From Cenarchaeum sp. SB0675_bin_21 (GTDB taxonomy: Archaea; Thermoproteota; Nitrososphaeria; Nitrososphaerales; Nitrosopumilaceae), in assembly GCA_009843815.1 (NCBI GenBank), contig VYCS01000011.1, positions 1-64,000 of the forward strand: a stretch of DNA of 64,000 bases, written 5' to 3'. Under the pieces are notes generated by a model. The model ran no database searches. It had not been told where the DNA came from and saw nothing but the letters and a program-made list of their open reading frames with translations. Below, piece by piece: positions 1-64,000 of the stretch. The position numbers and the translations under genes are program-made. How positions within the stretch are numbered: the stretch's first letter is position 1; the number at the start of each line of letters is the position of its first letter.

Positions 1-560
1 GTACATAATATATGGTCAAACTGAACGGGCGTATTAACGGCACCTGAAGTGGGAATTGAGGCCTGACACAATCAAGCATGCAGAGTGGAAACGCAGATGA
101 TTTGGGCAGAGTGAAAACACAGGTCATCAACCCACGTTTTCGCCCCGTGCGGGCCGTGCCGCGGCGTCCCGTCGACTTGGATAGCACGTCATGGTCCGGT
201 TCTGGCTCTATTCGAGGGCAGGCTTGATCATGTAGCCGGCCATGCGCCATACGGCTTCATTGTCGCGCATTTTGATGCCGCCAAAGCGCCAATGAGACGG
301 CAGATACGGCCAGATCAGATATCCTCAACATTTGGGATACGAATGTTGCAAGTTTAGTGGGAATGGAGGAATTTTCAAGTAGTTTGAACTGGGTAGTCAG
401 CCTCTAGAGGCAATATACAAGACATAATCTACGGTCTAGTCAGTTATATCATTTATGGAAATGCATGGAAACTATCTGAATAAAAATCAGGAAGCGGATT
501 GCAGTCGGCATGTTTCATAACCGGCACTATGCAGCGTCCGGCTTTGCGGGCTGGGTCCAC
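1..560. other. Gene-poor leading region
   Basis: I see no intact gene here. The segment from about 100 to 330 is distinctly GC-rich compared with the AT-rich DNA at 340-480, which suggests decayed or foreign sequence. The only coding-like trace is a short reverse-strand open stretch at 208-324, listed separately. The region lies downstream of the reverse-strand nitroreductase gene, so it needs no promoter for that gene. Confidence 0.5.
208..324 (-). pseudogene. Possible C-terminal gene remnant (38 codons)
   Basis: On the reverse strand a stop-free stretch of 38 codons ends in TAG at 208-210 and is preceded by an in-frame TGA at 325-327. Its translation is aromatic-rich and protein-like (it includes HWRFGGIKM and EAVWRMAGYMI) and has no good start codon. 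It loosely resembles the C-terminal end of periplasmic binding proteins of the kind found twice elsewhere in this window, but I cannot show this. It may equally be a chance open frame in GC-rich DNA. Confidence 0.25.
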
Positions 561-1571
561 CTACTCTATAACCTCAATTAATTCCTTCAGTTTTCGCCTT
601 GATTTTGGGGGCTTTTTCTTGTCCGGATACCCGATGCAAAGAATCGAAGACGGTCTTAACTTGGTCCCAAGTATCGACTTTACCTTTTCTTCGTCGATCA
701 TTCCGATCCAGATTGAGCTCAACCCCAGTCCCGCCGCCGCAATCAACGCATGCGATGCTGCAAGCGTCGCGTCTTGGATGGAGAATTTTTCCAGAATGTC
801 TTTGGGAAACTTTAGCTTGACCCGCGCCGGATCCATACAGAATACAAGCACTATCGGCGCATTGACGTATGACTGCTTGTTGGCGGCCTCCACGAGAGCC
901 TCCTTTGTCTTGCCATTTTTTATATAAAATATTTTCAGGCCCTGAAAGTTTCCCGCGGTGGGCGCGGTGTCTGCTGCGGCCAATATCTTGTCAATCTTCC
1001 AGTCCTCCACCTTGATCTTTGCAAACTTTCTTGTGGATCTCCTCGTTGCGAATATCCTAAAGACATCAGACTCTGGGCGCGGCATGTCTGTCTTTTTCGG
1101 TTCTGAACGGAGTATGGTGTCCAGCAGAGATTGCCTGGCGGCCTGTCCTCCAGGGCCGTCTCCAGGCTGCCGTGTCTCTCCTTTTCCCTCTCCATCCTCC
1201 CTCCTCATCCAGACCGAAGGGTAGAACTGTTTTGAGTTGATGTAGACATACTGCGGTTCGTGCGGGATTTTGGCATATTCAAGCACTTGTTTTTGGAGCT
1301 GAAGTGTATCTGCCTCAAGCAACTTGTGTCCCTGCAAGGAAAACTGGGTGACATCTGAATTAACAAGGATCTTGCTGATTCGGTCCTCCAGTACCACGGT
1401 CCCCGTCGAGTCTTTTTGTAGAATATCTACAAGGGAATCTAACTCATCCCGGTTCAGGATGACAGTGTCGGAGTCGTCTTCGTTGGCCCCCTGCCACACG
1501 AGCCTGCATCCGTGCCTTGAGGTGTAGGCCGGCTCCACCTTACTGAATTCCACCTCATTATTTTCTCCCAT
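561..1571 (-). CDS. Nitroreductase-family protein with N-terminal extension
   Basis: The C-terminal ~200 residues form an FMN-dependent nitroreductase domain. It opens with the family pattern FATRRSTRKF, continues with APTAGNFQGLKIF (the flavin-binding segment), and ends with an IGYPDKKKPPKSRRKL tail. Such enzymes use NAD(P)H to reduce nitro compounds, quinones or flavins, but the substrate cannot be read from the sequence. About 135 residues precede the domain and match nothing I recognise; a low-complexity Gly/Arg linker (about residues 130-150) joins the two. I chose the ATG at 1571 because the longer frame back to 1607 uses a weak start and adds a hydrophobic stretch ahead of the natural MGENNEV start. 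The middle of the gene is GC-richer than the surroundings. Confidence 0.8.
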   Translation of the reverse strand: MGENNEVEFSKVEPAYTSRHGCRLVWQGANEDDSDTVILNRDELDSLVDILQKDSTGTVVLEDRISKILVNSDVTQFSLQGHKLLEADTLQLQKQVLEYAKIPHEPQYVYINSKQFYPSVWMRREDGEGKGETRQPGDGPGGQAARQSLLDTILRSEPKKTDMPRPESDVFRIFATRRSTRKFAKIKVEDWKIDKILAAADTAPTAGNFQGLKIFYIKNGKTKEALVEAANKQSYVNAPIVLVFCMDPARVKLKFPKDILEKFSIQDATLAASHALIAAAGLGLSSIWIGMIDEEKVKSILGTKLRPSSILCIGYPDKKKPPKSRRKLKELIEVIE

Positions 1572-1948
1572 CAAGATAAAAAGTAAACTGTCAAAACAAG
1601 GTGGCAAAAATATGCAACCTAGAAAAAGTGACTTAGAGTGGAGATGGCGGCCGCCTCACAGTCGTATTGTGGGGCGGGAACACAGGTGTTTCAGCAGAGT
1701 AGGAATGTAGGTTGGTGCGGCACTCAAGCGCCATTTATTCTCGGCACCGTTAATGCACCAGTTCAGATCAAACAGCACAACATATTATGTATCAAGTCAC
1801 TTGCGCAAAAGTATGATACATCATTATTAATCTGAGTTTGATGTAGACCCTCTGCATATCCGAACATGATGATCATATGTATAACGAATTTTAGACATCA
1901 ATAAATGATTAGATGGACGTGCTCATCAAGAGACTGTACACCATAATT
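1572..1948. other. Intergenic region, no gene seen
   Basis: This gap separates the start of the nitroreductase gene from the stop of the HNH-HIT gene, both on the reverse strand. The part next to 1571 should hold the nitroreductase promoter. The forward frame at 1638-1835 has poor composition and no recognisable motif, so I did not call it. Confidence 0.5.
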
Positions 1949-2818
1949 CTATGTAGTTATTATTCCAATATGGCAGTGGTGCATATCACCATCCTGCGGA
2001 ATTGGGTCGATGGTTATCTTGGATGCAGTTTTACCAGATTTGGACAAAACCGAGTCTGCCAGTGCGAAGCAGAGATTGCGCTCTGGTAGCAACATCTCAA
2101 AAAAAGAGCTCACATGCCTTTTAGGTAGCACTACTATATGTTGGCCTACAGCAATGGCGCTGGCCATGTGGTTCTCAGCCATTATGTTTTTTGGATCACA
2201 CAACTGACACCCCTTTCTTCTAAACTTTAGGCGGTTATGCCACAGCACAAAGTCAGTCTCATCTCTGTTGCGTTTCTCCCTGTTGCAACGCTGACAGAGA
2301 ACCTGTAGATTCTCCAGTATGGTAGGCCCGCCCATGCTTCTGGGTATGATGTGATCCACATCTAACAGAGTAGTCGTGCCACTGGCACCACAAGCCGCAC
2401 ACAACCCTCGGTATCTAGCTAGTACGTCATACCTCATGGATCCCTGAATCGCACTGTTGTCCAGCTTGCGAATATTTCGTATCCATGGATCCTTGTCTAT
2501 AAACTCTTGTATGCGCAGCTCGCAGAGATCAATGAGGCGCTCTCGCTCCTTTCGGGTTATATCATTCAATAGTAGTGTATACTCTTCACGATGATAGGAT
2601 ATGATGCCATGTTTCTTGAGTGTCTGGTGCGGCCAGCGTTTTGTAATAGTTTTGTAGTACTCTAATTGTGATGTATCAGTATTAAGAAATGCTCTCGCAA
2701 TATCCTCAGTTCTTGCCCGACCTTCCCGTTGCAGCAACGTCTTGATCATCACAGGTTGATAGATGTGAGTCATCCTCATCCTGTGTTTGATAAAGTCATG
2801 TAGCGAATCATAGTCCAA
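1949..2818 (-). CDS. HNH endonuclease domain fused to HIT-like domain
   Basis: The first ~125 residues are basic and helical and could bind nucleic acid. An HNH nuclease core follows (about residues 140-185): CAACG, then LLDVDHIIPRSMGG with the catalytic DH, and CQRCNREKRNRD, so the metal-binding Cys pairs and the HNH histidines are present. The last ~85 residues look like a HIT domain: CQLC, a KRHVSSF strand, and a C-terminal MHHCHIGII that matches the HIT triad except that the first His is Met. HIT proteins hydrolyse or transfer nucleotides, so the fusion may pair nucleic-acid cleavage with nucleotide chemistry. The longest frame uses TTG at 2818; a start a few codons in (MRMTHIYQ) is possible. 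Confidence 0.75.
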   Translation of the reverse strand: MDYDSLHDFIKHRMRMTHIYQPVMIKTLLQREGRARTEDIARAFLNTDTSQLEYYKTITKRWPHQTLKKHGIISYHREEYTLLLNDITRKERERLIDLCELRIQEFIDKDPWIRNIRKLDNSAIQGSMRYDVLARYRGLCAACGASGTTTLLDVDHIIPRSMGGPTILENLQVLCQRCNREKRNRDETDFVLWHNRLKFRRKGCQLCDPKNIMAENHMASAIAVGQHIVVLPKRHVSSFFEMLLPERNLCFALADSVLSKSGKTASKITIDPIPQDGDMHHCHIGIITT

Positions 2819-3043
2819 TAGAATTTTTGTTCCGCAAGCACTTTTTAAGATTCTGCTGTACTACTCACCACTGAAGTATAAGGTGAAACGGTAACAAAAT
2901 GCTGGGTCCAGCCCAAACTACACATGAAGGTCATAAACGCAGATATCTCCAACCTGATGGTTCATTGATGATGGATATATCAAAAAGTGCAGATACAGCT
3001 AGGTCATTATACAAGCCTTCATAGTTGATTTTTGCCCACAGTC

Positions 3044-3784
3044 TTAGGGGAATGAAGGTAAGACTGCCATATAACTGAAGAAACGATGATTCGCAGGAGA
3101 GACCTGCACATCTTGTATCATATCAAGGCTACTCTGTATACCAAACAGTCCGACAGGATACGGATTGTGACCGTTATTGTGGCCTATTGCTAGCTCTTCA
3201 TCATCAGTATAGTAGTGGTTGACCAACTTTGTGCGTATTGTATGTTGTAGAGACTCCAAGACCGATGGCCGGTTCAAGTATTCCCGGCCTATGGATGCAG
3301 CAAACAAGTATACGGCCTCTATGGAGTGGTAATTGTTTAACTCATCAAGGTGTTGCGCAGCGTGTATCACAATCTCTGAGCCCAACGAGTGTCCCATAAT
3401 GCGAATCCGAACAGATGGGTTTTCGGACCGTACGTCTTGAATAAATTTTGCTAGATGGAGGCCATTCACTGTGGCTATTGCTCTGGCTACCCGGAGCGCC
3501 TCCAAATTATCTCTTTGATGCCCGCCTATTACATCGGCATCATAACTAAACCCTATGATTTTACCTGTGTAATTCATCTCTGTAAGTGTGTTGGTGGCAA
3601 TCAGTACCTTGGATGCGGCCCCACTACTGTTATTGCGCATACCATGCACCACAACTACAAACTCGTCCAGATTTACCAAGTCTTTGAACAGACCGTGTGG
3701 ATATACCCCATAATCTCTCTCTTTAAGACGGCTACCAGTACGACGGTCATAGTATCCCCTAGTGGTAATACGTGGAACGATCAA
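3044..3784 (-). CDS. Alpha/beta hydrolase (lipase/esterase-like)
   Basis: The protein has 246 residues and an alpha/beta-hydrolase fold. An oxyanion strand reads FVVVVHGM (about residues 42-49), and the nucleophile elbow IMGHSLGSE puts the catalytic Ser in GHSLG at about residue 132. A late His (for example in SPANHRFF) may complete the triad. Serine hydrolases of this kind cleave esters or amides; the substrate is unknown. There is no signal peptide. The frame starts with TTG at 3784 and overlaps the stop of metG by 4 nt, so the two are probably cotranscribed and translationally coupled. Confidence 0.7.
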   Translation of the reverse strand: MIVPRITTRGYYDRRTGSRLKERDYGVYPHGLFKDLVNLDEFVVVVHGMRNNSSGAASKVLIATNTLTEMNYTGKIIGFSYDADVIGGHQRDNLEALRVARAIATVNGLHLAKFIQDVRSENPSVRIRIMGHSLGSEIVIHAAQHLDELNNYHSIEAVYLFAASIGREYLNRPSVLESLQHTIRTKLVNHYYTDDEELAIGHNNGHNPYPVGLFGIQSSLDMIQDVQVSPANHRFFSYMAVLPSFP

Positions 3785-5436
3785 TGCTCTTGCAGTCGTC
3801 TTTTTTGACGCTCTATATCATCGGTATCTACCTTTTTGAAGAGTGGGGATACATCTCCTAGTTTATGGCCAGGTTTTATGGGTAGTGTAGATATCTGCTT
3901 CCATGACTTGCTGGTTATGTCTTGTTTCATTCCAAGTTGTCTCCATATGCGGCCCGCTGCATTTGGTATGAATGGATATAGGGCCAGAGATATGCTGTGT
4001 ACAGCATTGACAGAGTAGAATATGCAAGAGCGTCCAGCATCTTTATCTTTCCAGGGTTCCTTATGTTGAAAGTATTGGTTGAAGTGTGCGGAAAACTCCA
4101 TCAATCTCTTCAGGGCCCTGTCTGTGTGATGACTCTCCATGTGTGTATCCATATCTTTGGATATCTGCATTATTGCTTGCCTTGCTTTTTCATCTTCACT
4201 GTCCATATTGTTAGGTTCAGGAACAACACCACCAAATGTTCTAGTCGTAAATCCCAATGAACGGTTTACAAAGTTTCCCAGATTTCCAATTAATTCAGAG
4301 TTTATACGTGCAGCAAAGTCATCCAAGTCAAAGTTGAGATCATCCTGAGAGTGTGGTGTTATGAACAGCAGATAAAACCTTAGGTAGTCTGCTGGATATG
4401 TCTTTAAAAAGTCCCGAAGGCCGATATACCAATTTCGGCTCTTGGATATCTTTTTGGATTGCAGACTAAGGTGGCCCCGAGTGGGTATATAGTCAGGCAG
4501 TTTGTACTCTGCATCTATTCCCAATCTTATTGCAGGCAGAAATAAATAGTGATGGTACACAATATCCTTTCCTATAAAATGATAAATGTCCGCCGAGTTC
4601 CAAAACTCCTTACCATCAATTCCTTTCTCATTTAGTAGTTTGATGGTAGTAGATATGTACGCCAGATGGTTGTCGAACCAGCCGTAGAAGACCTTGTCAG
4701 TGGCATTAGATAGCGGTATGGGTACTCCCCAAGTTATGTCTCGTGTAATATCCCAATCCACCAACCCGCCTTTTATCCAATTTTTAACATATTTTTTAAT
4801 GTCTGTTTGCAGATTAGGATTTGAGTCCAGCCAAGATTCTAGAGACTTAGCAAATTTTTTCAGGTAGAAAAAGTAGTGTTTTGTAGGTTTCATGACGGGT
4901 GCTTGACCGCAGAGTACACATTTTGGATCTTTTATAGCTTCAGGAACGCTTCCACATCTCTCGCATAAATCCGAGTACTGGTTTGTTGCATTACAATTTG
5001 GACATGTACCTTGTACGTACCTATCAGGAAGAAACTTTTTGTCATTAGTACAGTAGTATTGTATTATCTCCTTGTGGTATATGTATCCGGCCTTGTTTAA
5101 TTTATTAAATACATACTGGACAAACTCCGTATTCTCCTTTGAACTGGTACGTGAGAAGAGATCAAAGTTAATGTCTAATGCAGTAAAATCCTCAAGATCT
5201 CTCTTATTCCAGTACGCCGAGTACTCTTCTGGCGTCTTCTTCTCTCTCTCAGACTGTATCAGAATGGGTGTGCCATAGTCGTCAGATGCACATACAAAGT
5301 ATGTCTCTACCCCCTTCATTTTGAGATATCTGGTGGTAACGTCTGCGGGCAGATATGTTGATGCCACATGCCCTAGATGAATCTCCCCATTCGCATATGG
5401 GAGGGCACTGGTTATCAAAGCTTTGTCTCTCATCAT
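3781..5436 (-). CDS. metG: Methionyl-tRNA synthetase
   Basis: This class I aminoacyl-tRNA synthetase charges tRNA-Met with methionine. The N-terminus carries the HIGH-type motif in YANGEIHLGHVAS, the connective-peptide zinc knuckles are visible (CPNC, CERCG and CVLCG around residues 140-180), and the KMSKS loop appears as KKISKSRNW at about residue 335. The C-terminal half is the helical anticodon-binding domain. At 551 residues it is the short archaeal form without the appended dimerisation/tRNA-binding domain, which archaea often encode separately. Two ATGs lie side by side at 5431-5436; I use the outer one. The downstream alpha/beta hydrolase gene overlaps its stop by 4 nt. Confidence 0.95.
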   Translation of the reverse strand: MMRDKALITSALPYANGEIHLGHVASTYLPADVTTRYLKMKGVETYFVCASDDYGTPILIQSEREKKTPEEYSAYWNKRDLEDFTALDINFDLFSRTSSKENTEFVQYVFNKLNKAGYIYHKEIIQYYCTNDKKFLPDRYVQGTCPNCNATNQYSDLCERCGSVPEAIKDPKCVLCGQAPVMKPTKHYFFYLKKFAKSLESWLDSNPNLQTDIKKYVKNWIKGGLVDWDITRDITWGVPIPLSNATDKVFYGWFDNHLAYISTTIKLLNEKGIDGKEFWNSADIYHFIGKDIVYHHYLFLPAIRLGIDAEYKLPDYIPTRGHLSLQSKKISKSRNWYIGLRDFLKTYPADYLRFYLLFITPHSQDDLNFDLDDFAARINSELIGNLGNFVNRSLGFTTRTFGGVVPEPNNMDSEDEKARQAIMQISKDMDTHMESHHTDRALKRLMEFSAHFNQYFQHKEPWKDKDAGRSCIFYSVNAVHSISLALYPFIPNAAGRIWRQLGMKQDITSKSWKQISTLPIKPGHKLGDVSPLFKKVDTDDIERQKRRLQEH

Positions 5437-5571
5437 GTTTGCCGTGTACCTTATGTTTAATAGAGTTTGTCAGTTTCTTGGGCGCGTATATTAAACAGAA
5501 ATCATGTCGCTTAAGTAAAGATAAGCGCACACAACAAGAATACATTAAGATTTACAAATCAAATGGGAGAA

Positions 5572-5990
5572 TGAAGTCAAAGATGACTGACATATCAATA
5601 CGATACGCAATAAAACAACTTGAGAAAGGTAAAGGTACCAAAACTGTATCCAGGGAGCCGAACGTGACGTAAAGACGCATCCAGTGACTGTGGGCCGAAT
5701 ATCTGAAGACTGGAGTGGTTCACGCTCAACACGTCGTCGGAAGACCTCCAGGCTTGGCGCCATCTGATGATACGGTACTAAATACGCACAAAAACAATCT
5801 CGAAAGATATGTGCAAACTGCCAAGAGATTGAAAAGAGAGGGACAAGATACAAGATACCGTGACATATACAACATAATGAAATCGGAGGGTTTAGTAGTC
5901 GACTCTCCCGCAAAGTCCAAACAGCACAGATGGGTAAGATATGAGCGCATTTATTCTAAGGAGACGGTTCGTCCACACTCTTACTTTTGA
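5572..5990 (+). pseudogene. Broken integrase-type transposase, N-terminal (HTH) part
   Basis: One reading frame can be followed from about 5572 to 5990 across two in-frame stops (TAA at 5670-5672, TGA at 5685-5687). It reads as the helix-turn-helix half of an IS481-like integrase transposase: an AIKQLEKGKGTKTVSRE first helix block, then after the stops LWAEYLKTGVV, GRPP, TAKRLKREG and KSKQHRWVRYERIYS. In this family the next residues lead into the DDE catalytic core, but here the frame runs out after HSYF. The catalytic domain is missing and the stops show decay. A C-terminal piece of the same protein type lies at 11097-11249 in the same orientation. Confidence 0.7.
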
Positions 5991-6091
5991 GTGTCTGGCA
6001 GGATCTGTAGGGTGCTTATTGCTTAGCTGTCTCTAATCATATTATACGAATAGAAAATAAATTAATGATATTAAAAACGTAAAAAGTAGGG

Positions 6092-7180
6092 TTAGTTACG
6101 GAATTTGTCCAGTAGCCTGTCTTCGAAGCCGATCAGATCATTGATATTGTCACAAAAGCCGGCCATGTGGTGATCGGTTGTGGTGGGCAACATGGCATCG
6201 GCATTGTATAGGTCGTAGAGAATACTGGCATTCGGGCCTCCGTTGAGCTTTAGAACGGCATCAGTCAGTGCTTTTCTGTTGTTCTCCGACATGTCCGCGC
6301 TCACCACCAGTACGTGGGAGGGCACCGGACCAAGTGTCAGGGCTGGTTTGATCAGTCCACGCTCTTCTTCGGGCAGGTAGGAGGGGAGCCGATCGTTACC
6401 AAAGGCTACATCGACCACGCCCGCGGCCAGCAGCTCGGCTGCTCCACTATAGGATCCCGGAAATGCGTGACTCTCGAATGCATCATCTATTGCCTGTTCT
6501 AGGGCCACAACATCATCACCATTGATGGTGACATGTCCGTCGGTGACCAGCGAGCCGAATGGCCTAACGAATCCAGATGAACCCGTCTGGCTGGTGAAGG
6601 AGACCTTCTTGTCTAGGACATAGTCTAGGGATTCTATCTCATCATCATTGTCGGCGCTTACCCAGACTGTGGCCTGATAGTATATCCTGCCGCTGTCGAC
6701 CTCGGCCATCAGAACCTCGGCGCCAGACTGTGAAATGGCTATGCATGCGGGGCCAGTATCCATTATGGCTGCGTCTATATGACCAAACCTCAGGCTCTCT
6801 ATTATGGGCTCGTAGCTGGAGGGTGTGTTTGTCTCTACATCAACTCCCAGCTGGCTCTCCAAGAACTCTGCAAATGCTTCCGCAGCGGGTTCAAAGCCAC
6901 TGAAATCCACCGGCTTTACAGGAATGAATCCGATGGTCAACGAGTCGGTACCTGTTATGCGGGATTCGAGGGGTATGACATCTGCTGCAATAAGATCCTG
7001 CAACGCGACTATGAATTCATCGTCGGAGATCGAGCCGCCCACCCAACCTTCTGCCAGAAACTTCACATATTGAGGTATCTTTGACTCGACATCGGACATT
7101 GATTGAGCTTCAGCTGCTTGCGTGGCAGGCACTATGACCAGACTGGCCATAACCGCCAACGCTATAATAATTTGTTTCAT
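6092..7180 (-). CDS. phnD: Phosphonate/phosphite-type ABC transporter substrate-binding protein with N-terminal extra domain
   Basis: A signal peptide (MKQIIIALAVMASLVIVPA, cleavage near TQAAEA) is followed by a ~40-residue module, IPQYVKFLAEGWVGGSISDDEF, that resembles small repeats common in secreted thaumarchaeal proteins. The PhnD fold then begins at LTIGFIPVKPVDF and includes YEPIIESLRFGHIDAAIMDTGPAC and the SGSSGF-like ligand loop TGSSGFVRP. PhnD proteins capture phosphonates, phosphite or related oxyanions outside the membrane and deliver them to PhnE. The gene is divergent from phnC/phnE, with the likely shared control region in between. Its base composition is intermediate, less GC-rich than phnC and phnE. 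Confidence 0.88.
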   Translation of the reverse strand: MKQIIIALAVMASLVIVPATQAAEAQSMSDVESKIPQYVKFLAEGWVGGSISDDEFIVALQDLIAADVIPLESRITGTDSLTIGFIPVKPVDFSGFEPAAEAFAEFLESQLGVDVETNTPSSYEPIIESLRFGHIDAAIMDTGPACIAISQSGAEVLMAEVDSGRIYYQATVWVSADNDDEIESLDYVLDKKVSFTSQTGSSGFVRPFGSLVTDGHVTINGDDVVALEQAIDDAFESHAFPGSYSGAAELLAAGVVDVAFGNDRLPSYLPEEERGLIKPALTLGPVPSHVLVVSADMSENNRKALTDAVLKLNGGPNASILYDLYNADAMLPTTTDHHMAGFCDNINDLIGFEDRLLDKFRN

Positions 7181-7184
7181 TGAC

Positions 7185-7210
7185 AGAACGTTCTCTGTGT
7201 GTTTATATAG
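7185..7210 (-). promoter_or_regulatory. phnD promoter with TATA box and 10-bp palindrome
   Basis: On the reverse strand a TATATAA box (about 7203-7209) lies about 25 nt upstream of the phnD ATG at 7180, the spacing expected for a leaderless archaeal transcript. Between box and start codon lies the perfect palindrome AGAACGTTCT (7185-7194), placed where a bound repressor would block initiation. The operator role is my inference. Confidence 0.45.
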
Positions 7211-7652
7211 TGTTGCGTAAGAGCTTACTGTCTTATTCTACAAACAGATAACAGATCAAATCCAGTCGATCATATATTAAATGTTTAAGATCATAAATTT
7301 CATTTTAACCAAATGTAATAGCCGAAAGAGAATCATAACGATAGATTCCCCAAGGCGCCATACTGCTGGACTGGCACCAACAGGAAGCCCCCATCATCTG
7401 GACGAACGGGTAGTACCCGCCGTCTGTCATATGTGACACGGGTCATGTCAGATGGGATGTCCCGTTGGCCGGCCGGCGGAGGGTCGTGGTGGTTTCGGCA
7501 TGTCGTGCTGCCATGTGCGGGCATACGGGTCGCACAAATACATTCGTAGAGGGGATGGTACGCATCTGTCTTGAATTTATACAGATCACTTTTAGATTAG
7601 ATGTCGAAAGCCGTAAGATTGTTATAAACCACTACCATGTCAAAATGGTAGG
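7211..7652. other. phnD-phnC divergent intergenic region
   Basis: The left part (7211-7330) is AT-rich and would hold promoter elements. From about 7340 the composition turns GC-rich and stays so through phnC and phnE. I see no gene here; the frames at 7333-7524 and 7465-7722 lack any recognisable motif. Confidence 0.45.
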
Positions 7653-8495
7653 TTGTCGTATCATGCCAGCATACAGTCGGAAACACACGACATCGACAAG
7701 GCGGAGCCAGACAGTTGCATAATCTGCATGGAGGATGTCTGGGCATCCTATGATGCTCGCAGCACGACCATCCGAGAGATAAACATGAGGGTGTCGGCTG
7801 GCTCCAACTATGCGATAGTGGGCAAATCCGGATCCGGCAAGTCCACTCTGCTCAAGATCATGAACGGCCTGATGATTCCCAACCGTGGAACCATCATGGT
7901 TGACAGCCACAGACCGGACCAGCACAACAGAAGATTTCAGAGTGCAATGGCCCGCATAGGGTACATACCACAGAGTCTAGGACTGGTCCGCAACTCCTCC
8001 GTACTGGATAATGTGATGATTGGAGCCCTACCTAGGATGGGCGCCCTGCAGTCACTCCTCAAGAGGTATTCGGAGGAGGATATGGCCGAGGCGCGCCGCA
8101 TACTGGAGATGGTGGGGTTGTCCGGCAAGGAGAGTCGCAAGGCGTACATGCTCAGCGGCGGTGAGAAGAGGCGGGTGGCCATCGCGCGGGCATTCATGCA
8201 GAATCCGCGCATTCTGTTGGCCGACGAGATAGTCTCGGAGCTGGACAGCGTCACCTCTAGGGATATAATGGACTTGGTGGCCGTCATGCAAAGGGACACG
8301 GGCCTGACTGCGATAATGATACACCACGATATGAGTCTGGCGCTGGAGTACGCTGACCGGGTGGCTGTCATGCAGGAGGGACGCAAAATAATGGAGATGG
8401 GCATCGACCATGACCATGTCCACATACTGGACTTTCAGTCGGGCAACCTGACCACTCAAGAGATACTAGAGATGTACGATGACTCCCAAAAGTAA
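7653..8495 (+). CDS. phnC: Phosphonate-type ABC transporter ATP-binding protein
   Basis: The protein is a complete ABC ATPase: Walker A GKSGSGKST, Q-loop GYIPQSLGL, signature LSGGEKRRVAIARA, Walker B ILLADEI followed by a D-loop SELDS, and the switch His in IMIHHDMS. The ILLADEI form (Ala-Asp-Glu-Ile rather than Asp-Glu-Pro) is typical of PhnC-like proteins. It powers import through PhnE of the substrate bound by PhnD. The start is uncertain: the longest frame begins with TTG at 7653, while an ATG at 7728 lies only two residues before the first ABC strand (VWASYD), which is rather late. The gene overlaps phnE by 17 nt, indicating an operon. The DNA is strongly GC-rich. Confidence 0.88.
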   Translation: MSYHASIQSETHDIDKAEPDSCIICMEDVWASYDARSTTIREINMRVSAGSNYAIVGKSGSGKSTLLKIMNGLMIPNRGTIMVDSHRPDQHNRRFQSAMARIGYIPQSLGLVRNSSVLDNVMIGALPRMGALQSLLKRYSEEDMAEARRILEMVGLSGKESRKAYMLSGGEKRRVAIARAFMQNPRILLADEIVSELDSVTSRDIMDLVAVMQRDTGLTAIMIHHDMSLALEYADRVAVMQEGRKIMEMGIDHDHVHILDFQSGNLTTQEILEMYDDSQK

Positions 8496-9276
8496 CCTGA
8501 TGATCGGGGCGGTCGTTGCCCTGGTGATTGCTGCCTCTTGGCACATAGAGGCCAGCCCGGTGGAGTTCGCAGAGGGGCTGCCCCGGTTGTGGCAGTTGAT
8601 AGAGGAGGTTATGGTGGAGCTTACCACGGTCACTGATAACATGGCATACAACGCAGTGTGGGCCATGCTAGAGACCATCCAAATGGCATTTATTGGGACT
8701 ATGGTGGGGTATGCGCTGGCCCTGCCCATGAGTCTCCTGGCTTCGCGTAACCTGGCCAGCAGGTGGGTGTATGTTCCCATGCGGGGCCTGCTGGCCATGG
8801 CGCGTACGCTCCCGTCCATAATGTGGGCGCTGCTGTTTATCATAATGGTAGGTCCGGGCCCGTTCGCCGGCATACTGGCCATTACCATGTACACGTTGGG
8901 GTTTGTTGCCAAGTTGCAGTACGAATCCATAGAGGCTGTGGATGCCGATCCTATGGACTCGGCCAGCTCCATAGGGCTCTCCCGGCTGCAGCTGATACGG
9001 TTCGTGGTGATACCCGAGTCTGCCTCCCATCTGTTGGGACACCTGCTGTACATGTTCGACTATAACGTGAGACAGACCAGCATATTGGGACTGGTGGGGG
9101 CCGGTGGGATAGGATTTTACATAATCACATATACCAAGTATCTTCAGTACGGAAAGGCTGTCTTTTTCATGCTGGTGGTACTGGCCACCGTGCTGGTGAT
9201 AGACTGGATAAGCGTCAAGCTGCGGGACCGCTACGTGGTAAAGTCGCAGCGTGGGGTGGCGGCCGATATGCCCTAG
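8479..9276 (+). CDS. phnE: Phosphonate-type ABC transporter permease
   Basis: A 265-residue integral membrane protein with a signal-anchor helix at the N-terminus and about five further membrane segments. The permease EAA-type loop is visible as ESIEAVDADPMDSASSIGLSRLQ, followed by the PhnE hallmark DYNVRQTSILGLVGAGGIGF. It forms the membrane channel for PhnC and PhnD. The start overlaps phnC by 17 nt. The DNA is GC-rich (39 of 60 bases in 8761-8820 are G or C), and the composition drops sharply just after the stop. A fragment of a second phnE with the same C-terminal residues lies at 57281-57418. Confidence 0.9.
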   Translation: MTPKSNLMIGAVVALVIAASWHIEASPVEFAEGLPRLWQLIEEVMVELTTVTDNMAYNAVWAMLETIQMAFIGTMVGYALALPMSLLASRNLASRWVYVPMRGLLAMARTLPSIMWALLFIIMVGPGPFAGILAITMYTLGFVAKLQYESIEAVDADPMDSASSIGLSRLQLIRFVVIPESASHLLGHLLYMFDYNVRQTSILGLVGAGGIGFYIITYTKYLQYGKAVFFMLVVLATVLVIDWISVKLRDRYVVKSQRGVAADMP

Positions 9277-9805
9277 TTGTCAAGAGGCTGTCGTGCTTGG
9301 GTCGCCGGTGTTGCAGGTGGTGCCCCTCAGGCGGTTATCTCCGACAGCCAGCCTTGACGTCACTACCGTGCAAGTGGGAGACAGGATTGTCATGGTAGTC
9401 ATAAGTTATCGTACCAATACAGTTACATTGGCCGACATCATAGACCCGTTCAATGTTAAATATATGAACACCATACAGAGTGGTCAACCACTGATCTTTA
9501 TACGCAACCCTGAAAGCACAGAGTCTTTGACTGGTGGGGATCAAGCCTTTATAACGGTGGGTAGCTCCAATGACAGTATAGAATTGATAAATATAACAGA
9601 CCCATACAATCCAGCTTTGGCGGGCCTAACAGGTGCTGGGTTGATATCCACAATTTATGGTGTTACAGGTGTAGATACCATACAGATAGGCTCAAGCCAC
9701 TATACACTAGCATTAACATTCAATTCAGAGATGTCACCCATAATAGAGATAACCGACTCGGGCATAAAACAGGTATATGTTATGCTACCCATACCACTAC
9801 AGTAG
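9251..9805 (+). pseudogene. Fragment of an LVIVD-like beta-propeller repeat protein
   Basis: The frame holds imperfect repeats of the kind seen in secreted archaeal propeller proteins: VQVGDRIVMVVISY, LADIIDPFN, AFITVGSSNDSIELINITDPYNPA and GVDTIQIGSSHYTLAL, ending with IIEITDSGIKQVY. Each unit pairs a 'strand then DI(S/T)DP' motif as in LVIVD repeats. Only about three units are present, there is no signal peptide, and the first ~30 codons overlap the end of phnE and look non-coding, so this is probably the tail of a once larger surface protein rather than a complete gene. The DNA is AT-rich again, unlike phnE. Confidence 0.5.
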
Positions 9806-9807
9806 TC

Positions 9808-10215
9808 ATGTCAAACACAGATACCAATAGAATTCTTGATGTTATAGAGGCATTCTTTGAGGTGGGAAGGACAAAGGATACTGCCACATTATACAATTTA
9901 CAATTAGATGATACACGCTTTAGTAGCTTCAGCGACGTACCTCCACTAGACATGAAGGACTTTAAAACGACACTCATGTTAGAAGAGCTACGCTTTGTCA
10001 GTATATCAGATTACAATTACAAAATGATAAATCCCAAGGTCAGTATATTTGGAGATTCAGCCGTCGTAGCACTTGAGCTGCAACAGACCGGCATGCTGGT
10101 GGACAACAAAAATTATACCGGTGAGCACATATCAGTAGATGGTCGTGCCACATTTGTGCTTGTAAGGATTAACAGAGAATGGAAGATTGTACATATACAC
10201 CTCTCGCGCAGTTAG
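9808..10215 (+). CDS. NTF2-like (SnoaL/DUF4440-type) protein
   Basis: This 135-residue protein has the pattern of a cone-shaped NTF2-like domain: an N-terminal helix pair (ILDVIEAFFEVGRTKD), a mid-section AVVALELQQTG strand and the closing VDGRATFVLVRINREWKIVHIHLS strands, where the last strand 'W+I.H.H.S' is the family's best mark. Members act as small ligand-binding or isomerase domains; no function can be assigned here. It begins at ATG 9808 and its stop overlaps the end of the convergent zinc-ribbon gene by 4 nt. Confidence 0.7.
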   Translation: MSNTDTNRILDVIEAFFEVGRTKDTATLYNLQLDDTRFSSFSDVPPLDMKDFKTTLMLEELRFVSISDYNYKMINPKVSIFGDSAVVALELQQTGMLVDNKNYTGEHISVDGRATFVLVRINREWKIVHIHLSRS

Positions 10216-10325
10216 ATCTTTAGTATGCGGCCACATACTACACAACATACACTGGCTTTGTCGGACTTTACTCTTGTGAACTTTCTAGATCCGCATGGGC
10301 AGACCGGGCATGCTCTGTGGGCCAT
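10212..10325 (-). CDS. Small zinc-ribbon protein (37 aa)
   Basis: The small protein has two Cys knuckles: CPVCPCG near the N-terminus and CCVVCGR near the C-terminus, joined by a basic stretch (SRKFTRVKSDKAS). This is a single zinc ribbon and could bind nucleic acid or protein. Its ATG overlaps the stop of nadM by one base (TGATG), so it is translationally coupled to that gene. It is too short to be found by a standard length cut-off. The function is unknown. Confidence 0.65.
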   Translation of the reverse strand: MAHRACPVCPCGSRKFTRVKSDKASVCCVVCGRILKI

Positions 10326-10855
10326 CAGTGAGTTGTGGGGTCCGTATCCGACTTTAAAATTGTCTTTAAGCGCTCTATACCATTTATAGAATCTATTACG
10401 CGGCAGACTGCAGTTGGTACCAAATCCTGCCAAGCATTATTCTGTACCATCATGTTTCGTATAGAGGTGGCGTTCAGTGTTTGGCGCGATATCATCTGTG
10501 GTTCCACCACCGATATACCCGAATCTGCCAGAAGCATAGCAACATACTCATTTCCACTATACACTACATCAAATGGAGGTAGTGCGGCTTTCAGATATGA
10601 AAGCCACGTGTATACGTTGGGCTGGTTCTCCACACCCAGTACCATATATCTGTGAGGGTCTATATCAGACTCCAATAACGAGGCTTGAATCATCTCTATT
10701 CGTTCGCCAGCGGTAAACGGATCCATGCGAATATAGTTGAACTGTGATCCAGTGACTGCCACTATGATATCATCACACTCTTGAAGTGCTTCTCTTATGA
10801 GGCCCATGTGTCCATTGTGAAATGGCTGAAAGCGGCCCATGACAAGTCCTCTCAT
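10325..10855 (-). CDS. nadM: Nicotinamide-nucleotide adenylyltransferase (archaeal NadM type)
   Basis: The enzyme joins NMN and ATP to make NAD+. The nucleotidyltransferase signature GRFQPFHNGH is at residues 7-16, an ISRQTLNATSIRNMM block near residues 130-145 matches the second (ISTTxxR-like) phosphate-binding motif, and length (176 aa) is right for the archaeal family. I chose ATG 10855 (MRGLVMGRF) rather than the upstream in-frame start because it directly precedes the first beta strand. The downstream zinc-ribbon gene overlaps by one base. A NAD kinase gene lies far away at 60948-61763. Confidence 0.93.
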   Translation of the reverse strand: MRGLVMGRFQPFHNGHMGLIREALQECDDIIVAVTGSQFNYIRMDPFTAGERIEMIQASLLESDIDPHRYMVLGVENQPNVYTWLSYLKAALPPFDVVYSGNEYVAMLLADSGISVVEPQMISRQTLNATSIRNMMVQNNAWQDLVPTAVCRVIDSINGIERLKTILKSDTDPTTH

Positions 10856-11096
10856 AGTATTACATAACACTGCACATTATATAATATGAATTCTCAGGTA
10901 GATCTCTCAATCTAAAGTCCTGAAACCAGTTTGCTATTTAAGACATGATCTCGGTAAGCGATGCGTATGGAATGGAGGAAAACGTTACAGGATCATGGCA
11001 AAACCTGATCTACTCAAAGATACATCATACGGCAAAAGGAGCTTGGAAGAAGCACCAAGGAAATTGTAGTGGAAATAGTGGTTTTCAGACACACGT

Positions 11097-11249
11097 GAGA
11101 TCATACGCTGGTGTAACCACATCAGACATTACATGTCCTTGGACTGGGACAATTTGGAGGCGCCTGCCAAGGTGTTTATGCGCAAGATGTCACCTAAAGA
11201 ATTCACCATAGTAGACAAGCAGTCGGGGGAGGTGTATGATGCCACGTAG
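11097..11249 (+). pseudogene. Broken integrase-type transposase, C-terminal part
   Basis: This frame reads EIIRWCNHIRHYMSLDWDN, then LEAPAKVFMRKM and SGEVYDAT before TAG. The 'YN..R.H.SL....PA..F' pattern is the well-known C-terminal end of IS481/IS3-like integrase transposases, so this is the tail of such a protein. The upstream sequence (10945-11096) continues similar material in other frames (for example VTGSWQNLIY), showing frameshift decay. The catalytic DDE residues are absent. It lies in the same orientation as the N-terminal piece at 5572-5990; the two may come from one disrupted element or from two separate copies. Confidence 0.65.
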
Positions 11250-11297
11250 AGGGAGAACTAATTTTGGGATTGCACATCCAACAAATTTGTGTGTAAA

Positions 11298-11308
11298 ACA
11301 TAAATAGA
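11298..11308 (+). promoter_or_regulatory. Promoter box ACATAAATAGA upstream of PEFG gene 1
   Basis: The 11-nt sequence ACATAAATAGA lies 20 nt upstream of the ATG at 11329. The identical sequence occurs at 12261-12271, 23 nt upstream of the next PEFG-CTERM gene. It matches an archaeal TATA box for a (near) leaderless transcript. Sharing the exact sequence suggests recent duplication or common regulation of the two genes. Confidence 0.45.
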
Positions 11309-11328
11309 ATGAATAATACAACTTTGTA

Positions 11329-12162
11329 ATGATAAATAGATCTATGTATTATGCAGTTACTACCATATCCATACTGATGATGGGCATCTATGTATTGCCT
11401 GCAAGTGCCGAATTTATGCCCTCTGAGGGAATGGAACTTGTAGCTTCTGCCGATGATGGATCAACAATAGTACACGTAACAGGAACGACCATACGTGATG
11501 ACCCTGTAATTCTCAGATATATATCGCCCACCAATAATTTGGTAAAGTTGGATCAGCTTGACCCGAGTAGTGATGGCACATTTGCTTCAACATTTAATGT
11601 TGCCGGCCTCACCGAAGATGGCCTATATCGCATTATAGCCAGTCAGGGAGAGGCCAGTATGTACAAGTTGGAGGTAAATGTTCCCATATCAGATGGCACG
11701 ACTCCCGACATATTAGCAATAGAGTCAAACTTTGAGAGGCCAACCATGCTTGTGGGCCCAGAGATCTTTGATGGTGGCATGGTATTGACTGCCGATGCCA
11801 TGGAAGGTTCGGATGTCATAGCCATAAGTGGCCAGACCGACGTTACTAATATGCCAATTATAATTAGAGTTTTAGCTCCTAATGGTAATGTTGTAATGAC
11901 TGATCAAATCCTCATGGATGAGCATGGACTCTTTGCTAAAGATATTCAGATTGGCGGTCCACTATGGTCACAGGATGGAGATTACACTGTTATTGCTGAG
12001 CAGGATATTGAAGGATATTCCACATCAGCAGTAGTTGGTGTTGCGGATGGCGTAGTTGTTCCAGAATTTGGTACCATAGCTGCACTCATTTTAGCCATAT
12101 CCATAATATCAGTAGTTGCAATTTCTACGCGTTCTCGACTCAGCATAATTCCCAAGTTTTAA
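11329..12162 (+). CDS. Secreted PEFG-CTERM surface protein
   Basis: A signal peptide (residues 1-27, ending PASAEF) is followed by two beta-rich modules of about 100 residues, each with the pattern seen in Ig-like carrier domains of thaumarchaeal surface proteins (for example IRVLAPNGNVVMTDQI, then FAKDIQIGGPLWSQDGDYTV). The C-terminus is a textbook PEFG-CTERM signal: VVPEFGTIAALILAISIIS, one membrane helix, then a short basic tail (RSRLSIIPKF). Such tails are recognised by an archaeosortase that anchors the protein at the cell surface. It is the first of three such genes in tandem. Confidence 0.82.
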   Translation: MINRSMYYAVTTISILMMGIYVLPASAEFMPSEGMELVASADDGSTIVHVTGTTIRDDPVILRYISPTNNLVKLDQLDPSSDGTFASTFNVAGLTEDGLYRIIASQGEASMYKLEVNVPISDGTTPDILAIESNFERPTMLVGPEIFDGGMVLTADAMEGSDVIAISGQTDVTNMPIIIRVLAPNGNVVMTDQILMDEHGLFAKDIQIGGPLWSQDGDYTVIAEQDIEGYSTSAVVGVADGVVVPEFGTIAALILAISIISVVAISTRSRLSIIPKF

Positions 12163-12177
12163 TTTTTATTATATTAT

Positions 12178-12241
12178 ACGATGTTCCGCCCACAGAGACA
12201 GGGGTGAGCCGAATAGTATAGGTAAATTATGAAACATCGTT
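12178..12241. repeat. Short imperfect inverted repeat between PEFG genes
   Basis: ACGATGTT near 12179 pairs with AACATCGT near 12231, with about 45 bp between. The right arm is preceded by AATTATGAA, and the AATTATGAAACA string also occurs at the right end of the MITE-like element at 53898-54016. It may be a degenerate relative of that element, but the shared stretch is short and no flanking duplication is evident. Confidence 0.3.
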
Positions 12242-12260
12242 TATCCAAATAGTCAATTAT

Positions 12261-12271
12261 ACATAAATAGA
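12261..12271 (+). promoter_or_regulatory. Promoter box ACATAAATAGA upstream of PEFG gene 2
   Basis: This is identical to the box at 11298-11308 and is placed 23 nt before the ATG at 12295. It is a likely TATA box. The 23-nt spacing implies a transcript with almost no leader. Confidence 0.45.
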
Positions 12272-12294
12272 GACGATTCCTCTCTATATTCAAT

Positions 12295-13140
12295 ATGAGA
12301 ATTAGAATGACATTGTTATTTACAGTAATGTTGACTCTGGCAGCAGTTGGAACTTCATCTGCCTTGGCCCAGCAGCCAGCGTGTCCTACATGTGAAGGGG
12401 ATCCCATAAAGATGGCAGAAGAGGCAAAACTCCAAGCCGTGCCACTGTCACTGTGGATTGATAGTAGTACATACATGATGTCAGATACTGTTACCGTAAC
12501 TGGTCATGTAGCAAACGTATTCGAAGGATTCTCCATCACCATTAAAGTCATTGATCCTGATGGGAACTTAGCGCTAGTTGATCAGTTGGATGTGGATTCA
12601 AATGGTGATTTTGAGTCAGAATATGCTGCTAGCTCTTGGTCTTATCCAGGAATATACACACTAATGGCTCAGTATGGCAGTACTGCTCGGGACAACAAGG
12701 TCCAGTTTGAGTTGATAGAGTCAGAGAAGATGGAGCCTGTCATGGGCTGCGGTAATCATATGTTGAGCATAGAGGAGATATGTATACCATATGAGATTGA
12801 AGGTGGTGAGGTTACTGGAACAATAGTGAACCCTGATCACAACTCAATTGTACTAGACATATATGCCCACGATGATGGCAAGTTGCAGATAGACTTTCCC
12901 TCTGAGGTAATAGACGATATATTCTTTGTAATGGTAAACGGTGAAGAGGCCAACGATGTCAAAATTGATGAGCAAACAGTAAAAGTCTACTTTTTGGCTG
13001 ATACAGAGAATATTGAATTTGTAGGTTCTCACGTCATACCAGAATTTGGCACAATTGCTGCGCTGATTCTAGGAGTCTCGCTAGTCTCAGTAGTTGTAGT
13101 CTCTGCCAGATCTAAACTTGGATTGGTTAATCGATTCTAA
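12295..13140 (+). CDS. Secreted PEFG-CTERM surface protein
   Basis: A signal peptide (about residues 1-25, ending SSALAQ) precedes a cysteine pair (CPTC) and an Ig-like beta domain beginning LSLWIDSSTYMMSDTVTVTG, the 'yy.gd.v.v.G.v' pattern repeated across thaumarchaeal secreted proteins. A second beta domain follows (GGEVTGTIVNPDHNSIV). The tail VIPEFGTIAALILGVS plus one helix and a basic end (SKLGLVNRF) is a PEFG-CTERM sorting signal. It is closely similar in plan and C-terminus to the gene just upstream and shares its promoter box. Confidence 0.82.
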   Translation: MRIRMTLLFTVMLTLAAVGTSSALAQQPACPTCEGDPIKMAEEAKLQAVPLSLWIDSSTYMMSDTVTVTGHVANVFEGFSITIKVIDPDGNLALVDQLDVDSNGDFESEYAASSWSYPGIYTLMAQYGSTARDNKVQFELIESEKMEPVMGCGNHMLSIEEICIPYEIEGGEVTGTIVNPDHNSIVLDIYAHDDGKLQIDFPSEVIDDIFFVMVNGEEANDVKIDEQTVKVYFLADTENIEFVGSHVIPEFGTIAALILGVSLVSVVVVSARSKLGLVNRF

Positions 13141-13586
13141 TTGTTTTCTTTTTCATTAGGGTGTGTCCCACTAGTATAAAGCCCACGGAGCCGCCTCCGG
13201 CAGCCCTGCACCAGTGATATAATTGGACACATCCGGGAGCTCAACCGGAGGTAGCGCGTCCCCCACTATACATGGGTTGTTCACTCCTCCTTGAGGCCGT
13301 CGCCCTTCACCGTCATGTACAACGACAGCATCCAACAACTTGCGGACTAGTTGTACGACGCACTACATCCAATCCCCGGCCACACACCGTCCAGCTTGCG
13401 CTGAATCGGTCGCCGGTTCATATGTGGATATACCGCGGCACGATATGTTAATACTGGTGACATCGTCTTTGCGCCGTCTGTATTACATGTCATATCCGAC
13501 AGCCGGTAGAATTTTAGTTATTTAGATAATTCCCAAACCCCTTAGCAATACTATAATATGATAAACAGACCTTATCTCTGATAGCA
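13141..13586. other. GC-rich gene-free block
   Basis: Between 13160 and 13510 the base composition is much more GC-rich than the flanking surface-protein genes. The reverse strand has one stop-free stretch of about 50 codons upstream of a TAG near 13340, with no motif I recognise and no start. The forward frame at 13340-13525 also lacks motifs. I read this as decayed foreign DNA. The AT-rich 13520-13586 part should carry the promoter of the next gene. Confidence 0.4.
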
Positions 13587-14381
13587 ATGTCAAACACACT
13601 CTTCATGATTTTAGTTGTCGTTATAGCGGCATCATGTGTTGGTAGCGTGGCAGCTCAAGATAACAGTATTCAGTTGAACTTAGATAGTACATCATACGAA
13701 GACGGCGACACAATGGTTGTATACGGCAAGGTGCCAACCACATTACCTGACGAGCAGATGCGCCTACAGGTACTATATCGCAGCACAGTACTATTGGTAG
13801 ACCAGTTTGATGTTGCGCAGGATGGCACATTTACTTATTTAGTGAACACGCAAGGTTCACAGTGGGTTCACGATGGCCAGTATACCGTTCGTGTTTGGTA
13901 TGGTCACGATAACACCAGTCAATACTTTGAGTATGCTACCAAGAGTATAGAAGATACACTGGGAATGTTCGAGGTGGCAGATGGACGTGGGGGGACATTT
14001 GATGTATCATATTCCATACGTGGAGGAGATGTAAATAGTATGCAGGTAGATTACGAGAATTTGGCCATACAGATATCCATAGACGCAGAACAGAGTGGCC
14101 GCATACTGTTGGATTTGCCCCGGGAGTATATAGACTCCATACATAACGATGGAGGGGATGCGCAATACATCACACTGGTAAACGGAGTGCAGAGAGATCA
14201 TGTTGATGACATGGGGCAGGATATACGTCGTGTTGTCATAAATTTTGATGCTGACACCACAGATATAATGATAGTTGGTACTCAGGTGGTCCCCGAGTTT
14301 AGCTCCGTCTTTATCATATTGATTGGCGGAATTGTAACCGCATCCATACTCTCCCGCTTTAGAATGCGTACTTTTCTTTAA
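13587..14381 (+). CDS. Secreted surface protein with PEFG-like C-terminal tail
   Basis: The signal peptide (residues 1-23, ending GSVAAQ) is followed by an Ig-like domain that starts IQLNLDSTSYEDGDTMVVYG, the same 'YEdGDt..v.G' pattern as in the 330-aa protein at 21710-22702. A second beta domain begins about residue 135 (GGTFDVSYSIRGGDVNSM). The C-terminus reads VVPEFSSVFIILIGG, then a short helix and RFRMRT: a variant of the PEFG sorting signal with Ser instead of Gly. The last 23 nt overlap the convergent cysteine desulfurase gene. Confidence 0.75.
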   Translation: MSNTLFMILVVVIAASCVGSVAAQDNSIQLNLDSTSYEDGDTMVVYGKVPTTLPDEQMRLQVLYRSTVLLVDQFDVAQDGTFTYLVNTQGSQWVHDGQYTVRVWYGHDNTSQYFEYATKSIEDTLGMFEVADGRGGTFDVSYSIRGGDVNSMQVDYENLAIQISIDAEQSGRILLDLPREYIDSIHNDGGDAQYITLVNGVQRDHVDDMGQDIRRVVINFDADTTDIMIVGTQVVPEFSSVFIILIGGIVTASILSRFRMRTFL

Positions 14382-15513
14382 GTGGTGAGACCCGACGCAA
14401 CTCTGCTACGACATTCTTTATTGTAGATACCACAGAATCTATATCGGTCATTGTGTTGTTAGGACCCAAAGTTAGTCTCAGGGAGCCAGATATGACATCA
14501 TTGGGCAGATTCATAGCACGAAGAACGTGTGACTCTTTTTGTGTGTGAACGGAGCAAGCTGAACCTGTGGATGCAGATATACCATATTCATCAAGTTTGA
14601 TTATCATATCTTCACCGTTGACACCCAAAAATGCCAAATGGGCATTTCCCGGTAGTCTATGCAGGGGATGACCATTGTACGCCACATGTGATACTTTTGA
14701 TACTATGCCGTCCACCATTGCATCTCGTAGGGATTTTACGTGTTGTGCATTGCTTTGTAGTTGTTGTTTAGATATAAGGCATGCCTGACCAAATCCCACT
14801 ATTGCTGGTACGTTCTCTGTACCGGATCGGAATCCCTTCTCCTGCCCTCCACCATAAATTAGTGGACTTAATTCTACACCATTGCGTATGTATAGAGCAC
14901 CTATTCCTTTTGGGCCCCCAAGTTTGTGTGATGATATGGATGCGACATCAACACCCATCCTCTTGACATCTATGGGTATTTTGCCTACAGCTTGTACCAT
15001 ATCAGTATGAAGGCGCACATTGTACTTTTTGCATACTGCAGATATCTCTTCAATCGGCTGAATCGTACCCACCTCGTTGTTGGCAGTCATAATACTGACC
15101 AAATCCGTATGCCTGGTTATAGCAGATTCTAGTGATTCGGGCGATATCATACCAAACTCATCTGGCGGCAGATACGTTATGTTTACGCGGTCACTCTCTT
15201 GCGCTACGCGAGACCGACACGGTTCTAGTACAGAGTCGTGCTCTATCTGTGTTGTTATTATATTGTTATAATTTGGGTTGCGCAGTATCGCGTTATTTGA
15301 TTCAGTACCTCCAGACGTAAAGAATATCTCCGAGGAGTCTGCATTTATTAGATCAGCCACATGTCTTCGAGCATCCTCTACGCCACGCCTGGCCATTCTG
15401 CCTTCCCTGTGTATGGATGAGGGATTTCCGTACGTCTGCTCCATGTAGCGTAGCATGACAGTCACAACATCTTTGTTTATGGGTGTGGATGCAGCATTGT
15501 CCATGTATATCAC
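14359..15513 (-). CDS. Cysteine desulfurase (NifS/IscS class)
   Basis: This PLP enzyme removes sulfur from cysteine and holds it as a persulfide. It begins YMDNAASTPINKDVV, has the PLP-binding Lys in ISSHKLGGPKGIGALY (about residue 200), and the catalytic Cys in STGSACSVHTQKESHVL (about residue 326), so it is complete. Its ATG overlaps the stop of larE by 4 nt; the order larC-larE-desulfurase on the reverse strand is a tight operon. The likely role is sulfur supply for LarE-dependent nickel-pincer cofactor synthesis or repair of LarE's iron-sulfur cluster. A general Fe-S or tRNA-thiolation role is also possible. Confidence 0.92.
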   Translation of the reverse strand: MIYMDNAASTPINKDVVTVMLRYMEQTYGNPSSIHREGRMARRGVEDARRHVADLINADSSEIFFTSGGTESNNAILRNPNYNNIITTQIEHDSVLEPCRSRVAQESDRVNITYLPPDEFGMISPESLESAITRHTDLVSIMTANNEVGTIQPIEEISAVCKKYNVRLHTDMVQAVGKIPIDVKRMGVDVASISSHKLGGPKGIGALYIRNGVELSPLIYGGGQEKGFRSGTENVPAIVGFGQACLISKQQLQSNAQHVKSLRDAMVDGIVSKVSHVAYNGHPLHRLPGNAHLAFLGVNGEDMIIKLDEYGISASTGSACSVHTQKESHVLRAMNLPNDVISGSLRLTLGPNNTMTDIDSVVSTIKNVVAELRRVSPLKEKYAF

Positions 15514-16292
15514 TGTGTATTAGCACCTCCACTGACATATTCACGTATAACTACACTGTCAAATCCCAATAGACGTAAGATCTCATCTAGTCTATCCACA
15601 TGGCTGTGAATCTGTTGTATGCAATCTTTTGATACCTCAATGCGCGCAGTACCATTAATGTCTCGTACACGGACAGGGCCGACAGGAACTATATCTTTCA
15701 CATACTTTTCTGCCATCTCTATGCGCGCCAGCATCTGTGCCGTAATACGCCTGCCCCAAGGTATCCTAGAAGCTAGGCATGAATTTGATGGTCTGTCGTG
15801 CACGTCAAGTCCTGCTTGAAGAGCCAATGTTCGGATATGTGACTTTTTGATGCCAAGCTCCAGCAAGGGACTCTGTATGCCGTGCTCAGCTATGGCGCGC
15901 ATTCCGGGCCTATAATCAAATACATCATCAGCATTGGTCCCATCCACTATAGCATGGTATTTTGTTTCATCTGCTAGTGCCCGTAGTCGCTGGCCCATCT
16001 GCGTCCTGCAATGATAGCATCGATTTTTATCGTTCTTTGTGAACTCTTCATCATTCAGTTCGCTGTATTGAATTATGTGATGTTTTATTCCTATCTGCAA
16101 CGCCACATTCTTGGCGGATTTGAGTTCATCCTCTGCCAGAGTCATATAGTCGGCGGTCACAGCCATGGCTTTGGTGTGTGACGAGTTGTGGGCGGCGTAT
16201 GCCACCAAAGCACTATCCACCCCTCCAGACAGTGCCACAATAACTGATGGAGTCTCTGAAAACCACTCCACTATATCATCTATTCTCTTCAA
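15510..16292 (-). CDS. larE: ATP-dependent sulfur transferase of nickel-pincer nucleotide synthesis
   Basis: A PP-loop ATPase: IVALSGGVDSALVAYA is the ATP-binding SGGVDS motif near residue 20. LarE activates the carboxylates of the pincer precursor by adenylylation and inserts sulfur. Three cysteines fit the type in which a [4Fe-4S] cluster supplies the sulfur: RCYHC near residue 93 and SCLASRIPWG near residue 168. Variants with a single sacrificial Cys lack the CxxC pair. The gene overlaps larC by 17 nt and the cysteine desulfurase by 4 nt, which supports a catalytic rather than one-shot sulfur supply. Confidence 0.9.
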   Translation of the reverse strand: MKRIDDIVEWFSETPSVIVALSGGVDSALVAYAAHNSSHTKAMAVTADYMTLAEDELKSAKNVALQIGIKHHIIQYSELNDEEFTKNDKNRCYHCRTQMGQRLRALADETKYHAIVDGTNADDVFDYRPGMRAIAEHGIQSPLLELGIKKSHIRTLALQAGLDVHDRPSNSCLASRIPWGRRITAQMLARIEMAEKYVKDIVPVGPVRVRDINGTARIEVSKDCIQQIHSHVDRLDEILRLLGFDSVVIREYVSGGANTQ

Positions 16293-17493
16293 TATGCCTC
16301 CTGACTAACCGCTCTACTGTACGGGCGTTCATGCCTGTCTTCTTTGCAGCATCTGCAATATCATCAAACTCTATCTTAAAGTCTGATGTCTGTCTGTGTT
16401 TGTGGGATTTGTAACGAAATGTATATTCTGCTTGATCGATTGTAACTGTAATGGTCGCATCTTGTCTTGGTACTGTATATCTATGAGCAGTAGTAAGGCG
16501 CACTCCCAATGTACCTGTGTAACGTACAAGTACATCTGTAATATTGCTTACTAAGATATGGGCGCACATAACTGAAATTACATGAACCGGTCTGCCTTTC
16601 TTGCCTATACGGGTATGAATGGTGGCATCCAAGGCTCCATGATTCAGGAGTGTGGATATTAGATCACCTATAACTTCACCGGATATATCATCCACATTGG
16701 TCTCTATAACAGATATTGTATCATATGATGTTTCGGTGTAGTCATCACCCTGTACCAATAAAAGTACGTTGGCAAAGTTAGTGACATCTTTGGAGCCAGC
16801 ACCATATCCGATATACTTTGGTACAATATGGGGATAAAACGGCATCGTAGTTCCCGCAAGTCCTGCCACAATAGCAGCACCAGTAGGAGTTGTTGTCTCT
16901 GTGCCTTCTGGTCCGCCAAATATCGGAATCTGTGCATTGGATAATATATTTAGTATGGAGGGAGCTGGATTATACATTGTTCCATGCGCAAATTTTACAG
17001 TACCGCCACCCACATTTACCGGCATAATAATCACATTGTTCTGAAATGCATTTATTCCATCAAGCGCCAGGGCCACTCCAACAATGTCCACCAGTGTGTC
17101 AACAGAGGAGAGCTCGTGTAGTTCTGTCGAGTCTAATGTAGTACCATGTATTTGAGATTCTGCAGATACCAGAGCATGCACAGTACGCTCTGCAAACATT
17201 TTTGCTGGTTTTGAGAGTTTCAGATACTCTACGGACTTTTCAATAGCAGATATTATCTCGGACGCAGGTCTAAAATGAGGGTCAGTTATGTTCAGTTTTA
17301 GCTGCGTACACGCCATACCGTTGCGGGCTGTCTTTTGAAAATGGATACTGTTTATTGTTGAGCCTTCTAGGTACTTTGCGCATTTCTGTATATTTTTGCA
17401 TAGCGCATCACCGTCTCCCCGCATATCCACAAGAGCAGACAACATCATGTCTCCAGATATACCTGCCTGCCGGGGGTCTATTACCAGTACCAT
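16276..17493 (-). CDS. larC: Nickel insertion protein of nickel-pincer nucleotide synthesis
   Basis: LarC places nickel in the pincer nucleotide in a CTP-dependent reaction. The N-terminus VLVIDPRQAGISGDMMLSAL is the family signature; VNVGGGTVKFAHG, ATTTPTGAAIV-like (TETTTPTGAAIVAGL) and the central VIETNVDDISGEVIGDL motifs follow, and the C-terminal half has the VRLTTAHRYTVPR block. It is a single 405-codon frame, unlike the frameshift-linked larC1/larC2 of Lactobacillus. The start is the ATG at 17493. It is the first gene of the operon; tnpB element 1 has inserted about 140 bp upstream of its start. Confidence 0.93.
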   Translation of the reverse strand: MVLVIDPRQAGISGDMMLSALVDMRGDGDALCKNIQKCAKYLEGSTINSIHFQKTARNGMACTQLKLNITDPHFRPASEIISAIEKSVEYLKLSKPAKMFAERTVHALVSAESQIHGTTLDSTELHELSSVDTLVDIVGVALALDGINAFQNNVIIMPVNVGGGTVKFAHGTMYNPAPSILNILSNAQIPIFGGPEGTETTTPTGAAIVAGLAGTTMPFYPHIVPKYIGYGAGSKDVTNFANVLLLVQGDDYTETSYDTISVIETNVDDISGEVIGDLISTLLNHGALDATIHTRIGKKGRPVHVISVMCAHILVSNITDVLVRYTGTLGVRLTTAHRYTVPRQDATITVTIDQAEYTFRYKSHKHRQTSDFKIEFDDIADAAKKTGMNARTVERLVRRHIEENR

Positions 17494-17625
17494 GGAGTGT
17501 TATGATACATCAAATTCATATAAACTCTGTTGGTTCTACGACAGTCATTATTTTATGTCAGAATGATCTCAAATAGTATAGGGTACTATTGTGGCGCTCT
17601 CTGCCGCCCAGTTATATACAAATTA

Positions 17626-17633
17626 CTAAGTGT
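17626..17633. repeat. 8-bp target site duplication, left copy (CTAAGTGT)
   Basis: CTAAGTGT lies immediately outside the left inverted repeat of the tnpB element and is repeated in the same orientation at 19242-19249, immediately outside the right inverted repeat. Confidence 0.75.
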
Positions 17634-17658
17634 GATTCCTCCCACAAAGTCAGGTGAT
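17634..17658 (+). repeat. Left terminal inverted repeat of tnpB element 1
   Basis: This 25-bp arm matches the right arm at 19217-19241 at 22 positions. The three differences are all A versus G. The tnpB start (GTG 17654 or ATG 17657) lies within it. Confidence 0.78.
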
Positions 17659-18649
17659 GGTTGATGTGTCATTGGATAGCGTTAAATACGTCATTAAACC
17701 GTACTGTATGATGGCTCTTGTAAAAAATGGCAGGGCAGTAACACGTCCATACACAAAAAATTTGGGTATGCGGCATGTGTTTGAACATGTCAGGAAGGTA
17801 GCAGAAGTGGCGTACATTATAGCGAATAATACAGGGAGGAATACCTATGGTGTTAACGCATTGATGTATCGTATAATGCGCGGTCCTGACCCCAAAGTAT
17901 ATTCGTCCATAACGCAGACCGCCATACGGGACGGGGTTGCCGCCCATAAAACGTACAATACAAAGACTGCACAGGGCATGAAGGTATCTGAACCTGTATT
18001 CTGTAATCCGGTTGTAAAGTTAAAAAACCAAAATTGGAGGCTGAATCCGATAGCGGGCGGATATATGGCTATTGCAAATGTTGGCTCATCAAAACACCCA
18101 CATATGATAGCAATTCCTATCTCTTCAGATGTGGTACGTAAAATAAGACAAAATGAGTTGGGCAAGTTATGGATTACGCCAACCACATACACCATAACAT
18201 ATCATAATAAAGTGCCCGAGGTTGAAAAACCCCACCCACACGGCAAGTCAGAGATTATCGAGTTGCTTACGGATGTGGGTTGTGTGGGCGGCACATCAAG
18301 GGATGTAATTGGCGTGGATATTAATGAAAAGAACATCACCGTAGGTGATAAAAATACGGTGGTACAGTTTGATCTATCCGATACGATACAGGCCATTGAA
18401 GAGGCAAAGACTGAGGATGCAAACAATACGTATACACGTACACATGATAATATCACATATGCGGCACGTACCGGAAGGCGCATTACACACAAGAAAGAGG
18501 AGGAACGCAGAGAAAAGCAACAAGTCGCACATGGTGGTCACAAGTTACACAGCAAACTCAAACGCAGATACAGGAAACTCAAGAGGGAGGGCAAACACAA
18601 GAGGGCCGCCGAGATAAAGAAGCAGATGCGTATTGAGCATACCACATAA
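17654..18649 (+). pseudogene. tnpB: tnpB-type RuvC nuclease, N-terminal and central part (frameshifted)
   Basis: TnpB proteins are RNA-guided RuvC nucleases of transposons. This 331-codon frame holds the N-terminal recognition region and the first RuvC motif, DVIGVDINEKNITVG (catalytic Asp in GVDI, about residue 217). A long basic region follows (KKEEERREKQQ, HSKLKRRYRKLKREGKHK), typical of the bridge/helical part. The frame stops at TAA 18647-18649, and the rest of the protein continues in the +1 frame from about 18633. The 17-nt overlap has no obvious slippery heptamer, so a simple indel is the likeliest reason. The start is GTG 17654 or ATG 17657. Confidence 0.75.
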
Positions 18650-19217
18650 CCACACAAAGTCAAAAAAGAATGCTAAAAAGCGCAGGGTAGCCAAAGCCAT
18701 GCGCCACCACGAACATGTGCTGAACGTGATAGCACTATGCATTGCACAGTGGGCCGCACAATCCGGGTGTTTGGTTATGTTGGAGGATTTAACCCACATA
18801 TCGTACAATTGGCAGAAGGACGGAAAGTTTGGACGCAGCATGCGTCGCAGATTACATTCTGCCATGATGCGAAAGGCATCGGATTTAATTTATGAAAAGT
18901 CCCGGTTTTTGGGAGTGGAGGCATTACATATGCGTCCACACAACACATCCAAGCTATGTGCTGTATGTAGAACCCCACTAACTGGAACTTATCATAAAAA
19001 AGACTACACCCACTGCCGTACAGTTGGCGTAGATCGTGACGTCAACGCAGTGGAGAACATACGGCGAACAAGCGCCGTATCCCGGTATGGTCGTAAGGTT
19101 TCGGCCAGTCTGGGCGAAGTCCGTCGTGGTGTGGATGTAATCCTCGATCCCACACCACTCATACAGGGTTGCTGGAGCAACTGGGCTGACAGACTATCCC
19201 GCATGGCGGGGGTGTAA
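18633..19217 (+). pseudogene. tnpB: tnpB-type RuvC nuclease, C-terminal part (frameshifted)
   Basis: This frame supplies the rest of the nuclease. The second catalytic acid is in LVMLEDLTHISYN, the zinc ribbon begins LCAVCRTPL, and the third catalytic Asp is in GVDRDVNAVENI. The zinc site looks damaged: after CAVC the expected second CxxC reads HCRTV, so the last Cys is missing. Together with the frameshift this suggests that the copy is decaying. It has no good start of its own and would need frameshifting to be made. The stop TAA (19215-19217) abuts the right inverted repeat. Confidence 0.75.
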
Positions 19218-19241
19218 TCACCCGACTTTGCGGGAGGAACC
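19217..19241 (-). repeat. Right terminal inverted repeat of tnpB element 1
   Basis: The arm is the inverted partner of 17634-17658 (22 of 25 positions). It also contains a small hairpin, CCCG-ACTTTG-CGGG, which may belong to the 3' end of a guide (omega) RNA. An omega RNA is expected at this position for TnpB but cannot be confirmed by eye. Confidence 0.75.
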
Positions 19242-19249
19242 CTAAGTGT
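19242..19249. repeat. 8-bp target site duplication, right copy (CTAAGTGT)
   Basis: Exact direct copy of 17626-17633, directly outside the right end of the element. Confidence 0.75.
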
Positions 19250-19548
19250 TGCGTATCCTACCCACATAGCCCGCTTGCATACGAGTCATATTGATGTGGG
19301 AGTCACTTGAGGGACATATTGTATCATATGGGAATCGGCTCGTTTAAAGACTACTAATGCCATGCCGCATTATGCGCTAACTTCGCATATAGTTCCCAAT
19401 ATTATACATCAAAAATATAGTGGTTGGTCATTTAGGCATTCAAACTTCAGATATCCCATAATAAAACAATATCACTTCAAGTATACAGTTGAGTCAGTAC
19501 AGCCATGTACACTTAGATTTATTTACATCCAATCAGTTACATTCAGAC

Positions 19549-20463
19549 ATGCTTACCATAGTTGGATCCGGCAAGGTTGGAGGCAGTGCCGCTCTTTTCT
19601 CGGCACTAAAGAGGGTGGATAGAGACATACTGCTACTTGATGTAGTTGAAGGTTTGCCTCAGGGTGAGGCAATGGACCTGAACCATGCACTCTCAGAACA
19701 AGGTATTGATGTTAAGGTGCGTGGTTCCAACAGCTACGAGGACATGGCTGGCTCAGATATCATAGTAGTGGTTGCGGGTTCGGGAAGAAAACCAGGCATG
19801 ACAAGAATGGATCTGCTAAAAAAGAACGCAAGCATTGTCACCGATGTAGCCACAAATATCAAAAAATTTGCACCTGACTGCATAGTAGTACCTGTAACAA
19901 ATCCGCTAGACCCAATGACGTATGTGATACAACACGTCACTGGTTTTGAGCGGAGTAGGGTGTTGGGTATGGGAAATATGTTGGATGTGTCCAGATTTCA
20001 GCAATTCATACATGAAACGACAAATTATTCCAGACACGCCATACACGCATTGGTGATTGGTGAACATGGAGAGAAGATGCTTCCACTCGTACGATTTGCT
20101 TCTGTCTCAGGCATACCTTTGATGAGCCTGATAAAATCAGAAGAGGCAAATGATCTGGTGACAGATACACGTGGTGTAGCTGCACGGGTAATTGCTCTGA
20201 AAGGTGCCACAGTACATGCTCCTGGAAATGCCATATCCGTAATAGTAGAGTCCATAATGAGTGATCGTCGTAATGTGCTACCTGTGTCTACACGTCTTGA
20301 TGGAGAGTACGGCCACACTGATGTGGCCATCGGTGTTCCTGCAGTGATTGGTCGTAACGGTATCGAAAGTATTGTAGAATTAGAGTTGAATGAGGATGAA
20401 CGGTTCATCTTTGATGCCGGTGTGACCAATGTAAAGTCTGCCATCTCTGGCTTGTCGCTTTAG
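19549..20463 (+). CDS. mdh: Malate dehydrogenase (LDH-like family)
   Basis: The enzyme oxidises malate to oxaloacetate with NAD(P)+. The start [16 protein letters not shown] carries the nucleotide-binding GxGxxG. The proton-relay motif appears as [12 protein letters not shown] (His near residue 170), and substrate arginines lie in [27 protein letters not shown] block is typical of the LDH-like malate dehydrogenases of archaea. I start at ATG 19549 because the upstream 20 codons lie outside the fold. larB follows after 13 nt on the same strand, so the two are likely cotranscribed. Confidence 0.92.
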
Positions 20464-20476
20464 GATTGATAACTCC

Positions 20477-21268
20477 TTGGAACTAGATGAGATTTTAAGA
20501 TCTTTGGAACTACACAAGATAGACTCTGCGCAAGCCCGAAAGATGTTATCATTACATTCAATAGAAAAGTTGGAGAATTCGGTTCGTCTAGATATCGGTA
20601 GGGCGCATCGCCGTGGAGTTCCCGAAGTAATACTTGCAGAGTCAAAACAACTCTCCGACATTAAATTGATCATAGAACGGCATACAAGAGATTCACTGAT
20701 GATCTCTCGAATAAAATCTGATGTTTTAGATGATATTGTCTCATATGCAGAGTCTCTTGGATACAGTATAGATGCAGGTCAGAACTGTAGTAGTATACTG
20801 TTGTGGCGCAAGCCTCTAACCCCTACCGGGGGCCTAGTTGGGATTTTGACCGCCGGGACATCGGATATACCCATAGCTGAAGAGGCCCGTCTAATATGCA
20901 AAGCAATGTTATGTGATACCGTATGCGAGTATGATGTGGGTGTGGCTGGCCTCCACAGGATATTCCCCGTACTAAAAGAGATGATAAAAGATGAAGTTGA
21001 TTGTATAGTGGTGGCTGCTGGTATGGAGGGTACTCTATCCACACTGGTCGCTTCACTTGTGGACATACCAGTCATAGGAGTGCCTGTATCTGTAGGGTAT
21101 GGGTATGGAGCTGGTGGTACAGCTGCCTTGTCATCAATGCTACAGAGTTGCGCATTGGGATTGACAGTAGTAAATATAGACGGGGGCGTAGCTGCCGGTG
21201 CTGCAGCCGCTAAAATTGCCAAGCATCATTACAAAAGGACAACAAAGCATAAAACAAAAGATATCTAA
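20477..21268 (+). CDS. larB: Pyridinium-3,5-biscarboxylic acid mononucleotide synthase
   Basis: LarB carboxylates and hydrolyses nicotinic acid adenine dinucleotide, the first step of the nickel-pincer nucleotide pathway. The N-terminal ~120 residues are a helical cap (FDxxR-like LDIGRAHRRGVPEVILAESK). The C-terminal half resembles PurE/AIR carboxylase: VGILTAGTSDIPIAEEA, DVGVAGLHR, VAAGMEGTLSTLVASLVDIPVIGVPVSVGYG, then NIDGGVAAGAAAA. It begins at TTG 20477, the only usable start after the mdh stop. With larC and larE at 15510-17493 all three cofactor genes are present in the window, but no larA-type client racemase is. Confidence 0.92.
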   Translation: MELDEILRSLELHKIDSAQARKMLSLHSIEKLENSVRLDIGRAHRRGVPEVILAESKQLSDIKLIIERHTRDSLMISRIKSDVLDDIVSYAESLGYSIDAGQNCSSILLWRKPLTPTGGLVGILTAGTSDIPIAEEARLICKAMLCDTVCEYDVGVAGLHRIFPVLKEMIKDEVDCIVVAAGMEGTLSTLVASLVDIPVIGVPVSVGYGYGAGGTAALSSMLQSCALGLTVVNIDGGVAAGAAAAKIAKHHYKRTTKHKTKDI

Positions 21269-21407
21269 ACATTCGCAATCTTGCTTGTTAGAATATCACT
21301 GGGCATTTGTATATTGTTTCTGTTTGGATTATACGCATATGAAAATTCACATAATGATTTGAAATTACTTCACGAGTGAGATAGATTGACGGTCCATTGG
21401 AATATGG

Positions 21408-21602
21408 ATGAGATGTTTTTTGGTAGCCGTATTTGCTTTAGGATTGTCGATGCTTGCGCAAGGCACAGCTTCACAGGATTTGGCCAATGTTCTATCTAGA
21501 ATCCATCAGACAGATTCCAATGTGAAATATCTACGCTTTGATGAGTTTAGGGACGTAATGCTTAATGGTTATGTTGTGTGGCATGCTGCTGATGTATCAT
21601 AA
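21408..21602 (+). CDS. Small predicted secreted protein (64 aa)
   Basis: The frame starts with ATG and has a plausible signal peptide (FLVAVFALGLSMLAQGTAS) followed by about 42 polar residues (SQDLANVLSRIHQTDSNV). I recognise no domain. It could be a real small secreted protein or the truncated start of a larger one. It stands alone between larB and a convergent gene, with AT-rich DNA upstream that could be a promoter. Confidence 0.4.
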   Translation: MRCFLVAVFALGLSMLAQGTASQDLANVLSRIHQTDSNVKYLRFDEFRDVMLNGYVVWHAADVS

Positions 21603-21709
21603 CATTCTGTAAGTCATGTATACGTTGACTAAATGCGTACCTTGCGCAAAGGCAGGACTAGATTCATTCATGTTGGGCAAATTCCCACTCACGTATCCTT
21701 TATTGTATT

Positions 21710-22702
21710 TCAAATGGTTTTAGTGGTTTTGGGAGTGCGTATTAGCCTATATGCTTTAACGCCAAACAAGGTCGGTGCCAGTACATACATGATTACATTG
21801 AGCGCTATTACCCCGATTCCAAAGGCAAGCACTGATACTTCAGAGCCTTCTTCAGCTAAACTCATGATGGATAATGATGCTAGCATGGGCGTGATTGCCA
21901 GACTTACAAGTTCACGAAATGCGGGATACTCTCTTTCCAAGTCGGCTATCGGGGGAGATATTGTATAGTACAGTTGGTTAAAGCCAGTCATAAATGAGTC
22001 TCCTGATGAAGTACTCAGTAATGTGTTGTCACGAATCTCCCGTAAGTATTGGACTTGGGGAGCCAATTCAGTACCAAATGCTGCTGTGGCAATCAGACAT
22101 GACCCGCCACTGGGAGTTGTAGGTATTACTTCACATTTACCATCAACCAGTTGCGTCCCCTCTCCACAAACTATAGGTTCGGGTTCTGGTTCGGGCTCTG
22201 GAGGAGGGGGAGGTGGCGGCACTACCACAGGTTCGGGTTCTGGTTCAGGCGGTATTATTTCACACGTATCTCCAACTAGCATGGTGCCTTCACCACAGTT
22301 TGGAAGTACGGGTTCTGGTTCAGGTTCAACACGTACGTATGATATTGTAGTTTCAACATCATTTGCGTTATATGTCAGTAATATGGTATAATCTCCACTA
22401 TTTGACCAGAGTGGGCCTCCAGCAGTTATATCCAGTCTAAAGTCACCACTGTTTACATCCACTACAGTCTGACTAAATCCAACCCGATTTCCTGTGGGAC
22501 TAATAATTTGTGCAACAACTGCACCTAGCAGTTCTGAGTCGACATCCTTTATTGTACCAGATATTGTAATAGTGTCGCCTTCTTCATATGTTTCGGCATT
22601 AACAGAGAATGTGATTGGGGGAATGTTGTGATTATCAGCAAATGCCAAACTACTAGCGCCCGTTAAAATCATAATTGCCAATAGTCCAGCCTGTGTTTTC
22701 AT
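21710..22702 (-). CDS. Secreted protein with Ig-like domain, Pro/Glu repeats and CFI-box C-terminal domain
   Basis: The signal peptide ends near LAFADN. An Ig-like domain follows (ITFSVNAETYEEGDTITISG), related to the surface proteins at 11329-14381. Two Cys-containing EGF-like snippets (CGEGTMLVGDTCEI and CGEGTQLVDGKCEV) alternate with Pro-Glu linkers (EPEPEPV, PPPPPPPEPEPEP), giving an extended stalk. The C-terminal part starts GGSCLIATAAFGTELAPQVQ, the CFI-box domain found in archaeal secreted proteins, and ends in two membrane helices. The protein is therefore probably anchored at the membrane with a stalk outside. The linker DNA is low-complexity and prone to length change. Confidence 0.75.
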   Translation of the reverse strand: MKTQAGLLAIMILTGASSLAFADNHNIPPITFSVNAETYEEGDTITISGTIKDVDSELLGAVVAQIISPTGNRVGFSQTVVDVNSGDFRLDITAGGPLWSNSGDYTILLTYNANDVETTISYVRVEPEPEPVLPNCGEGTMLVGDTCEIIPPEPEPEPVVVPPPPPPPEPEPEPEPIVCGEGTQLVDGKCEVIPTTPSGGSCLIATAAFGTELAPQVQYLREIRDNTLLSTSSGDSFMTGFNQLYYTISPPIADLEREYPAFRELVSLAITPMLASLSIMSLAEEGSEVSVLAFGIGVIALNVIMYVLAPTLFGVKAYRLIRTPKTTKTI

Positions 22703-22841
22703 ATGTTGCGTTTATATGGTTCAGGTATAAATGTATTTTTGACAGGACGGCTGTATTCCACGGATATACATCATGCTCTAAAGATAGCGAATATGAAATA
22801 GTATTTATGAATAAAAAACAAATAAAAATTAGATTTATGGT

Positions 22842-25187
22842 TTATTGAAACGGAACTACGCTCTCGTCGTTTATGTGTATTACGTCTTCCACGAACCAAT
22901 CGTCGGCATTAAGACGCCATGTACCATATATGGCCAAGGCAAGATCGCCTGCTTCGTTCAGTTCTGTAGAGCTAAGGGCACCACTAGCATAGGATTCTGC
23001 TAGACGTGGCAATATTGCTGCAATGTCTGCTGGATCAGTACTACCTGTCCTCTCTATTGCTAGTCCGGCTAACCATACTGCATCATATGCGTTGTATGCG
23101 AATGCATTAGGCACACCGCCAAACGGTACTGACAGAGCATCTGTAACACCTTGGGCTCTGGGACCATCACCCAAAGGTACTTGAATTGCGCTGAACTCGA
23201 CCTCAATGGCAAAGTCGCTGGCTATTCTATCTCTTGCTATGAATGGGTTCTGTGCTAATGTCTCAGAACCATACCATTTGACCTCCTTTAGTACGGGATA
23301 TCTGTCTGCTGTCTGTAGTATGGATACAATCTCATCAAATGCAACCACCACTATTGCTACCTTGTCTGCGCCGTGACTATCTACATATCCTTGGACTGTA
23401 CTGGCCAGGGCATCTATGGATACGGAGAACTCTCTTACATCGGGATTGTACCGTATACCTTCATCATACATGCCGCCGCGCTCTTCAAATTCACTCATTG
23501 CAGCATTCCTCAAACTATCACCGTACGAGTCTCCAATCCACAGGGGAACAGCAACTTCTATACCTTCGTGAGCGAGTAGTATGCCGAATGCCTTTCCTTG
23601 ATTGGCATCATCAGCCACAACTCGGAAGACACGATCATCTGCCACTGCCAGCTCAGTAGATGTGGAACAACACGATAATAATATCATATTGTTGTCGTTT
23701 GCGTAGTTCATGACGCTTTTGACGCGTGAGCTGCCCGCAGGGCCGAAGAGAATGTCAGCTCCACGTGAATGGAGTGTCTGAGCCTTCTCGAGTGCTATGA
23801 CTGGGTTACTGGCGGTATTCTCTTGGAATAATACCATACTCCAGCCTGCATTATTAGCATCTAGGTAGCTGTTGAGGTGCTCTACTGCCAATACTGTGGC
23901 CGCGTTGACCTGCACGCCGACGGAACTGTATCCGCCAGTCAGTGGCAGTAGCGAGCCTGCAAATACAACAGTACCTTCAGGTATTGGAGGTGGTATTGTG
24001 TCGGTATCAGAGTAGTATATGTCACCTTTTACCCACTCACCGTTCTCAACTGTTCGTAGTCCGTAGTTTCCAGTAGCCAGATCTCCTGCTTCATTAAGCG
24101 CAGTAGACCTAAGAGCTCCTGTAGTGTACTCTTCGGCGACTTTGTGTATTACTGCTTTAATGTCGTCTACCTCTGCACTGTCTGCTTCTATGATGCTTAG
24201 GCCAACCAGCCATACAGCGTCATATCCGGTATATGCAAATACGTTTGGCGAATCGCCGAATCTATCAGCTAGTCCTTCTCTTACGTGTTGAGCCCTGTCA
24301 CCAGTATCAACTTCCACTTGGACTGCGGTAAAACTCGCTTCTTCGGCGAATCCAAAGGCTATCCTGTCTTCTTTTAAGGGGGTGGAATCTGCTATGGTCT
24401 CAGAACCAAACCAGTGTACCTGTTTTAGTACTGGGTAGTTGTCTGCAGTCTGTAGTATGGATACTATCTCATCAAATGCAACTATTGGTATGCCTACTTT
24501 GTCTGCACCATGTTCATCTGCATGCTTTTGGACAATGTCAGCTAGTGTTCCCACAGTTACGGAAAACTCTACAGCGTCTGGATTGTACCTTACGCCATCA
24601 TCAACTGTGCCTCCACGAGACTCAAAGTCATCAGTAATTTCACCTATCAATCCGTCTCCGTATGTATCGCCAATCCAAACTGGAACTGCGACTTCAACAC
24701 CTGCTGCCTCTAAGAGCTTGCCTATTGCCTTACCTTGATTTGTGTCATCTGCAACTATACGGTATACTGAGTCGTTTGGTATGGCTAGTGTTGGTGCTGT
24801 ACTACAACAAGACAGTACCAGCATATTGTTTTCATCTGTGTAGCCAATCACACCGTTTACGCGTCCTGATCCGGCTGGGCCGAATATAATATCAACACCC
24901 TTGGATTTAAGCGTAGTAACTCTATCAAGTGCAGCTGGAACGGTGCTTTCTGAATTTTCACTAGAAAGTACGAACTGCCAACCGGCATCCATCTCTTCTA
25001 GATATGCGTTAAAGTCTGCAACCGCCAACTGTGTTGCGGCATCAACCTGAACCCCTACAGAACTGTACCCACCAGTCAACGGCAGGACTGATCCCACCAT
25101 CACCTCTTCGGGTATATCTGCATAAGCTGTTCCTGCTATGGTCATTGTTATGGCAATCATTGCGATTGCCAAAGTTGTTTTAATCAT
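22842..25187 (-). CDS. Tandem-duplicated branched-chain-type substrate-binding protein
   Basis: A signal peptide (ending TAYADI) leads into two consecutive LivK/urea-type binding domains of about 375 residues each. Both start alike (VLPLTGGYSSVGVQVDAAT and LLPLTGGYSSVGVQVNAAT) and share GVDIIFGPAGSGRV/GADILFGPAGSSRV, LSCCST, a VEVAVPVWIGDTYGDGL/IEVAVPLWIGDSYGDSL strand, and an identical VAFDEIVSILQTAD. This is an internal gene duplication within one polypeptide. No permease or ATPase is nearby, so it may be a receptor or storage-type binder rather than part of a full importer. A TATA-like AT-rich tract lies about 30 nt upstream of the ATG. Confidence 0.85.
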   Translation of the reverse strand: MIKTTLAIAMIAITMTIAGTAYADIPEEVMVGSVLPLTGGYSSVGVQVDAATQLAVADFNAYLEEMDAGWQFVLSSENSESTVPAALDRVTTLKSKGVDIIFGPAGSGRVNGVIGYTDENNMLVLSCCSTAPTLAIPNDSVYRIVADDTNQGKAIGKLLEAAGVEVAVPVWIGDTYGDGLIGEITDDFESRGGTVDDGVRYNPDAVEFSVTVGTLADIVQKHADEHGADKVGIPIVAFDEIVSILQTADNYPVLKQVHWFGSETIADSTPLKEDRIAFGFAEEASFTAVQVEVDTGDRAQHVREGLADRFGDSPNVFAYTGYDAVWLVGLSIIEADSAEVDDIKAVIHKVAEEYTTGALRSTALNEAGDLATGNYGLRTVENGEWVKGDIYYSDTDTIPPPIPEGTVVFAGSLLPLTGGYSSVGVQVNAATVLAVEHLNSYLDANNAGWSMVLFQENTASNPVIALEKAQTLHSRGADILFGPAGSSRVKSVMNYANDNNMILLSCCSTSTELAVADDRVFRVVADDANQGKAFGILLAHEGIEVAVPLWIGDSYGDSLRNAAMSEFEERGGMYDEGIRYNPDVREFSVSIDALASTVQGYVDSHGADKVAIVVVAFDEIVSILQTADRYPVLKEVKWYGSETLAQNPFIARDRIASDFAIEVEFSAIQVPLGDGPRAQGVTDALSVPFGGVPNAFAYNAYDAVWLAGLAIERTGSTDPADIAAILPRLAESYASGALSSTELNEAGDLALAIYGTWRLNADDWFVEDVIHINDESVVPFQ

Positions 25188-25250
25188 TTAATATTCATTT
25201 TTTAAGGTTATACTTAAATATAGCAGACAAATGTTTTTGAATTCCGAGAA

Positions 25251-25288
25251 TTTCATAATTCGCATGCCTTTTTACTGCGAGTCGGCAT
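25251..25288 (+). repeat. Half copy of the MITE-like element end
   Basis: TTTCATAATTCGCATG is identical to the reverse complement of the right end of the 53898-54016 element, and the similarity continues with several substitutions through CTTT..ACTGCG..TCGGCAT. In both places the same frame is open and starts FIIRM(P/S)F, so the ends may derive from a coding element. I found no matching opposite end nearby, so this is a one-sided remnant. Confidence 0.5.
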
Positions 25289-25667
25289 TGCGGACCCCTA
25301 CGGACAGTCAGATTGATAAGCATGTGGCGCGCTATATGAATCTAAAGATCATATCCAAACAAAAGGACCAGACGGTTAATCCCGCCCCGTATGGCAAGCC
25401 CAAGCGGTCTTGGCGTACAGTGGTATGTTATGTATGTCGATGGATCATCGACTGCACTGCATGATAGCCGTATCGCTTGGAGCGTTTTACCATGCGCAAC
25501 ACCATAGATACATGGTAGTTTAACATGTAGTATATTTGATTTTATTGTAGAGTGATCTTTTACTGGGCAACTACGCCATACTCTGTTTTTACTCTCGTAC
25601 TGTCACACAACAGTATTCTTTGCTTTGCCGTTGGTGCATATGGATACAATAAATCGATAAAAGTCGC

Positions 25668-25841
25668 CTATATTCCACTTTGTATGATCTTGTCAGAGAA
25701 CTGTAGATTCAGCCCTTTGAGCATAGTCAGACATATCTTTGAGTACCCACTCCCGGTTATGTTTTGCAGTTGCCTGGCTGTTTTCTTGTTAGGTTTTTTC
25801 TCTCCTGGCCCATCTTTTTTGTTATGTATGGGTTGGTCAGA
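25668..25841 (-). pseudogene. Remnant of a small basic protein gene
   Basis: A stop-free reverse-strand stretch of about 57 codons encodes DGPGEKKPNKKTARQLQ followed by NITGSGYSKICL and a short hydrophobic end. The 'KK.AR.LQ..TG..Y..CL' pattern is one I associate with small basic helix-turn-helix-like proteins, but I cannot name the family. There is no start codon: an in-frame TGA precedes it at 25842-25844. It is either the end of a degraded gene or chance. Confidence 0.3.
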
Positions 25842-26119
25842 TCATCACATTCAATACGTTGTGGGAAATTACCGGCAAGCATTGTAGCAAACATCTTGAA
25901 AACGATCAACATTATCAAATACACAGACATTCCACACTGTGGCTATATACGGATTTTAGAATGATGCTATGTCTGTTGTTGTGTTTCCGCATGCTATACG
26001 ATATGACCGCCAAAGTCAAAGCTTACCAACTAGATTAGTAATTTTCTTCACAAATGGTTCTAGATCGTGTCTGAGAGGCTTTCATACCTAGTCACAGCAC
26101 ATTTCCATCTTTCGATATG

Positions 26120-26509
26120 TTATTTATTTTTAGACTCATACTCTGCCTGTATTTCGTTTATTTTTTGCATTATTTGATCAATATCTGAAGGTTTTGACAG
26201 TATAGAATGGATTTCTTTGTTCATGAGTTTTTCCTCCATATCGGATGTGCTAAGATATAATGATGCAGTAAATAGTACTATTGGCTGTCGAGTACATAAT
26301 CCTTCTTCATCTAAGGCATTTAAAACGTCAAGTCCAGAAAAGTTGGGCATGGTCAAATCCAATAACACAAGATCATATATCTCTCCCTTTATCATCTCCA
26401 AACCCTCCAACCCGCTGGGAGTAGAATTAAATTCATGACCCATCGCGTTAATAGTCATCTCTAACAACATTCGTATGTCTGTATTATCATCTATGATGAG
26501 TATCTTCAT
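26120..26509 (-). CDS. CheY-like response regulator receiver protein
   Basis: A stand-alone receiver domain of 129 residues. The acidic pair is IIDDN at the N-terminus, the phosphoacceptor Asp is residue 51 in LVLLDLTMP, the conserved Thr lies in VLFTAS, and the Lys in ILSKPSD. It has no output domain, so it must signal through protein contacts. It is paralogous to the receiver at 29028-29399 (same length, same Asp51, same KILIIDDN/KILAVDDN start), and ends a reverse-strand gene group that begins with a histidine kinase. Confidence 0.9.
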   Translation of the reverse strand: MKILIIDDNTDIRMLLEMTINAMGHEFNSTPSGLEGLEMIKGEIYDLVLLDLTMPNFSGLDVLNALDEEGLCTRQPIVLFTASLYLSTSDMEEKLMNKEIHSILSKPSDIDQIMQKINEIQAEYESKNK

Positions 26510-26663
26510 ATCTAAATATGGATAGCGTAGTTAACATAATAAACGATTTGCCTTTTATGTCTGTTGAGTGTCTGAACACCAGTCATCTTAACCACGTGAT
26601 ATGCCTTGTGTGACTCTTGTGCTTTATCATTCTCAAATATAATTATGTGGCATCAGTACCAAT

Positions 26664-27329
26664 CTATTGTATATCATTTGTTGGTAACATTATCATGATA
26701 TCTTCACCGTTTTGTTCCAACTCTACTTGCCGGTCCCGAGCCAAAAACAGTGCTGCAAAGAAGCACCTAATGGAGTCCAACGAATCTAATCCAGTTACAA
26801 TATCATAAAGACTGACACGGTCGTTATCTTTTATCTTTAGTAGAATGAGATCTTGGTACCGGCCTATGATCTTTTCCAACGATAGTAGATGATCCTCAAT
26901 ATCAAAAGCTGGTTCAATGGTAGTTTTTGGCGCGCCAGATCGGTGGTTCCGGGGATTTGCCATGGATACAACCAGATTCTGTAATAGTGTTAACAGGTCA
27001 TCAACAGATACTGCATATGTAGATTGATGCCTATACGGCATAGGTATTGTCTGTATATCCATGTGTACACGTTGTGGGGGTGGTTTTTTTGCCATGGCCT
27101 CTGCCTGAAGAGCAAATATACTGTCCACCTTCATCTTATATATCAGAGAGGATGACAGGGCGGCTATTCCGGCTACTTGAAGATCCTTGTTCTCTTTTTT
27201 CTCCAGTAGCATAGACAACATGTTTAAAATCTCCGCCAGATCTATATCCCATACATTCTTTTTTGATATGGTGTCCGGATTGAACAGTATGTTTAGTGGT
27301 TCTTTGGATATATCGTTTGTGTCCATCAT
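26664..27329 (-). CDS. scpA: ScpA-like kleisin (segregation and condensation protein A)
   Basis: ScpA bridges SMC ATPase heads in the condensin complex that organises the chromosome. The sequence has the family layout: N-terminal PLNILFNPDTISKKNVWDID-like start, an AEILNMLSMLLEKKE helix, the VAGIAALSSSLIYKMKVDSIF block, and a C-terminal winged-helix region (VSLYDIVTGLDSLDSIRCFFAALFLARDRQVEL). I start at ATG 27329 (MMDTNDI), which overlaps the stop of the upstream binding-protein gene by 4 nt; the longer frame to 27383 runs into that gene. Genetic coupling to a sensor-like binding protein and two receivers is unusual. Confidence 0.82.
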   Translation of the reverse strand: MMDTNDISKEPLNILFNPDTISKKNVWDIDLAEILNMLSMLLEKKENKDLQVAGIAALSSSLIYKMKVDSIFALQAEAMAKKPPPQRVHMDIQTIPMPYRHQSTYAVSVDDLLTLLQNLVVSMANPRNHRSGAPKTTIEPAFDIEDHLLSLEKIIGRYQDLILLKIKDNDRVSLYDIVTGLDSLDSIRCFFAALFLARDRQVELEQNGEDIMIMLPTNDIQ

Positions 27330-28957
27330 GGCAACCCTGTTATTGTATCTGATGATTGCGTATATATGCCCACCAGGGACCAATGTTCATCCATTACCCT
27401 CCATATGCCATAGTCGACAGCAGCTAGATCCCCGTTTTCATTAAATTGGACACTGTTTGACGCCCCAAACGTTTTCATAGACACATGAGGTAGTGCGTCT
27501 ATCAATGAATCTGTTTGTGAACTCTGTGTAGTCAGCATCGCATTACCCAATACCAGTATGGCATCATATGCAGTGTATGCGAATATGTTTACAGATTCAT
27601 CCTCCAACAGGTCTAATTGCATACGTATCTTACTCTCTATCTGTGTATTCAACGGGTTTGGAGAGACATGTTGTATCACGCCGCTGAGATTTACTGTATT
27701 TGAGAATACACCAAGTTCGCCCTCGGTCATATCTCTTAGATTGACAACAGATTCTGAACCATACCAGCGTACTTGACTAAGTACTGGATAATCCAATGCC
27801 GCCTCCACTATATCTGTAATTTCGGTAAAAGATATTGCAACTACAGCTACCCTGTCTGAACCATTCACTTCACTCAGGTCTTGTACTACAGATGCTAAGC
27901 GGGCGACAAGGGATGTTGCATCAAGATCTTCTACATTAGGCGAAAAATGTATTGTAGAGGCAACTATGCCACCTCGCTGTTCCATCGCATTTACAAGCTC
28001 ATCGCTAAGACCCTGACCATAAGTATCATCTCGATATATGGTGACTACCGTATCTATTCCATCATCAGTCATAACGGCGGCTAGTGCCTGAGCTTGATTA
28101 GTGTCATCCGGGGCCATGCGGAATATATGATCAGGTATGGCCAATGAGGGAGCAGTAGAACAGCATGATATTAGTAACATGTCGTTACGTTTAGTATAGT
28201 CATAGACTGCAGCGACTGAGCTGCTTGCAGACGGTCCAATTATGATGTCTATGCCTTCATCATGAAACTCTCTAGTCTTTATCAATGATACTTCAGTGTC
28301 AGAGTTGTTATCTTTAATGACCACATCTATCCACCACTCCTCTCCCAGATCTTTCAGATATTCATTATAGTCGTCTACAGATAAATTGATAGCTTCTAGC
28401 CTCTGCCGGTCTATATGTACACTATTTGGGTTCACATTATCCAAAAAACCAATCCTTTGAGGTCCATAAAGCCCTACTTGAGTACATTGTGCCTCAGGAT
28501 CAGATACATATGTAATGTCTAATACTGCCTTGGCAGGTTTTCCCGGCGTATTATCGTGTACCTGTACAGGTATAATTAGCGACGTATATTTTGGTATCAA
28601 AAGCGGGTATCTTAAATCTGTTATGACCTCTCCAAACAACAATACATCAGTGTTATGATTATTTGATATGTATGATGTATGTTGTAGTGTATGTGCTCCT
28701 AGTCGTATAGTATTCTCATGTATGGCATACCTGTCTGCAGCATCATTGTGCTGTATGATCAAGTTAATTCCATACACCAGTACTGAATCAGAGCATGATA
28801 CCACCATATTGTGAGTGCTGTATGTATCAGCGTCGTTCAAAGTAACCGATATGGTACTAGAATGCAACTCAGACATCTGTGCATATGTGTCGGGCATTAT
28901 GATCAATATGGTCAGTGTAAATAAGATGAGTGATGAGCACATCCATGTACAATGCAT
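27326..28957 (-). CDS. Branched-chain-type substrate-binding protein with N-terminal extra domain
   Basis: A signal peptide (ending DTYAQM) is followed by about 150 residues of beta-rich sequence (for example SSTISVTLNDADTYSTHNMVV and YGINLIIQHNDAADR) and then a LivK-like binding domain that starts near IGFLDNVNPNSVHIDRQR and shares IIIGPSASSSVAAV, LISCCSTAPSLAIPDH and YGQGLSDELV with the tandem protein at 22842-25187. No transporter gene is adjacent. It sits between a response regulator and scpA, with a 4-nt overlap to the latter, so it may act as an extracytoplasmic sensor for the neighbouring two-component system. This is my inference. Confidence 0.82.
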   Translation of the reverse strand: MHCTWMCSSLILFTLTILIIMPDTYAQMSELHSSTISVTLNDADTYSTHNMVVSCSDSVLVYGINLIIQHNDAADRYAIHENTIRLGAHTLQHTSYISNNHNTDVLLFGEVITDLRYPLLIPKYTSLIIPVQVHDNTPGKPAKAVLDITYVSDPEAQCTQVGLYGPQRIGFLDNVNPNSVHIDRQRLEAINLSVDDYNEYLKDLGEEWWIDVVIKDNNSDTEVSLIKTREFHDEGIDIIIGPSASSSVAAVYDYTKRNDMLLISCCSTAPSLAIPDHIFRMAPDDTNQAQALAAVMTDDGIDTVVTIYRDDTYGQGLSDELVNAMEQRGGIVASTIHFSPNVEDLDATSLVARLASVVQDLSEVNGSDRVAVVAISFTEITDIVEAALDYPVLSQVRWYGSESVVNLRDMTEGELGVFSNTVNLSGVIQHVSPNPLNTQIESKIRMQLDLLEDESVNIFAYTAYDAILVLGNAMLTTQSSQTDSLIDALPHVSMKTFGASNSVQFNENGDLAAVDYGIWRVMDEHWSLVGIYTQSSDTITGLP

Positions 28958-29027
28958 TGTCTAAAGATTACATTACTAATTCATATAGTTACCTCTGTAT
29001 CAAGTATTTCAGTCCACCGACATACAG

Positions 29028-29399
29028 TCACAGCATTGCTTCAATACTGTTGATTTTATCCATAATTTTATCGATATCTGCAGGTTTTGCAAGAACCGAG
29101 TGAATTCCTTTTTTGATCAGCTCCTCTTCCAGCTCACCCATTCCAAGAAACGAGGCGGTAAAGAGTATGATGTGTTGATCTTTTATCGTGCCATCTTTCT
29201 CCAATGATTCAATAACATCCATACCGGTAAAGTCAGGCATAGACAAATCCAAAAACACCATATCGTACTTTGTTTCTTTTATTTTTTCTAGGCCCTCAAC
29301 CCCGCCACCAGCAGACTCAAATTCATGGCCCATCACTTCGACCGTTAATTGCACAAGCTTGATGATATCAGGATTGTCATCCACGGCCAGTATCTTCAA
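29028..29399 (-). CDS. CheY-like response regulator receiver protein
   Basis: A stand-alone receiver domain of 123 residues: AVDDN at the N-terminus, the phosphoacceptor Asp51 in MVFLDLSMP, Thr in ILFTAS and Lys in VLAKPAD. Its ATG overlaps the stop of the histidine kinase gene by 4 nt, so the kinase is its most likely phosphodonor. It has no output domain. A close paralogue is at 26120-26509. Confidence 0.92.
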   Translation of the reverse strand: MKILAVDDNPDIIKLVQLTVEVMGHEFESAGGGVEGLEKIKETKYDMVFLDLSMPDFTGMDVIESLEKDGTIKDQHIILFTASFLGMGELEEELIKKGIHSVLAKPADIDKIMDKINSIEAML

Positions 29400-30868
29400 G
29401 ATTCTACACCTCTTGGGTTTATCGTAAAGTGAAATGTGCTGCCCTCACCCATCTTGCTTACAACACCGATGGTTCCACCCATACCTTCTACCAATCCTTT
29501 ACATATAGAGAGGCCTAGGCCAGTCCCACCATGCCGACGTTCCATAGATGTGGCAATCTGATAGAATTTGTTGAATAGTTCGGACTGCTTATCTTCGGGA
29601 ATACCTGTGCCGTTGTCTTTTATGGAGAACTTTATCATTTCATCTTCTTTTTCAACAATTATCTCTATTCTGCCAGTATCATTGGGAGAAAAGTCAATCG
29701 CATTATACAGTATGTTCGTCATTACCTCAGCTATACGGAACTGATCACCGACAATCGTTCCTCTCGTCTTGGATGTAACTTTGATCTTTATATTTTTTTC
29801 ATTTGCAGCATGTATTATAGATGATGTCACGTTGTTCAATAGATCTTTGAGATCAAATTCAGCCATCTTGAACTTCATTCTTCCGAGCTCCAGTTTGTGT
29901 ATGTCTAATAAATCCGTCACCAATTGTTTCAGATGAGTTGCATTGTTCAGGATTGTATTTACAGCATCAGCCTGTCTCTTGTTAAGGTCTCCCAACATTC
30001 CTGGCTTTCCTAATGCTTGGGAAAATCCAATAATTGGAGTTAACGGAGTCTTTAATTCATGGGTTATCCCTGTAAGAAACTCATCTTTCATTTGATCAAT
30101 TTTGCGACGTTCTTCCAACATTTGTGTCGTCTCTTGCATCTTTGTCATATCTTGTATTACTACATTACGTCCTATCAGTGCACCCTCATCATCATACAGA
30201 TTAGTAGGGGTAACTAGGGCAAGAAACTCTTTGCTGGTCTTTGGCTTCATCCATATTTCACCACTATGGCATACACCACTAAAACGCCACTGTGCCATAT
30301 TTATTAAAATATCCGAGATACTTTTGTCTGCAGTATGTTCTACTAGGTTACGGCCAATTATTTCAGACTTTGCATACTCCATCTTTTCTGCATACCTGTT
30401 GTTGCAGTGTACTATTATACCGTCAGTATTTACAGTTCTGTACATCTCTGGTGAATGCTCATACAAGCTTTCATACTTGCTGAGTTTTACCAACTCTTGC
30501 AGATTTTGTACTTCCTCATAGTCTAAAAGTACTGTACGACTTCGAACCAGTTTACCATCACTACCAACCACATCCCCCACTGTTATTAAAACATCAAATA
30601 CATTACCACTTCGAGTAATCAGTGGGAATCGACGATTGTTGACAGATTCATGACGTCTCCATTGGTTAAATATGGTTTTAAGTCGCTCGTGACTCTCTTC
30701 CGGAGTATGATCAAAGATTGACATGCCGATAACTTCGTCTTTCATATATCCGAGCATACGGGCATACTTGTCGTTACAATCTATGATACGTCCGTCAAGA
30801 TCCACAGATCGAGTCATAGGATCCAAGGTCTTTCTCACCGCTATGCGTTTTTCAAATCTTCCACTCAA
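29396..30868 (-). CDS. PAS-domain sensor histidine kinase
   Basis: There are two PAS domains (about residues 15-125 and 130-245), marked by IIDCNDKYARMLGYMKDEVIG and VHCNNRYAEKMEYAKSEIIG. The HisKA helix follows with phosphoacceptor His270 in FLTGITHELKTPL, and then the HATPase domain with N-box NILYNAIDFSPND, G1 IKDNGTGIPED and G2 RHGGTGLGLSICKGL. No membrane helix or signal peptide is visible, so it is a soluble cytoplasmic sensor, possibly of redox state or a small ligand through the PAS pockets. The next gene is its probable receiver partner (4-nt overlap). Confidence 0.93.
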   Translation of the reverse strand: MSGRFEKRIAVRKTLDPMTRSVDLDGRIIDCNDKYARMLGYMKDEVIGMSIFDHTPEESHERLKTIFNQWRRHESVNNRRFPLITRSGNVFDVLITVGDVVGSDGKLVRSRTVLLDYEEVQNLQELVKLSKYESLYEHSPEMYRTVNTDGIIVHCNNRYAEKMEYAKSEIIGRNLVEHTADKSISDILINMAQWRFSGVCHSGEIWMKPKTSKEFLALVTPTNLYDDEGALIGRNVVIQDMTKMQETTQMLEERRKIDQMKDEFLTGITHELKTPLTPIIGFSQALGKPGMLGDLNKRQADAVNTILNNATHLKQLVTDLLDIHKLELGRMKFKMAEFDLKDLLNNVTSSIIHAANEKNIKIKVTSKTRGTIVGDQFRIAEVMTNILYNAIDFSPNDTGRIEIIVEKEDEMIKFSIKDNGTGIPEDKQSELFNKFYQIATSMERRHGGTGLGLSICKGLVEGMGGTIGVVSKMGEGSTFHFTINPRGVES

Positions 30869-31011
30869 AGCTAAACCCCTTCAATATCTTCTCTAACATA
30901 TACTATTCTTCAAGATTATTTAACTTTCGATTTACAAGGCCATCAATGACTAGTGTAGGGCTGCCGGAGAAGACTTCGGGGTTTTATATTAGTGGAACAC
31001 ACCCCTAATGT

Positions 31012-32010
31012 GTGATACCTAAAATTTTAGTCATGGCTTGTGCGGGTGCAGTTATGGTGGGACTAGCTGTCTATGCCACGATGCTTGAGGATTCCAATGA
31101 GAATAGGTTTCGAGTTGCATTCTTTCCCAATGTTGCGCATGCAATTCCCGTAATAGGTATGGAGATGGGTTCTTTCGAGAGGAGTATCGGGGAGGAAGTA
31201 AATCTGGAGGTCAGACTGTTTGATAGTGGTCCACAGGCCATAGAGGCCTTATTTTCGGGTTCTATAGATATGGCGTATGTTGGGCCAGGACCTGCCATAA
31301 ATGGATTCTTAAAGTCTACAGACGGCTCGGTTCGCATAATATCAGGTGCTGCCAGTGGCGGAAGTAGCTTTGTGATACACCCAGACTCACAGATTGCGCA
31401 AGCATCGGATTTGCATAACACTCGAATCTCGGCTCCACAGATAGGAAACAGTCAGGACATATCACTAAGACACTATCTTGCACAGCACAATCTTGTTCCA
31501 GCAGAAAAGGGTGGAAGTGTGACTGTGCTAAATATTGCCAATCCGGACACATATACGCTCTTTGTAAAGGGAGAGATAGATGCAGCCTGGGTGCCAGAGC
31601 CATGGGCCACAATTCTTGTGGAAGAGTTGAATGGTCATAGACTATTCCATGAGGAGGAGCTATGGGAGGACGGGATGTTTGCATCAGTAGTGTTGGTAGC
31701 CCGACAGCAGTTTGTGGAAGAGAATCCAGAGACCGTATCCGCATGGCTAAAGACACATAATTCAACTGCACACTGGATTCGTGAAAACCCCACAGAGGCG
31801 CGGGAGTTGTTTAACAAGTATGTGGAGTCTGAACTGGGCCGGGCATTTCCGGATGGCATAATAGATATAGCATTACAGAACATTCACTTTACGACTGACA
31901 CAGTAAGTACTTCGATAGACGTATTTGCTGAACGTGCAGATGCCTTGGGATATCTAGGTCGAAATGGGTATAATTTAGAGGGGCTATACATGATTTCAGG
32001 AAGTCCATAA
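31012..32010 (+). CDS. Nitrate/sulfonate/taurine-type ABC transporter substrate-binding protein
   Basis: The protein has an N-terminal signal-anchor (LVMACAGAVMVGLAVYATML) and an NMT1/SsuA-like fold: FRVAFFPNVAHAIPVIGMEMG, ALFSGSIDMAYVGPGPAING, ISGAASGGSSFVIHPDS, and PDTYTLFVKGEIDAAWVPEPWAT. The ligand (sulfonate, nitrate, a thiamine precursor or another) cannot be decided. The start is GTG 31012, preceded by an AT-rich tract and a small hairpin near 30962-30980. A small membrane-protein gene and the permease follow on the same strand; no ATPase gene is present. Confidence 0.85.
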   Translation: MIPKILVMACAGAVMVGLAVYATMLEDSNENRFRVAFFPNVAHAIPVIGMEMGSFERSIGEEVNLEVRLFDSGPQAIEALFSGSIDMAYVGPGPAINGFLKSTDGSVRIISGAASGGSSFVIHPDSQIAQASDLHNTRISAPQIGNSQDISLRHYLAQHNLVPAEKGGSVTVLNIANPDTYTLFVKGEIDAAWVPEPWATILVEELNGHRLFHEEELWEDGMFASVVLVARQQFVEENPETVSAWLKTHNSTAHWIRENPTEARELFNKYVESELGRAFPDGIIDIALQNIHFTTDTVSTSIDVFAERADALGYLGRNGYNLEGLYMISGSP

Positions 32011-32126
32011 TGTATACTCTTAAAGTCCACCATTCTACACATCAAGATGGTCGTATGAAAGACCGAGATATAATAAATCTAGATATAAAGATTACACAGG
32101 GTTGTCTTTGATGTGTCTGTACAGAT

Positions 32127-32237
32127 ATGAATTGGTGGTTATGGTTCATCGGGTCGGCATACTTGCCAATCTCAATCCCACAAGTGAGATATATCAAAGA
32201 GTTGCAGGATTACAAAGGGGTGGAATATATTAGATGA
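32127..32237 (+). CDS. Small membrane protein (36 aa) coupled to the permease gene
   Basis: A 36-codon frame starts at ATG 32127 with MNWWLWFIGSAYLPISIP, one hydrophobic segment, followed by a polar tail with a few charges (RYIKELQDYKG). Its TGA overlaps the ATG of the permease gene by 4 nt, the same ATGA arrangement used by several true operon pairs in this window. That position suggests a real gene or a leader peptide that couples translation of the permease. I recognise no homologue. Confidence 0.5.
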   Translation: MNWWLWFIGSAYLPISIPQVRYIKELQDYKGVEYIR

Positions 32238-32989
32238 TCCCTTTATTAACCAAAAAAATAGCATTTTATGTTGCACTTATAGCCGTATGGCAGGCGGTGG
32301 CCATGTCCGAGTTGTGGCCCAACAACATATTCCCATCACCATACCAAGTTGTTGAAGATTTGGCGTTCATGGCCAGTGACGGTAGTCTGTTTCACGGTAT
32401 GGGGACTAGTCTCTTCAGGTTAGTCTCTGGCTTTTTAATAGCGGCTTTAGGCGGTCTGGTCTTGGGAATATTTATGGCCAGAGTCAAGATAGTTGATCAA
32501 ACCATAGGTTCATTGGTCTTGGGACTTCAATCCATACCTTCTGTGGCATGGGTGCCCTTGGCAATACTTTGGTTTGGTCTTACCGATGAGGGAATAATCT
32601 TTGTGACAGCAATAGGCGCCATATTTGCAGTAACCATAAACACCAGCTCAGGAATACAGAACATCAATCCTCATTACATTGAAGCGGCTCGAAACATGGG
32701 CGCAAATGGAAGAGATATGGTTATAAGACTGCTGATACCTGCAGCATTTCCATACGTAATATCTGGATTTAAACAAGGTTGGGCCTTTGCATGGAGGGGA
32801 GTAATTGGCGCTGAGCTACTCTTCTCATTTTTAGGTCTGGGTTTCTTGTTGAATGTAGGACGTCAACTAAATGATGTCAGTCAGATAATCGCAATCATGA
32901 TACTGATAATGGGTATTGGTATTGGTATAGATGGGTTCGTCTTCAAGAAGGTGGAGGATCGGGTGATGTCTCGTTGGGGCTTAAGGTAG
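32234..32989 (+). CDS. Nitrate/sulfonate/taurine-type ABC transporter permease
   Basis: A 251-residue membrane protein of the SsuC/TauC kind with about six helices. It starts ALIAVWQAVAMSELWPNNIFPSP; the 'P.Sp..v' start is typical of the family. The cytoplasmic EAA loop reads YIEAARNMGANGRDMVIRLLIPAAFPYVISG, and WAFAWRGVIGAELLFSFLGLGF follows. It pairs with the binding protein upstream. The ATP-binding subunit is not encoded next to it, so an ATPase from elsewhere must be shared. Its last 47 nt overlap the 3' end of the convergent MFS gene. Confidence 0.9.
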   Translation: MIPLLTKKIAFYVALIAVWQAVAMSELWPNNIFPSPYQVVEDLAFMASDGSLFHGMGTSLFRLVSGFLIAALGGLVLGIFMARVKIVDQTIGSLVLGLQSIPSVAWVPLAILWFGLTDEGIIFVTAIGAIFAVTINTSSGIQNINPHYIEAARNMGANGRDMVIRLLIPAAFPYVISGFKQGWAFAWRGVIGAELLFSFLGLGFLLNVGRQLNDVSQIIAIMILIMGIGIGIDGFVFKKVEDRVMSRWGLR

Positions 32990-34091
32990 GTATCAGTATT
33001 GATGACATCAGACCACCGCCCGCTATAATTGCAGATACATACATCACGTATTGATAGTCGGTGATGGCTGCTATCGTACCTCCAATCACAGGGCCTATCA
33101 CAGTAGCCACGGATATTGTAGAGCTGAACAGGCCGGAGGATGTAGAGTGTGGATTACGTTCCATTAGGTAAAAGTTACCTCCCACAAAGAGCATGGCCCA
33201 CGATATCCCCACTAGTACCATAAACGGCATGGCCATCCACCACTCGTTTATTATGGACATTCCTAGAATGGCAGGAATTATTCCGGCTAGTCCCACCTGT
33301 ATCTTGCGACGATCCGTGATCTGTATCTTGTGAACCATCATATTCATGATTATAAAAGCGGTGAATGTATTCACGACGTATATTACAGATATATGGTATA
33401 GTTGCGCATCCATATATTCCACCAATATCACTGGCAGTATTGTCCATACTGCACTTGCAGCAATGTGTCGTAGCAGTACTGCCCAAAATAGATATCTGTT
33501 CTTTGATATTATGCGACGGATGGAACCTGATACTGGGCCCGAACCAAAACCCGCCTCTGGCAACCGGAGAGTCAAAACAAATCCCCCAACAAAAAAGGCA
33601 GAGCTGACCAAGAATGCCAGGCCTATATCTCCAACCACACCTGTGGCCAGTATACCAACCATCCAGCCCAATGCATGAAAGGATATTACAGTTGCTGCCT
33701 GCCGTCCGTCACCGGTCAGCTCGTACGAGTATGCTACAAATGCAGGTATCATTATGCCCGTGACGATACCTGCAGATATACGAGCCACAAGTAGTAACAA
33801 TGCATCAGTAGCAAAATAATGAAGGCCAAAGACAATGGCGCATCCGATAAAGCCCGCTCGAATGAATATCATGCGGTGTCCTGATGCATCAGACCTTCGA
33901 CCAAAGTATAACTCCGATAGTATCTGTGCCAGACTATACGAGGCTACAATGAGTCCAACCTCCAGAAATGACGCAGTTATATCTTTGGCCATTATGGGTA
34001 TAAAGACTATAATCATGGCTATACCTGCGTGTTGAAAGAACGTGGCTGCTCTGACTACATTTTGAATCTGCACAGTGTATGATTGGCACAT
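32943..34091 (-). CDS. Major facilitator superfamily transporter
   Basis: A 382-residue carrier with about twelve membrane segments in two halves. The loop between helices 2 and 3 reads SELYFGRRSDASGHR, the MFS signature (G..aDr.GrR type), and a related loop occurs between helices 8 and 9 (VHKIQITDRRKIQ). The substrate is unknown; drug-efflux or sugar/organic-acid carriers share this shape. The 3' end overlaps the convergent permease gene by 47 nt. Confidence 0.85.
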   Translation of the reverse strand: MCQSYTVQIQNVVRAATFFQHAGIAMIIVFIPIMAKDITASFLEVGLIVASYSLAQILSELYFGRRSDASGHRMIFIRAGFIGCAIVFGLHYFATDALLLLVARISAGIVTGIMIPAFVAYSYELTGDGRQAATVISFHALGWMVGILATGVVGDIGLAFLVSSAFFVGGFVLTLRLPEAGFGSGPVSGSIRRIISKNRYLFWAVLLRHIAASAVWTILPVILVEYMDAQLYHISVIYVVNTFTAFIIMNMMVHKIQITDRRKIQVGLAGIIPAILGMSIINEWWMAMPFMVLVGISWAMLFVGGNFYLMERNPHSTSSGLFSSTISVATVIGPVIGGTIAAITDYQYVMYVSAIIAGGGLMSSILIPTLSPNETSPDPPPS

Positions 34092-34365
34092 ACTCCATAT
34101 TATCTATGGAAATTCGACATCAAGATATAGTGATATGATTCACTGTATAGGCGCAGTGTGTTACAACTCCAATGTAGATGCGATCAAATATGTAGTCTGT
34201 GGATTTGTCTGGACAGTTTCAATCGTAGGAAAATCGCCATAAATGAAGGTTCAAGAACTAGGTATTCTTAGTTTTACCTAGATTTTGGATAACTTATACT
34301 GACGAATAATATCATACTGTGGAAAAAGTCAAAAGACATAAACTACTAAAGGTAGTCTAAAAGCC

Positions 34366-35307
34366 GTGGAGTCGTTTTCTCAAGCACTCAAAAACAGGAT
34401 ACTGTTGTTTGATGGGGCCATGGGCACACAGATTCAGAGTTTAAATCCACAGCCAATCGATTTTCCTAATGATCAAGATGGATTTAATGATGGTTTGACA
34501 GTCACACATCGGGAATGGATACGCAATATACATAAGGGATATTTGGATGCCGGGGCGGATTGTGTTGAGACAAACTCATTTAGCTCCAATACCATAAAGC
34601 TGGATGAGTATGGATTTGGTCATAGTACAGTATCTTTTAACAAGAACGTGGCCGAGTTGGCAAAGAGTGTCTGCCAAGAGTATACAGACACTCCAAGATA
34701 TGTCATAGGCAGTATGGGACCCACAGGATACCTTCCTAGTACCAATGATCCCGACTTGGGACAAAAGCCTCTAGATGAGATATCCAAGGCCTTTGAACTG
34801 CAAGCTACCGGACTGATACAGGGTGGGGCAGATGCACTATTGATCGAAACAAGTCAGGATATTCTAGAGGTAAAGTTGGCCATCGAGGGATCCTTACGCG
34901 CTCAAAAATCCACACAGAGGCGAGTGCCCATAATTGTCAATGCCACGTTGGATCCGTACGGCAGAATGCTTTTGGGGACACCAATACAGGCAGCATATAC
35001 AACTGTGGCAGATATGGGGATAGATGTGTTCGGCTTAAACTGCTCGACAGGTCCTGTTGAGATGACTCCCAGTATAAGATGGTTGAATGCAGAGTCGTCT
35101 CATCCCATACTTGTGGTACCAAATGCAGGAATGCCCGAAAATGATAACGGAGTTGCCGTATATAAGATGAAGCCGGATGAGATGGCATCCATCTTGGATG
35201 ACTTTCTTGACAAGTTTTCCAACCTCCGCATAATTGGGGGTTGTTGTGGCACAAATCCAAAACACATCAAAGCAATGCGAGAGATAATAGACTCCCGAGC
35301 CAAATAG
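34366..35307 (+). CDS. Homocysteine S-methyltransferase domain protein (MetH N-terminal type)
   Basis: The protein starts LFDGAMGTQIQSL, the hallmark of homocysteine-binding methyltransferases. Zinc ligands are visible in FGLNCSTGP and in the C-terminal GGCCGTNPKHI pair. Length (313 aa) matches the isolated homocysteine domain, with no cobalamin or folate module attached. It therefore methylates homocysteine to methionine either with S-methylmethionine or with a cobalamin protein encoded elsewhere, as in split MetH systems. The start is GTG 34366. A methylenetetrahydrofolate reductase-like gene lies just downstream on the other strand, which supports a role in the methionine/C1 pathway. Confidence 0.85.
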   Translation: MESFSQALKNRILLFDGAMGTQIQSLNPQPIDFPNDQDGFNDGLTVTHREWIRNIHKGYLDAGADCVETNSFSSNTIKLDEYGFGHSTVSFNKNVAELAKSVCQEYTDTPRYVIGSMGPTGYLPSTNDPDLGQKPLDEISKAFELQATGLIQGGADALLIETSQDILEVKLAIEGSLRAQKSTQRRVPIIVNATLDPYGRMLLGTPIQAAYTTVADMGIDVFGLNCSTGPVEMTPSIRWLNAESSHPILVVPNAGMPENDNGVAVYKMKPDEMASILDDFLDKFSNLRIIGGCCGTNPKHIKAMREIIDSRAK

Positions 35308-35440
35308 TGCTCTGATGTATACAGATTGAGATGTCTATACGATACAAGACAGATTCAGTGTCTTTGTGAATTTGACGTGTTATGATCAACATATATTCTT
35401 ATGAAATGTGGTTCTGTTTTGCGTATCAATCCATCCGACA

Positions 35441-36175
35441 CTAATATCGATGTGTCGCCAAAAACTCATACAGACTTGCATGATCTCCGGGGGAGGTCAG
35501 TAAGACATTACCGGTCAGATCATGTATCTTATCAACAAATGATGGAAAGTTATCGACATATTGAGACATATCTATCTGCAGAAATGAGGCGGCTTTGTGG
35601 TTTTTGGGAGACGGATATAGAACAATTGGAATTATATCAAAGTCTGGGAGGTTTGTCATTATGTCCTCCACCTGAGAGTAGTCCTGTATAACTTGTGTCA
35701 TAAAGCCATGCGGCTGCGCATTGATCTTTGATGTCATACGCGTATAAACTGGATTTACAGGTACAGATAGGTATAGTTTCAGATTTTTGTCTATACCGTC
35801 CTTGCGCAGTCTACGCACTACACTGCTAGGGGCATGGTTCAGGTTTGGTGAATCCAGAGTGCCGTCTCCAGCTACCACCAGTACACCTGAAAACTCTTCA
35901 TCTATTGCATCATGTACAAATGCATCTATCTCCGATGTGCTTTTGTCACGAACACGCATTGTGAGTGTCATTATAACGCCAGGCATGTACTCGTAAAGAT
36001 GATGTCCTACCAATATTGGTGACACACGACTATACCCCAGAACATTTTCGGTTATGTGAATACCACCACATACTTCGGCCGTACGCCCAAGTCTATTCAC
36101 AAATTGTACAATGTTGTCTGTGTTTGTAGTATTTGGTGTAACTTTGGGAGGATTTGCCTCATATGTCAGGGTCAT
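35441..36175 (-). CDS. Methylenetetrahydrofolate (or -pterin) reductase-like protein
   Basis: The sequence follows the MetF TIM-barrel pattern: LTYEANPPKVTPNT at the first strand (the catalytic Glu), GGIHITENVLGYSRVSPI, then FSGVLVVAGDGTLDSPN (the flavin loop 'l.GD'), and LYLSVPVNPVY. The reaction would produce the methyl-carrier for methionine synthesis, in line with the neighbouring homocysteine methyltransferase. At 244 residues it is shorter than the usual ~290, so a distant family member with a different C1 carrier is possible. It is divergent from the Nudix gene, with about 50 bp between the starts. Confidence 0.75.
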   Translation of the reverse strand: MTLTYEANPPKVTPNTTNTDNIVQFVNRLGRTAEVCGGIHITENVLGYSRVSPILVGHHLYEYMPGVIMTLTMRVRDKSTSEIDAFVHDAIDEEFSGVLVVAGDGTLDSPNLNHAPSSVVRRLRKDGIDKNLKLYLSVPVNPVYTRMTSKINAQPHGFMTQVIQDYSQVEDIMTNLPDFDIIPIVLYPSPKNHKAASFLQIDMSQYVDNFPSFVDKIHDLTGNVLLTSPGDHASLYEFLATHRY

Positions 36176-36227
36176 GTACTGTTGTTATGATACCTTCTTT
36201 AAAATTCTTGAAATATCACCATAATAC

Positions 36228-36767
36228 ATGACATGTATGGATTTGAGTACTGTTAGGTCATGCTTAAACACGCCTTTAAACCCAACTCTGGAGCCAAACG
36301 GCTTGAAGCCCGCATCGGTACTACTGCTCATATACGGAAGCTGTCCGCACATAATAATGACCGTAAAATCCGAACATATGCGCATACATGCTGGTGAGGC
36401 ATCATTTCCCGGAGGTAAGCCCGAGGGTGGAGATATTGATTTGTGTCACACGGCACTACGGGAGACTCACGAAGAGGTTGGATTGAGAGTTGATCGTCAG
36501 AACGTAATCGGGCAGTTAGATGCCGTTCGTACTCTAAACTCAAAGTTCATGATACTGCCGTTTGTGGCCATACTAAATGACATCCCAAAATTGTCTCCAA
36601 ATGCAGAGGTATCCCGTATTTTACAGATACCGCTAGAGCCCCTACTTGACACGTTAGAACCAGATACCGAGCATGGTCCGCATATGTTCAATCTATACTA
36701 CAAGGATATGATAATTTGGGGGGCAACGGCGCGCATCCTATACCAAGTAAAGAAAACCATAGTTTAA
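36228..36767 (+). CDS. Nudix hydrolase, CoA-pyrophosphatase-like
   Basis: The Nudix box is complete: GGDIDLCHTALRETHEEVGL contains G-x5-E-like spacing followed by REtheEVGL with the metal-binding Glu residues. The preceding IIMTVKSEHMRIHAGEASFPGG is characteristic of the NudL/CoA-hydrolase subgroup, which cleaves CoA and related nucleoside diphosphates. The 179-residue length fits. The first ~25 residues could be an over-long start. L39e and L31e follow on the same strand 25 nt later. Confidence 0.82.
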   Translation: MTCMDLSTVRSCLNTPLNPTLEPNGLKPASVLLLIYGSCPHIIMTVKSEHMRIHAGEASFPGGKPEGGDIDLCHTALRETHEEVGLRVDRQNVIGQLDAVRTLNSKFMILPFVAILNDIPKLSPNAEVSRILQIPLEPLLDTLEPDTEHGPHMFNLYYKDMIIWGATARILYQVKKTIV

Positions 36768-36792
36768 AAATAGCACCTGTTTGGTATCTGAT

Positions 36793-36951
36793 ATGGCTGC
36801 ACGTAAATCATCATCCCGTAAGATTCGACTCATTAAAAAATCAAAAGAGGCAAGACCTGTTCCCACATGGGTCATATTAAAGACAAAGAAGGGAGTACGA
36901 ACCAATCCAAAACGTAGATCATGGAGAAGTGCCAGGACGAGAGTGGGTTAA
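36793..36951 (+). CDS. rpl39e: Ribosomal protein L39e
   Basis: A 52-residue, strongly basic protein of the large ribosomal subunit. It reads MAARKSSSRKIRLIKKSKEA, then PVPTWVILKTKK and ends RRSWRSARTRVG; the 'P.P.W...kt' and 'rr.WRr.rl' pattern is diagnostic of L39e, which lines the nascent-peptide tunnel. It is too short for standard ORF cut-offs. The stop is directly followed by the ATG of L31e with no gap, the usual archaeal L39e-L31e arrangement. Confidence 0.95.
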   Translation: MAARKSSSRKIRLIKKSKEARPVPTWVILKTKKGVRTNPKRRSWRSARTRVG

Positions 36952-37377
36952 ATGTCCATGGAGAATGTCTACACGATAAATCTAGGCAAGGTGTTGTTAT
37001 CTCAAAGACAGCATAGGGCAGTTAGAGCGATCAACATGATCAGAGAATATGTAAAGCGCCACACTGGAAATGACCATGTAAAGATAGATTCAGAATTGGC
37101 TGAAACAATATGGGCTCGAGGTGTTCGGAGTCCGCCCCGCAAGATAACTGTAGAGATAATAGAGGACGATACTACTGACGCTGTCATTGTGATGAATTAC
37201 GATGGAGAGCTGACCTCATCGGTGGAGGTCAGTGAGCCTGATGCAACCAAGCCAGAAAGGGCAGAAGACGAGACGCCTCAGATAGAGTCAGATCAGACTG
37301 AGTCGGCAGATACTGTAAAAGAGACCACCACATCTAAAACTGAAGATACGCCGCCTGCTCAAGAAGATAAAAAATAG
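36952..37377 (+). CDS. rpl31e: Ribosomal protein L31e with acidic C-terminal extension
   Basis: The first ~85 residues are L31e: VYTINLGKVLLSQRQHRAVRAINMIREYV, then DSELAETIWARGVRSPPRKITV. It sits on the large subunit near the tunnel exit. A Glu/Asp/Thr-rich tail of about 55 residues follows (for example SEPDATKPERAEDETPQ), which many archaeal L31e proteins lack, and is probably disordered. The gene follows L39e without a gap and ends where the convergent FtsZ-like gene ends. Confidence 0.95.
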   Translation: MSMENVYTINLGKVLLSQRQHRAVRAINMIREYVKRHTGNDHVKIDSELAETIWARGVRSPPRKITVEIIEDDTTDAVIVMNYDGELTSSVEVSEPDATKPERAEDETPQIESDQTESADTVKETTTSKTEDTPPAQEDKK

Positions 37378-38301
37378 TTATTCTATACTATACAGTTCTG
37401 TATCTGTAAAGAGCTTCACACCCACACCATCAGGGTATTCGTCATCAAGTTTTGTGGGGATGTCATTCAAGGGATCATACGCTTCAAACTTGCCCAGTGT
37501 ACTCAATGCTGAGACCAGCATTACACCTGTATCATCATGTTCAGTCACTATCTCTACAGATGCATCTGTAACTCCGGCAGTCAGTTTAGATATCTCCTCA
37601 ACAGTCCCCACCGGTATGTTGCCGGACACATAAATTATGGATCGCTTTACGCTGTTGGGGGGCGCTGTGGCGTATAACATCTTTATTGCATCATGTAGTG
37701 ATTCATCTGCATCATTCCTTTCTGGGCCTGTTGCAACTACAGATTGACCCGATAATTGGGCGCGGCCAAATGATGCCAGAACACTCTCCAGGGCATCGTT
37801 TCCTACGCGATAGCACTCATCTATAGTAAGATTTGGATTGCATTCTAGTAAAGAGTCATTATCTAGTATAACCAGAGAGTTTGAATTAGTTTGAACTTTG
37901 TGTAGAGAGACTCCAGCGTTAAAAATACGATCTTTTTCAAATCGAAATGGCATTATACAAAACGATATTACCGTATTTTGTAGTTTATAGCCCATCTCTG
38001 TTATAAGAGGCGCTATAGCAGCTCCCGTTCTGCCTGCCAGATTGGCCAGGACGATTACAGTATCATACTCAACCATCACTCTATACAAACTATCCATTGC
38101 CTCCTGTGAAGAGGCTCTTATCGATTCTACCGAAGGATTCACCATATTATCACACAAAATACGTATGTGTGGATGAGGATACGCAGTGTCTGCCGTATCA
38201 GTTGACACGATTAGGCAGTCCGCATCTAGCATGTTATACGTATTCTCTGCTAATCTAGATCCGCCACCAATACCTATAATCAATGCTCTATTACCTGTCA
38301 C
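37378..38301 (-). CDS. Divergent FtsZ/tubulin-like GTPase homologue
   Basis: The N-terminus IIGIGGGSRLAENTYNML aligns with the first nucleotide loop of FtsZ (GxGGxGxNaxNxM). The decisive tubulin signature GGGTGTG is replaced by LAGRTGAA at residues 88-95, and the T7-like region is hard to see, so GTP hydrolysis is doubtful. Thaumarchaea divide mainly with the Cdv system and carry such divergent FtsZ homologues, whose role is unsettled. The length, 307 residues, lacks the long disordered tail of bacterial FtsZ. A CdvB paralogue lies at 55997-56683. The gene is convergent with L31e. Confidence 0.78.
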   Translation of the reverse strand: MTGNRALIIGIGGGSRLAENTYNMLDADCLIVSTDTADTAYPHPHIRILCDNMVNPSVESIRASSQEAMDSLYRVMVEYDTVIVLANLAGRTGAAIAPLITEMGYKLQNTVISFCIMPFRFEKDRIFNAGVSLHKVQTNSNSLVILDNDSLLECNPNLTIDECYRVGNDALESVLASFGRAQLSGQSVVATGPERNDADESLHDAIKMLYATAPPNSVKRSIIYVSGNIPVGTVEEISKLTAGVTDASVEIVTEHDDTGVMLVSALSTLGKFEAYDPLNDIPTKLDDEYPDGVGVKLFTDTELYSIE

Positions 38302-38590
38302 AGAGATTGTATGTTTTAAGAGTTTAAAAGATATTTGGATAATTTTTCATGACTGTTTATCAAAATATTTAGACATACAGATTAGATTCGTTATTCATCT
38401 CACAATTTGGCAGTAGCTAGTTCTGGTCAGCACTACAGATAAAAGTCCACCACAAAGACTTTGGGTGTTTGGGCTCTGATTTTCTCAAGAATTGGTAGGA
38501 GGTCACTCAAAACTAGGCCCTAGCGGGTTCGGCTCACGCCCGGCCCAAAACTACCTGCGGTGGGTTTGCCTGTCGATATAACCTCGGCGG

Positions 38591-39010
38591 TCATGGTGCG
38601 GATATGCAGTCTGTCGTCCTGACAAACTCGGCGGCGAATAGTCCGTCAACGTATTGTTCCTCGTCGTTGGCCATGTAGAAGCAATGCACCGTTATGTGGC
38701 GGTCTCCCGGAAAGGCATATATCCTCAGGACGAGTTGGTTGCCGGTATCAGTGTTCATTACCCCAGCCTCCAGTTCCACCTGGTAGCGGTCCTGGTTGAC
38801 CCTTTCAACCGCGTCTGGGTATCGTTCGTAGAGTGCCCGGTAGGCGGCATCGTCCCGTATCGCGGCGATTGCCTCGTCGGGATCTATGCGCTCTTGATGA
38901 TGTTCCCAGGTAGTTGCTAGGTTGGGTATCGCCATCAACACGAATATCACGCATAGTATGAGTGATACTGATATGACCGTGATATAGGTAGCTTTCTTGA
39001 GGGCCTCCAT
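38591..39010 (-). CDS. Membrane-anchored protein, paralogue A of a divergent pair
   Basis: One N-terminal membrane helix (TYITVISVSLILCVIFVLMAIP) is followed by about 110 soluble residues, probably outside the cell. The core DAAYRALYERYPDAVERV and the end FAAEFVRTTDCISAP recur in the neighbouring gene on the other strand (HPAYLTMYERFPNAKEEF and FVAEYISSTACIEP). Each has a His/Cys-containing strand (HITVHCFY here) that could bind a metal. I use ATG 39010 (MEALKK); the longer frame to 39091 overlaps the neighbour's start. The DNA is GC-rich. I do not recognise the family. Confidence 0.65.
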   Translation of the reverse strand: MEALKKATYITVISVSLILCVIFVLMAIPNLATTWEHHQERIDPDEAIAAIRDDAAYRALYERYPDAVERVNQDRYQVELEAGVMNTDTGNQLVLRIYAFPGDRHITVHCFYMANDEEQYVDGLFAAEFVRTTDCISAP

Positions 39011-39042
39011 CGGGACGATGTATTTGCTAGACACAGATAAAT

Positions 39043-39504
39043 GTGATTGTTCGCGGGTACCATCCATTGGAAAAGATTCAACGCCTTGCATACTATCTAG
39101 GGATAGGCATGGGAATTACCCTGTTCACCCTGTTCCTGCTGACGGTCGTCCCCGGGCTGGTGCTGTACAGCGATCTTGGGAGGCTGAGCATCGACACTCG
39201 GTCCAACGAGGAGTTGATGGAGGCGTTTGCGGAACATCCGGCGTATCTGACAATGTACGAGCGGTTCCCCAACGCCAAGGAGGAGTTCGAAGGTAACGCC
39301 CATATCGGCGGCGGTTCGCTGCGCGTCGGGGTAGCCAATCTTGAAACAGGCGCGCAGCTCATCCTGCACCTGAGCACACACCAGCATAACATGCACACGC
39401 ATGCCGAGTGCATACAGGGCAACGAAGGTCCAATGGTTCGCATAGATAGTCTGTTCGTTGCCGAGTACATCAGCAGTACGGCATGTATTGAACCGACCGG
39501 TTGA
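39043..39504 (+). CDS. Membrane-anchored protein, paralogue B of a divergent pair
   Basis: One membrane helix (LGIGMGITLFTLFLLTVVPGLVLY) precedes a soluble domain with the same motifs as paralogue A: AYLTMYERFPNA, LRVGVANLETGAQLILHL and VAEYISSTACIEP. A His-rich stretch HQHNMHTHAEC is more pronounced than in A. The start is uncertain: GTG 39043 gives 153 residues, TTG 39067 would begin just before the helix. The two starts lie about 30-60 bp apart head to head, so the genes share one compact promoter region. The pair probably arose by an inverted duplication. The function is unknown. Confidence 0.65.
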   Translation: MIVRGYHPLEKIQRLAYYLGIGMGITLFTLFLLTVVPGLVLYSDLGRLSIDTRSNEELMEAFAEHPAYLTMYERFPNAKEEFEGNAHIGGGSLRVGVANLETGAQLILHLSTHQHNMHTHAECIQGNEGPMVRIDSLFVAEYISSTACIEPTG

Positions 39505-39682
39505 CTAGGCCGCCGGGATAACCATCGAAGGAACCAACAAGTGGATGACCCCCATACAGGTCGCCACAAGGTTGGCAGTCTAACCATCACCCTTTGCCCT
39601 TTTTCATTCTTACAAAGATCGGATCCTCCGACTACGGCCCCAACTCACACATGTTACAGTGGTTGCCAACTCACGTAGATAG
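39505..39682. other. Intergenic DNA up to tnpB element 2
   Basis: GC-rich at the left and then mixed in composition, with no coding signal. The stretch ends at the 8-bp direct repeat TACAGAAG (39683-39690) that marks the insertion site of the second tnpB element. Confidence 0.45.
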
Positions 39683-39690
39683 TACAGAAG
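39683..39690. repeat. 8-bp target site duplication, left copy (TACAGAAG)
   Basis: TACAGAAG directly abuts the left end of the element and is repeated in the same orientation at 41163-41170, directly abutting the right end. Confidence 0.8.
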
Positions 39691-39719
39691 GGGAATTACA
39701 TACAAAAGTACACAGCCTC
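39691..39719 (+). repeat. Left terminal inverted repeat of tnpB element 2
   Basis: The 29-bp arm matches the right arm (41134-41162) at 27 positions; only bases 9 and 10 differ (CA versus TG). Confidence 0.82.
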
Positions 39720-39801
39720 TGTTTTGAGAGTCAATGCTGACCCAACACAGATTTCGTGACTGCATCAATCCCCTTAAATACCATATACCGTATAACACAT
39801 T

Positions 39802-41157
39802 ATGATACGGATAGTCAGGGTACCGCTATACAGGGATGAGTTGTTTGCAGATTGGGCGCACCGCATGGGCCATGTGGTACGGTATGTGTACAATAGGGCC
39901 GTATCAGAGTATATGTTTGGCGGCGAATATATGGAGAGGGTGGTGGTATATATACTACAGCCATTCAAACTACCAAACACACTGGATGGTTTTACATCAG
40001 CTACACTGGAAGATGACTACCAGGTATATGACTTTGGGCCATCAAAGAGGAAACTAAAGTACGGCATGTACAAACAACTTACGGAGTGGCGCGCAGAGTC
40101 AGATTGGATATCTGACTTACCTATGGTATTTGGACGCGGCGCCATACAGGATGCCTCGGTTGCATGTAGAAGAGTTATGGATGACAACTCCAACCACGCG
40201 CCATACCGCCGTAAAGACGGCCGCATTATACTTAGTTCCGTTACACCGCCTGTACGGAAGGATGAGCATACCATACATATCCCCGGATACGGCACAGTAA
40301 AGACCGCCAAGCCCATTGACGTATCATGGGATATGCGGTCATTCAAGATAGTCGATGTCACCAAGAAGGTAACCAAATACACCAAGCCGTCAGACCACAT
40401 GTTTGAATTGCATATTGCAGTGCATATACCGGTAAAACCGCACCGTAATACGGGTATAGTACGGGGTGTTGATGTGGGAGGCAAGCACCTTGCAGTTACG
40501 GTCGATACAAACGGCAATGTAATAATACACAACACACGCCATAGAGAAATCCTGCGGGAGATAGACGCTCTCAAGAGCCTGCGCGACCACAAGGTACGGC
40601 ATGGCCGGAAGTGGCACATATTGAACGACCAAATAAAGCAACTATACAGGAAGGCTGATGGCATCGCCGTAAACACCATAAATCAGACCGTATCGTGTAT
40701 CGTACAAGGCGCGGATGCCATCATAGCCGAGATATTATCTATACAGGACATGACTACACATGGCGGGAATTATAAAAGACACATGAATCGCTCCATGCGG
40801 GAGAATAGACTTGGTGAGTTTCTACGGAAGTTGGCGCAGCGATGCGAGAGGGAGGGAATTCCGCTATGCGGGGTGATGGCCAAATATACAAACCAGACGT
40901 GCCATATGTGTGGTCACGTAGACTCGGAGTCGCGTATCACGTGCGACAAATTCATTTGCACTAACTGTACCAGAGTGTTTCACGCGGATGTCAATGCCGC
41001 CTGGAATATTTTGCATCGGGCGGCGGGGAACGTCGTCCTTAGACGGCCGGGGCATAAGAAGGGCTACAAGCCAACACCCGCCATGCTCCGTTCTATACAA
41101 CGAGGTCGTCAGAAAAGGCATGAGTGTACAGCCGAGGCTGTGTACTTTTGTACATAA
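39802..41157 (+). CDS. tnpB: TnpB-type RNA-guided RuvC nuclease (intact)
   Basis: All features of TnpB are present in 451 residues. The first RuvC motif is VRGVDVGGKHLAVTV (Asp near residue 224), the second acid is in AIIAEILSIQDM, and a four-Cys zinc ribbon CHMCGH...CTNC leads directly to HADVNAAWNI with the third Asp. The C-terminus is basic. TnpB enzymes use a guide RNA copied from the element's 3' end to cut DNA next to a target motif. A hairpin at 41128-41141 (ACAGCC-GA-GGCTGT) inside the end of the gene could be part of such an RNA. There is no TnpA (Y1 or serine) gene beside it. The stop is within the right terminal repeat. Confidence 0.88.
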   Translation: MIRIVRVPLYRDELFADWAHRMGHVVRYVYNRAVSEYMFGGEYMERVVVYILQPFKLPNTLDGFTSATLEDDYQVYDFGPSKRKLKYGMYKQLTEWRAESDWISDLPMVFGRGAIQDASVACRRVMDDNSNHAPYRRKDGRIILSSVTPPVRKDEHTIHIPGYGTVKTAKPIDVSWDMRSFKIVDVTKKVTKYTKPSDHMFELHIAVHIPVKPHRNTGIVRGVDVGGKHLAVTVDTNGNVIIHNTRHREILREIDALKSLRDHKVRHGRKWHILNDQIKQLYRKADGIAVNTINQTVSCIVQGADAIIAEILSIQDMTTHGGNYKRHMNRSMRENRLGEFLRKLAQRCEREGIPLCGVMAKYTNQTCHMCGHVDSESRITCDKFICTNCTRVFHADVNAAWNILHRAAGNVVLRRPGHKKGYKPTPAMLRSIQRGRQKRHECTAEAVYFCT

Positions 41158-41162
41158 TTCCC
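41134..41162 (-). repeat. Right terminal inverted repeat of tnpB element 2
   Basis: Inverted partner of 39691-39719 (27 of 29 positions). It overlaps the last codons and stop (41155-41157) of tnpB, so the end of the protein is encoded by the repeat itself. It also contains GTAC-TTTT-GTAC, a small self-complementary unit. Confidence 0.82.
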
Positions 41163-41170
41163 TACAGAAG
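41163..41170. repeat. 8-bp target site duplication, right copy (TACAGAAG)
   Basis: Exact direct copy of 39683-39690, directly outside the right end of the element. Confidence 0.8.
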
Positions 41171-41178
41171 CTTAAGAA

Positions 41179-41195
41179 GGCATAATTATTATGCC
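41179..41195. terminator. 17-bp palindrome between convergent genes
   Basis: GGCATAATTATTATGCC is a perfect palindrome apart from its central base. It lies in the short gap between tnpB and the convergent methylthiotransferase gene, outside the element's target duplication. It could fold into a hairpin that ends or stabilises the transcripts, but archaeal terminators are mainly T-runs, so the role is uncertain. Confidence 0.3.
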
Positions 41196-41228
41196 AATCC
41201 ATCTTGTGATCTTTGAGAATAGTGTATT

Positions 41229-42491
41229 TTATACAATTATCCCAGCTAAGCCATGTTCGGTGGCATTATTTACCAAAACATTCTGGCATACAGATAGTTC
41301 TGCTCCATCAACATGTATGGGTCTGTACGCTTTGTTGCGCCCTCGTACTCCGCCTGAGGACATCTCCGAGAATAACACCTCGCCTTGCCATCCAATCCAT
41401 TGTTTGTTTGACTCTAGAGATAGCCTCCTAGTAATGTCATGTAGTGTGCGACTCCTCTGTTTTACGATATCCGGACTGATTTGGGTCATCTGTGCAGCTT
41501 CGGTGCCGGGTCTTGCAGCATACCGAGACAGATTTACCATATCTGGACGCATATCTTTGATTAATGATACAGTGCCAGCAAAATCCTCATCGGTCTCTGT
41601 GGGAAATCCCACTATTATGTCTGTGGAGATGGTACTGCGTGGAAACTTACGTCGGAACTGTTCAACTACACTACGAAAGGTTTTACTGGTATGGCCACGA
41701 CGCATTTCCATCAGTGTATCATCACTTCCACTCTGTACGGGTAGGTGTAAAAATTTGTACACTTTCTCTGACTCATACGACTTTAACAAAGAGTCCCGTA
41801 TACGAGGCATGTACATTGGGTTCATCATTCCCACACGTATCATAAAATCACCATCTATCTTCACTATAGCATTGATCAGGCTAGGCAGGTCAGTACCTAT
41901 GTCTAATCCGTAGCACCCATTATCTGTACTGCTCAACCATATCTCTTTACAGCCATCCTGTACATCATGGCGTACTTGCCTAACTATATCACCTATACGA
42001 TGACTGGATATGTCGCCCTTGGCCAATTTAGTTTGACAGAATGAACAGTCGCTCATGCACCCTGTTGCTATCTGCACTATGGATATGGACTGATTTATTC
42101 GTACTCTGGGAAGAGTAAGTTTGTCAGATTTATCAACACTCAGCTCCTCTCGACGTATACCAACTAGTGTATCATTCACCACATCAAGAGTACTCCCTAT
42201 AGAGTTAGGGCCCATTAAACTAGCATTGTCTGCAAACTTCTCCACCGTCTTTTGTTCTGCTTTGGGCATACATCCTGCCACCACCAAAGGTCGATCTCCC
42301 ATGGTCTTAATTCGGTGTATCATCTTGTTCGCAGTCGCATCCTTGACCGAGCATGTGACCAACACGCCTATGTCAGATTCACTCCTATCACCGGTAAGTG
42401 TATGACCCGCTCCAGACAATATACCTGATATCATCTCAGAGTCCGAATAACTGGCGGCACATCCATGAGCTTCAACGTATATGCGAGCCAT
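41229..42491 (-). CDS. tRNA (t6A37) methylthiotransferase, radical SAM
   Basis: An archaeal/eukaryotic CDKAL1-type enzyme that adds a methylthio group to t6A at position 37 of ANN-decoding tRNAs. The N-terminal UPF0004 domain has its three cluster cysteines (YVEAHGCAASYSDSE, LVTCSVKDAT, VVAGCMPK). The radical SAM cluster is ATGCMSDCSFCQTKLAKG (CxxxCxxC), and the barrel continues with FLHLPVQSGSDDTLMEMRRGH and IIVGFPTETDEDF. A C-terminal TRAM-like region follows (WIGWQGEVLF). It abuts fumC, whose stop shares a base with this gene's start region, so the two are probably one transcript. Confidence 0.9.
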   Translation of the reverse strand: MARIYVEAHGCAASYSDSEMISGILSGAGHTLTGDRSESDIGVLVTCSVKDATANKMIHRIKTMGDRPLVVAGCMPKAEQKTVEKFADNASLMGPNSIGSTLDVVNDTLVGIRREELSVDKSDKLTLPRVRINQSISIVQIATGCMSDCSFCQTKLAKGDISSHRIGDIVRQVRHDVQDGCKEIWLSSTDNGCYGLDIGTDLPSLINAIVKIDGDFMIRVGMMNPMYMPRIRDSLLKSYESEKVYKFLHLPVQSGSDDTLMEMRRGHTSKTFRSVVEQFRRKFPRSTISTDIIVGFPTETDEDFAGTVSLIKDMRPDMVNLSRYAARPGTEAAQMTQISPDIVKQRSRTLHDITRRLSLESNKQWIGWQGEVLFSEMSSGGVRGRNKAYRPIHVDGAELSVCQNVLVNNATEHGLAGIIV

Positions 42492-43867
42492 CAGGATAGT
42501 AACTCATCCACCTCATCGGCGGTCATTAAATTCAAAGATATTGCTAAGTCCCGTATTGTCTTGCCGGTAGCCAGAGACTCTTTGTATAATTGTGCAGATT
42601 TTTGGTAGCCTATTTTAGGTGCCAAAAGAGTCACTATAACTGGGCTGCGCTGTATATCACTCTGTAATCGCGCAGTATTTGCTGTCAAGCCCTCTATTAA
42701 ATTGGCACGAAATACAGGGATAAACCTATACAACATGTCTGTAGATTCCAAGATGCACTTTAGCATACCTGGTAGCATTACATTCAACTCAAACTGACCG
42801 GCGCCTGCAGCCATCGATACGGATGCATCGTTTCCCATAACATTGTAGCATATCATATTCATACATTCTGCCAGTGACGGGTTTACCTTGCCGGGCATTA
42901 TGGATGAACCTGCATGTACAGCAGGAATTCCAATCTCCGAGAGGCCCGCCATGGGTCCAGATGCCATAAGCCGTATATCGTTGGATATCTTGCCCAACTC
43001 AGCTGCCAGGCCCCGTAGTGCTCCAGAGAATGCGGCTGCGGCAAACCGACTCTGTAGTCCATGTCGCATATCGGGTTCCATAACCAGAGGCAATGATGAT
43101 ATGTTTGCCAACTCAGATATCACAATACTGCGATAACCATCTGGTGTATTGGCCCCACTACCCACTGCCGTCCCACCTAGCGCCACCGGGTACAACTCTT
43201 TTATTGTATATTGTACCAATTTAGTACACTTGGTCACTGCAACAACATATGCTGCAAACTCATCGCCCAGTGTAAGTGGTAATGCATCCATAAGGTGAGT
43301 CCGTCCTATCTTACGAAATTTGCTGAACTCTTCAGCCTTACTTTGTAGGGATCTGATCAGTAGATTCAGTTCAGGCATCAGCTTGTTTGCACCCATCAAA
43401 ATTGACATATGCATAGCGGTGGGATATGTATCGTTGCTTGACTGAGACATGTTTACATGATCGTTTGGATGTAAATGCTGATACTCACCTAAGTTTTTGC
43501 CCAATATGCGCAGGGCCGCATTTGCAATGACCTCATTCGTATTCATATTAAATGCAGTACCGGCTCCAGAGTTTATCATATCTACAACAAACCACTCAGT
43601 TAGATTGCCATTCAGTATATCATCACATGCTTGAGTGATGGCATCCCCCTTTACAGTATCCAAGGAGTTGGTACGCATATTTGCTATTGCAGCAGATCGT
43701 TTTATCATGACAAACGAGTCTCTCAGTGCTGGATGTGATGCATGGCCTGTTACTTGGTACTGTTTTAAAGCCCTAGCAGTGAATGCTCCATAGTATGCCT
43801 CACTGGGCACCTCTACCTTCCCCAAAGAGTCCTCGTCATATCTAACTGACATTGTTTTGCATGACAT
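42491..43867 (-). CDS. fumC: Class II fumarate hydratase
   Basis: The enzyme interconverts fumarate and malate. The family signature GSSIMPGKVNPSLAE, which carries the mobile catalytic Ser loop, is at about residue 313. Substrate-binding blocks include NTNEVIANAALRILG, NDHVNMSQSSNDTYPTAMH and KIGRTHLMDALPLTLG (here RKIGRTHLMDA). The LMDA and GTAVGSGANT segments fit fumarase better than aspartase, although the two are related. Length (458 aa) is standard. Together with malate dehydrogenase it serves the dicarboxylate part of the carbon-fixation cycle of these archaea. Its 3' end meets the methylthiotransferase gene. Confidence 0.9.
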   Translation of the reverse strand: MSCKTMSVRYDEDSLGKVEVPSEAYYGAFTARALKQYQVTGHASHPALRDSFVMIKRSAAIANMRTNSLDTVKGDAITQACDDILNGNLTEWFVVDMINSGAGTAFNMNTNEVIANAALRILGKNLGEYQHLHPNDHVNMSQSSNDTYPTAMHMSILMGANKLMPELNLLIRSLQSKAEEFSKFRKIGRTHLMDALPLTLGDEFAAYVVAVTKCTKLVQYTIKELYPVALGGTAVGSGANTPDGYRSIVISELANISSLPLVMEPDMRHGLQSRFAAAAFSGALRGLAAELGKISNDIRLMASGPMAGLSEIGIPAVHAGSSIMPGKVNPSLAECMNMICYNVMGNDASVSMAAGAGQFELNVMLPGMLKCILESTDMLYRFIPVFRANLIEGLTANTARLQSDIQRSPVIVTLLAPKIGYQKSAQLYKESLATGKTIRDLAISLNLMTADEVDELLS

Positions 43868-44268
43868 ATTCCATTATTTGAATTTGTAGTTGTATCGCGT
43901 ACACTTCAAATCTAAGATACGAATAATCCAGCTGCTCATATAATTAAGATATCATATGTCAGGTCACAACCATCATTGTTACAACTTACGCAGACCTCAG
44001 GTGCAGACTTGGACTGCAATCACTTCTGATTTAGATAGGCATACACATAGTGTGAGGATATACTCATTGACATCCTAAACCAGAAAAATTTTCAGGTCTT
44101 ACCTTAAATATACTAAAATAAAATTGAACTTCAAATTAGGCATAGGCGGAGCCAAAAGCGCCAATAAGAGACAGTATACTGTGGTGGGTCACTGGTAAGT
44201 ACGACTTTTGCACCAACAAACGTTGATACGATAAACAAATATATAATTACAATATTGCTTTATACGCA
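43868..44268 (+). promoter_or_regulatory. nirK upstream region
   Basis: This 401-bp gap separates the divergent fumC and nirK starts and holds no gene. Two features stand out. An AT-rich TATA-like tract (AAATATATAATTAC, about 44238-44251) lies 20-30 nt before the nirK ATG, giving a short or absent leader. A perfect 12-bp palindrome, ACAGTATACTGT (44171-44182), lies about 90 nt upstream of the ATG and could be a regulator site. A second AT-rich tract is at about 44103-44128. Confidence 0.5.
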
Positions 44269-45657
44269 ATGAAAAAGACTACTAGTTTAATTCTTTCAGT
44301 GGCAACAGTCGCCATTGTTGGAGCAATATTACTTGGTAGTAACTATAGTACATCTCAACTACAAGCCATGGAAGTCGATCCTATTATTGAACAAATCCAT
44401 GCCATGGGCGGTCTTCAATTGGTAATGCCAGAAGCATTTGCCGAAACAGACTGCGGTGCATTGGAGAATAGTGGCCGTAACGTGGTAGAGTTTAACCTAA
44501 TTGGCGAATCTGTAATGTTGCCAATAATGGGTGGTGGTGAGTACTATGCCATGGTCTTTAATGGTCAAGTACCAGGACCAACGCTTCGTGTTACACAAGG
44601 TGATGTTGTAAAGATGACACTCACAATACCAGCTGAGGAAATGACCGCACACGGTAACGACATGCACTCATCTCAGATGTCCTCTGCCTACTTTGGCGCA
44701 GTACAACCAGGTGAGTCTGCTACCTACTGCTACATTGCCGAATCTGCAGGTGTCTTCAAGTATCACTGTTCTGGTGTAGACTTGTTAGCCATGGACCAGC
44801 ACGTACTGTCTGGTATGTATGGTATAGCAATTGTTGATCCAATTGACGGCTACGACAGATTAATGGTAGAAAAGACCAAAGTCGAAAACGGAGAAGTTGT
44901 TCTAGATAGACAGTACTACAGTGCTGATGCATTGGAGTTCCAACTACAGTATAACCAACTATACCTTACTGATGCAGGTACATATGATGCAGTTGCAATG
45001 CACAAACACCAAAACACTGCAACCGTTGTTAACGGCATGCAATTTGGGTATGTGCCCAACGGAGTTCATAACTACTTGATCAAGGGTGACGCAAACTCAA
45101 ACATATTCGTGGCTCAGCCATGGAATGAGTCTGAGTTTAAGCAGTATCAATCCCAGTTACTGTATGTTGAGACTGACCAACACGTAAGAATCTTCGTAGA
45201 GAACCAAGGCAATGAGCCAGTATACTTCCACATAGTGGGTGAGATACTAGACAGAGTGATACAAGGCAACAGAGTACAGTCGGCTGCAACTGAGACATGG
45301 TTATTGGGCGGTTCACAGAACATGATCGTAGATCTTGTCTTTGATGAACCTGGTACATATGCCGCAGTCAACCACGATTATGCTGCAATCTACACCGGAG
45401 CTGCCACAGTGTTTGTGGCTGGAGACTACTTTGGCCTAAACCCGACACTTGAAGGTGCAGGATTGGGTACAGGACCATCTTATGCTTATGCAATAGGCAA
45501 CCCCAGTGATGCGGTTCCACCCATGGGCATGAACAGCATTGCTCATCCAGCAATAAACGTACACGGATTGTACACTGACGAAGCTGCTCAGCAAAAGATT
45601 GACGAAGGAGCAATTGCTCTTTGGACAGCCTTTGAAAGCTTAGGATTACCATCTTAG
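44269..45657 (+). CDS. nirK: Copper-containing nitrite reductase / two-domain multicopper oxidase
   Basis: NirK of ammonia-oxidising archaea reduces nitrite to NO outside the membrane. A signal-anchor (residues 1-24) starts the protein. Copper ligands can be read: His128 (type 1) and His133 (type 2) in AHGNDMH with catalytic Asp131 between them; His166 (type 2) and Cys167 (type 1) in YHCSG; His178 and Met183 (type 1) in HVLSGM; a further type-2 His in VYFHIVGE near residue 322. The second cupredoxin domain runs from about residue 225. PGPTLRVTQGD is the standard cupredoxin strand. All key ligands are intact, so an active enzyme is expected. It is monocistronic, with a T-rich run just after the stop. 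Confidence 0.92.
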   Translation: MKKTTSLILSVATVAIVGAILLGSNYSTSQLQAMEVDPIIEQIHAMGGLQLVMPEAFAETDCGALENSGRNVVEFNLIGESVMLPIMGGGEYYAMVFNGQVPGPTLRVTQGDVVKMTLTIPAEEMTAHGNDMHSSQMSSAYFGAVQPGESATYCYIAESAGVFKYHCSGVDLLAMDQHVLSGMYGIAIVDPIDGYDRLMVEKTKVENGEVVLDRQYYSADALEFQLQYNQLYLTDAGTYDAVAMHKHQNTATVVNGMQFGYVPNGVHNYLIKGDANSNIFVAQPWNESEFKQYQSQLLYVETDQHVRIFVENQGNEPVYFHIVGEILDRVIQGNRVQSAATETWLLGGSQNMIVDLVFDEPGTYAAVNHDYAAIYTGAATVFVAGDYFGLNPTLEGAGLGTGPSYAYAIGNPSDAVPPMGMNSIAHPAINVHGLYTDEAAQQKIDEGAIALWTAFESLGLPS

Positions 45658-45680
45658 AAACTTTTTTTTATTTTCATTTT
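45658..45680 (+). terminator. T-rich terminator after nirK
   Basis: Directly after the nirK stop the sequence runs AAACTTTTTTTTATTTTCATTTTTTG, i.e. two oligo-T tracts, the typical archaeal termination signal for a highly expressed gene. Confidence 0.55.
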
Positions 45681-45810
45681 TTGAATATGCTTTATTGTTG
45701 CAGTCTCCATCAACAGTATATGCAACTCTTTGGCACCACAAAAGGTCTGGGTACGACATATCAGAGATTTGCCCAATATCCATATATGAGGTGTACTATA
45801 CACGCAATTC

Positions 45811-46737
45811 ATGGCACAGAGGGTATTGGTGTGTGATGCTGTGGATGGCATACTACCAAAAATCCTAAAGGATAACGGGATGGAAGTCAACTATAAGCCC
45901 GAAGTAACTCAGGATGAACTATTGCGCATTGCAAAACAGTATGATACCCTAGTGGTCCGCAGCAGGACTAAAGTAACTGCCGAGATAATAGACTCCGCCA
46001 AAGACTGCAAAATTATAGCTCGTGTAGGGGTTGGCTTGGATAATATTGATCAAGAAGCTGCAAAGTTAAAGGGAATACGTGTTATAAACGCCGCAGAGGG
46101 CGCCATGAATGCAGTAGCTGAGCTGGTGATGTCATTGATGCTGTCTCTGGCCAGACATGTACCCCGGGCAGATAGAACCATGCGAGAAGGAGTGTGGGAG
46201 AAGAAGGGTCTCAAGGGGACCGAGTTGAAAGGCAAGTATTTAGGAATTGTTGGTTTGGGAAATATTGGGCAACGACTGGGTCGGTTAGCTCGAGCATTCA
46301 ACATGAATATCATTGGATATGATGTAGTACCAATCAATCCCGAGTTTGCGCAGGAGGTGGGATTGATAAAGACTGATCTGGGTACCCTCTTGCAGAGTTC
46401 AGATTATGTGTCGTTGCATGTACCACTGCTAGAATCTACCAGATACATGATCAATGCCGAAAAGTTGTCTCTAATGAAGAAGACGGCTTGTCTAATAAAC
46501 ACATCTCGAGGCGGAATAATTGACGAGGCGGCCCTATATACAGCATTAAAGAATGGAGATTTGGGTGGCGCGGCACTTGATGTCTTTGAGACCGAACCTC
46601 CCGACAATACACCACTATCTAATCTCGATAATGTAGTAATGACTCCTCACTTGGGGGCACAGACTGTCGAAGCACAAAAGTTAGCGGCCCACGTAATAGC
46701 AGAAAAATTGGTTCAAATTGAACGTGGAGTAATTTAA
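45811..46737 (+). CDS. serA: D-3-phosphoglycerate dehydrogenase (short form)
   Basis: The enzyme oxidises 3-phosphoglycerate in the first committed step of serine synthesis. The D-2-hydroxyacid dehydrogenase pattern is clear: VVRSRTKVTAEII, VGVGLDNIDQEAAK, the NAD-binding GIVGLGNIGQRLGRLARAF, the catalytic Arg in NTSRGGIIDEAAL, Glu in DVFETEPP and His in TPHLGAQT. At 308 residues it lacks the C-terminal ACT or substrate-binding regulatory domain of longer SerA proteins, so it is probably not inhibited by serine. It starts at ATG 45811. Confidence 0.9.
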   Translation: MAQRVLVCDAVDGILPKILKDNGMEVNYKPEVTQDELLRIAKQYDTLVVRSRTKVTAEIIDSAKDCKIIARVGVGLDNIDQEAAKLKGIRVINAAEGAMNAVAELVMSLMLSLARHVPRADRTMREGVWEKKGLKGTELKGKYLGIVGLGNIGQRLGRLARAFNMNIIGYDVVPINPEFAQEVGLIKTDLGTLLQSSDYVSLHVPLLESTRYMINAEKLSLMKKTACLINTSRGGIIDEAALYTALKNGDLGGAALDVFETEPPDNTPLSNLDNVVMTPHLGAQTVEAQKLAAHVIAEKLVQIERGVI

Positions 46738-46777
46738 TGTTTAGTAATCGTTTTAATTTAGGAAGTTTGTATGCCAT

Positions 46778-47698
46778 ATGTTGAATAACGCAAAGTTACA
46801 ATCAGCCGTACTCTTACTCTTGATCGGGATCTCCACTGTAGTTGTTGGCGATGTGATGGCTCAAGAGGTACCCGGCATTATGCTGGATGGTGGCGATACC
46901 ATATCTGCCACGGTTGATGACTTTGAGGATATGGTAGTCTTTGATCTGTTAACCTATGATGAGACCATCACAATAACTATGGACAACTCCTTGTTAATGC
47001 TGGGAGATAGTTTTGATGCTCTTGTTGATGGTACCTCGGTAGAGTTTGAGCAAGACCAATCTGATACGGATACTACATTGCAGATAAATGTCCCCATCGG
47101 CGAAGTTACGTTAATTCTAACTGGTCTAGTCTTTGTAGTTGAATCTACAGGCATGTCCGACGTAGAATCTGTTGTGGTAGAGCCGGCTGTAGTAGAGCCG
47201 ATTACAATATCGCCTGCAATAACCGATACTGCCACGAATGTTGGACCGTTAAGCTTTGTCGAGCCTGGTGTGGAGTTGAGTACATACGTAGACAGATATC
47301 TGAATGATAATACATTTACTGCGTGGTACAACGAGTACTATTCAGATATACCATTCTACGAAGGTTTGGGCATAACAGAATCAGAGTATCAGGCTTTAGC
47401 AGATGCAGTAACACTAGAGTGTCCAAGTGGTGCAGAAGTCATGGATGGTCAATGTGTACAAAAAGAGTTGACATGTGGTCCAGGTACAACTCTTGTTGAT
47501 AATCAATGTGTAGCCACATCATCAGGTGGAACAACTCCCACTACAAGTGGTGCTGTGGAGTATAAAACTCAGGGTGCTGGACTGCAACTTGGAGTTGCAG
47601 CTACGGCAGGGTTCTCACTAGCCGTGGGCATTCTGTTAGTACTCTGGCTACCTGGTAGACTGCGCAACAGATATAGAAATAGACAAAAAAGTTCATAG
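46778..47698 (+). CDS. Secreted, C-terminally anchored surface protein
   Basis: A signal peptide (ending DVMAQE) is followed by a beta-rich domain ([30 protein letters not shown]) and a linker of acidic repeats ([10 protein letters not shown]). Near residue 185 comes a helical module [19 protein letters not shown]. Two Cys-containing snippets, [14 protein letters not shown] and [14 protein letters not shown], match those in the 21710-22702 protein. The C-terminus is one helix ([22 protein letters not shown]) plus a basic tail. It is a cell-surface protein of unknown role. It overlaps the convergent gene by 6 nt. Confidence 0.72.
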
Positions 47699-48319
47699 AC
47701 CGTGAATTATACCATTATCGGCCAAGTATTGCATCATTGTAACATACTCATCATCGCTAACCAGCCCACCTAGCCACCACATGGTTATGCCGCTTAACCA
47801 ATATGGTATGAATGGATCATCCTCATAATAATCACTGCTAGTCTGCATTATGCCAAGGTTTTGTAAATTTTCGAGGGCATCAATGTAATGAGAAGTAGAG
47901 ACCTCACCATTGGCCCATAAGTATGCTACTTGTTTTACCCATATCGGAACTACAACATTACCAATATCCACTATCTGAAATGATGTACTGGCAAACAAGT
48001 CTCCATATGTCACATCGACATGATATGTATCTTCGGCGAATACTTCACGCTCAAACGGAAATGGTGCTGACCACACGGTGTTACTGTCAGAGACAGGTAT
48101 GGGAATGGGTGAGCTAGTCACGTTGTAAGAGTCTCGAATATGCATGATGGCGTTGTCTCCAGTTACGTCCTGAACAGTTATGGTTATTACGATATGATCA
48201 CCATGATTGTATATCTGCTTATCCGTGTATACCATCAATGGTTCGGCAAACGCATAAGATATACCAGATATACACAGAATCAAAATAAACATGTATTGAA
48301 TTACCATTTTAACATACAT
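47693..48319 (-). CDS. Secreted protein with Ig-like domain and small Trp-rich module
   Basis: The signal peptide ends near SYAFAEP. An Ig-like domain opens with [21 protein letters not shown], the 'tdK.iY..Gd.v.i.g.v' pattern of thaumarchaeal surface proteins. The C-terminal ~70 residues hold two copies of a 35-residue helical module: [20 protein letters not shown] with [12 protein letters not shown], then [20 protein letters not shown] with MQYLADNGI. The same module type precedes PhnD at 6092-7180. The role is unknown; such modules may serve surface assembly. The 3' end overlaps the gene at 46778-47698 by 6 nt. Confidence 0.72.
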
Positions 48320-48633
48320 TACAAAACCAATTTAAAAAAGAATCTACATCTTGCATCTAAACTGTCCATCAAACGAGGCAATCAACCAACATCACCTGAC
48401 TCCCGTCTATGATACATCAAAGTTATACAAGTCGCATATGCCAAAAACTGACATTAGTCTAGACATTCTACTGATTATGCACTCTCAAATTACACAGTTT
48501 AGAATGTGGTGCACATCATGATCAAACATACCAATCCTCAACATTTACTTTGGGTTTTTGGATACGTGAACTTTAGTAGTATCGGATTCACCAAAGTACT
48601 AGTTAATAAAGGGGGTTTTACTGTACTGCGTAT
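48320..48633. other. Intergenic region upstream of rpl15e
   Basis: I see no gene. The AT-rich parts near 48320-48345 and 48580-48625 should serve as promoters for the divergent secreted-protein gene and for rpl15e. No tRNA-like or repeat structure was found. Confidence 0.45.
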
Positions 48634-49086
48634 ATGGTAAACCATCAAGACGCACAATGGGTACAGTTATGGCGAAAGAATTCGCTAGACATTAGGCAGC
48701 GAATTGTGTCTTGGAGAAAACAGAACGCCATTACACGAATAGACCGTCCCAGTAGAATAGAGCGGGCCCGACGTTTGGGCTATAAAGCCAAACAAGGAAT
48801 CGTAGTAGTTAGAATGAGGGTTGGTACCGGTGGTATGCGAAAGAAGAGGCCTCAGGGAGGCCGTAGGCCCAAACATCTTGGTGTGACCAAAATAAAGGCT
48901 GCCATCAACATGCGCACAGTCGCCGAAAATAGAGTCCTAGAGAGATATCCCAATATGCGTCTGGTAGGCTCATACTTTGTTTACAAAGACGGAGTGCATT
49001 ATTGGTTTGAGGTGATATTGGCTGATGTAATGCACCCTCGAATATACAAAGACCCCAGCATGAAAAAACGATTTTCTATGAAATAG
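48634..49086 (+). CDS. rpl15e: Ribosomal protein L15e
   Basis: A basic large-subunit protein found only in archaea and eukaryotes. The core VVVRMRVGTGGMRKKRPQGGRRP followed by NMRTVAENRVLERYPNMRLVGSYFVYKDG and WFEVILADVMHPRIYKD is diagnostic. The 150-residue length is standard. It begins at ATG 48634 and is a single-gene transcript by position. Confidence 0.96.
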   Translation: MVNHQDAQWVQLWRKNSLDIRQRIVSWRKQNAITRIDRPSRIERARRLGYKAKQGIVVVRMRVGTGGMRKKRPQGGRRPKHLGVTKIKAAINMRTVAENRVLERYPNMRLVGSYFVYKDGVHYWFEVILADVMHPRIYKDPSMKKRFSMK

Positions 49087-49198
49087 GGCTTTCCAGGCAA
49101 GAGTCAAGGTTTACCAGAATTGTATCATGAACAGATTGCGATGTCGTAGTAAAATTTGGAGGTTTATGATATTATATACAATAGGATGCATTGGAGCA

Positions 49199-49858
49199 CT
49201 AGTCTTCTTGAAGAAGTTTTACAACTTTGCTCTCTATTGTACCAGTCTGTCCAAAAGCGACATCACGAAGTATACCCCGCCGGTCAATCAGTATTGTAGA
49301 TGGTGTTCCGCGCAGTGCATACATCTCAAATGTTTTGGCCGAGTACTCTTTTGTCGACATATAGTTTCGAACTCTCTGTATTATATCCTGACGACGACTT
49401 AAACTCTCATTATCAAAGTCTGGAAGTTGAGCTTTGATGTATGCCATTATATAATCATCACTCACCTGCCCATTGACCCGTGTCAACTCATCCATACCCA
49501 ATGGAAAGGGGATCTTGTAAGGAAGGGTGCCGTTCTCTAGTTGTCCGTACTGTTTTAGTGCACGGTGAGTCTCACCTATAACGGTCCCATGCTCGGCTAG
49601 GGCATGTAAATTCTCTAACGTGTTCTTGTCATAATCTTCAAAGGCAGTAGCTACACCCATTACACGAATACCATCATCAGCATATTGATTGTATATGTTT
49701 ATTGCCTCTGGTATTCCGTACAGAAAACAACCCGGGCAGTTCACCTGAAAGACCTCCACTAAGACTACATGATCCCTCTCGTCGGCAAAAGTAGTGGGGA
49801 GTCCCTGTACCCACTCAGATATAGCAAGTTCGGGAGCTTTTTCACCAATCTGCGGCAT
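49199..49858 (-). CDS. Thioredoxin-like redoxin (TlpA/peroxiredoxin-like)
   Basis: The active-site motif is CPGC, in VEVFQVNCPGCFLYGIPEAI (Cys near residue 38-41). The start IGEKAPELAISEWVQG is typical of AhpC/TlpA-like redoxins, and the second half keeps the cis-Pro strand GTPSTILIDRRGI. A long insertion (about residues 95-170) separates the motifs. No signal peptide is seen, so it is probably a cytoplasmic thiol-disulfide oxidoreductase or peroxide-handling enzyme. Its substrate is unknown. Confidence 0.8.
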   Translation of the reverse strand: MPQIGEKAPELAISEWVQGLPTTFADERDHVVLVEVFQVNCPGCFLYGIPEAINIYNQYADDGIRVMGVATAFEDYDKNTLENLHALAEHGTVIGETHRALKQYGQLENGTLPYKIPFPLGMDELTRVNGQVSDDYIMAYIKAQLPDFDNESLSRRQDIIQRVRNYMSTKEYSAKTFEMYALRGTPSTILIDRRGILRDVAFGQTGTIESKVVKLLQED

Positions 49859-49927
49859 TACATGATGTATAAGTTAGCTTGCTAAATAGATATTGCTGTC
49901 ATAGAAACGTTTTATTTTAGCAATTAA

Positions 49928-50044
49928 ATGGCAATATTATTGAATAAGCGGTTTATTATAATTGGCGTAGTGCTAGGCGCAATAATTGTGGCAGCATTCT
50001 TTGTGGGTTCTCCCATGTTTGGTAACTTTGATCAGTTACGTTAA
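49928..50044 (+). CDS. Small single-helix membrane protein (38 aa)
   Basis: The frame begins with ATG 49928: a basic start (MAILLNKR) and a strong membrane helix (FIIIGVVLGAIIVAAFFVG), then a short polar tail. Positive residues before the helix predict an outside C-terminus. It is divergent from the redoxin gene, with an AT-rich upstream tract, and its end overlaps the 3' end of bioF by 9 nt. It could be a small subunit or accessory protein of a membrane complex, but no partner can be named. Confidence 0.5.
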   Translation: MAILLNKRFIIIGVVLGAIIVAAFFVGSPMFGNFDQLR

Positions 50045-51154
50045 TCTCTGAGCAGACTCAAAACCCGACAGTATATCTTCAATATCTTGGTTGGACATGG
50101 TTGCCGTAACAGATACTCGAATTCTTGCCGAGTTGTATGGCACAGTGGGGTATCGTATGGCTTTTGCATATATGTCCGAGGCAGCCAACTTTTCTGCAAA
50201 TCTAACTGCACGTTGTTCATCTCCGATCACTATCGGTATTATATGAGACTGGCTTCCAGAACACAGCCCCAGACTCTCCAAACCCTTGCTTAATCGACGT
50301 ACGTTGCGGCATAGTTGCTGTCGGCGTAGATCCAAGTCCATCTCCAGTCTTCTTATGGCATTACATATGAGGCCCTGTGGCAAGGCTGATGTATATACAA
50401 ATGGTCTTGAACTATTCACCTGAACATCTGCAACTTCGTTATTGCTAGAGACATAGCCACCAAGAGCCCCCAACCCTTTACTCAGACTACTTACCGTGGC
50501 ATATATGGTACCCTCCACCGAGAGTTCAGCAGCTGTTCCATGTCCATTCCCCACCACAAAGTCCCCATGAGCATCATCCAACAATATGAATGCGTTATGT
50601 TCTTCTGCCACCTCCACAATCTCTGGTAGCAAAGAGTAGTCGCCGTCCATACTAAATATCCCCTCAGTAACTATCAGTATATCCTCAGTATCGATATCAC
50701 GTATTTTGATTCGTAGATCATCCATATCATTATGCTCAAATATACGAATTTTACTATTAGACAGCCTACAACCATCTATTATACTAGCATGATTTAGTTG
50801 ATCGCTGAGTATGGTACAGTTTGATGCGCCCAAAGATGTGATCGCACCTAACACTGCCATGTATCCAGTTGGATATACAAGTGCCCGTTCATGAGAATGA
50901 TTCGATGCCAATATGTTTTCAAGTGTATCATATGATGTGTGGTTGCCAGATATCAATCTAGAACTGGACGAATGTTCACCAATATCATCATTTAATGATA
51001 TTCCCAGATAATTGTTGGAACCTAAATTTATCATACTCTTTCCATCTATTATAATACGAGTTCCTTTGGTTTGTCCATGTTGTAGTGTACGATATATTCC
51101 ATTATATCTTAAATTATTCAGATGAGGTCCCAGATGGGACAGATTATGCTTCAA
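50036..51154 (-). CDS. bioF: 8-amino-7-oxononanoate synthase
   Basis: A PLP-dependent alpha-oxoamine synthase that joins pimeloyl thioester and alanine in biotin synthesis. The sequence shows INLGSNNYLGIS at the start, ALVYPTGYMAVLGAI, LLDDAHGDFVVGNGHG (PLP ring contact) and the lysine region TVSSLSKGLGALGGYV with the Schiff-base Lys. Glycine C-acetyltransferase (Kbl) is the close alternative; adjacency to bioB settles it. It starts with TTG at 51154 and overlaps bioB by 11 nt, so both are in one operon. Confidence 0.9.
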   Translation of the reverse strand: MKHNLSHLGPHLNNLRYNGIYRTLQHGQTKGTRIIIDGKSMINLGSNNYLGISLNDDIGEHSSSSRLISGNHTSYDTLENILASNHSHERALVYPTGYMAVLGAITSLGASNCTILSDQLNHASIIDGCRLSNSKIRIFEHNDMDDLRIKIRDIDTEDILIVTEGIFSMDGDYSLLPEIVEVAEEHNAFILLDDAHGDFVVGNGHGTAAELSVEGTIYATVSSLSKGLGALGGYVSSNNEVADVQVNSSRPFVYTSALPQGLICNAIRRLEMDLDLRRQQLCRNVRRLSKGLESLGLCSGSQSHIIPIVIGDEQRAVRFAEKLAASDIYAKAIRYPTVPYNSARIRVSVTATMSNQDIEDILSGFESAQRLT

Positions 51155-52127
51155 GTCCAGCGCGTCGTATCATGGATACATCATTATCCGAACTGTTGCC
51201 GGGCATGGTCAGGTATCCGTTGGTAATAATTCCATTAGCGCCTCCAAGTAGGAGGGACTCGCCAGAATCATTTGTGGCGCGTTCCCGGCCACCAGATATC
51301 TTTATGATTGAGTCTGGCAGTAATAATCTCAGCACAGCAAACATTCTAGCTATCTCGTATTGTGATAAGGGAGTCTGCAGCTCCAAAGGAGTCCCGGGTA
51401 TTGGTACTAAAATATTTATGGTTACTTCTTCAGGATTTAATTTATTTATCTCCCAAGACAACTCCATTCTTTGTTGACGGCTCTCCCCCAGACCAATTAT
51501 GCCGCCAGTACACAGTTCCAAACCCGCTTCTCGGGCAACATTTAGTGTATTTACCCTATCTTGAAATGTATGTGTTGTACATATATCAGGAAACTTTGAT
51601 GGCGCCGTCTCAAGATTGTGATTATATCTTTTGACACCCGCCTCTTTGAGAGCCCGAGCCTGTTGTTCAGTGAGAAAACCCAGACTACACTCCACAGATA
51701 TGTCAACTTCCTGACGTATTTTTCTTACTATATCACATATTCGTTCAAAGTCCCTCAAAGGTGGTTCTCTCCAGGCCGCCACCAGACAGTATGATGAGGC
51801 TCCTTGCTCCTTTGCCCTCTGCGCATCAGATAGTATCTGTTCGGATGGTGGTAGGCTATACGTCTCTATGCCGGTGTCAAAGAACGCAGACTGTCCACAG
51901 AATGAGCAGTCCTCACTGCATGCGTTCTTCTTTATGTTGTTCAGTTGCTCAACATCCACCGACTTACCTTGCGCATCAATAGTTAGTCTGCCCGCCGCTT
52001 TTGTCAGTACATGTATGTACTCATGTGGAATATCAAAGAGCATCTCCAAGTCACTATACTGTATCTGTTGTCTGTTATGAGCCGTTTTGTAGCACCGCTC
52101 AACCAAGTTTTGTATGTCCCCTGCCAT
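51144..52127 (-). CDS. bioB: Biotin synthase
   Basis: A radical SAM enzyme that inserts sulfur into dethiobiotin. The cluster motif is ACSEDCSFCGQSAFFDTG (CxxxCxxC near residue 72). Further family features are YSLPPSEQILSDAQRAKEQGA, CSLGFLTEQQARALKEAGVKRYNHNLETAP, and GGIIGLGESRQQRMEL. The auxiliary [2Fe-2S] ligands (ECSLG and KISGGRERATN, with the Arg) fit. The ATG is at 52127. It is first in the operon, before bioF. Confidence 0.94.
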   Translation of the reverse strand: MAGDIQNLVERCYKTAHNRQQIQYSDLEMLFDIPHEYIHVLTKAAGRLTIDAQGKSVDVEQLNNIKKNACSEDCSFCGQSAFFDTGIETYSLPPSEQILSDAQRAKEQGASSYCLVAAWREPPLRDFERICDIVRKIRQEVDISVECSLGFLTEQQARALKEAGVKRYNHNLETAPSKFPDICTTHTFQDRVNTLNVAREAGLELCTGGIIGLGESRQQRMELSWEINKLNPEEVTINILVPIPGTPLELQTPLSQYEIARMFAVLRLLLPDSIIKISGGRERATNDSGESLLLGGANGIITNGYLTMPGNSSDNDVSMIRRAGLEA

Positions 52128-52189
52128 ATTGATGATAATACAATATACCTCATAATTAATTTATAGATGCGGTTATACAGTCTGACAGT

Positions 52190-52306
52190 CTACTCCAATG
52201 GAAAATCCACTTTACAACGTTTGCATTTGCCGCGGATACCCTCATATTCCTTGTCATAATAACACGATATCTCACCTCCGCAATGGTCGCATCGTATTGT
52301 CGTCAC
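52190..52306 (-). CDS. Small zinc-ribbon protein (38 aa)
   Basis: The frame starts with GTG at 52306 and reads VTTIRCDHCGGEISCYY, then a short loop and KCKRCKVDFPLE. The two CxxC knuckles (CDHC and CKRC) form a minimal zinc ribbon. It stands upstream of bioB on the same strand with about 60 bp between. It is below normal ORF length limits and I cannot name a family. Confidence 0.5.
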   Translation of the reverse strand: MTTIRCDHCGGEISCYYDKEYEGIRGKCKRCKVDFPLE

Positions 52307-52358
52307 GAGAAATAAAATATTGATGTCAATATATAAGATAGTGGCATACTGTTAGAAT

Positions 52359-53195
52359 ATGCGCATAGGAGTATCCACAGGTCCGTTGGATGAACTGTCT
52401 GGTATTGTAGAAGATATCAGTGCAACATACAATACCATAATGAGTAATCGTGTAACAATGACAAAGGTGCCTGTGATGCTGGGCGATGCCACAGTTACAG
52501 AGCAGTCCACATTTGATCTTGCACCCATAGAACAGATATTTGCTGGTGTTATTGGACGCTTGCCGCGATGGAGTAGTGATGGTGTCACCACCACCAATAA
52601 TGAGGATATACGGCGTATCTTTGTCAAGTTTAGCACCATGGTGGGCAACTACATAATATCTGCCCACCTCTCCATACAGTTTCATGTGTTACTGTATTAC
52701 AAGCTGGACCAACGCGTAATAGATTGTCAATTGGAGTTGTCCCGCATAATTGACAAGACCAAATCGCATGAGTCAGAGTTTGCAAAAATATCTGACAAGA
52801 TAATTGCAGACAAACTAATATCCATGTATGGGGAGCTGCAACCTCAGGAATTGTTCGAGAAGATGTATCAAAATGATGAGCTTCGTCGAGATTTAGAAGA
52901 TAAGACCGATGATATTCGGGGAAGTAATATACGCCAGCTTGACGAACAGAAGGCCAAACTGTTCAACGAGTTAGACAGTCTGCTAATAGAGACATATCAG
53001 ACCACGCCCACGATGATAGATGATGCTCGATTAGTGACCGGTGAGGAAGGGTATTTGTGCAGTTTTGATGTAGAGTATATGAAAGGAAAGGTTCGCCAAT
53101 CCATTCCCAATAAAATATCATCACGCATAATTACACAGATGCAGACTGAACTACAAGATGTTCATAAGGCGTTGTTACCACATATTTCAACTTAA
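52359..53195 (+). CDS. Uncharacterised helical protein
   Basis: A 278-residue soluble protein with no signal peptide or membrane helix. The N-terminal part (MRIGVSTGPLDELSGIVEDI) is followed by a long predicted helical region with coiled-coil character (for example ELSRIIDKTKSHESEFAKIS and DEQKAKLFNELDSLLIETYQ). No catalytic motif is visible. It is followed by a methyltransferase gene on the same strand 41 nt later, which may be cotranscribed. I cannot assign a function. Confidence 0.7.
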   Translation: MRIGVSTGPLDELSGIVEDISATYNTIMSNRVTMTKVPVMLGDATVTEQSTFDLAPIEQIFAGVIGRLPRWSSDGVTTTNNEDIRRIFVKFSTMVGNYIISAHLSIQFHVLLYYKLDQRVIDCQLELSRIIDKTKSHESEFAKISDKIIADKLISMYGELQPQELFEKMYQNDELRRDLEDKTDDIRGSNIRQLDEQKAKLFNELDSLLIETYQTTPTMIDDARLVTGEEGYLCSFDVEYMKGKVRQSIPNKISSRIITQMQTELQDVHKALLPHIST

Positions 53196-53236
53196 ATTTG
53201 TGTAATTAAAATACAGTACAATATTATCAGAAATGT

Positions 53237-53854
53237 ATGGATGACATATCCCGGGTATTTGATGAATTTGTCACTAGTGGGCGCGATAAAACTATGGCAA
53301 CAGGACACCAATACAGTGTAGATGCGATTTTAAATACAATACGCATGGATAAATCATTCTCATTTATGGATGTGGGGTGTGGAAACGGATGGGTGGTGCG
53401 GCGCATGGCGGCCAACCCACACTGTACACGAGCAGTAGGTATAGATAAAAGTAGTCTCATGATACAAAATGCCAAAAAATTACAAAGACGTCCGCATGAG
53501 CAATATCACATCATGTCCCTAGATAGATGGACGTCTGCTCCATTTGACCTGATATTTTCAATGGAGTCATTATACTATACTGAATCTGTGTCAAGGTCCA
53601 TATCAAAGATATACTCAATGCTACTTACAGGTGGTCGATTTGTGTGCGGTACAGATTATTATACCGAAAATCCAGATACTAAATGTTGGGCGGGCTCGAT
53701 GCCCATAACTATGCATCTGCACTCCGAGTCTGAGTGGGTGGAGATGTTTGTTAAATCTGGCTTTGATGCATCGTATTATAGGGTGCGACAGCCGGACAGT
53801 CCAATTAAATGGAAGAGAGAACACGGAACTCTATTTATTGTTGGTATAAAATAG
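53237..53854 (+). CDS. SAM-dependent methyltransferase (class I)
   Basis: Motif I is clear: FMDVGCGNGWVVRRMAAN, followed by the acidic strand end AVGIDKSSLMI. FDLIFSMESLYYTESVSRSISKIYSMLLTGGRFVCGTDYY covers motifs II and III of the small-molecule methyltransferase type (UbiE-like). No target-recognition domain is present, so the substrate is unknown. It follows the uncharacterised helical protein and is followed by a MITE-like element. Confidence 0.82.
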   Translation: MDDISRVFDEFVTSGRDKTMATGHQYSVDAILNTIRMDKSFSFMDVGCGNGWVVRRMAANPHCTRAVGIDKSSLMIQNAKKLQRRPHEQYHIMSLDRWTSAPFDLIFSMESLYYTESVSRSISKIYSMLLTGGRFVCGTDYYTENPDTKCWAGSMPITMHLHSESEWVEMFVKSGFDASYYRVRQPDSPIKWKREHGTLFIVGIK

Positions 53855-53897
53855 CATTTTTTTACCATGTATAATAAAATACTTTGAAAAATTAAGC

Positions 53898-54016
53898 GAC
53901 AGTATTTCATAATTCGTGATCTAACGCAATCTGGACAGGCCGGCCGCCATGTGGATCCCGGACCGTGCGGGATGCCGATCCGCAGTCGAAAGACATGCGA
54001 ATTATGAAACACTGTC
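53898..54016. mobile_element. MITE-like element with 19-bp inverted repeats
   Basis: The 119-bp element has a left arm GACAGTATTTCATAATTCG (53898-53916) and a right arm (53998-54016) whose reverse complement differs at one position. The flanks AATTAAGC (53890-53897) and AATTATGC (54017-54024) match at 7 of 8 bases, which looks like an aged 8-bp target duplication. The core is GC-rich (includes GGCCGGCCGCC), unlike the AT-rich flanks. Its right end is shared with 25251-25288. It sits between the methyltransferase and ccdA and encodes no transposase. Confidence 0.7.
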
Positions 54017-54059
54017 AATTATGCAGTAGGTTTTTACATTAGGTAGTAGTTATAATATC

Positions 54060-54791
54060 ATGGTAGAAGTTACATTGGCCATAGCAGCATTAGCAGGACT
54101 AGGCTCGTTTTGGGCACCGTGTATTCTACCCATGATACCGGCGTTCTTGGCATATATATCAGGGACCACACTGGCAGACATCAATAAATCCCAAGAGGGT
54201 ACGGTTGTGGTCAATAGAACTAACATTATATTAAATTCAGTATTCTTTGTCTTAGGCTTTTCGGTGGTGTTTTCCGTGATCGGAGTGACCATAAACAGTA
54301 TATTTGTCGGAGTAGGCGGAGAGGTCATTAATTTATTAAATCAAATAGGCGGTATTATAATAATCGGTTTTGGTGCATTTTTAATTCTCTCTACAAAAAT
54401 AAATGCATTAAATATGGAAAAAAAGATTCTAGTACGCCGGGAGAAGGCATCATATCCACTGTCGTTTGTGTTTGGTTTGGCATTTGCTGTAGGATGGACT
54501 CCATGTGTAGGTCCAATATTGGGAACAATTCTAACATTGGCGGCTACAACTCCCGCAATCGCCTTTAATCTATTATTAGTATATTCGCTAAGTCTCGGAA
54601 TTCCATTCATACTGATGGCCATATTCTTTTCAAGAGCCCAGAGAATAATTCGGGCCATGGGCAGACATTTGAAGTATTATTCCATAATGTTAGGTGCATT
54701 CATAATAATACTAGGTATATTGGTATATACCAACCAGCTGGCATATTTAGCTAATTTTCCACTACTAAATGAGTTGATCGCTTTAGGATGA
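54060..54791 (+). CDS. ccdA: CcdA-type membrane thiol-disulfide transporter
   Basis: CcdA moves reducing power across the membrane to extracytoplasmic thioredoxin-like proteins. About six membrane helices are predicted. The two reactive cysteines lie in FWAPCILPMIPAF and VGWTPCVGPILG, the signature of the DsbD/CcdA family. The following gene encodes an extracytoplasmic thioredoxin-like protein only 3 nt after the stop, its expected partner. The system would keep copper- or cytochrome-binding proteins outside the cell reduced. Confidence 0.92.
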   Translation: MVEVTLAIAALAGLGSFWAPCILPMIPAFLAYISGTTLADINKSQEGTVVVNRTNIILNSVFFVLGFSVVFSVIGVTINSIFVGVGGEVINLLNQIGGIIIIGFGAFLILSTKINALNMEKKILVRREKASYPLSFVFGLAFAVGWTPCVGPILGTILTLAATTPAIAFNLLLVYSLSLGIPFILMAIFFSRAQRIIRAMGRHLKYYSIMLGAFIIILGILVYTNQLAYLANFPLLNELIALG

Positions 54792-54794
54792 TGT

Positions 54795-55886
54795 ATGATG
54801 AAGAGTGAGATAAAGACTGCCATAATACTAGGTATCGTAATAGCTGCTGGCGTGAGTCTGGTGTCGGTCTACCTAGGCAGTATAGAGCAAGAGGCAGTAC
54901 AAGAGTTTACAGTATCCCCCGTGGACAAGTCCAACTTTAGGGTGGCTCCAGAGATTGTAGGTATTGCAGAATACATCAATACCACTCCAGAGGAATTAAA
55001 TACTAAAATTCAAGATAGTGTTGTGTTATATGATATTTGGACATATTCATGTATCAATTGCATACGCACACTACCGTTCATAACCGCCTGGGATGACAAA
55101 TATTCTGATCAAGGTTTGTTGATAATTGGCATACATAGTCCCGAGTTTGAGTTTGAGAAAGATCCAGTAAATGTAATAGCGGCCATGGAAAAGCATGGTA
55201 TAGAGTATCCGGTAGTTATGGACAACGACATGGATACTTGGAAGGCGTTTGAAAATAGGTATTGGCCTCGTAAATATATCGCAGATCATGAAGGATACAT
55301 CAGGTATGATCACATAGGCGAGGGCGCATATCAGGAGACCGAACGAGTAATACAAGAGTTGTTAGCAGAGCGGGCTTTTGCAATGCAGTCAAGTATGCCT
55401 TCACAGGACCTTGTGGAACTAGAGTCTTTCCAGCACACGTCATCCCGGACACCTGAACTATATCTTGGATACAAGCTGGCAGCTGGACGCTCACAGTTGG
55501 GAAATGATGAAGGATTTCGCCCCAACCAATCCATCACGTATAGTAGTATCCCAGATACGCTAGATACACACAAATTCTACATGGTGGGAACATGGCAGAA
55601 TGGTCCGGAAAGTATGAAGTTGGAGTCAGATTCAGGTGCAATACATCTACAATACTTTGCAAAAGAGGTGAATATAGTTACTGAAGGTGTAGGAACCATA
55701 GAGGTCTATCTTGATGGCGAACCCATCGCTACCAATTATCAGGGATATAGTTTAGACGATTACATATTAGAGGTGTCAGAGCCTGGACTATACAACATAG
55801 TGACGTCAGATGTTGCCGGCACACATATGTTGGAGTTACGAATTACAACTCCAGGTGTAGAGATATTCACATATACTTTTGGTTAG
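54795..55886 (+). CDS. Membrane-anchored thioredoxin-like protein (TlpA/DipZ-like)
   Basis: An N-terminal membrane anchor (TAIILGIVIAAGVSLVSVYLG) is followed by a thioredoxin domain with active site CINC in WTYSCINCIRTLPF (about residue 95-98) and cis-Pro in the ENRYWPRKYIAD strand. The C-terminal ~140 residues form a beta-sandwich (EVNIVTEGVGTIEVYLDGEP, DYILEVSEPGLYNIV) as in DipZ-type proteins. It starts at ATG 54795, 3 nt after ccdA. The pair forms a membrane reducing pathway for exported cuproproteins, which fits an organism with many of them. The electron acceptor is unknown. Confidence 0.88.
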   Translation: MMKSEIKTAIILGIVIAAGVSLVSVYLGSIEQEAVQEFTVSPVDKSNFRVAPEIVGIAEYINTTPEELNTKIQDSVVLYDIWTYSCINCIRTLPFITAWDDKYSDQGLLIIGIHSPEFEFEKDPVNVIAAMEKHGIEYPVVMDNDMDTWKAFENRYWPRKYIADHEGYIRYDHIGEGAYQETERVIQELLAERAFAMQSSMPSQDLVELESFQHTSSRTPELYLGYKLAAGRSQLGNDEGFRPNQSITYSSIPDTLDTHKFYMVGTWQNGPESMKLESDSGAIHLQYFAKEVNIVTEGVGTIEVYLDGEPIATNYQGYSLDDYILEVSEPGLYNIVTSDVAGTHMLELRITTPGVEIFTYTFG

Positions 55887-55996
55887 TCCTTGTAATGTAT
55901 GGTGTAAATTTGTCACCCTGCACATCTGTCACCGTGGTAAATGAGGGGGCAGTTACATGCTAGTTTTTAACGATATATTGAACTATTCATATACTT

Positions 55997-56683
55997 ATGA
56001 TAACGGATTACTGGAATGATAATAATAAAAAAGGTGAACGATTCTCAAACATACTAAAACGTAAAAACCAAGATGCATTAACGCCCAGAAAGATAGCGGA
56101 AGCACAAAAGACCTTGGAGATTCCCATAACTCGCTTGCAGGCCATTGATGAAAAGTTGCGTATAAAAGAGGAACAGATATTTGAGCGCATTATAGCTGCA
56201 CAACGTGCCCGCAACAACCGATATGCCGAAATGTACGCCAATGAACTAAGTCATGTCCGCAAGATGAAGAGTATGGTAACTACAGCAAAGCTCTCTATGG
56301 AGCAGGTGAAAATACGTCTCAATACCGTCTCAGAGTTAGGAGACATAGTAGTAACACTAAGTCCATGTATGTCGATAATACGAGACCTAGGGCCTACCAT
56401 ATCAGGCATGATCCCCGAAGCATCCAATGCCATGAATGACTTATCAGAGATAATGGGCGATATGATGAGTCAGTCACGCATAACTTCTGAAGACCTACTT
56501 GCTCCAAATATGCCCCGAAACCGTGAGGCCATGGACATATTGGATGAAGCACATACCGTGTTGACTCGTGAAGCTGAGGCAACCATACCGGCTGTACCAC
56601 AAGATTTACTTGCAGAGTCCAATATCGTATCTGCACAGATACAGCAACGGGAACCACCAAAACGCCAAAGTGAACTGGCATGA
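55997..56683 (+). CDS. cdvB: ESCRT-III-like cell division protein (CdvB paralogue)
   Basis: The protein is helical and charged in the Snf7/CdvB pattern: a basic alpha1-alpha2 hairpin (IPITRLQAIDEKLRIKEEQ, then FERIIAAQRARNNRYAEMYANELSHVRKMKSMV) and a downstream acidic region (MNDLSEIMGDMM). It has no winged-helix tail with an MIM motif as in the main CdvB, so it is likely one of the shorter paralogues (CdvB1/B2-like). These proteins assemble into filaments that constrict the membrane in division. It lies alone on the forward strand, with a hypothetical convergent gene after it. A divergent FtsZ-like gene is at 37378-38301. Confidence 0.85.
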   Translation: MITDYWNDNNKKGERFSNILKRKNQDALTPRKIAEAQKTLEIPITRLQAIDEKLRIKEEQIFERIIAAQRARNNRYAEMYANELSHVRKMKSMVTTAKLSMEQVKIRLNTVSELGDIVVTLSPCMSIIRDLGPTISGMIPEASNAMNDLSEIMGDMMSQSRITSEDLLAPNMPRNREAMDILDEAHTVLTREAEATIPAVPQDLLAESNIVSAQIQQREPPKRQSELA

Positions 56684-57013
56684 TTAGTTTGATATTTTAC
56701 ATAATCTCTTTTTAATTCTTGATATTGTAGGGTAACTATAGCCACGTTGTTTGTATTCGGATATCATCATCTTCCAATTACTCAAACGCCACGCTGCCTG
56801 CTCGGGAGTTACCGCATCCACCTCCATGTCAACGACTCCTTTACGTCCCACCTTCAAGGTACCTGAGTTTTGTCGACGCCATCTAGCTTGAGCGAAACTT
56901 AATCCTGATAGTACTATATCGGTTGGTAGTTCGTCCAGATACTCCTGTAGTTGTGTTACATCATCAGGTGTTGCGGTAGATGATACTTTTACATTTATGT
57001 TCCTTTTTGACAC
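56684..57013 (-). CDS. Uncharacterised small basic protein (109 aa)
   Basis: Starts with ATG 57013. A 45-residue N-terminal part (SSTATPDDVTQLQEYLDELP) is followed by a basic segment (FAQARWRRQNSGTLKVGRKG) and a helical end with many Lys/Arg (ISEYKQRGYSYPTISRIKKRL). It may bind nucleic acid; no known domain. It is convergent with the CdvB gene, the ends being adjacent. Confidence 0.55.
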   Translation of the reverse strand: MSKRNINVKVSSTATPDDVTQLQEYLDELPTDIVLSGLSFAQARWRRQNSGTLKVGRKGVVDMEVDAVTPEQAAWRLSNWKMMISEYKQRGYSYPTISRIKKRLCKISN

Positions 57014-57162
57014 ACCAATATACAGACAAGGTATCTTATATTATTACAGTGTGGCGGTTTCCAGATAGTGATACAGGTCTGGTCTCAGAGTACATCATAT
57101 AGAATGGAATCAAAACTATCACGTTTTATAACGTAATTATGTAATGTGTAGTCACTTGAATA
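57014..57162. other. Intergenic region
   Basis: Holds the likely promoter of the 109-aa gene (AT-rich stretch next to 57013). No gene or structured RNA is recognisable. Confidence 0.4.
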
Positions 57163-57267
57163 ATGGTTTGCCACGAACCAAATTACAACGATAAAAACAT
57201 ACTATTAGGTTTAGTGCTGCTGGCTGTGATGGTTATGTTCCAATTGCACAATACGCTTATGCAGTAA
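57163..57267 (+). pseudogene. Short membrane-protein frame, possible start of a phnE copy
   Basis: A 34-codon frame (MVCHEPNYNDKNILLGLVLLAVMVMF) has a single hydrophobic segment. It lies 13 nt before the phnE C-terminal fragment at 57281-57418 and could be the degenerate N-terminal helix of the same decayed permease, the middle having been deleted. It could also be an independent small membrane protein. The sequence match to the phnE N-terminus is too weak to decide. Confidence 0.35.
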
Positions 57268-57280
57268 CAACAATCCCTGA

Positions 57281-57418
57281 CTGGGTAAGGCGGCATTCTT
57301 CATGTTGGTTGTATTGTTGGCCGTATTGGTGATCGACTTGATAAGTGTCAAACTTCGAGATAGATATGTGATAAAGTCACAACGTGGAGTAATGAGTGCT
57401 GTCCACTGGAATGATTGA
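57281..57418 (+). pseudogene. phnE: C-terminal fragment of a second phnE
   Basis: After an in-frame TGA (57278-57280) the frame reads LGKAAFFMLVVLLAVLVID, then LISVKLRDRYVIKSQRGV. This matches the last ~40 residues of the intact phnE at 8479-9276 (YGKAVFFMLVVLATVLVID...) almost residue for residue, but the DNA is AT-richer. The preceding permease region is gone. It ends at TGA 57416-57418, one base before the purP stop. It is the scar of a second, more native-like phn locus. Confidence 0.8.
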
Positions 57419-58441
57419 CTATGTAATTACGTTCTTTAGACTATTCACTGCAATAGCATCTTTAATTTCGCGACATATACGCCTCCCCATACTTATGGGT
57501 TCGTTAAACAGTAGATTGTAGTATGGCGAGCCGTTCATGTATATGTTGGTACCCGCGACAATACGAGCAGAGAACTCAAAGGCGCTGAACTTGGCATCAG
57601 CATCATACACTCCTTCTATACAGAAGGGTCCGTTCATACCCGGACTTGCTAATCTCCTAGCAGCATCTACAAATCTTTCAGCCATCTTGTATGCCTCATC
57701 CAATAAAGACTCTCGGAGAACTAGTGGACTATTCCCTATAACATTGAATGATGGAGTACTTGAAGTAATTTGGTTCGAAGCGGGTATGCGGGAGATACCC
57801 TCTATGTCAGATTCATGACGCTGGTCACATCCAAAAAACTCCACCTCATCACGTATTGGTGAGTAAAAGAACTGCAGATATGCCAAAACTCCAGAGACGT
57901 ATCTTTGTATGTATAATGGTTCATCTGGCGATATCACACCATCTGCTATTAGAGATTTTCGACGTGTATGATACTCTTGAGTAGTTGATGCCATAAAGTA
58001 GCCCTTGCCGCCGGCTGCGCCTTGGCGTTTTACAATTACCATATCATCTATATCATCTGGTGAGTTTATTGCCTTTGGCACAGGCAAGTCGGCCTTCCTC
58101 ATCATCTGCTCCTTTAGTTCACGATCCGACTCCCACTTCAGTATGTATTTGTTGCCGAAGATTGGCGTCTGTATACTCTCAATCTTCTCACTATCTAGTT
58201 GTGATATCAGTGTTCCGTGAGGTATCAATATTGTATCTTGTATCTCAGAAGCGCATGGTTCTTGCAATATGTCAGTAAAAGAGTCCACCGGCACAATCTT
58301 GTCTATGAATGAAAATCGGCTATACAGACTCAATCGTCGTTTCTCACATACCAGTAATGTGTCTAGTCCCTCATCTTTTGCACCCTTCAGGAGTTGTAAT
58401 GCGCAATGAGATCCCAAGGTGGATACTGTAACCATAACCAT
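57419..58441 (-). CDS. purP: Formate-dependent FAICAR synthetase (archaeal purine synthesis)
   Basis: PurP formylates AICAR with formate and ATP in the ninth step of IMP synthesis in archaea. The ATP-grasp fold is visible: VSTLGSHCALQLLKGAKDEG at the N-terminus (the family's SHSAL region), VKRQGAAGGKGYFMA (ATP loop), PLYIQRYVSGVLAYLQFFYSP, MNGPFCIEGVYD and FEFSARIVAGTNIYMNGSPY. At 340 residues it is full length. Start: ATG at 58441 or the next in frame. Its 3' end abuts the phnE fragment. Confidence 0.93.
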   Translation of the reverse strand: MVMVTVSTLGSHCALQLLKGAKDEGLDTLLVCEKRRLSLYSRFSFIDKIVPVDSFTDILQEPCASEIQDTILIPHGTLISQLDSEKIESIQTPIFGNKYILKWESDRELKEQMMRKADLPVPKAINSPDDIDDMVIVKRQGAAGGKGYFMASTTQEYHTRRKSLIADGVISPDEPLYIQRYVSGVLAYLQFFYSPIRDEVEFFGCDQRHESDIEGISRIPASNQITSSTPSFNVIGNSPLVLRESLLDEAYKMAERFVDAARRLASPGMNGPFCIEGVYDADAKFSAFEFSARIVAGTNIYMNGSPYYNLLFNEPISMGRRICREIKDAIAVNSLKNVIT

Positions 58442-58458
58442 AGCAAAGTGTGAGCCTT

Positions 58459-58662
58459 TTATGAACCGTTTGTTAGTGCAACATACGTATCATCGATTAT
58501 ATCCACTGACACCAAGGGACGAATACTCTCTTGTACATGGTCCAGGACAAATTTATGAGGTGTTACATTGGACGGTATAGCATTCTCACTGCGTTTGATT
58601 GCATATACTGTTAGAGCATTGGATACTGCAACTATTACTCTTTCACGTTGGGTTAGTGCCAT
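58459..58662 (-). CDS. Small uncharacterised protein (67 aa)
   Basis: Reads MALTQRERVIVAVSNALTVYA, then a charged middle and VSVDIIDDTYVALTNGS; a mixed alpha/beta soluble domain is likely. It lies 17 nt upstream of purP on the same strand and overlaps the next gene upstream by 10 nt, so the three may form one transcript. I recognise no family. Confidence 0.5.
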   Translation of the reverse strand: MALTQRERVIVAVSNALTVYAIKRSENAIPSNVTPHKFVLDHVQESIRPLVSVDIIDDTYVALTNGS

Positions 58663-58847
58663 GATGTATGTATCTGTAGTGGTGATGGATAATGCGACGC
58701 AGGTAATACATCAGGCATGTGGTGATGTGATTCTCCATAGTCATCGCTGTGTGTATAACCATCCCAGTAGGCATATCCTACCCAGACCCCCACCAGTATT
58801 ATAGTCAATATTACCAATCCTTCCAAGACTGCCATAACAGTTGGCAT
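58653..58847 (-). CDS. Small membrane protein with His-rich tail (64 aa)
   Basis: One membrane helix (LEGLVILTIILVGVWVGYAY) near the N-terminus and a C-terminal tail rich in His and acidic residues (SDDYGESHHHMPDVLPASHY). The His cluster could bind a metal such as copper outside the membrane. It overlaps the gene at 58459-58662 by 10 nt and is the first of the purP group on the reverse strand. Its function is unknown. Confidence 0.5.
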   Translation of the reverse strand: MPTVMAVLEGLVILTIILVGVWVGYAYWDGYTHSDDYGESHHHMPDVLPASHYPSPLQIHTSWH

Positions 58848-59006
58848 CCATTAACCAAATAATAATTATACTGATGTGTCAGGAGCACATCTATCCATAT
58901 TCATCGCCCATATTGTATAATTTAGAGGGCGTTTAGCTCGCTATTCCACTTGGAGGGGAACCCTGCAACGTAACGAATTTAAATATAAAAATTTAATTTT
59001 TAGACC

Positions 59007-59558
59007 ATGGAGTATGCGACCCGATATCCAAAGACGGTATTTATGGTAGATGGAGTACGCCGGCGTATTGGAATTGACGCTTATGAAGGGCTTGAACAGC
59101 TGCACGTGGTGGTACAGAATAGCTTTGAAGAGATAAGCCGCATATTCTCCAAGGAGGGGTTTACCAAAGTAAAGTTTGAGCACAAGCAGCCCAATCAGTT
59201 AGGACGAGGTTTCAACTTGAAATTAAAGAAGCCCTGGGAGTTACACGTGCGCATGGTGCAGATAAAGGAGGGCCTAATAGGCATTCATGCAGAGGTCGAA
59301 GTTTCAAGAGACTACCTTCAACACTTATTCAGCCAGAGGACGCCTGTAATATACGAGATTCAAGATGTGTTAAATAAGTATAATATCGACCACAAGGTCT
59401 GGAATGATAGCATAAAGAGATACGTGCGCTCCATCTATGATGATTATAAGGTGAAACTTTCTACGCCCAGCATACCTGTATTAGCATGGAAGCCCATGTT
59501 GTTTGTGATAGGTACAGTAGGTGTATTTTATCTGTGGAAGTATGTGCATACTCTCTAA
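59007..59558 (+). CDS. Uncharacterised tail-anchored protein
   Basis: A 183-residue protein with a basic soluble domain (EHKQPNQLGRGFNLKLKKPWELHVRM) and one C-terminal membrane helix (WKPMLFVIGTVGVFYLWKYV), so it is probably anchored with its bulk in the cytoplasm. A preceding AT-rich tract (AATTTAAATATAAAAATT) is a likely promoter. Conserved features such as EVEVSRDYLQHLF cannot be matched to a known family. The 3' end overlaps the convergent small gene by 4 nt. Confidence 0.65.
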   Translation: MEYATRYPKTVFMVDGVRRRIGIDAYEGLEQLHVVVQNSFEEISRIFSKEGFTKVKFEHKQPNQLGRGFNLKLKKPWELHVRMVQIKEGLIGIHAEVEVSRDYLQHLFSQRTPVIYEIQDVLNKYNIDHKVWNDSIKRYVRSIYDDYKVKLSTPSIPVLAWKPMLFVIGTVGVFYLWKYVHTL

Positions 59559-59875
59559 ATGCCTAGTGTCTCGGCTTTGGTCAACTCCAGATATACTTTG
59601 TCACCTACCGAAAGGCCCATATCTTTGTACTCGTGCATGTCTATCTTTATTTGAGTAAGTCCTGCAGATCCACTCATACCGGCAAACATTCTGTTTATGT
59701 CTTTTACCATATCATTCATGTTGGTGAACTCCATCATTTTAGGTTGCTGTCCAAACGGCGACATGGGTGAGACGTTACCCTCATTCACATCCTTTAGTGA
59801 GGAGAGAGATACTACAACATAGGGAGAACCATCTGGAGCTGCATCTATGCTCTTCACAACAAACTCTTTCTTCAC
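59555..59875 (-). CDS. Uncharacterised small protein (106 aa)
   Basis: A 106-residue protein with a start VVKSIDAAPDGSPYVVVSLSSLKD and a Met-rich stretch (MSPFGQQPKMMEFTNMNDMVKDINRMFAGMSG), ending in a basic beta segment (LSVGDKVYLELTKAE). The beta-barrel-like end suggests a small binding domain. No known motif. Convergent with the gene at 59007-59558 and divergent from the next one. Confidence 0.6.
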   Translation of the reverse strand: MKKEFVVKSIDAAPDGSPYVVVSLSSLKDVNEGNVSPMSPFGQQPKMMEFTNMNDMVKDINRMFAGMSGSAGLTQIKIDMHEYKDMGLSVGDKVYLELTKAETLGI

Positions 59876-59927
59876 AACATCATAACCACAATCTGTAATA
59901 TATATTTGGTACTTGCATTATGTAGTA

Positions 59928-60452
59928 ATGGCACAGACAGTATTTCGATACTATGGCATCTCGCCTTGGGAGATAGAGGTTTTGTATGGCTACTTTAGAT
60001 CCCGTTTTGATGTAGTACAAGATGAGATAGAGCCTGACGATGTTGAGTTTGTCAGCAAACTATCACTGTACATACCTGTTGCATTTAGTGAAGAGTTCTT
60101 TATCTGGTTCGACTATAGACGCTGGGAGAAGGTAAAGTCGCTATTCAAGGAGATAAAGAGGCGGCGGGGTTCGGGTAATGCCCTAAAGGTGAATTTGATA
60201 TTTTCTGGAGAGCCCACCATCACTTTTACCATGGATTCAGAGGACAAACAGTGGTTTGACAACTCTGTCGAAAAGATAGACTTTGTATTGGAGTTACTAC
60301 CATACCATCTTGATAAAGACAAGATTCCTCCTAATACTGCCACCATATCGTATCGTTTTGACTCCAAGACTGTTAGATGGCGATTATATCGGGCTATTGC
60401 TGACACAGAGTATCTGTTTCGTGGTGATGGTTGGGCGCCCATAGAGGAGTGA
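59928..60452 (+). CDS. Uncharacterised protein upstream of nob1
   Basis: A 174-residue soluble protein (start ATG 59928, MAQTVFRYYGIS). It is rich in aromatic and charged residues (SEEFFIWFDYRRWEKVKSLFKEIKRRRG; TMDSEDKQWFDNSVEKID). The frame is followed 7 nt later by nob1, so both are probably in one transcript and the protein may act in ribosome or RNA metabolism. This is context only; no domain is recognised. Confidence 0.65.
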   Translation: MAQTVFRYYGISPWEIEVLYGYFRSRFDVVQDEIEPDDVEFVSKLSLYIPVAFSEEFFIWFDYRRWEKVKSLFKEIKRRRGSGNALKVNLIFSGEPTITFTMDSEDKQWFDNSVEKIDFVLELLPYHLDKDKIPPNTATISYRFDSKTVRWRLYRAIADTEYLFRGDGWAPIEE

Positions 60453-60459
60453 TGTTTGC

Positions 60460-60951
60460 TTGATTGACTCTAGTCGTGTCATATTGGATGCAAGTGCCTT
60501 TTATGCTGGCGTACCTTTTGGTTCTTTGGAGTCTTATTGTACGACACCGCAGATATACGATGAGATATCACACATTAAAAAGAGGCAGGATGCCATAGGT
60601 ACATTAGTAAATTTGGGCAGGCTTGCCATATATTCGCCAGATCACATGTATGTAAAACAGGTACTGGGTTTTGCACAAAGAGCTGGCGATAGACCACAAC
60701 TGTCAGAGGCAGATATCTCTGTTATAGCACTGGCGTTACAGATGAAACAATCCATAATAACTGATGATTATGCCATCTCCAATACCGCCAGACATCTAGG
60801 ACTGTCAGTGTTTCCGGTTATGACCTCTGGAGTAAAGACAGTAGGCATATGGAGATATAGATGTCCGGCATGTCGCACACAGCGACCACCAGGGCGCATA
60901 TGTAGCATCTGTGGCAGCGTCTTGCGCAAAAAGTTAGTAAATAGAGACTAA
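60460..60951 (+). CDS. nob1: Nob1-type rRNA endonuclease (PIN domain plus zinc ribbon)
   Basis: Nob1 cuts the 3' end of 16S rRNA during small-subunit maturation. The PIN domain starts VILDASAFYAG (Asp10), has LSEADISVIALAL with acidic residues near 89, and IITDDYAISN with the final Asp pair. The zinc ribbon follows: YRCPACRTQRPPGRICSICGSVL. The whole is the standard archaeal Nob1 architecture, 163 residues. Start TTG at 60460. It overlaps the convergent NAD kinase gene by 4 nt. Confidence 0.92.
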   Translation: MIDSSRVILDASAFYAGVPFGSLESYCTTPQIYDEISHIKKRQDAIGTLVNLGRLAIYSPDHMYVKQVLGFAQRAGDRPQLSEADISVIALALQMKQSIITDDYAISNTARHLGLSVFPVMTSGVKTVGIWRYRCPACRTQRPPGRICSICGSVLRKKLVNRD

Positions 60952-61763
60952 AATCCCATCTTGCTCATCTGTCGTAGTCCTCTCTTTTTGAGTCGTACGA
61001 AGACCGCCCTCTTATCATACTTTTTTATTGTTATAGTTTCGTTGAATCCTGCATACTTTATTACCTGAGCATCCATTACAATACTACAGTCATGAGATGG
61101 TATTATCTCTATGATATCATCAGGGACAACGATGGACGCCAATCTATACATTGGGGCCACGGGGGTGATTATCAATACATCAAGGCTCTCGTGTAGTATG
61201 GGCCCTCCCAAGGAGAAAGAGTGGCCCGTAGAACCACTGGGCGTAGATATCATTACGCCATCCATCTTTTGTGTTACAGTGTCGTTTTGGAATTTTATCA
61301 TCATATTTGCAGTACGGGTGAGGTTGGATCTGGTAATGTATATCTCATTTAACGCCGGTGGAAACTCCTCACCATTGTATGATGCCACAACCCTAATTCG
61401 CTTCTCCAGTATTATGTCATCAGACTCCATCTGACATATGGCTTGAGGGAGCTGTTCCAGTGTAATTTCAGATAATATTCCCCTGTTCCCCCCAACGTTT
61501 ATGGTGAGTATTGGCGTCTCGTCTGAGAGGTATCGCAGTGTACGTAGAGTGGTGCCATCACCACCTAGTGTTACGGCCAGATCCAGTTGTACATCTCCCA
61601 AGTCTTCAATTACCTCTATGGGTATGGCTCCATCCACCGATATTGGTGATAGGGCATATACGCAACATCCCCGCTGTATAAACGTCTGCGCCACATCACG
61701 TGCCGCCACTTCTGCCTCTGCAGATCCGAATTTAGCTCCAATTACAATCTTTTCTATCTTCAA
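60948..61763 (-). CDS. nadK: NAD kinase
   Basis: The enzyme makes NADP+ from NAD+. The diagnostic GGDG loop is in AVTLGGDGTTLRTLR (residues ~67-70), and the second motif is in NEIYITRSNLTRTANMMIK, followed by GVMISTPSGSTGHSFSLGGPI. Length 271 aa is normal. The 3' end overlaps nob1 by 4 nt. With nadM at 10325-10855 this gives two steps of the NAD(P) pathway in the window. Confidence 0.92.
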   Translation of the reverse strand: MKIEKIVIGAKFGSAEAEVAARDVAQTFIQRGCCVYALSPISVDGAIPIEVIEDLGDVQLDLAVTLGGDGTTLRTLRYLSDETPILTINVGGNRGILSEITLEQLPQAICQMESDDIILEKRIRVVASYNGEEFPPALNEIYITRSNLTRTANMMIKFQNDTVTQKMDGVMISTPSGSTGHSFSLGGPILHESLDVLIITPVAPMYRLASIVVPDDIIEIIPSHDCSIVMDAQVIKYAGFNETITIKKYDKRAVFVRLKKRGLRQMSKMGF

Positions 61764-61865
61764 CTGCCATGTGATTAAAGTACATCATTTAAAAGTCACA
61801 GGTATTGAGGGAGCACCATACCCATTACACTCGTACCATTGAGAAGAGTTTCATTAAACATAAGG

Positions 61866-61939
61866 AGCTTCGAGCGGGATCCGAACCCGCGACCTTTACC
61901 TTACCAAGGTAACGCTCTACCAGGCTGAGCTATCGAAGC
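61866..61939 (-). tRNA. tRNA-Thr (anticodon GGT)
   Basis: On the reverse strand the cloverleaf is complete: acceptor stem GCTTCGA/TCGAAGC, D-arm GCTC...GAGC, anticodon stem TTACC/GGTAA enclosing the loop TTGGTAA (anticodon GGT, codon ACC), and T-arm GCGGG-TTCGGAT-CCCGC. The discriminator base is U, as in archaeal tRNA-Thr. The 3' CCA is not encoded (the DNA reads CCT after U). No intron is present. It lies between nadK and ubiX. Confidence 0.96.
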
Positions 61940-62078
61940 GTGTTGTAATTCAATTGAAAATCCTTATAACTCTTTTAATTGATGTGTCAGTCTTCTCCAA
62001 GATGCCATGTGTGTGCATTACAAAAATGGCACTAGTCATCGTACAGTTTTTTTATTCGTAATGTGTAAGTGGTTTTAG

Positions 62079-62651
62079 TTGAGCAACAAAAACATACTAA
62101 CTATCGGCATAACTGGTAGCACAGGAGCGATATATGGCATACGTCTACTAGAGGAGCTAAAGCGACTAGGTCATGATACACACCTCATAGTCACAAAGTG
62201 GGGAGAGAAGTGTATACTCATGGAGACCAATTATGATCTCAAGGACGTGTATGGATTAGCCAGTGTCACATCCAAGGATACCAATATGGCAGCTAGTGTA
62301 TCTAGTGGCACTCATAAGACTGGTGGTATGATCGTGGCACCTTGCAGTATGAAGACACTTGCAGCAATATCAAACGGATATGACGACACATTGGTGGCGC
62401 GCGCAGCCGGCGTCACCATAAAAGAGTCGAGAAGGTTGGTTCTCATGGTGCGGGAGTCACCCCTCTCGGCAATTCATCTAGAGAACATGTTAAAACTGGC
62501 CCGACTGAGCGTGGTTATGCTTCCTCCAATGACAGAGTTCTACACCAAACCCCAGAGCATATCAGATATGGTAAACCATGCAGTTGGCAAGTGCTTGGAT
62601 CAGTTTGACATTGACCATGATCTCTACAAGAGATGGGGCGAGGGTTCCTGA
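62079..62651 (+). CDS. ubiX: Flavin prenyltransferase (UbiX)
   Basis: UbiX prenylates FMN to make the cofactor of UbiD-type decarboxylases. The flavin-binding ITGSTGAIYGIRLLEEL opens the protein; VAPCSMKTLAAISNGYDDTLVARAAGVTIKESRRLVLMVRESPLS is the classical UbiX/Pad1 signature. Length 190 aa. Start is TTG at 62079, close to an oligo-T promoter region. It overlaps the next gene by 19 nt. Confidence 0.9.
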   Translation: MSNKNILTIGITGSTGAIYGIRLLEELKRLGHDTHLIVTKWGEKCILMETNYDLKDVYGLASVTSKDTNMAASVSSGTHKTGGMIVAPCSMKTLAAISNGYDDTLVARAAGVTIKESRRLVLMVRESPLSAIHLENMLKLARLSVVMLPPMTEFYTKPQSISDMVNHAVGKCLDQFDIDHDLYKRWGEGS

Positions 62652-63055
62652 AGGGCACAATATCCATGGACATACAGGCAAGTATTGGTTCAGTCTATGA
62701 ATTATTATCGAATCATGCTGAATTGTCCAAGATAAATAATACAGTAGTAAAAGTCAAGATGCGTTCTGAACGTCCAGAATCTGCGGTCAATGAAGAGACC
62801 ATGTATTTGAACGGCAAGACATACAAGTGTATGGTAAAGCACCTCTTTGAGGCACCATCAGTACACACATACACCGTAATAGGCGGCGATGCCAAGGGCA
62901 GTAGTGTAGTTCAAAGGCTTGAAGAGATACCAGATGGTACACGAGTAAATATGTCCATAGACTGGAAAGTTAGTTTATTTGGATTTAGAAGTAAAGGTAT
63001 ACTAAGTGACTATACAGCCTTGCTGAATGATGTCAAATTACAGTTAGAGTTTTAG
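62633..63055 (+). CDS. SRPBCC-family (CoxG/START-like) protein
   Basis: The sequence follows the SRPBCC ligand-binding fold: first strand GTISMDIQASIGSVYELLSNHAELSKINNTVVKVKM, then EETMYLNGKTYKCMVKHLFEAPSVHTY and the C-terminal helix FGFRSKGILSDYTALLNDVKLQLEF. Such domains bind hydrophobic or aromatic ligands, or assist CO-dehydrogenase type enzymes. Coupling to ubiX by a 19-nt overlap suggests a link to quinone or aromatic chemistry, which is inference. The start ATG 62633 is needed to keep the first strand. Confidence 0.72.
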   Translation: MGRGFLKGTISMDIQASIGSVYELLSNHAELSKINNTVVKVKMRSERPESAVNEETMYLNGKTYKCMVKHLFEAPSVHTYTVIGGDAKGSSVVQRLEEIPDGTRVNMSIDWKVSLFGFRSKGILSDYTALLNDVKLQLEF

Positions 63056-63246
63056 GATTTTTCATCTTTGTATTTGTTGAGTTCTTTTTCACCCTCTATC
63101 TTGCCTTTTTCAAACTCACCTTTGGCCTTGCCGAACGTGCGGGCCAATTCGGGTATCTTGCGGGCGCCAAATATCAGCACAACCACGACTACAATAAGTA
63201 TAATCCATTCCTGACCTGCGATAAACAATGCCAGATTTTCAAACAT
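63052..63246 (-). CDS. tatA: Twin-arginine translocase subunit TatA
   Basis: A short N-terminal membrane helix (FENLALFIAGQEWIILIVVVVVLIFGARK) is followed by the amphipathic helix LARTFGKAKGEFEKG; the FGARKIPELARTFGK hinge is diagnostic. Length 64 residues. The Tat system exports folded proteins such as cofactor-containing enzymes. I use ATG 63246; the longer frame to 63324 adds an unnatural polar start. It lies downstream of tatC on the same strand. Its 3' end overlaps the SRPBCC gene by 4 nt. Confidence 0.92.
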   Translation of the reverse strand: MFENLALFIAGQEWIILIVVVVVLIFGARKIPELARTFGKAKGEFEKGKIEGEKELNKYKDEKS

Positions 63247-63390
63247 TATTACTATATTATATAATAAGTGATTTAAATCTTTGACTTTTAGTTTTGGAAA
63301 TTCATGCTTGTGACCATGCACCAAATGCTGAATACGTATAATCAGCTAGTCAAAAATAGCTTATGCTGTTGCGCACATAAACTGGGTGCT

Positions 63391-64000
63391 TCACGTTAGG
63401 GACTTTTTCTTTCGTTCGATTATCAACATGCCTGCAAGGTACAATGCTATCATGGGCCCAGCTACAAACCACATTGTAATTCCGCTACCATCTGGTGTTA
63501 TTATGGCACCAAATACTATTATGGCTACCAAGGCGTATCGTATATTCTTCCGCCAAAATTTTACATCTACTATACCCGAATATGATGCAGCATACATTAT
63601 CAAAGGTAGTTGAAAAGAGAGTCCAAACGCTATCAAAAATTGTAATACAAACGCCACAAAATCCATGATATTTAGAAATGTTATCAGCCCAGCAGAATCA
63701 CCATACTGGTACAAAAAATCCAATATGAATGGGACGACCATCAAATACGAAAATATGCAGCCTACAGCAAATAGGCACAAGGCAGGAAATGTTATGAATC
63801 TTCCAGTATGTATCTCAGCCTGCCGAAGGGCCGGCGATATGAATGCCACTGCCTCTCGTATTATAACGGGTACAGATACCACAATTCCCAGCAGGGCTGC
63901 AATATACACCTGAGAGAAGAATGCTTGGCCTGGTGCGGTCTGTATTAGTTCTACACCTTCGGGCACTAACTGCTCGCTCATAAAGTCTGTAATCTGGGCC
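63391..64000 (-). CDS. tatC: Twin-arginine translocase subunit TatC (partial, runs off the window)
   Basis: The visible ~203 codons cover most of TatC. Membrane helices start near QVYIAALLGIVVSVPVIIREAVAFISPAL, with the family's conserved 'P.i..q.w.Fi.P.L' segment, and continue through FALSFQLPLIMYAAS-like (IAFGLSFQLPLIMYAASYSG) to the C-terminal ITPDGSGITMWFVAGPMI. The frame is open up to the right edge of the window (A-Q-I-T-D-F precedes the Met at 63981), so the true N-terminus lies beyond 64000. With tatA just downstream it forms a minimal Tat operon. Confidence 0.9.
   Translation of the reverse strand, partial: AQITDFMSEQLVPEGVELIQTAPGQAFFSQVYIAALLGIVVSVPVIIREAVAFISPALRQAEIHTGRFITFPALCLFAVGCIFSYLMVVPFILDFLYQYGDSAGLITFLNIMDFVAFVLQFLIAFGLSFQLPLIMYAASYSGIVDVKFWRKNIRYALVAIIVFGAIITPDGSGITMWFVAGPMIALYLAGMLIIERKKKSLT

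What the first reader, a model, noticed from the sequence alone, without database searches (positions are those of the whole stretch)
39683..41170. Intact tnpB gene between 29-bp terminal inverted repeats with an exact 8-bp target duplication
Seen in sequence: the arms 39691-39719 and 41134-41162 match inversely at 27 of 29 positions, and TACAGAAG directly flanks both outer ends in the same orientation. The tnpB stop lies inside the right arm. Known: IS200/IS605 and related elements that carry TnpB use single-strand or serine-recombinase transposition, and have no long terminal inverted repeats and no target duplication. Inference: this RuvC nuclease gene was mobilised by a DDE-type transposase acting in trans, or the TnpB-like protein belongs to a different transposition lineage. 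The catalytic residues and zinc ribbon are intact, so the element may be active.
Basis: partly seen in the sequence, partly recalled or inferred. Interest (0 to 1): 0.88.

Follow-up and report, generated by a model that had tools for sequence, protein, structure and literature searches.

The report
RNA-guided nuclease riding cut-and-paste transposons
In sponge-associated ammonia-oxidising archaea, genes for the RNA-guided DNA cutter TnpB (ancestor of Cas12) sit inside many small inverted-repeat transposons that duplicate 8 bases of target on insertion, and each of three TnpB lineages keeps its own short motif next to its insertion sites, which suggests that the cutter decides which insertions arise or survive.

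Summary
An intact tnpB (39802-41157) lies between 29-bp inverted repeats (27/29) with an exact 8-bp target duplication. It is one of at least 14 copies in a fragmented Cenarchaeum-like genome (1.61 Mb, 44 TnpB domain hits). Most other TnpB genes there, from several lineages, also sit between inverted repeats with 8-bp duplications; similar elements occur in another genus and another family.

IS1595 (DDE) transposases of a sister species carry the same GGGAATTATATAC left end, and one complete IS1595 element has exact 8-bp duplications. Mobilisation in trans by a DDE transposase is the best reading.

The new point: the bases directly 5' of the duplication, on the tnpB-upstream side only, follow TnpB lineage: G 15/15, TA 11/11, TTG 8/8. 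Two lineages share the outer repeat but differ in motif; IS1595 sites and mirror positions lack it. This fits a TnpB target-adjacent motif, with the guide reading from the right end into duplication plus flank. The 3' end folds like an omega RNA whose terminal hairpin uses the right repeat.

Closest precedent: eukaryotic Fanzors in inverted-repeat transposons. Enzyme activity, guide RNA and transposase identity remain untested.

The parts
39682..39682 (+). G directly 5' of the left duplication: proposed core of the target-adjacent motif (TAM) of this TnpB lineage
   Evidence: G in 15/15 left-end sites of this lineage, p about 1e-10; mirror position 4/21; IS1595 sites 2/8
39683..39690 (+). left copy of the 8-bp target duplication TACAGAAG
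   Evidence: same length at other copies
39691..39719 (+). left terminal inverted repeat
   Evidence: end pattern found at 28 places in the genome
39802..41157 (+). tnpB, 451 aa, intact RuvC triad (D224 40471-40473, E310 40729-40731, D396 40987-40989) and zinc ribbon
   Evidence: eight intact copies, dN/dS 0.17
41005..41162 (+). predicted omega RNA scaffold overlapping the tnpB 3' end and the right repeat; stems about 41018-41038, 41042-41110 and terminal hairpin 41118-41151
   Evidence: synonymous divergence nearly halved there
41134..41162 (-). right terminal inverted repeat, also 3' arm of the predicted terminal RNA hairpin
41163..41170 (+). right copy of the 8-bp duplication; predicted first 8 nt of the guide, which would run on into the flank
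   Evidence: guide inferred from TnpB biology
17634..19241 (+). second TnpB element of the window: lineage III, repeats GATTCCTCCCACAAAGTCAGGT / ACCCGACTTTGCGGGAGGAACC, tnpB broken into two frames (17654-18649, 18633-19217)
17626..17633 (+). left 8-bp duplication CTAAGTGT of the second element, preceded by ATTA
19242..19249 (+). right 8-bp duplication CTAAGTGT of the second element

Best explanation
A non-autonomous transposon made only of two inverted repeats, tnpB and an overlapping omega RNA. Step 1 (inferred from anatomy; identity of the transposase open): a DDE transposase supplied in trans, probably IS1595-type, cuts and pastes the element and makes the 8-bp duplication. Step 2 (predicted from sequence and fold): the 3' end of the tnpB transcript is processed into an omega RNA whose terminal hairpin is built from the right repeat and whose guide is the duplication plus downstream flank. 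Step 3 (inferred): TnpB with this guide cleaves the uninterrupted allele at the lineage-specific motif directly 5' of the duplication; repair from the element-bearing copy restores or spreads the element. Only insertions that fall next to the right motif are kept, which is why every site of a lineage carries it.
For: At least 14 copies with the same ends in this genome and related ones in a sister species. Scan for inverted repeat plus 8-bp duplication: 24/37 own TnpB loci score 38 or more against 3/150 decoys; 5/7 in the genus and 6/40 in other Nitrososphaerales, decoys 0/150 each. IS1595 transposases in the sister genome have the same left end (GGGAATTATATACTTAAAATC, GGGAATTATATACTTTATAAC), and one complete IS1595 element (repeat GGGAATTATAGGGAATAGTG) has exact duplications AAACATAT. 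Motif 5' of the duplication: lineage I G 15/15 (p 3.5e-11), III TA 11/11 (6.9e-12), V TTG 8/8 (2.7e-14); mirror side at background; IS1595 sites 2/8 G (Fisher p 0.0003). III and V share the outer repeat GGTTCCTCCCGCAA and the 8-bp duplication yet differ in motif; L189, with a V-like left repeat and III coding, has the III motif. III repeats are perfect over 22-26 bp in several copies, so a repeat-bound transposase should show no left-right bias. 3' end: conserved fold with a G-C to C-G double change in the hairpin that uses the right repeat, and dS 0.36 there against 0.63 elsewhere. Purifying selection on tnpB, dN/dS 0.17.
Against: No transposase with the full lineage-I ends was found in this genome; only two IS1595 matches are held there, and the assembly breaks at these elements. 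The ends of lineages III, IV and V could not be tied to any transposase (ISL3 absent). A G-only motif is short for a TnpB. Lineages II and IV show mixed motifs. Covariation is modest: the number of pairs changed on both sides does not exceed shuffles. No RNA or cleavage data. The motif lists were compiled after seeing the pattern, from copies that share ancestry, though each is a separate insertion site.
Confidence: 0.68

Rival explanations
1. TnpB takes part in insertion itself: TnpB bound at its motif opens the first bases of target, and the DDE transposase inserts there, so the motif is chosen at integration rather than by later retention.
For: The motif is present in all 34 sites of lineages I, III and V with no exceptions, although selection after the fact should leave some recent insertions without it. 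The duplicated 8 bp are exactly the bases next to the motif, where a TnpB R-loop would start.
Against: No TnpB is known to me to do this; the guide of an element does not match new sites, so it would rest on motif recognition alone. Sequence cannot separate it from retention.
Confidence: 0.17
2. The motif is a property of lineage-specific transposases with asymmetric target preference; TnpB is a passenger without effect on insertion sites.
For: Ends and TnpB lineage partly go together, and the transposases of most end types are unknown.
Against: III and V share the outer repeat but not the motif; III repeats are perfect yet the motif is one-sided; IS1595 elements with lineage-I-type ends lack it; the motif sits exactly where a TnpB target motif must sit.
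Confidence: 0.13
3. The elements are decayed IS200/IS605 or IS607 copies, and the repeats and duplications are chance or assembly products.
For: TnpB otherwise occurs in those families; some contigs look chimeric at repeats (L018).
Against: Decoy scans almost never reach such scores; the same ends and 8-bp duplications recur at many independent sites and in a single-contig genome of another genus.
Confidence: 0.02

Closest known systems
Fanzor1 and Fanzor2* elements of eukaryotes and their viruses (SfAV, Spizellomyces SpuFz1; PMC10711439, PMC10432273)
   Same: TnpB-family nuclease alone between terminal inverted repeats, target duplications in the captured elements, repeat folded into the guide RNA scaffold, deletion 'ghost' copies, short target-adjacent motif
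   Different: Those are eukaryotic and are traced to one IS607 TnpB lineage; in SfAV and Fanzor2* the duplication is described as part of the scaffold. Here several archaeal TnpB lineages are involved, the 8-bp duplication is variable and would be guide, and the lineage-I ends resemble IS1595
IS200/IS605 and IS607 TnpB elements (OMEGA systems)
   Same: TnpB protein, predicted omega RNA at the 3' end, motif at the left side of the insertion
   Different: No TnpA inside, long inverted repeats, 8-bp duplications; the motif is separated from the element by the duplication
IS1595 family transposons
   Same: GGGAATTATATAC left end, 8-bp duplication; an IS1595 element of the sister genome also carries passenger genes (L081: methylase and Eco47II-like endonuclease)
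   Different: No transposase in the tnpB elements; inner parts of the repeats differ

Membership tests
TnpB / OMEGA nuclease family | RuvC D-E-D triad and zinc ribbon, NCBIfam guided_TnpB above cut-off | tested here: met
   135.7 bits against cut-off 100; residues
TnpB / OMEGA nuclease family | structured RNA at the 3' end reading into the flank | tested here: inconclusive
   conserved fold and reduced dS; no transcript data
TnpB / OMEGA nuclease family | target-adjacent motif at the 5' side of the guide target | tested here: inconclusive
   G|, TA|, TTG| by lineage in insertion sites, as expected of such a motif; need for it in cleavage not tested
TnpB / OMEGA nuclease family | RNA-guided DNA cleavage | not testable with these tools
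   needs biochemistry
IS200/IS605 or IS607 | no long terminal inverted repeats and no target duplication | tested here: not met
   29-bp repeats and 8-bp duplications
IS200/IS605 or IS607 | linked TnpA (Y1 or serine recombinase) within the element | tested here: not met
   tnpB is the only plausible gene between the repeats; solo-tnpB members also lack it, so weak
IS1595 | DDE transposase in the element | tested here: not met
   no second gene; IS1595 transposases occur elsewhere in the genus
IS1595 | ends beginning GGG and 8-bp duplication | tested here: met
   left end GGGAATTATATAC shared with transposase-bearing L079 and L080; L081 complete with 8-bp duplication; the defining ends are recalled from general knowledge of the family
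Fanzor | eukaryotic/viral TnpB homologue with derived RuvC arrangement | not tested
   host is an archaeon; a tree with Fanzors was not built

The most novel reading that the evidence does not exclude
TnpB cooperates with a DDE transposase so that target choice of a cut-and-paste transposon is set by an RNA-guided nuclease: a natural pairing of an OMEGA nuclease with DDE transposition, evolved repeatedly in archaea.
Probability: 0.17. Interest if true: 0.95.

Novelty: new variant of a known kind. Interest (0 to 1): 0.82.

Why it matters
The role of TnpB in elements that lack a transposase gene is an open question. Here many such tnpB genes turn out to be the content of inverted-repeat, target-duplicating transposons, so captures known from eukaryotic Fanzors also happened in archaea, in several TnpB lineages. 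Because the duplication separates the motif from the element end, transposase preference and TnpB motif can be told apart, which IS605 does not allow. The strict lineage-specific motif is genomic evidence that TnpB affects where elements arise or persist, and it gives testable motif predictions for new compact nucleases.

Tried and rejected
Rfam: a weak HDV-ribozyme match at 40996-41057 (22 bits, gathering 44) was not repeated in nine related loci and was dropped as chance. ISL3 as the transposase of the GGTTC ends: no match in five genomes. Empty site for the window element: the sister genome aligns only on the right flank, no junction found. Viral contigs: no relative. An exact genome contigs pattern gave only Cenarchaeum sp. 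SB0662_bin_33 plus two matches in unrelated organisms that look like chance. An IS1595 remnant beside tnpB in G002:C69 first looked like a joint element; it reads as a nested or chimeric contig. Structure prediction was not run because sequence homology was clear.

Full report
Observation. The repeat arms, the duplication TACAGAAG and the intact tnpB are as described. The protein is a TnpB by NCBIfam, Pfam and PDB comparison.

Copies. The same element occurs at eight full-length and several partial places in this genome of 1.61 Mb in 48 contigs, with 28 matching ends. Exact 8-bp duplications flank the copies on C34 (ATTTGTAA), C10 (ATAAGTAT) and C41 (ACATCTTA); C23 has 7/8; three more pairs are split across contigs. 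Among 300 genomes of the order, close relatives were found only in this genus. Eight copies are open, with mean dN/dS 0.17 and dS 0.63 over the first 402 codons.

Not only this lineage. The genome has 44 hits to the TnpB zinc-ribbon domain. A scan for repeats plus 8-bp duplications, run blind to family, found them around most of these genes: 24 of 37 loci, against 3 of 150 decoys. The TnpBs fall in five well-supported groups. End types: GGGAATTATATA for groups I and II and, in variant form, for L117; GGTTCCTCCCGCAA for III and V; GGAACTGTCAAAAA or TGGGCTG for IV. Internally deleted copies of 269-462 bp with duplications kept also exist. Outside the genus, the single-contig genome G187 has tnpB elements with GGTTCTGTCGGGTTATC ends and 8-bp duplications, and G126 of another family has a perfect example; a 2.8-Mb genome with 37 TnpBs (G087) gave only one, probably chance, hit in 12 loci.

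Transposase. IS1595-family DDE transposases occur in all three genomes of the genus. In G002 two of them start with GGGAATTATATACTT, sharing 13 bp with the tnpB elements; one complete element, L081, has repeats GGGAATTATAGGGAATAGTG and duplications AAACATAT, and carries a DNA methylase and an Eco47II-like endonuclease as passengers. I therefore infer IS1595-type mobilisation for the GGGAATTA ends. For the GGTTC ends the transposase is unknown; ISL3 was not found.

Motif. In tnpB orientation the base before the left duplication is G in 15/15 sites of lineage I, with no other position in 30 nt near that strength. Lineage III has TA in 11/11 (WTA, mostly followed by C), lineage V TTG in 8/8. The mirror position beyond the right duplication shows G 4/21 for I, TA 1/10 for III and TTG 1/8 for V. 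IS1595 transposase elements show G 2/8. III and V share outer repeat and duplication length but not the motif, and III repeats are perfect inverted repeats in several copies, so a repeat-bound transposase does not explain a one-sided motif. A TnpB target motif must lie directly 5' of the sequence that the guide reads out of the right end; here this is directly 5' of the duplication, where the motif is found. The measured motif of Fanzor SpuFz1, whose gene also lies between inverted repeats, is CATA (PMC10432273); four of the eleven III sites read CATA, which may be coincidence. Lineages II and IV are mixed.

RNA. The last 158 nt fold into conserved helices; the terminal one uses the right repeat, and where the repeat changed from G to C its partner changed too. 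Cells paired, double-change cells and covariation score exceed all 500 shuffles, but the numbers of doubly changed pairs and of pair types do not, and relatedness inflates such figures. Synonymous divergence drops from 0.63 to 0.36 there.

Shown: elements, copies, duplications, motif and its lineage dependence, selection on tnpB. Inferred: IS1595 mobilisation, omega RNA and guide, cleavage of empty alleles. Open: whether the motif reflects retention or targeting.

Literature. Searches of open papers found TnpB-family nucleases with inverted repeats and target duplications only in eukaryotic Fanzor elements (PMC10711439). A census of thaumarchaeal mobile elements lists 11 DDE families plus IS200/IS605 and IS607, and a term search of it found no mention of TnpB or IS1595 (PMC6563490). 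Further searches found nothing closer. Most subscription papers and ISfinder were not available, so an earlier report cannot be excluded.

Noticed in passing
window 17626-19249: A second TnpB element of another lineage (III), with broken tnpB but exact 8-bp duplications CTAAGTGT and the ATTA motif.
   Followed up: yes
L018 (G000:C28:17370-18835) with L022 and L028: The two flanks of this copy carry different 8-bp sequences that match the flanks of copies at the ends of contigs C15 and C20: recombination between copies or a misassembly.
   Followed up: partly
L081 3739-6432 (G002:C160): A complete IS1595 element carrying an N6/N4 DNA methylase and an Eco47II-like restriction endonuclease as passengers, exact 8-bp duplications AAACATAT.
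   Followed up: partly
L046 8925 and 17958 (G000:C46): Two single copies of GGGAATYAYATACAAAAGTTCAC with GAAC following, near the starts of genes on the minus strand and without tnpB: old solo ends or a shared promoter-like element.
   Followed up: no
L019 and L024 right ends (G000:C31, C14): The 8-bp flanks ATAGTTTA and TAAACTAT are exact reverse complements, suggesting two insertions at one target in opposite orientation or an inversion between copies.
   Followed up: no
L189, L190, L191, L196, L199: Internally deleted 269-462-bp TnpB elements with duplications kept, comparable to the ghost elements described for Fanzor.
   Followed up: partly
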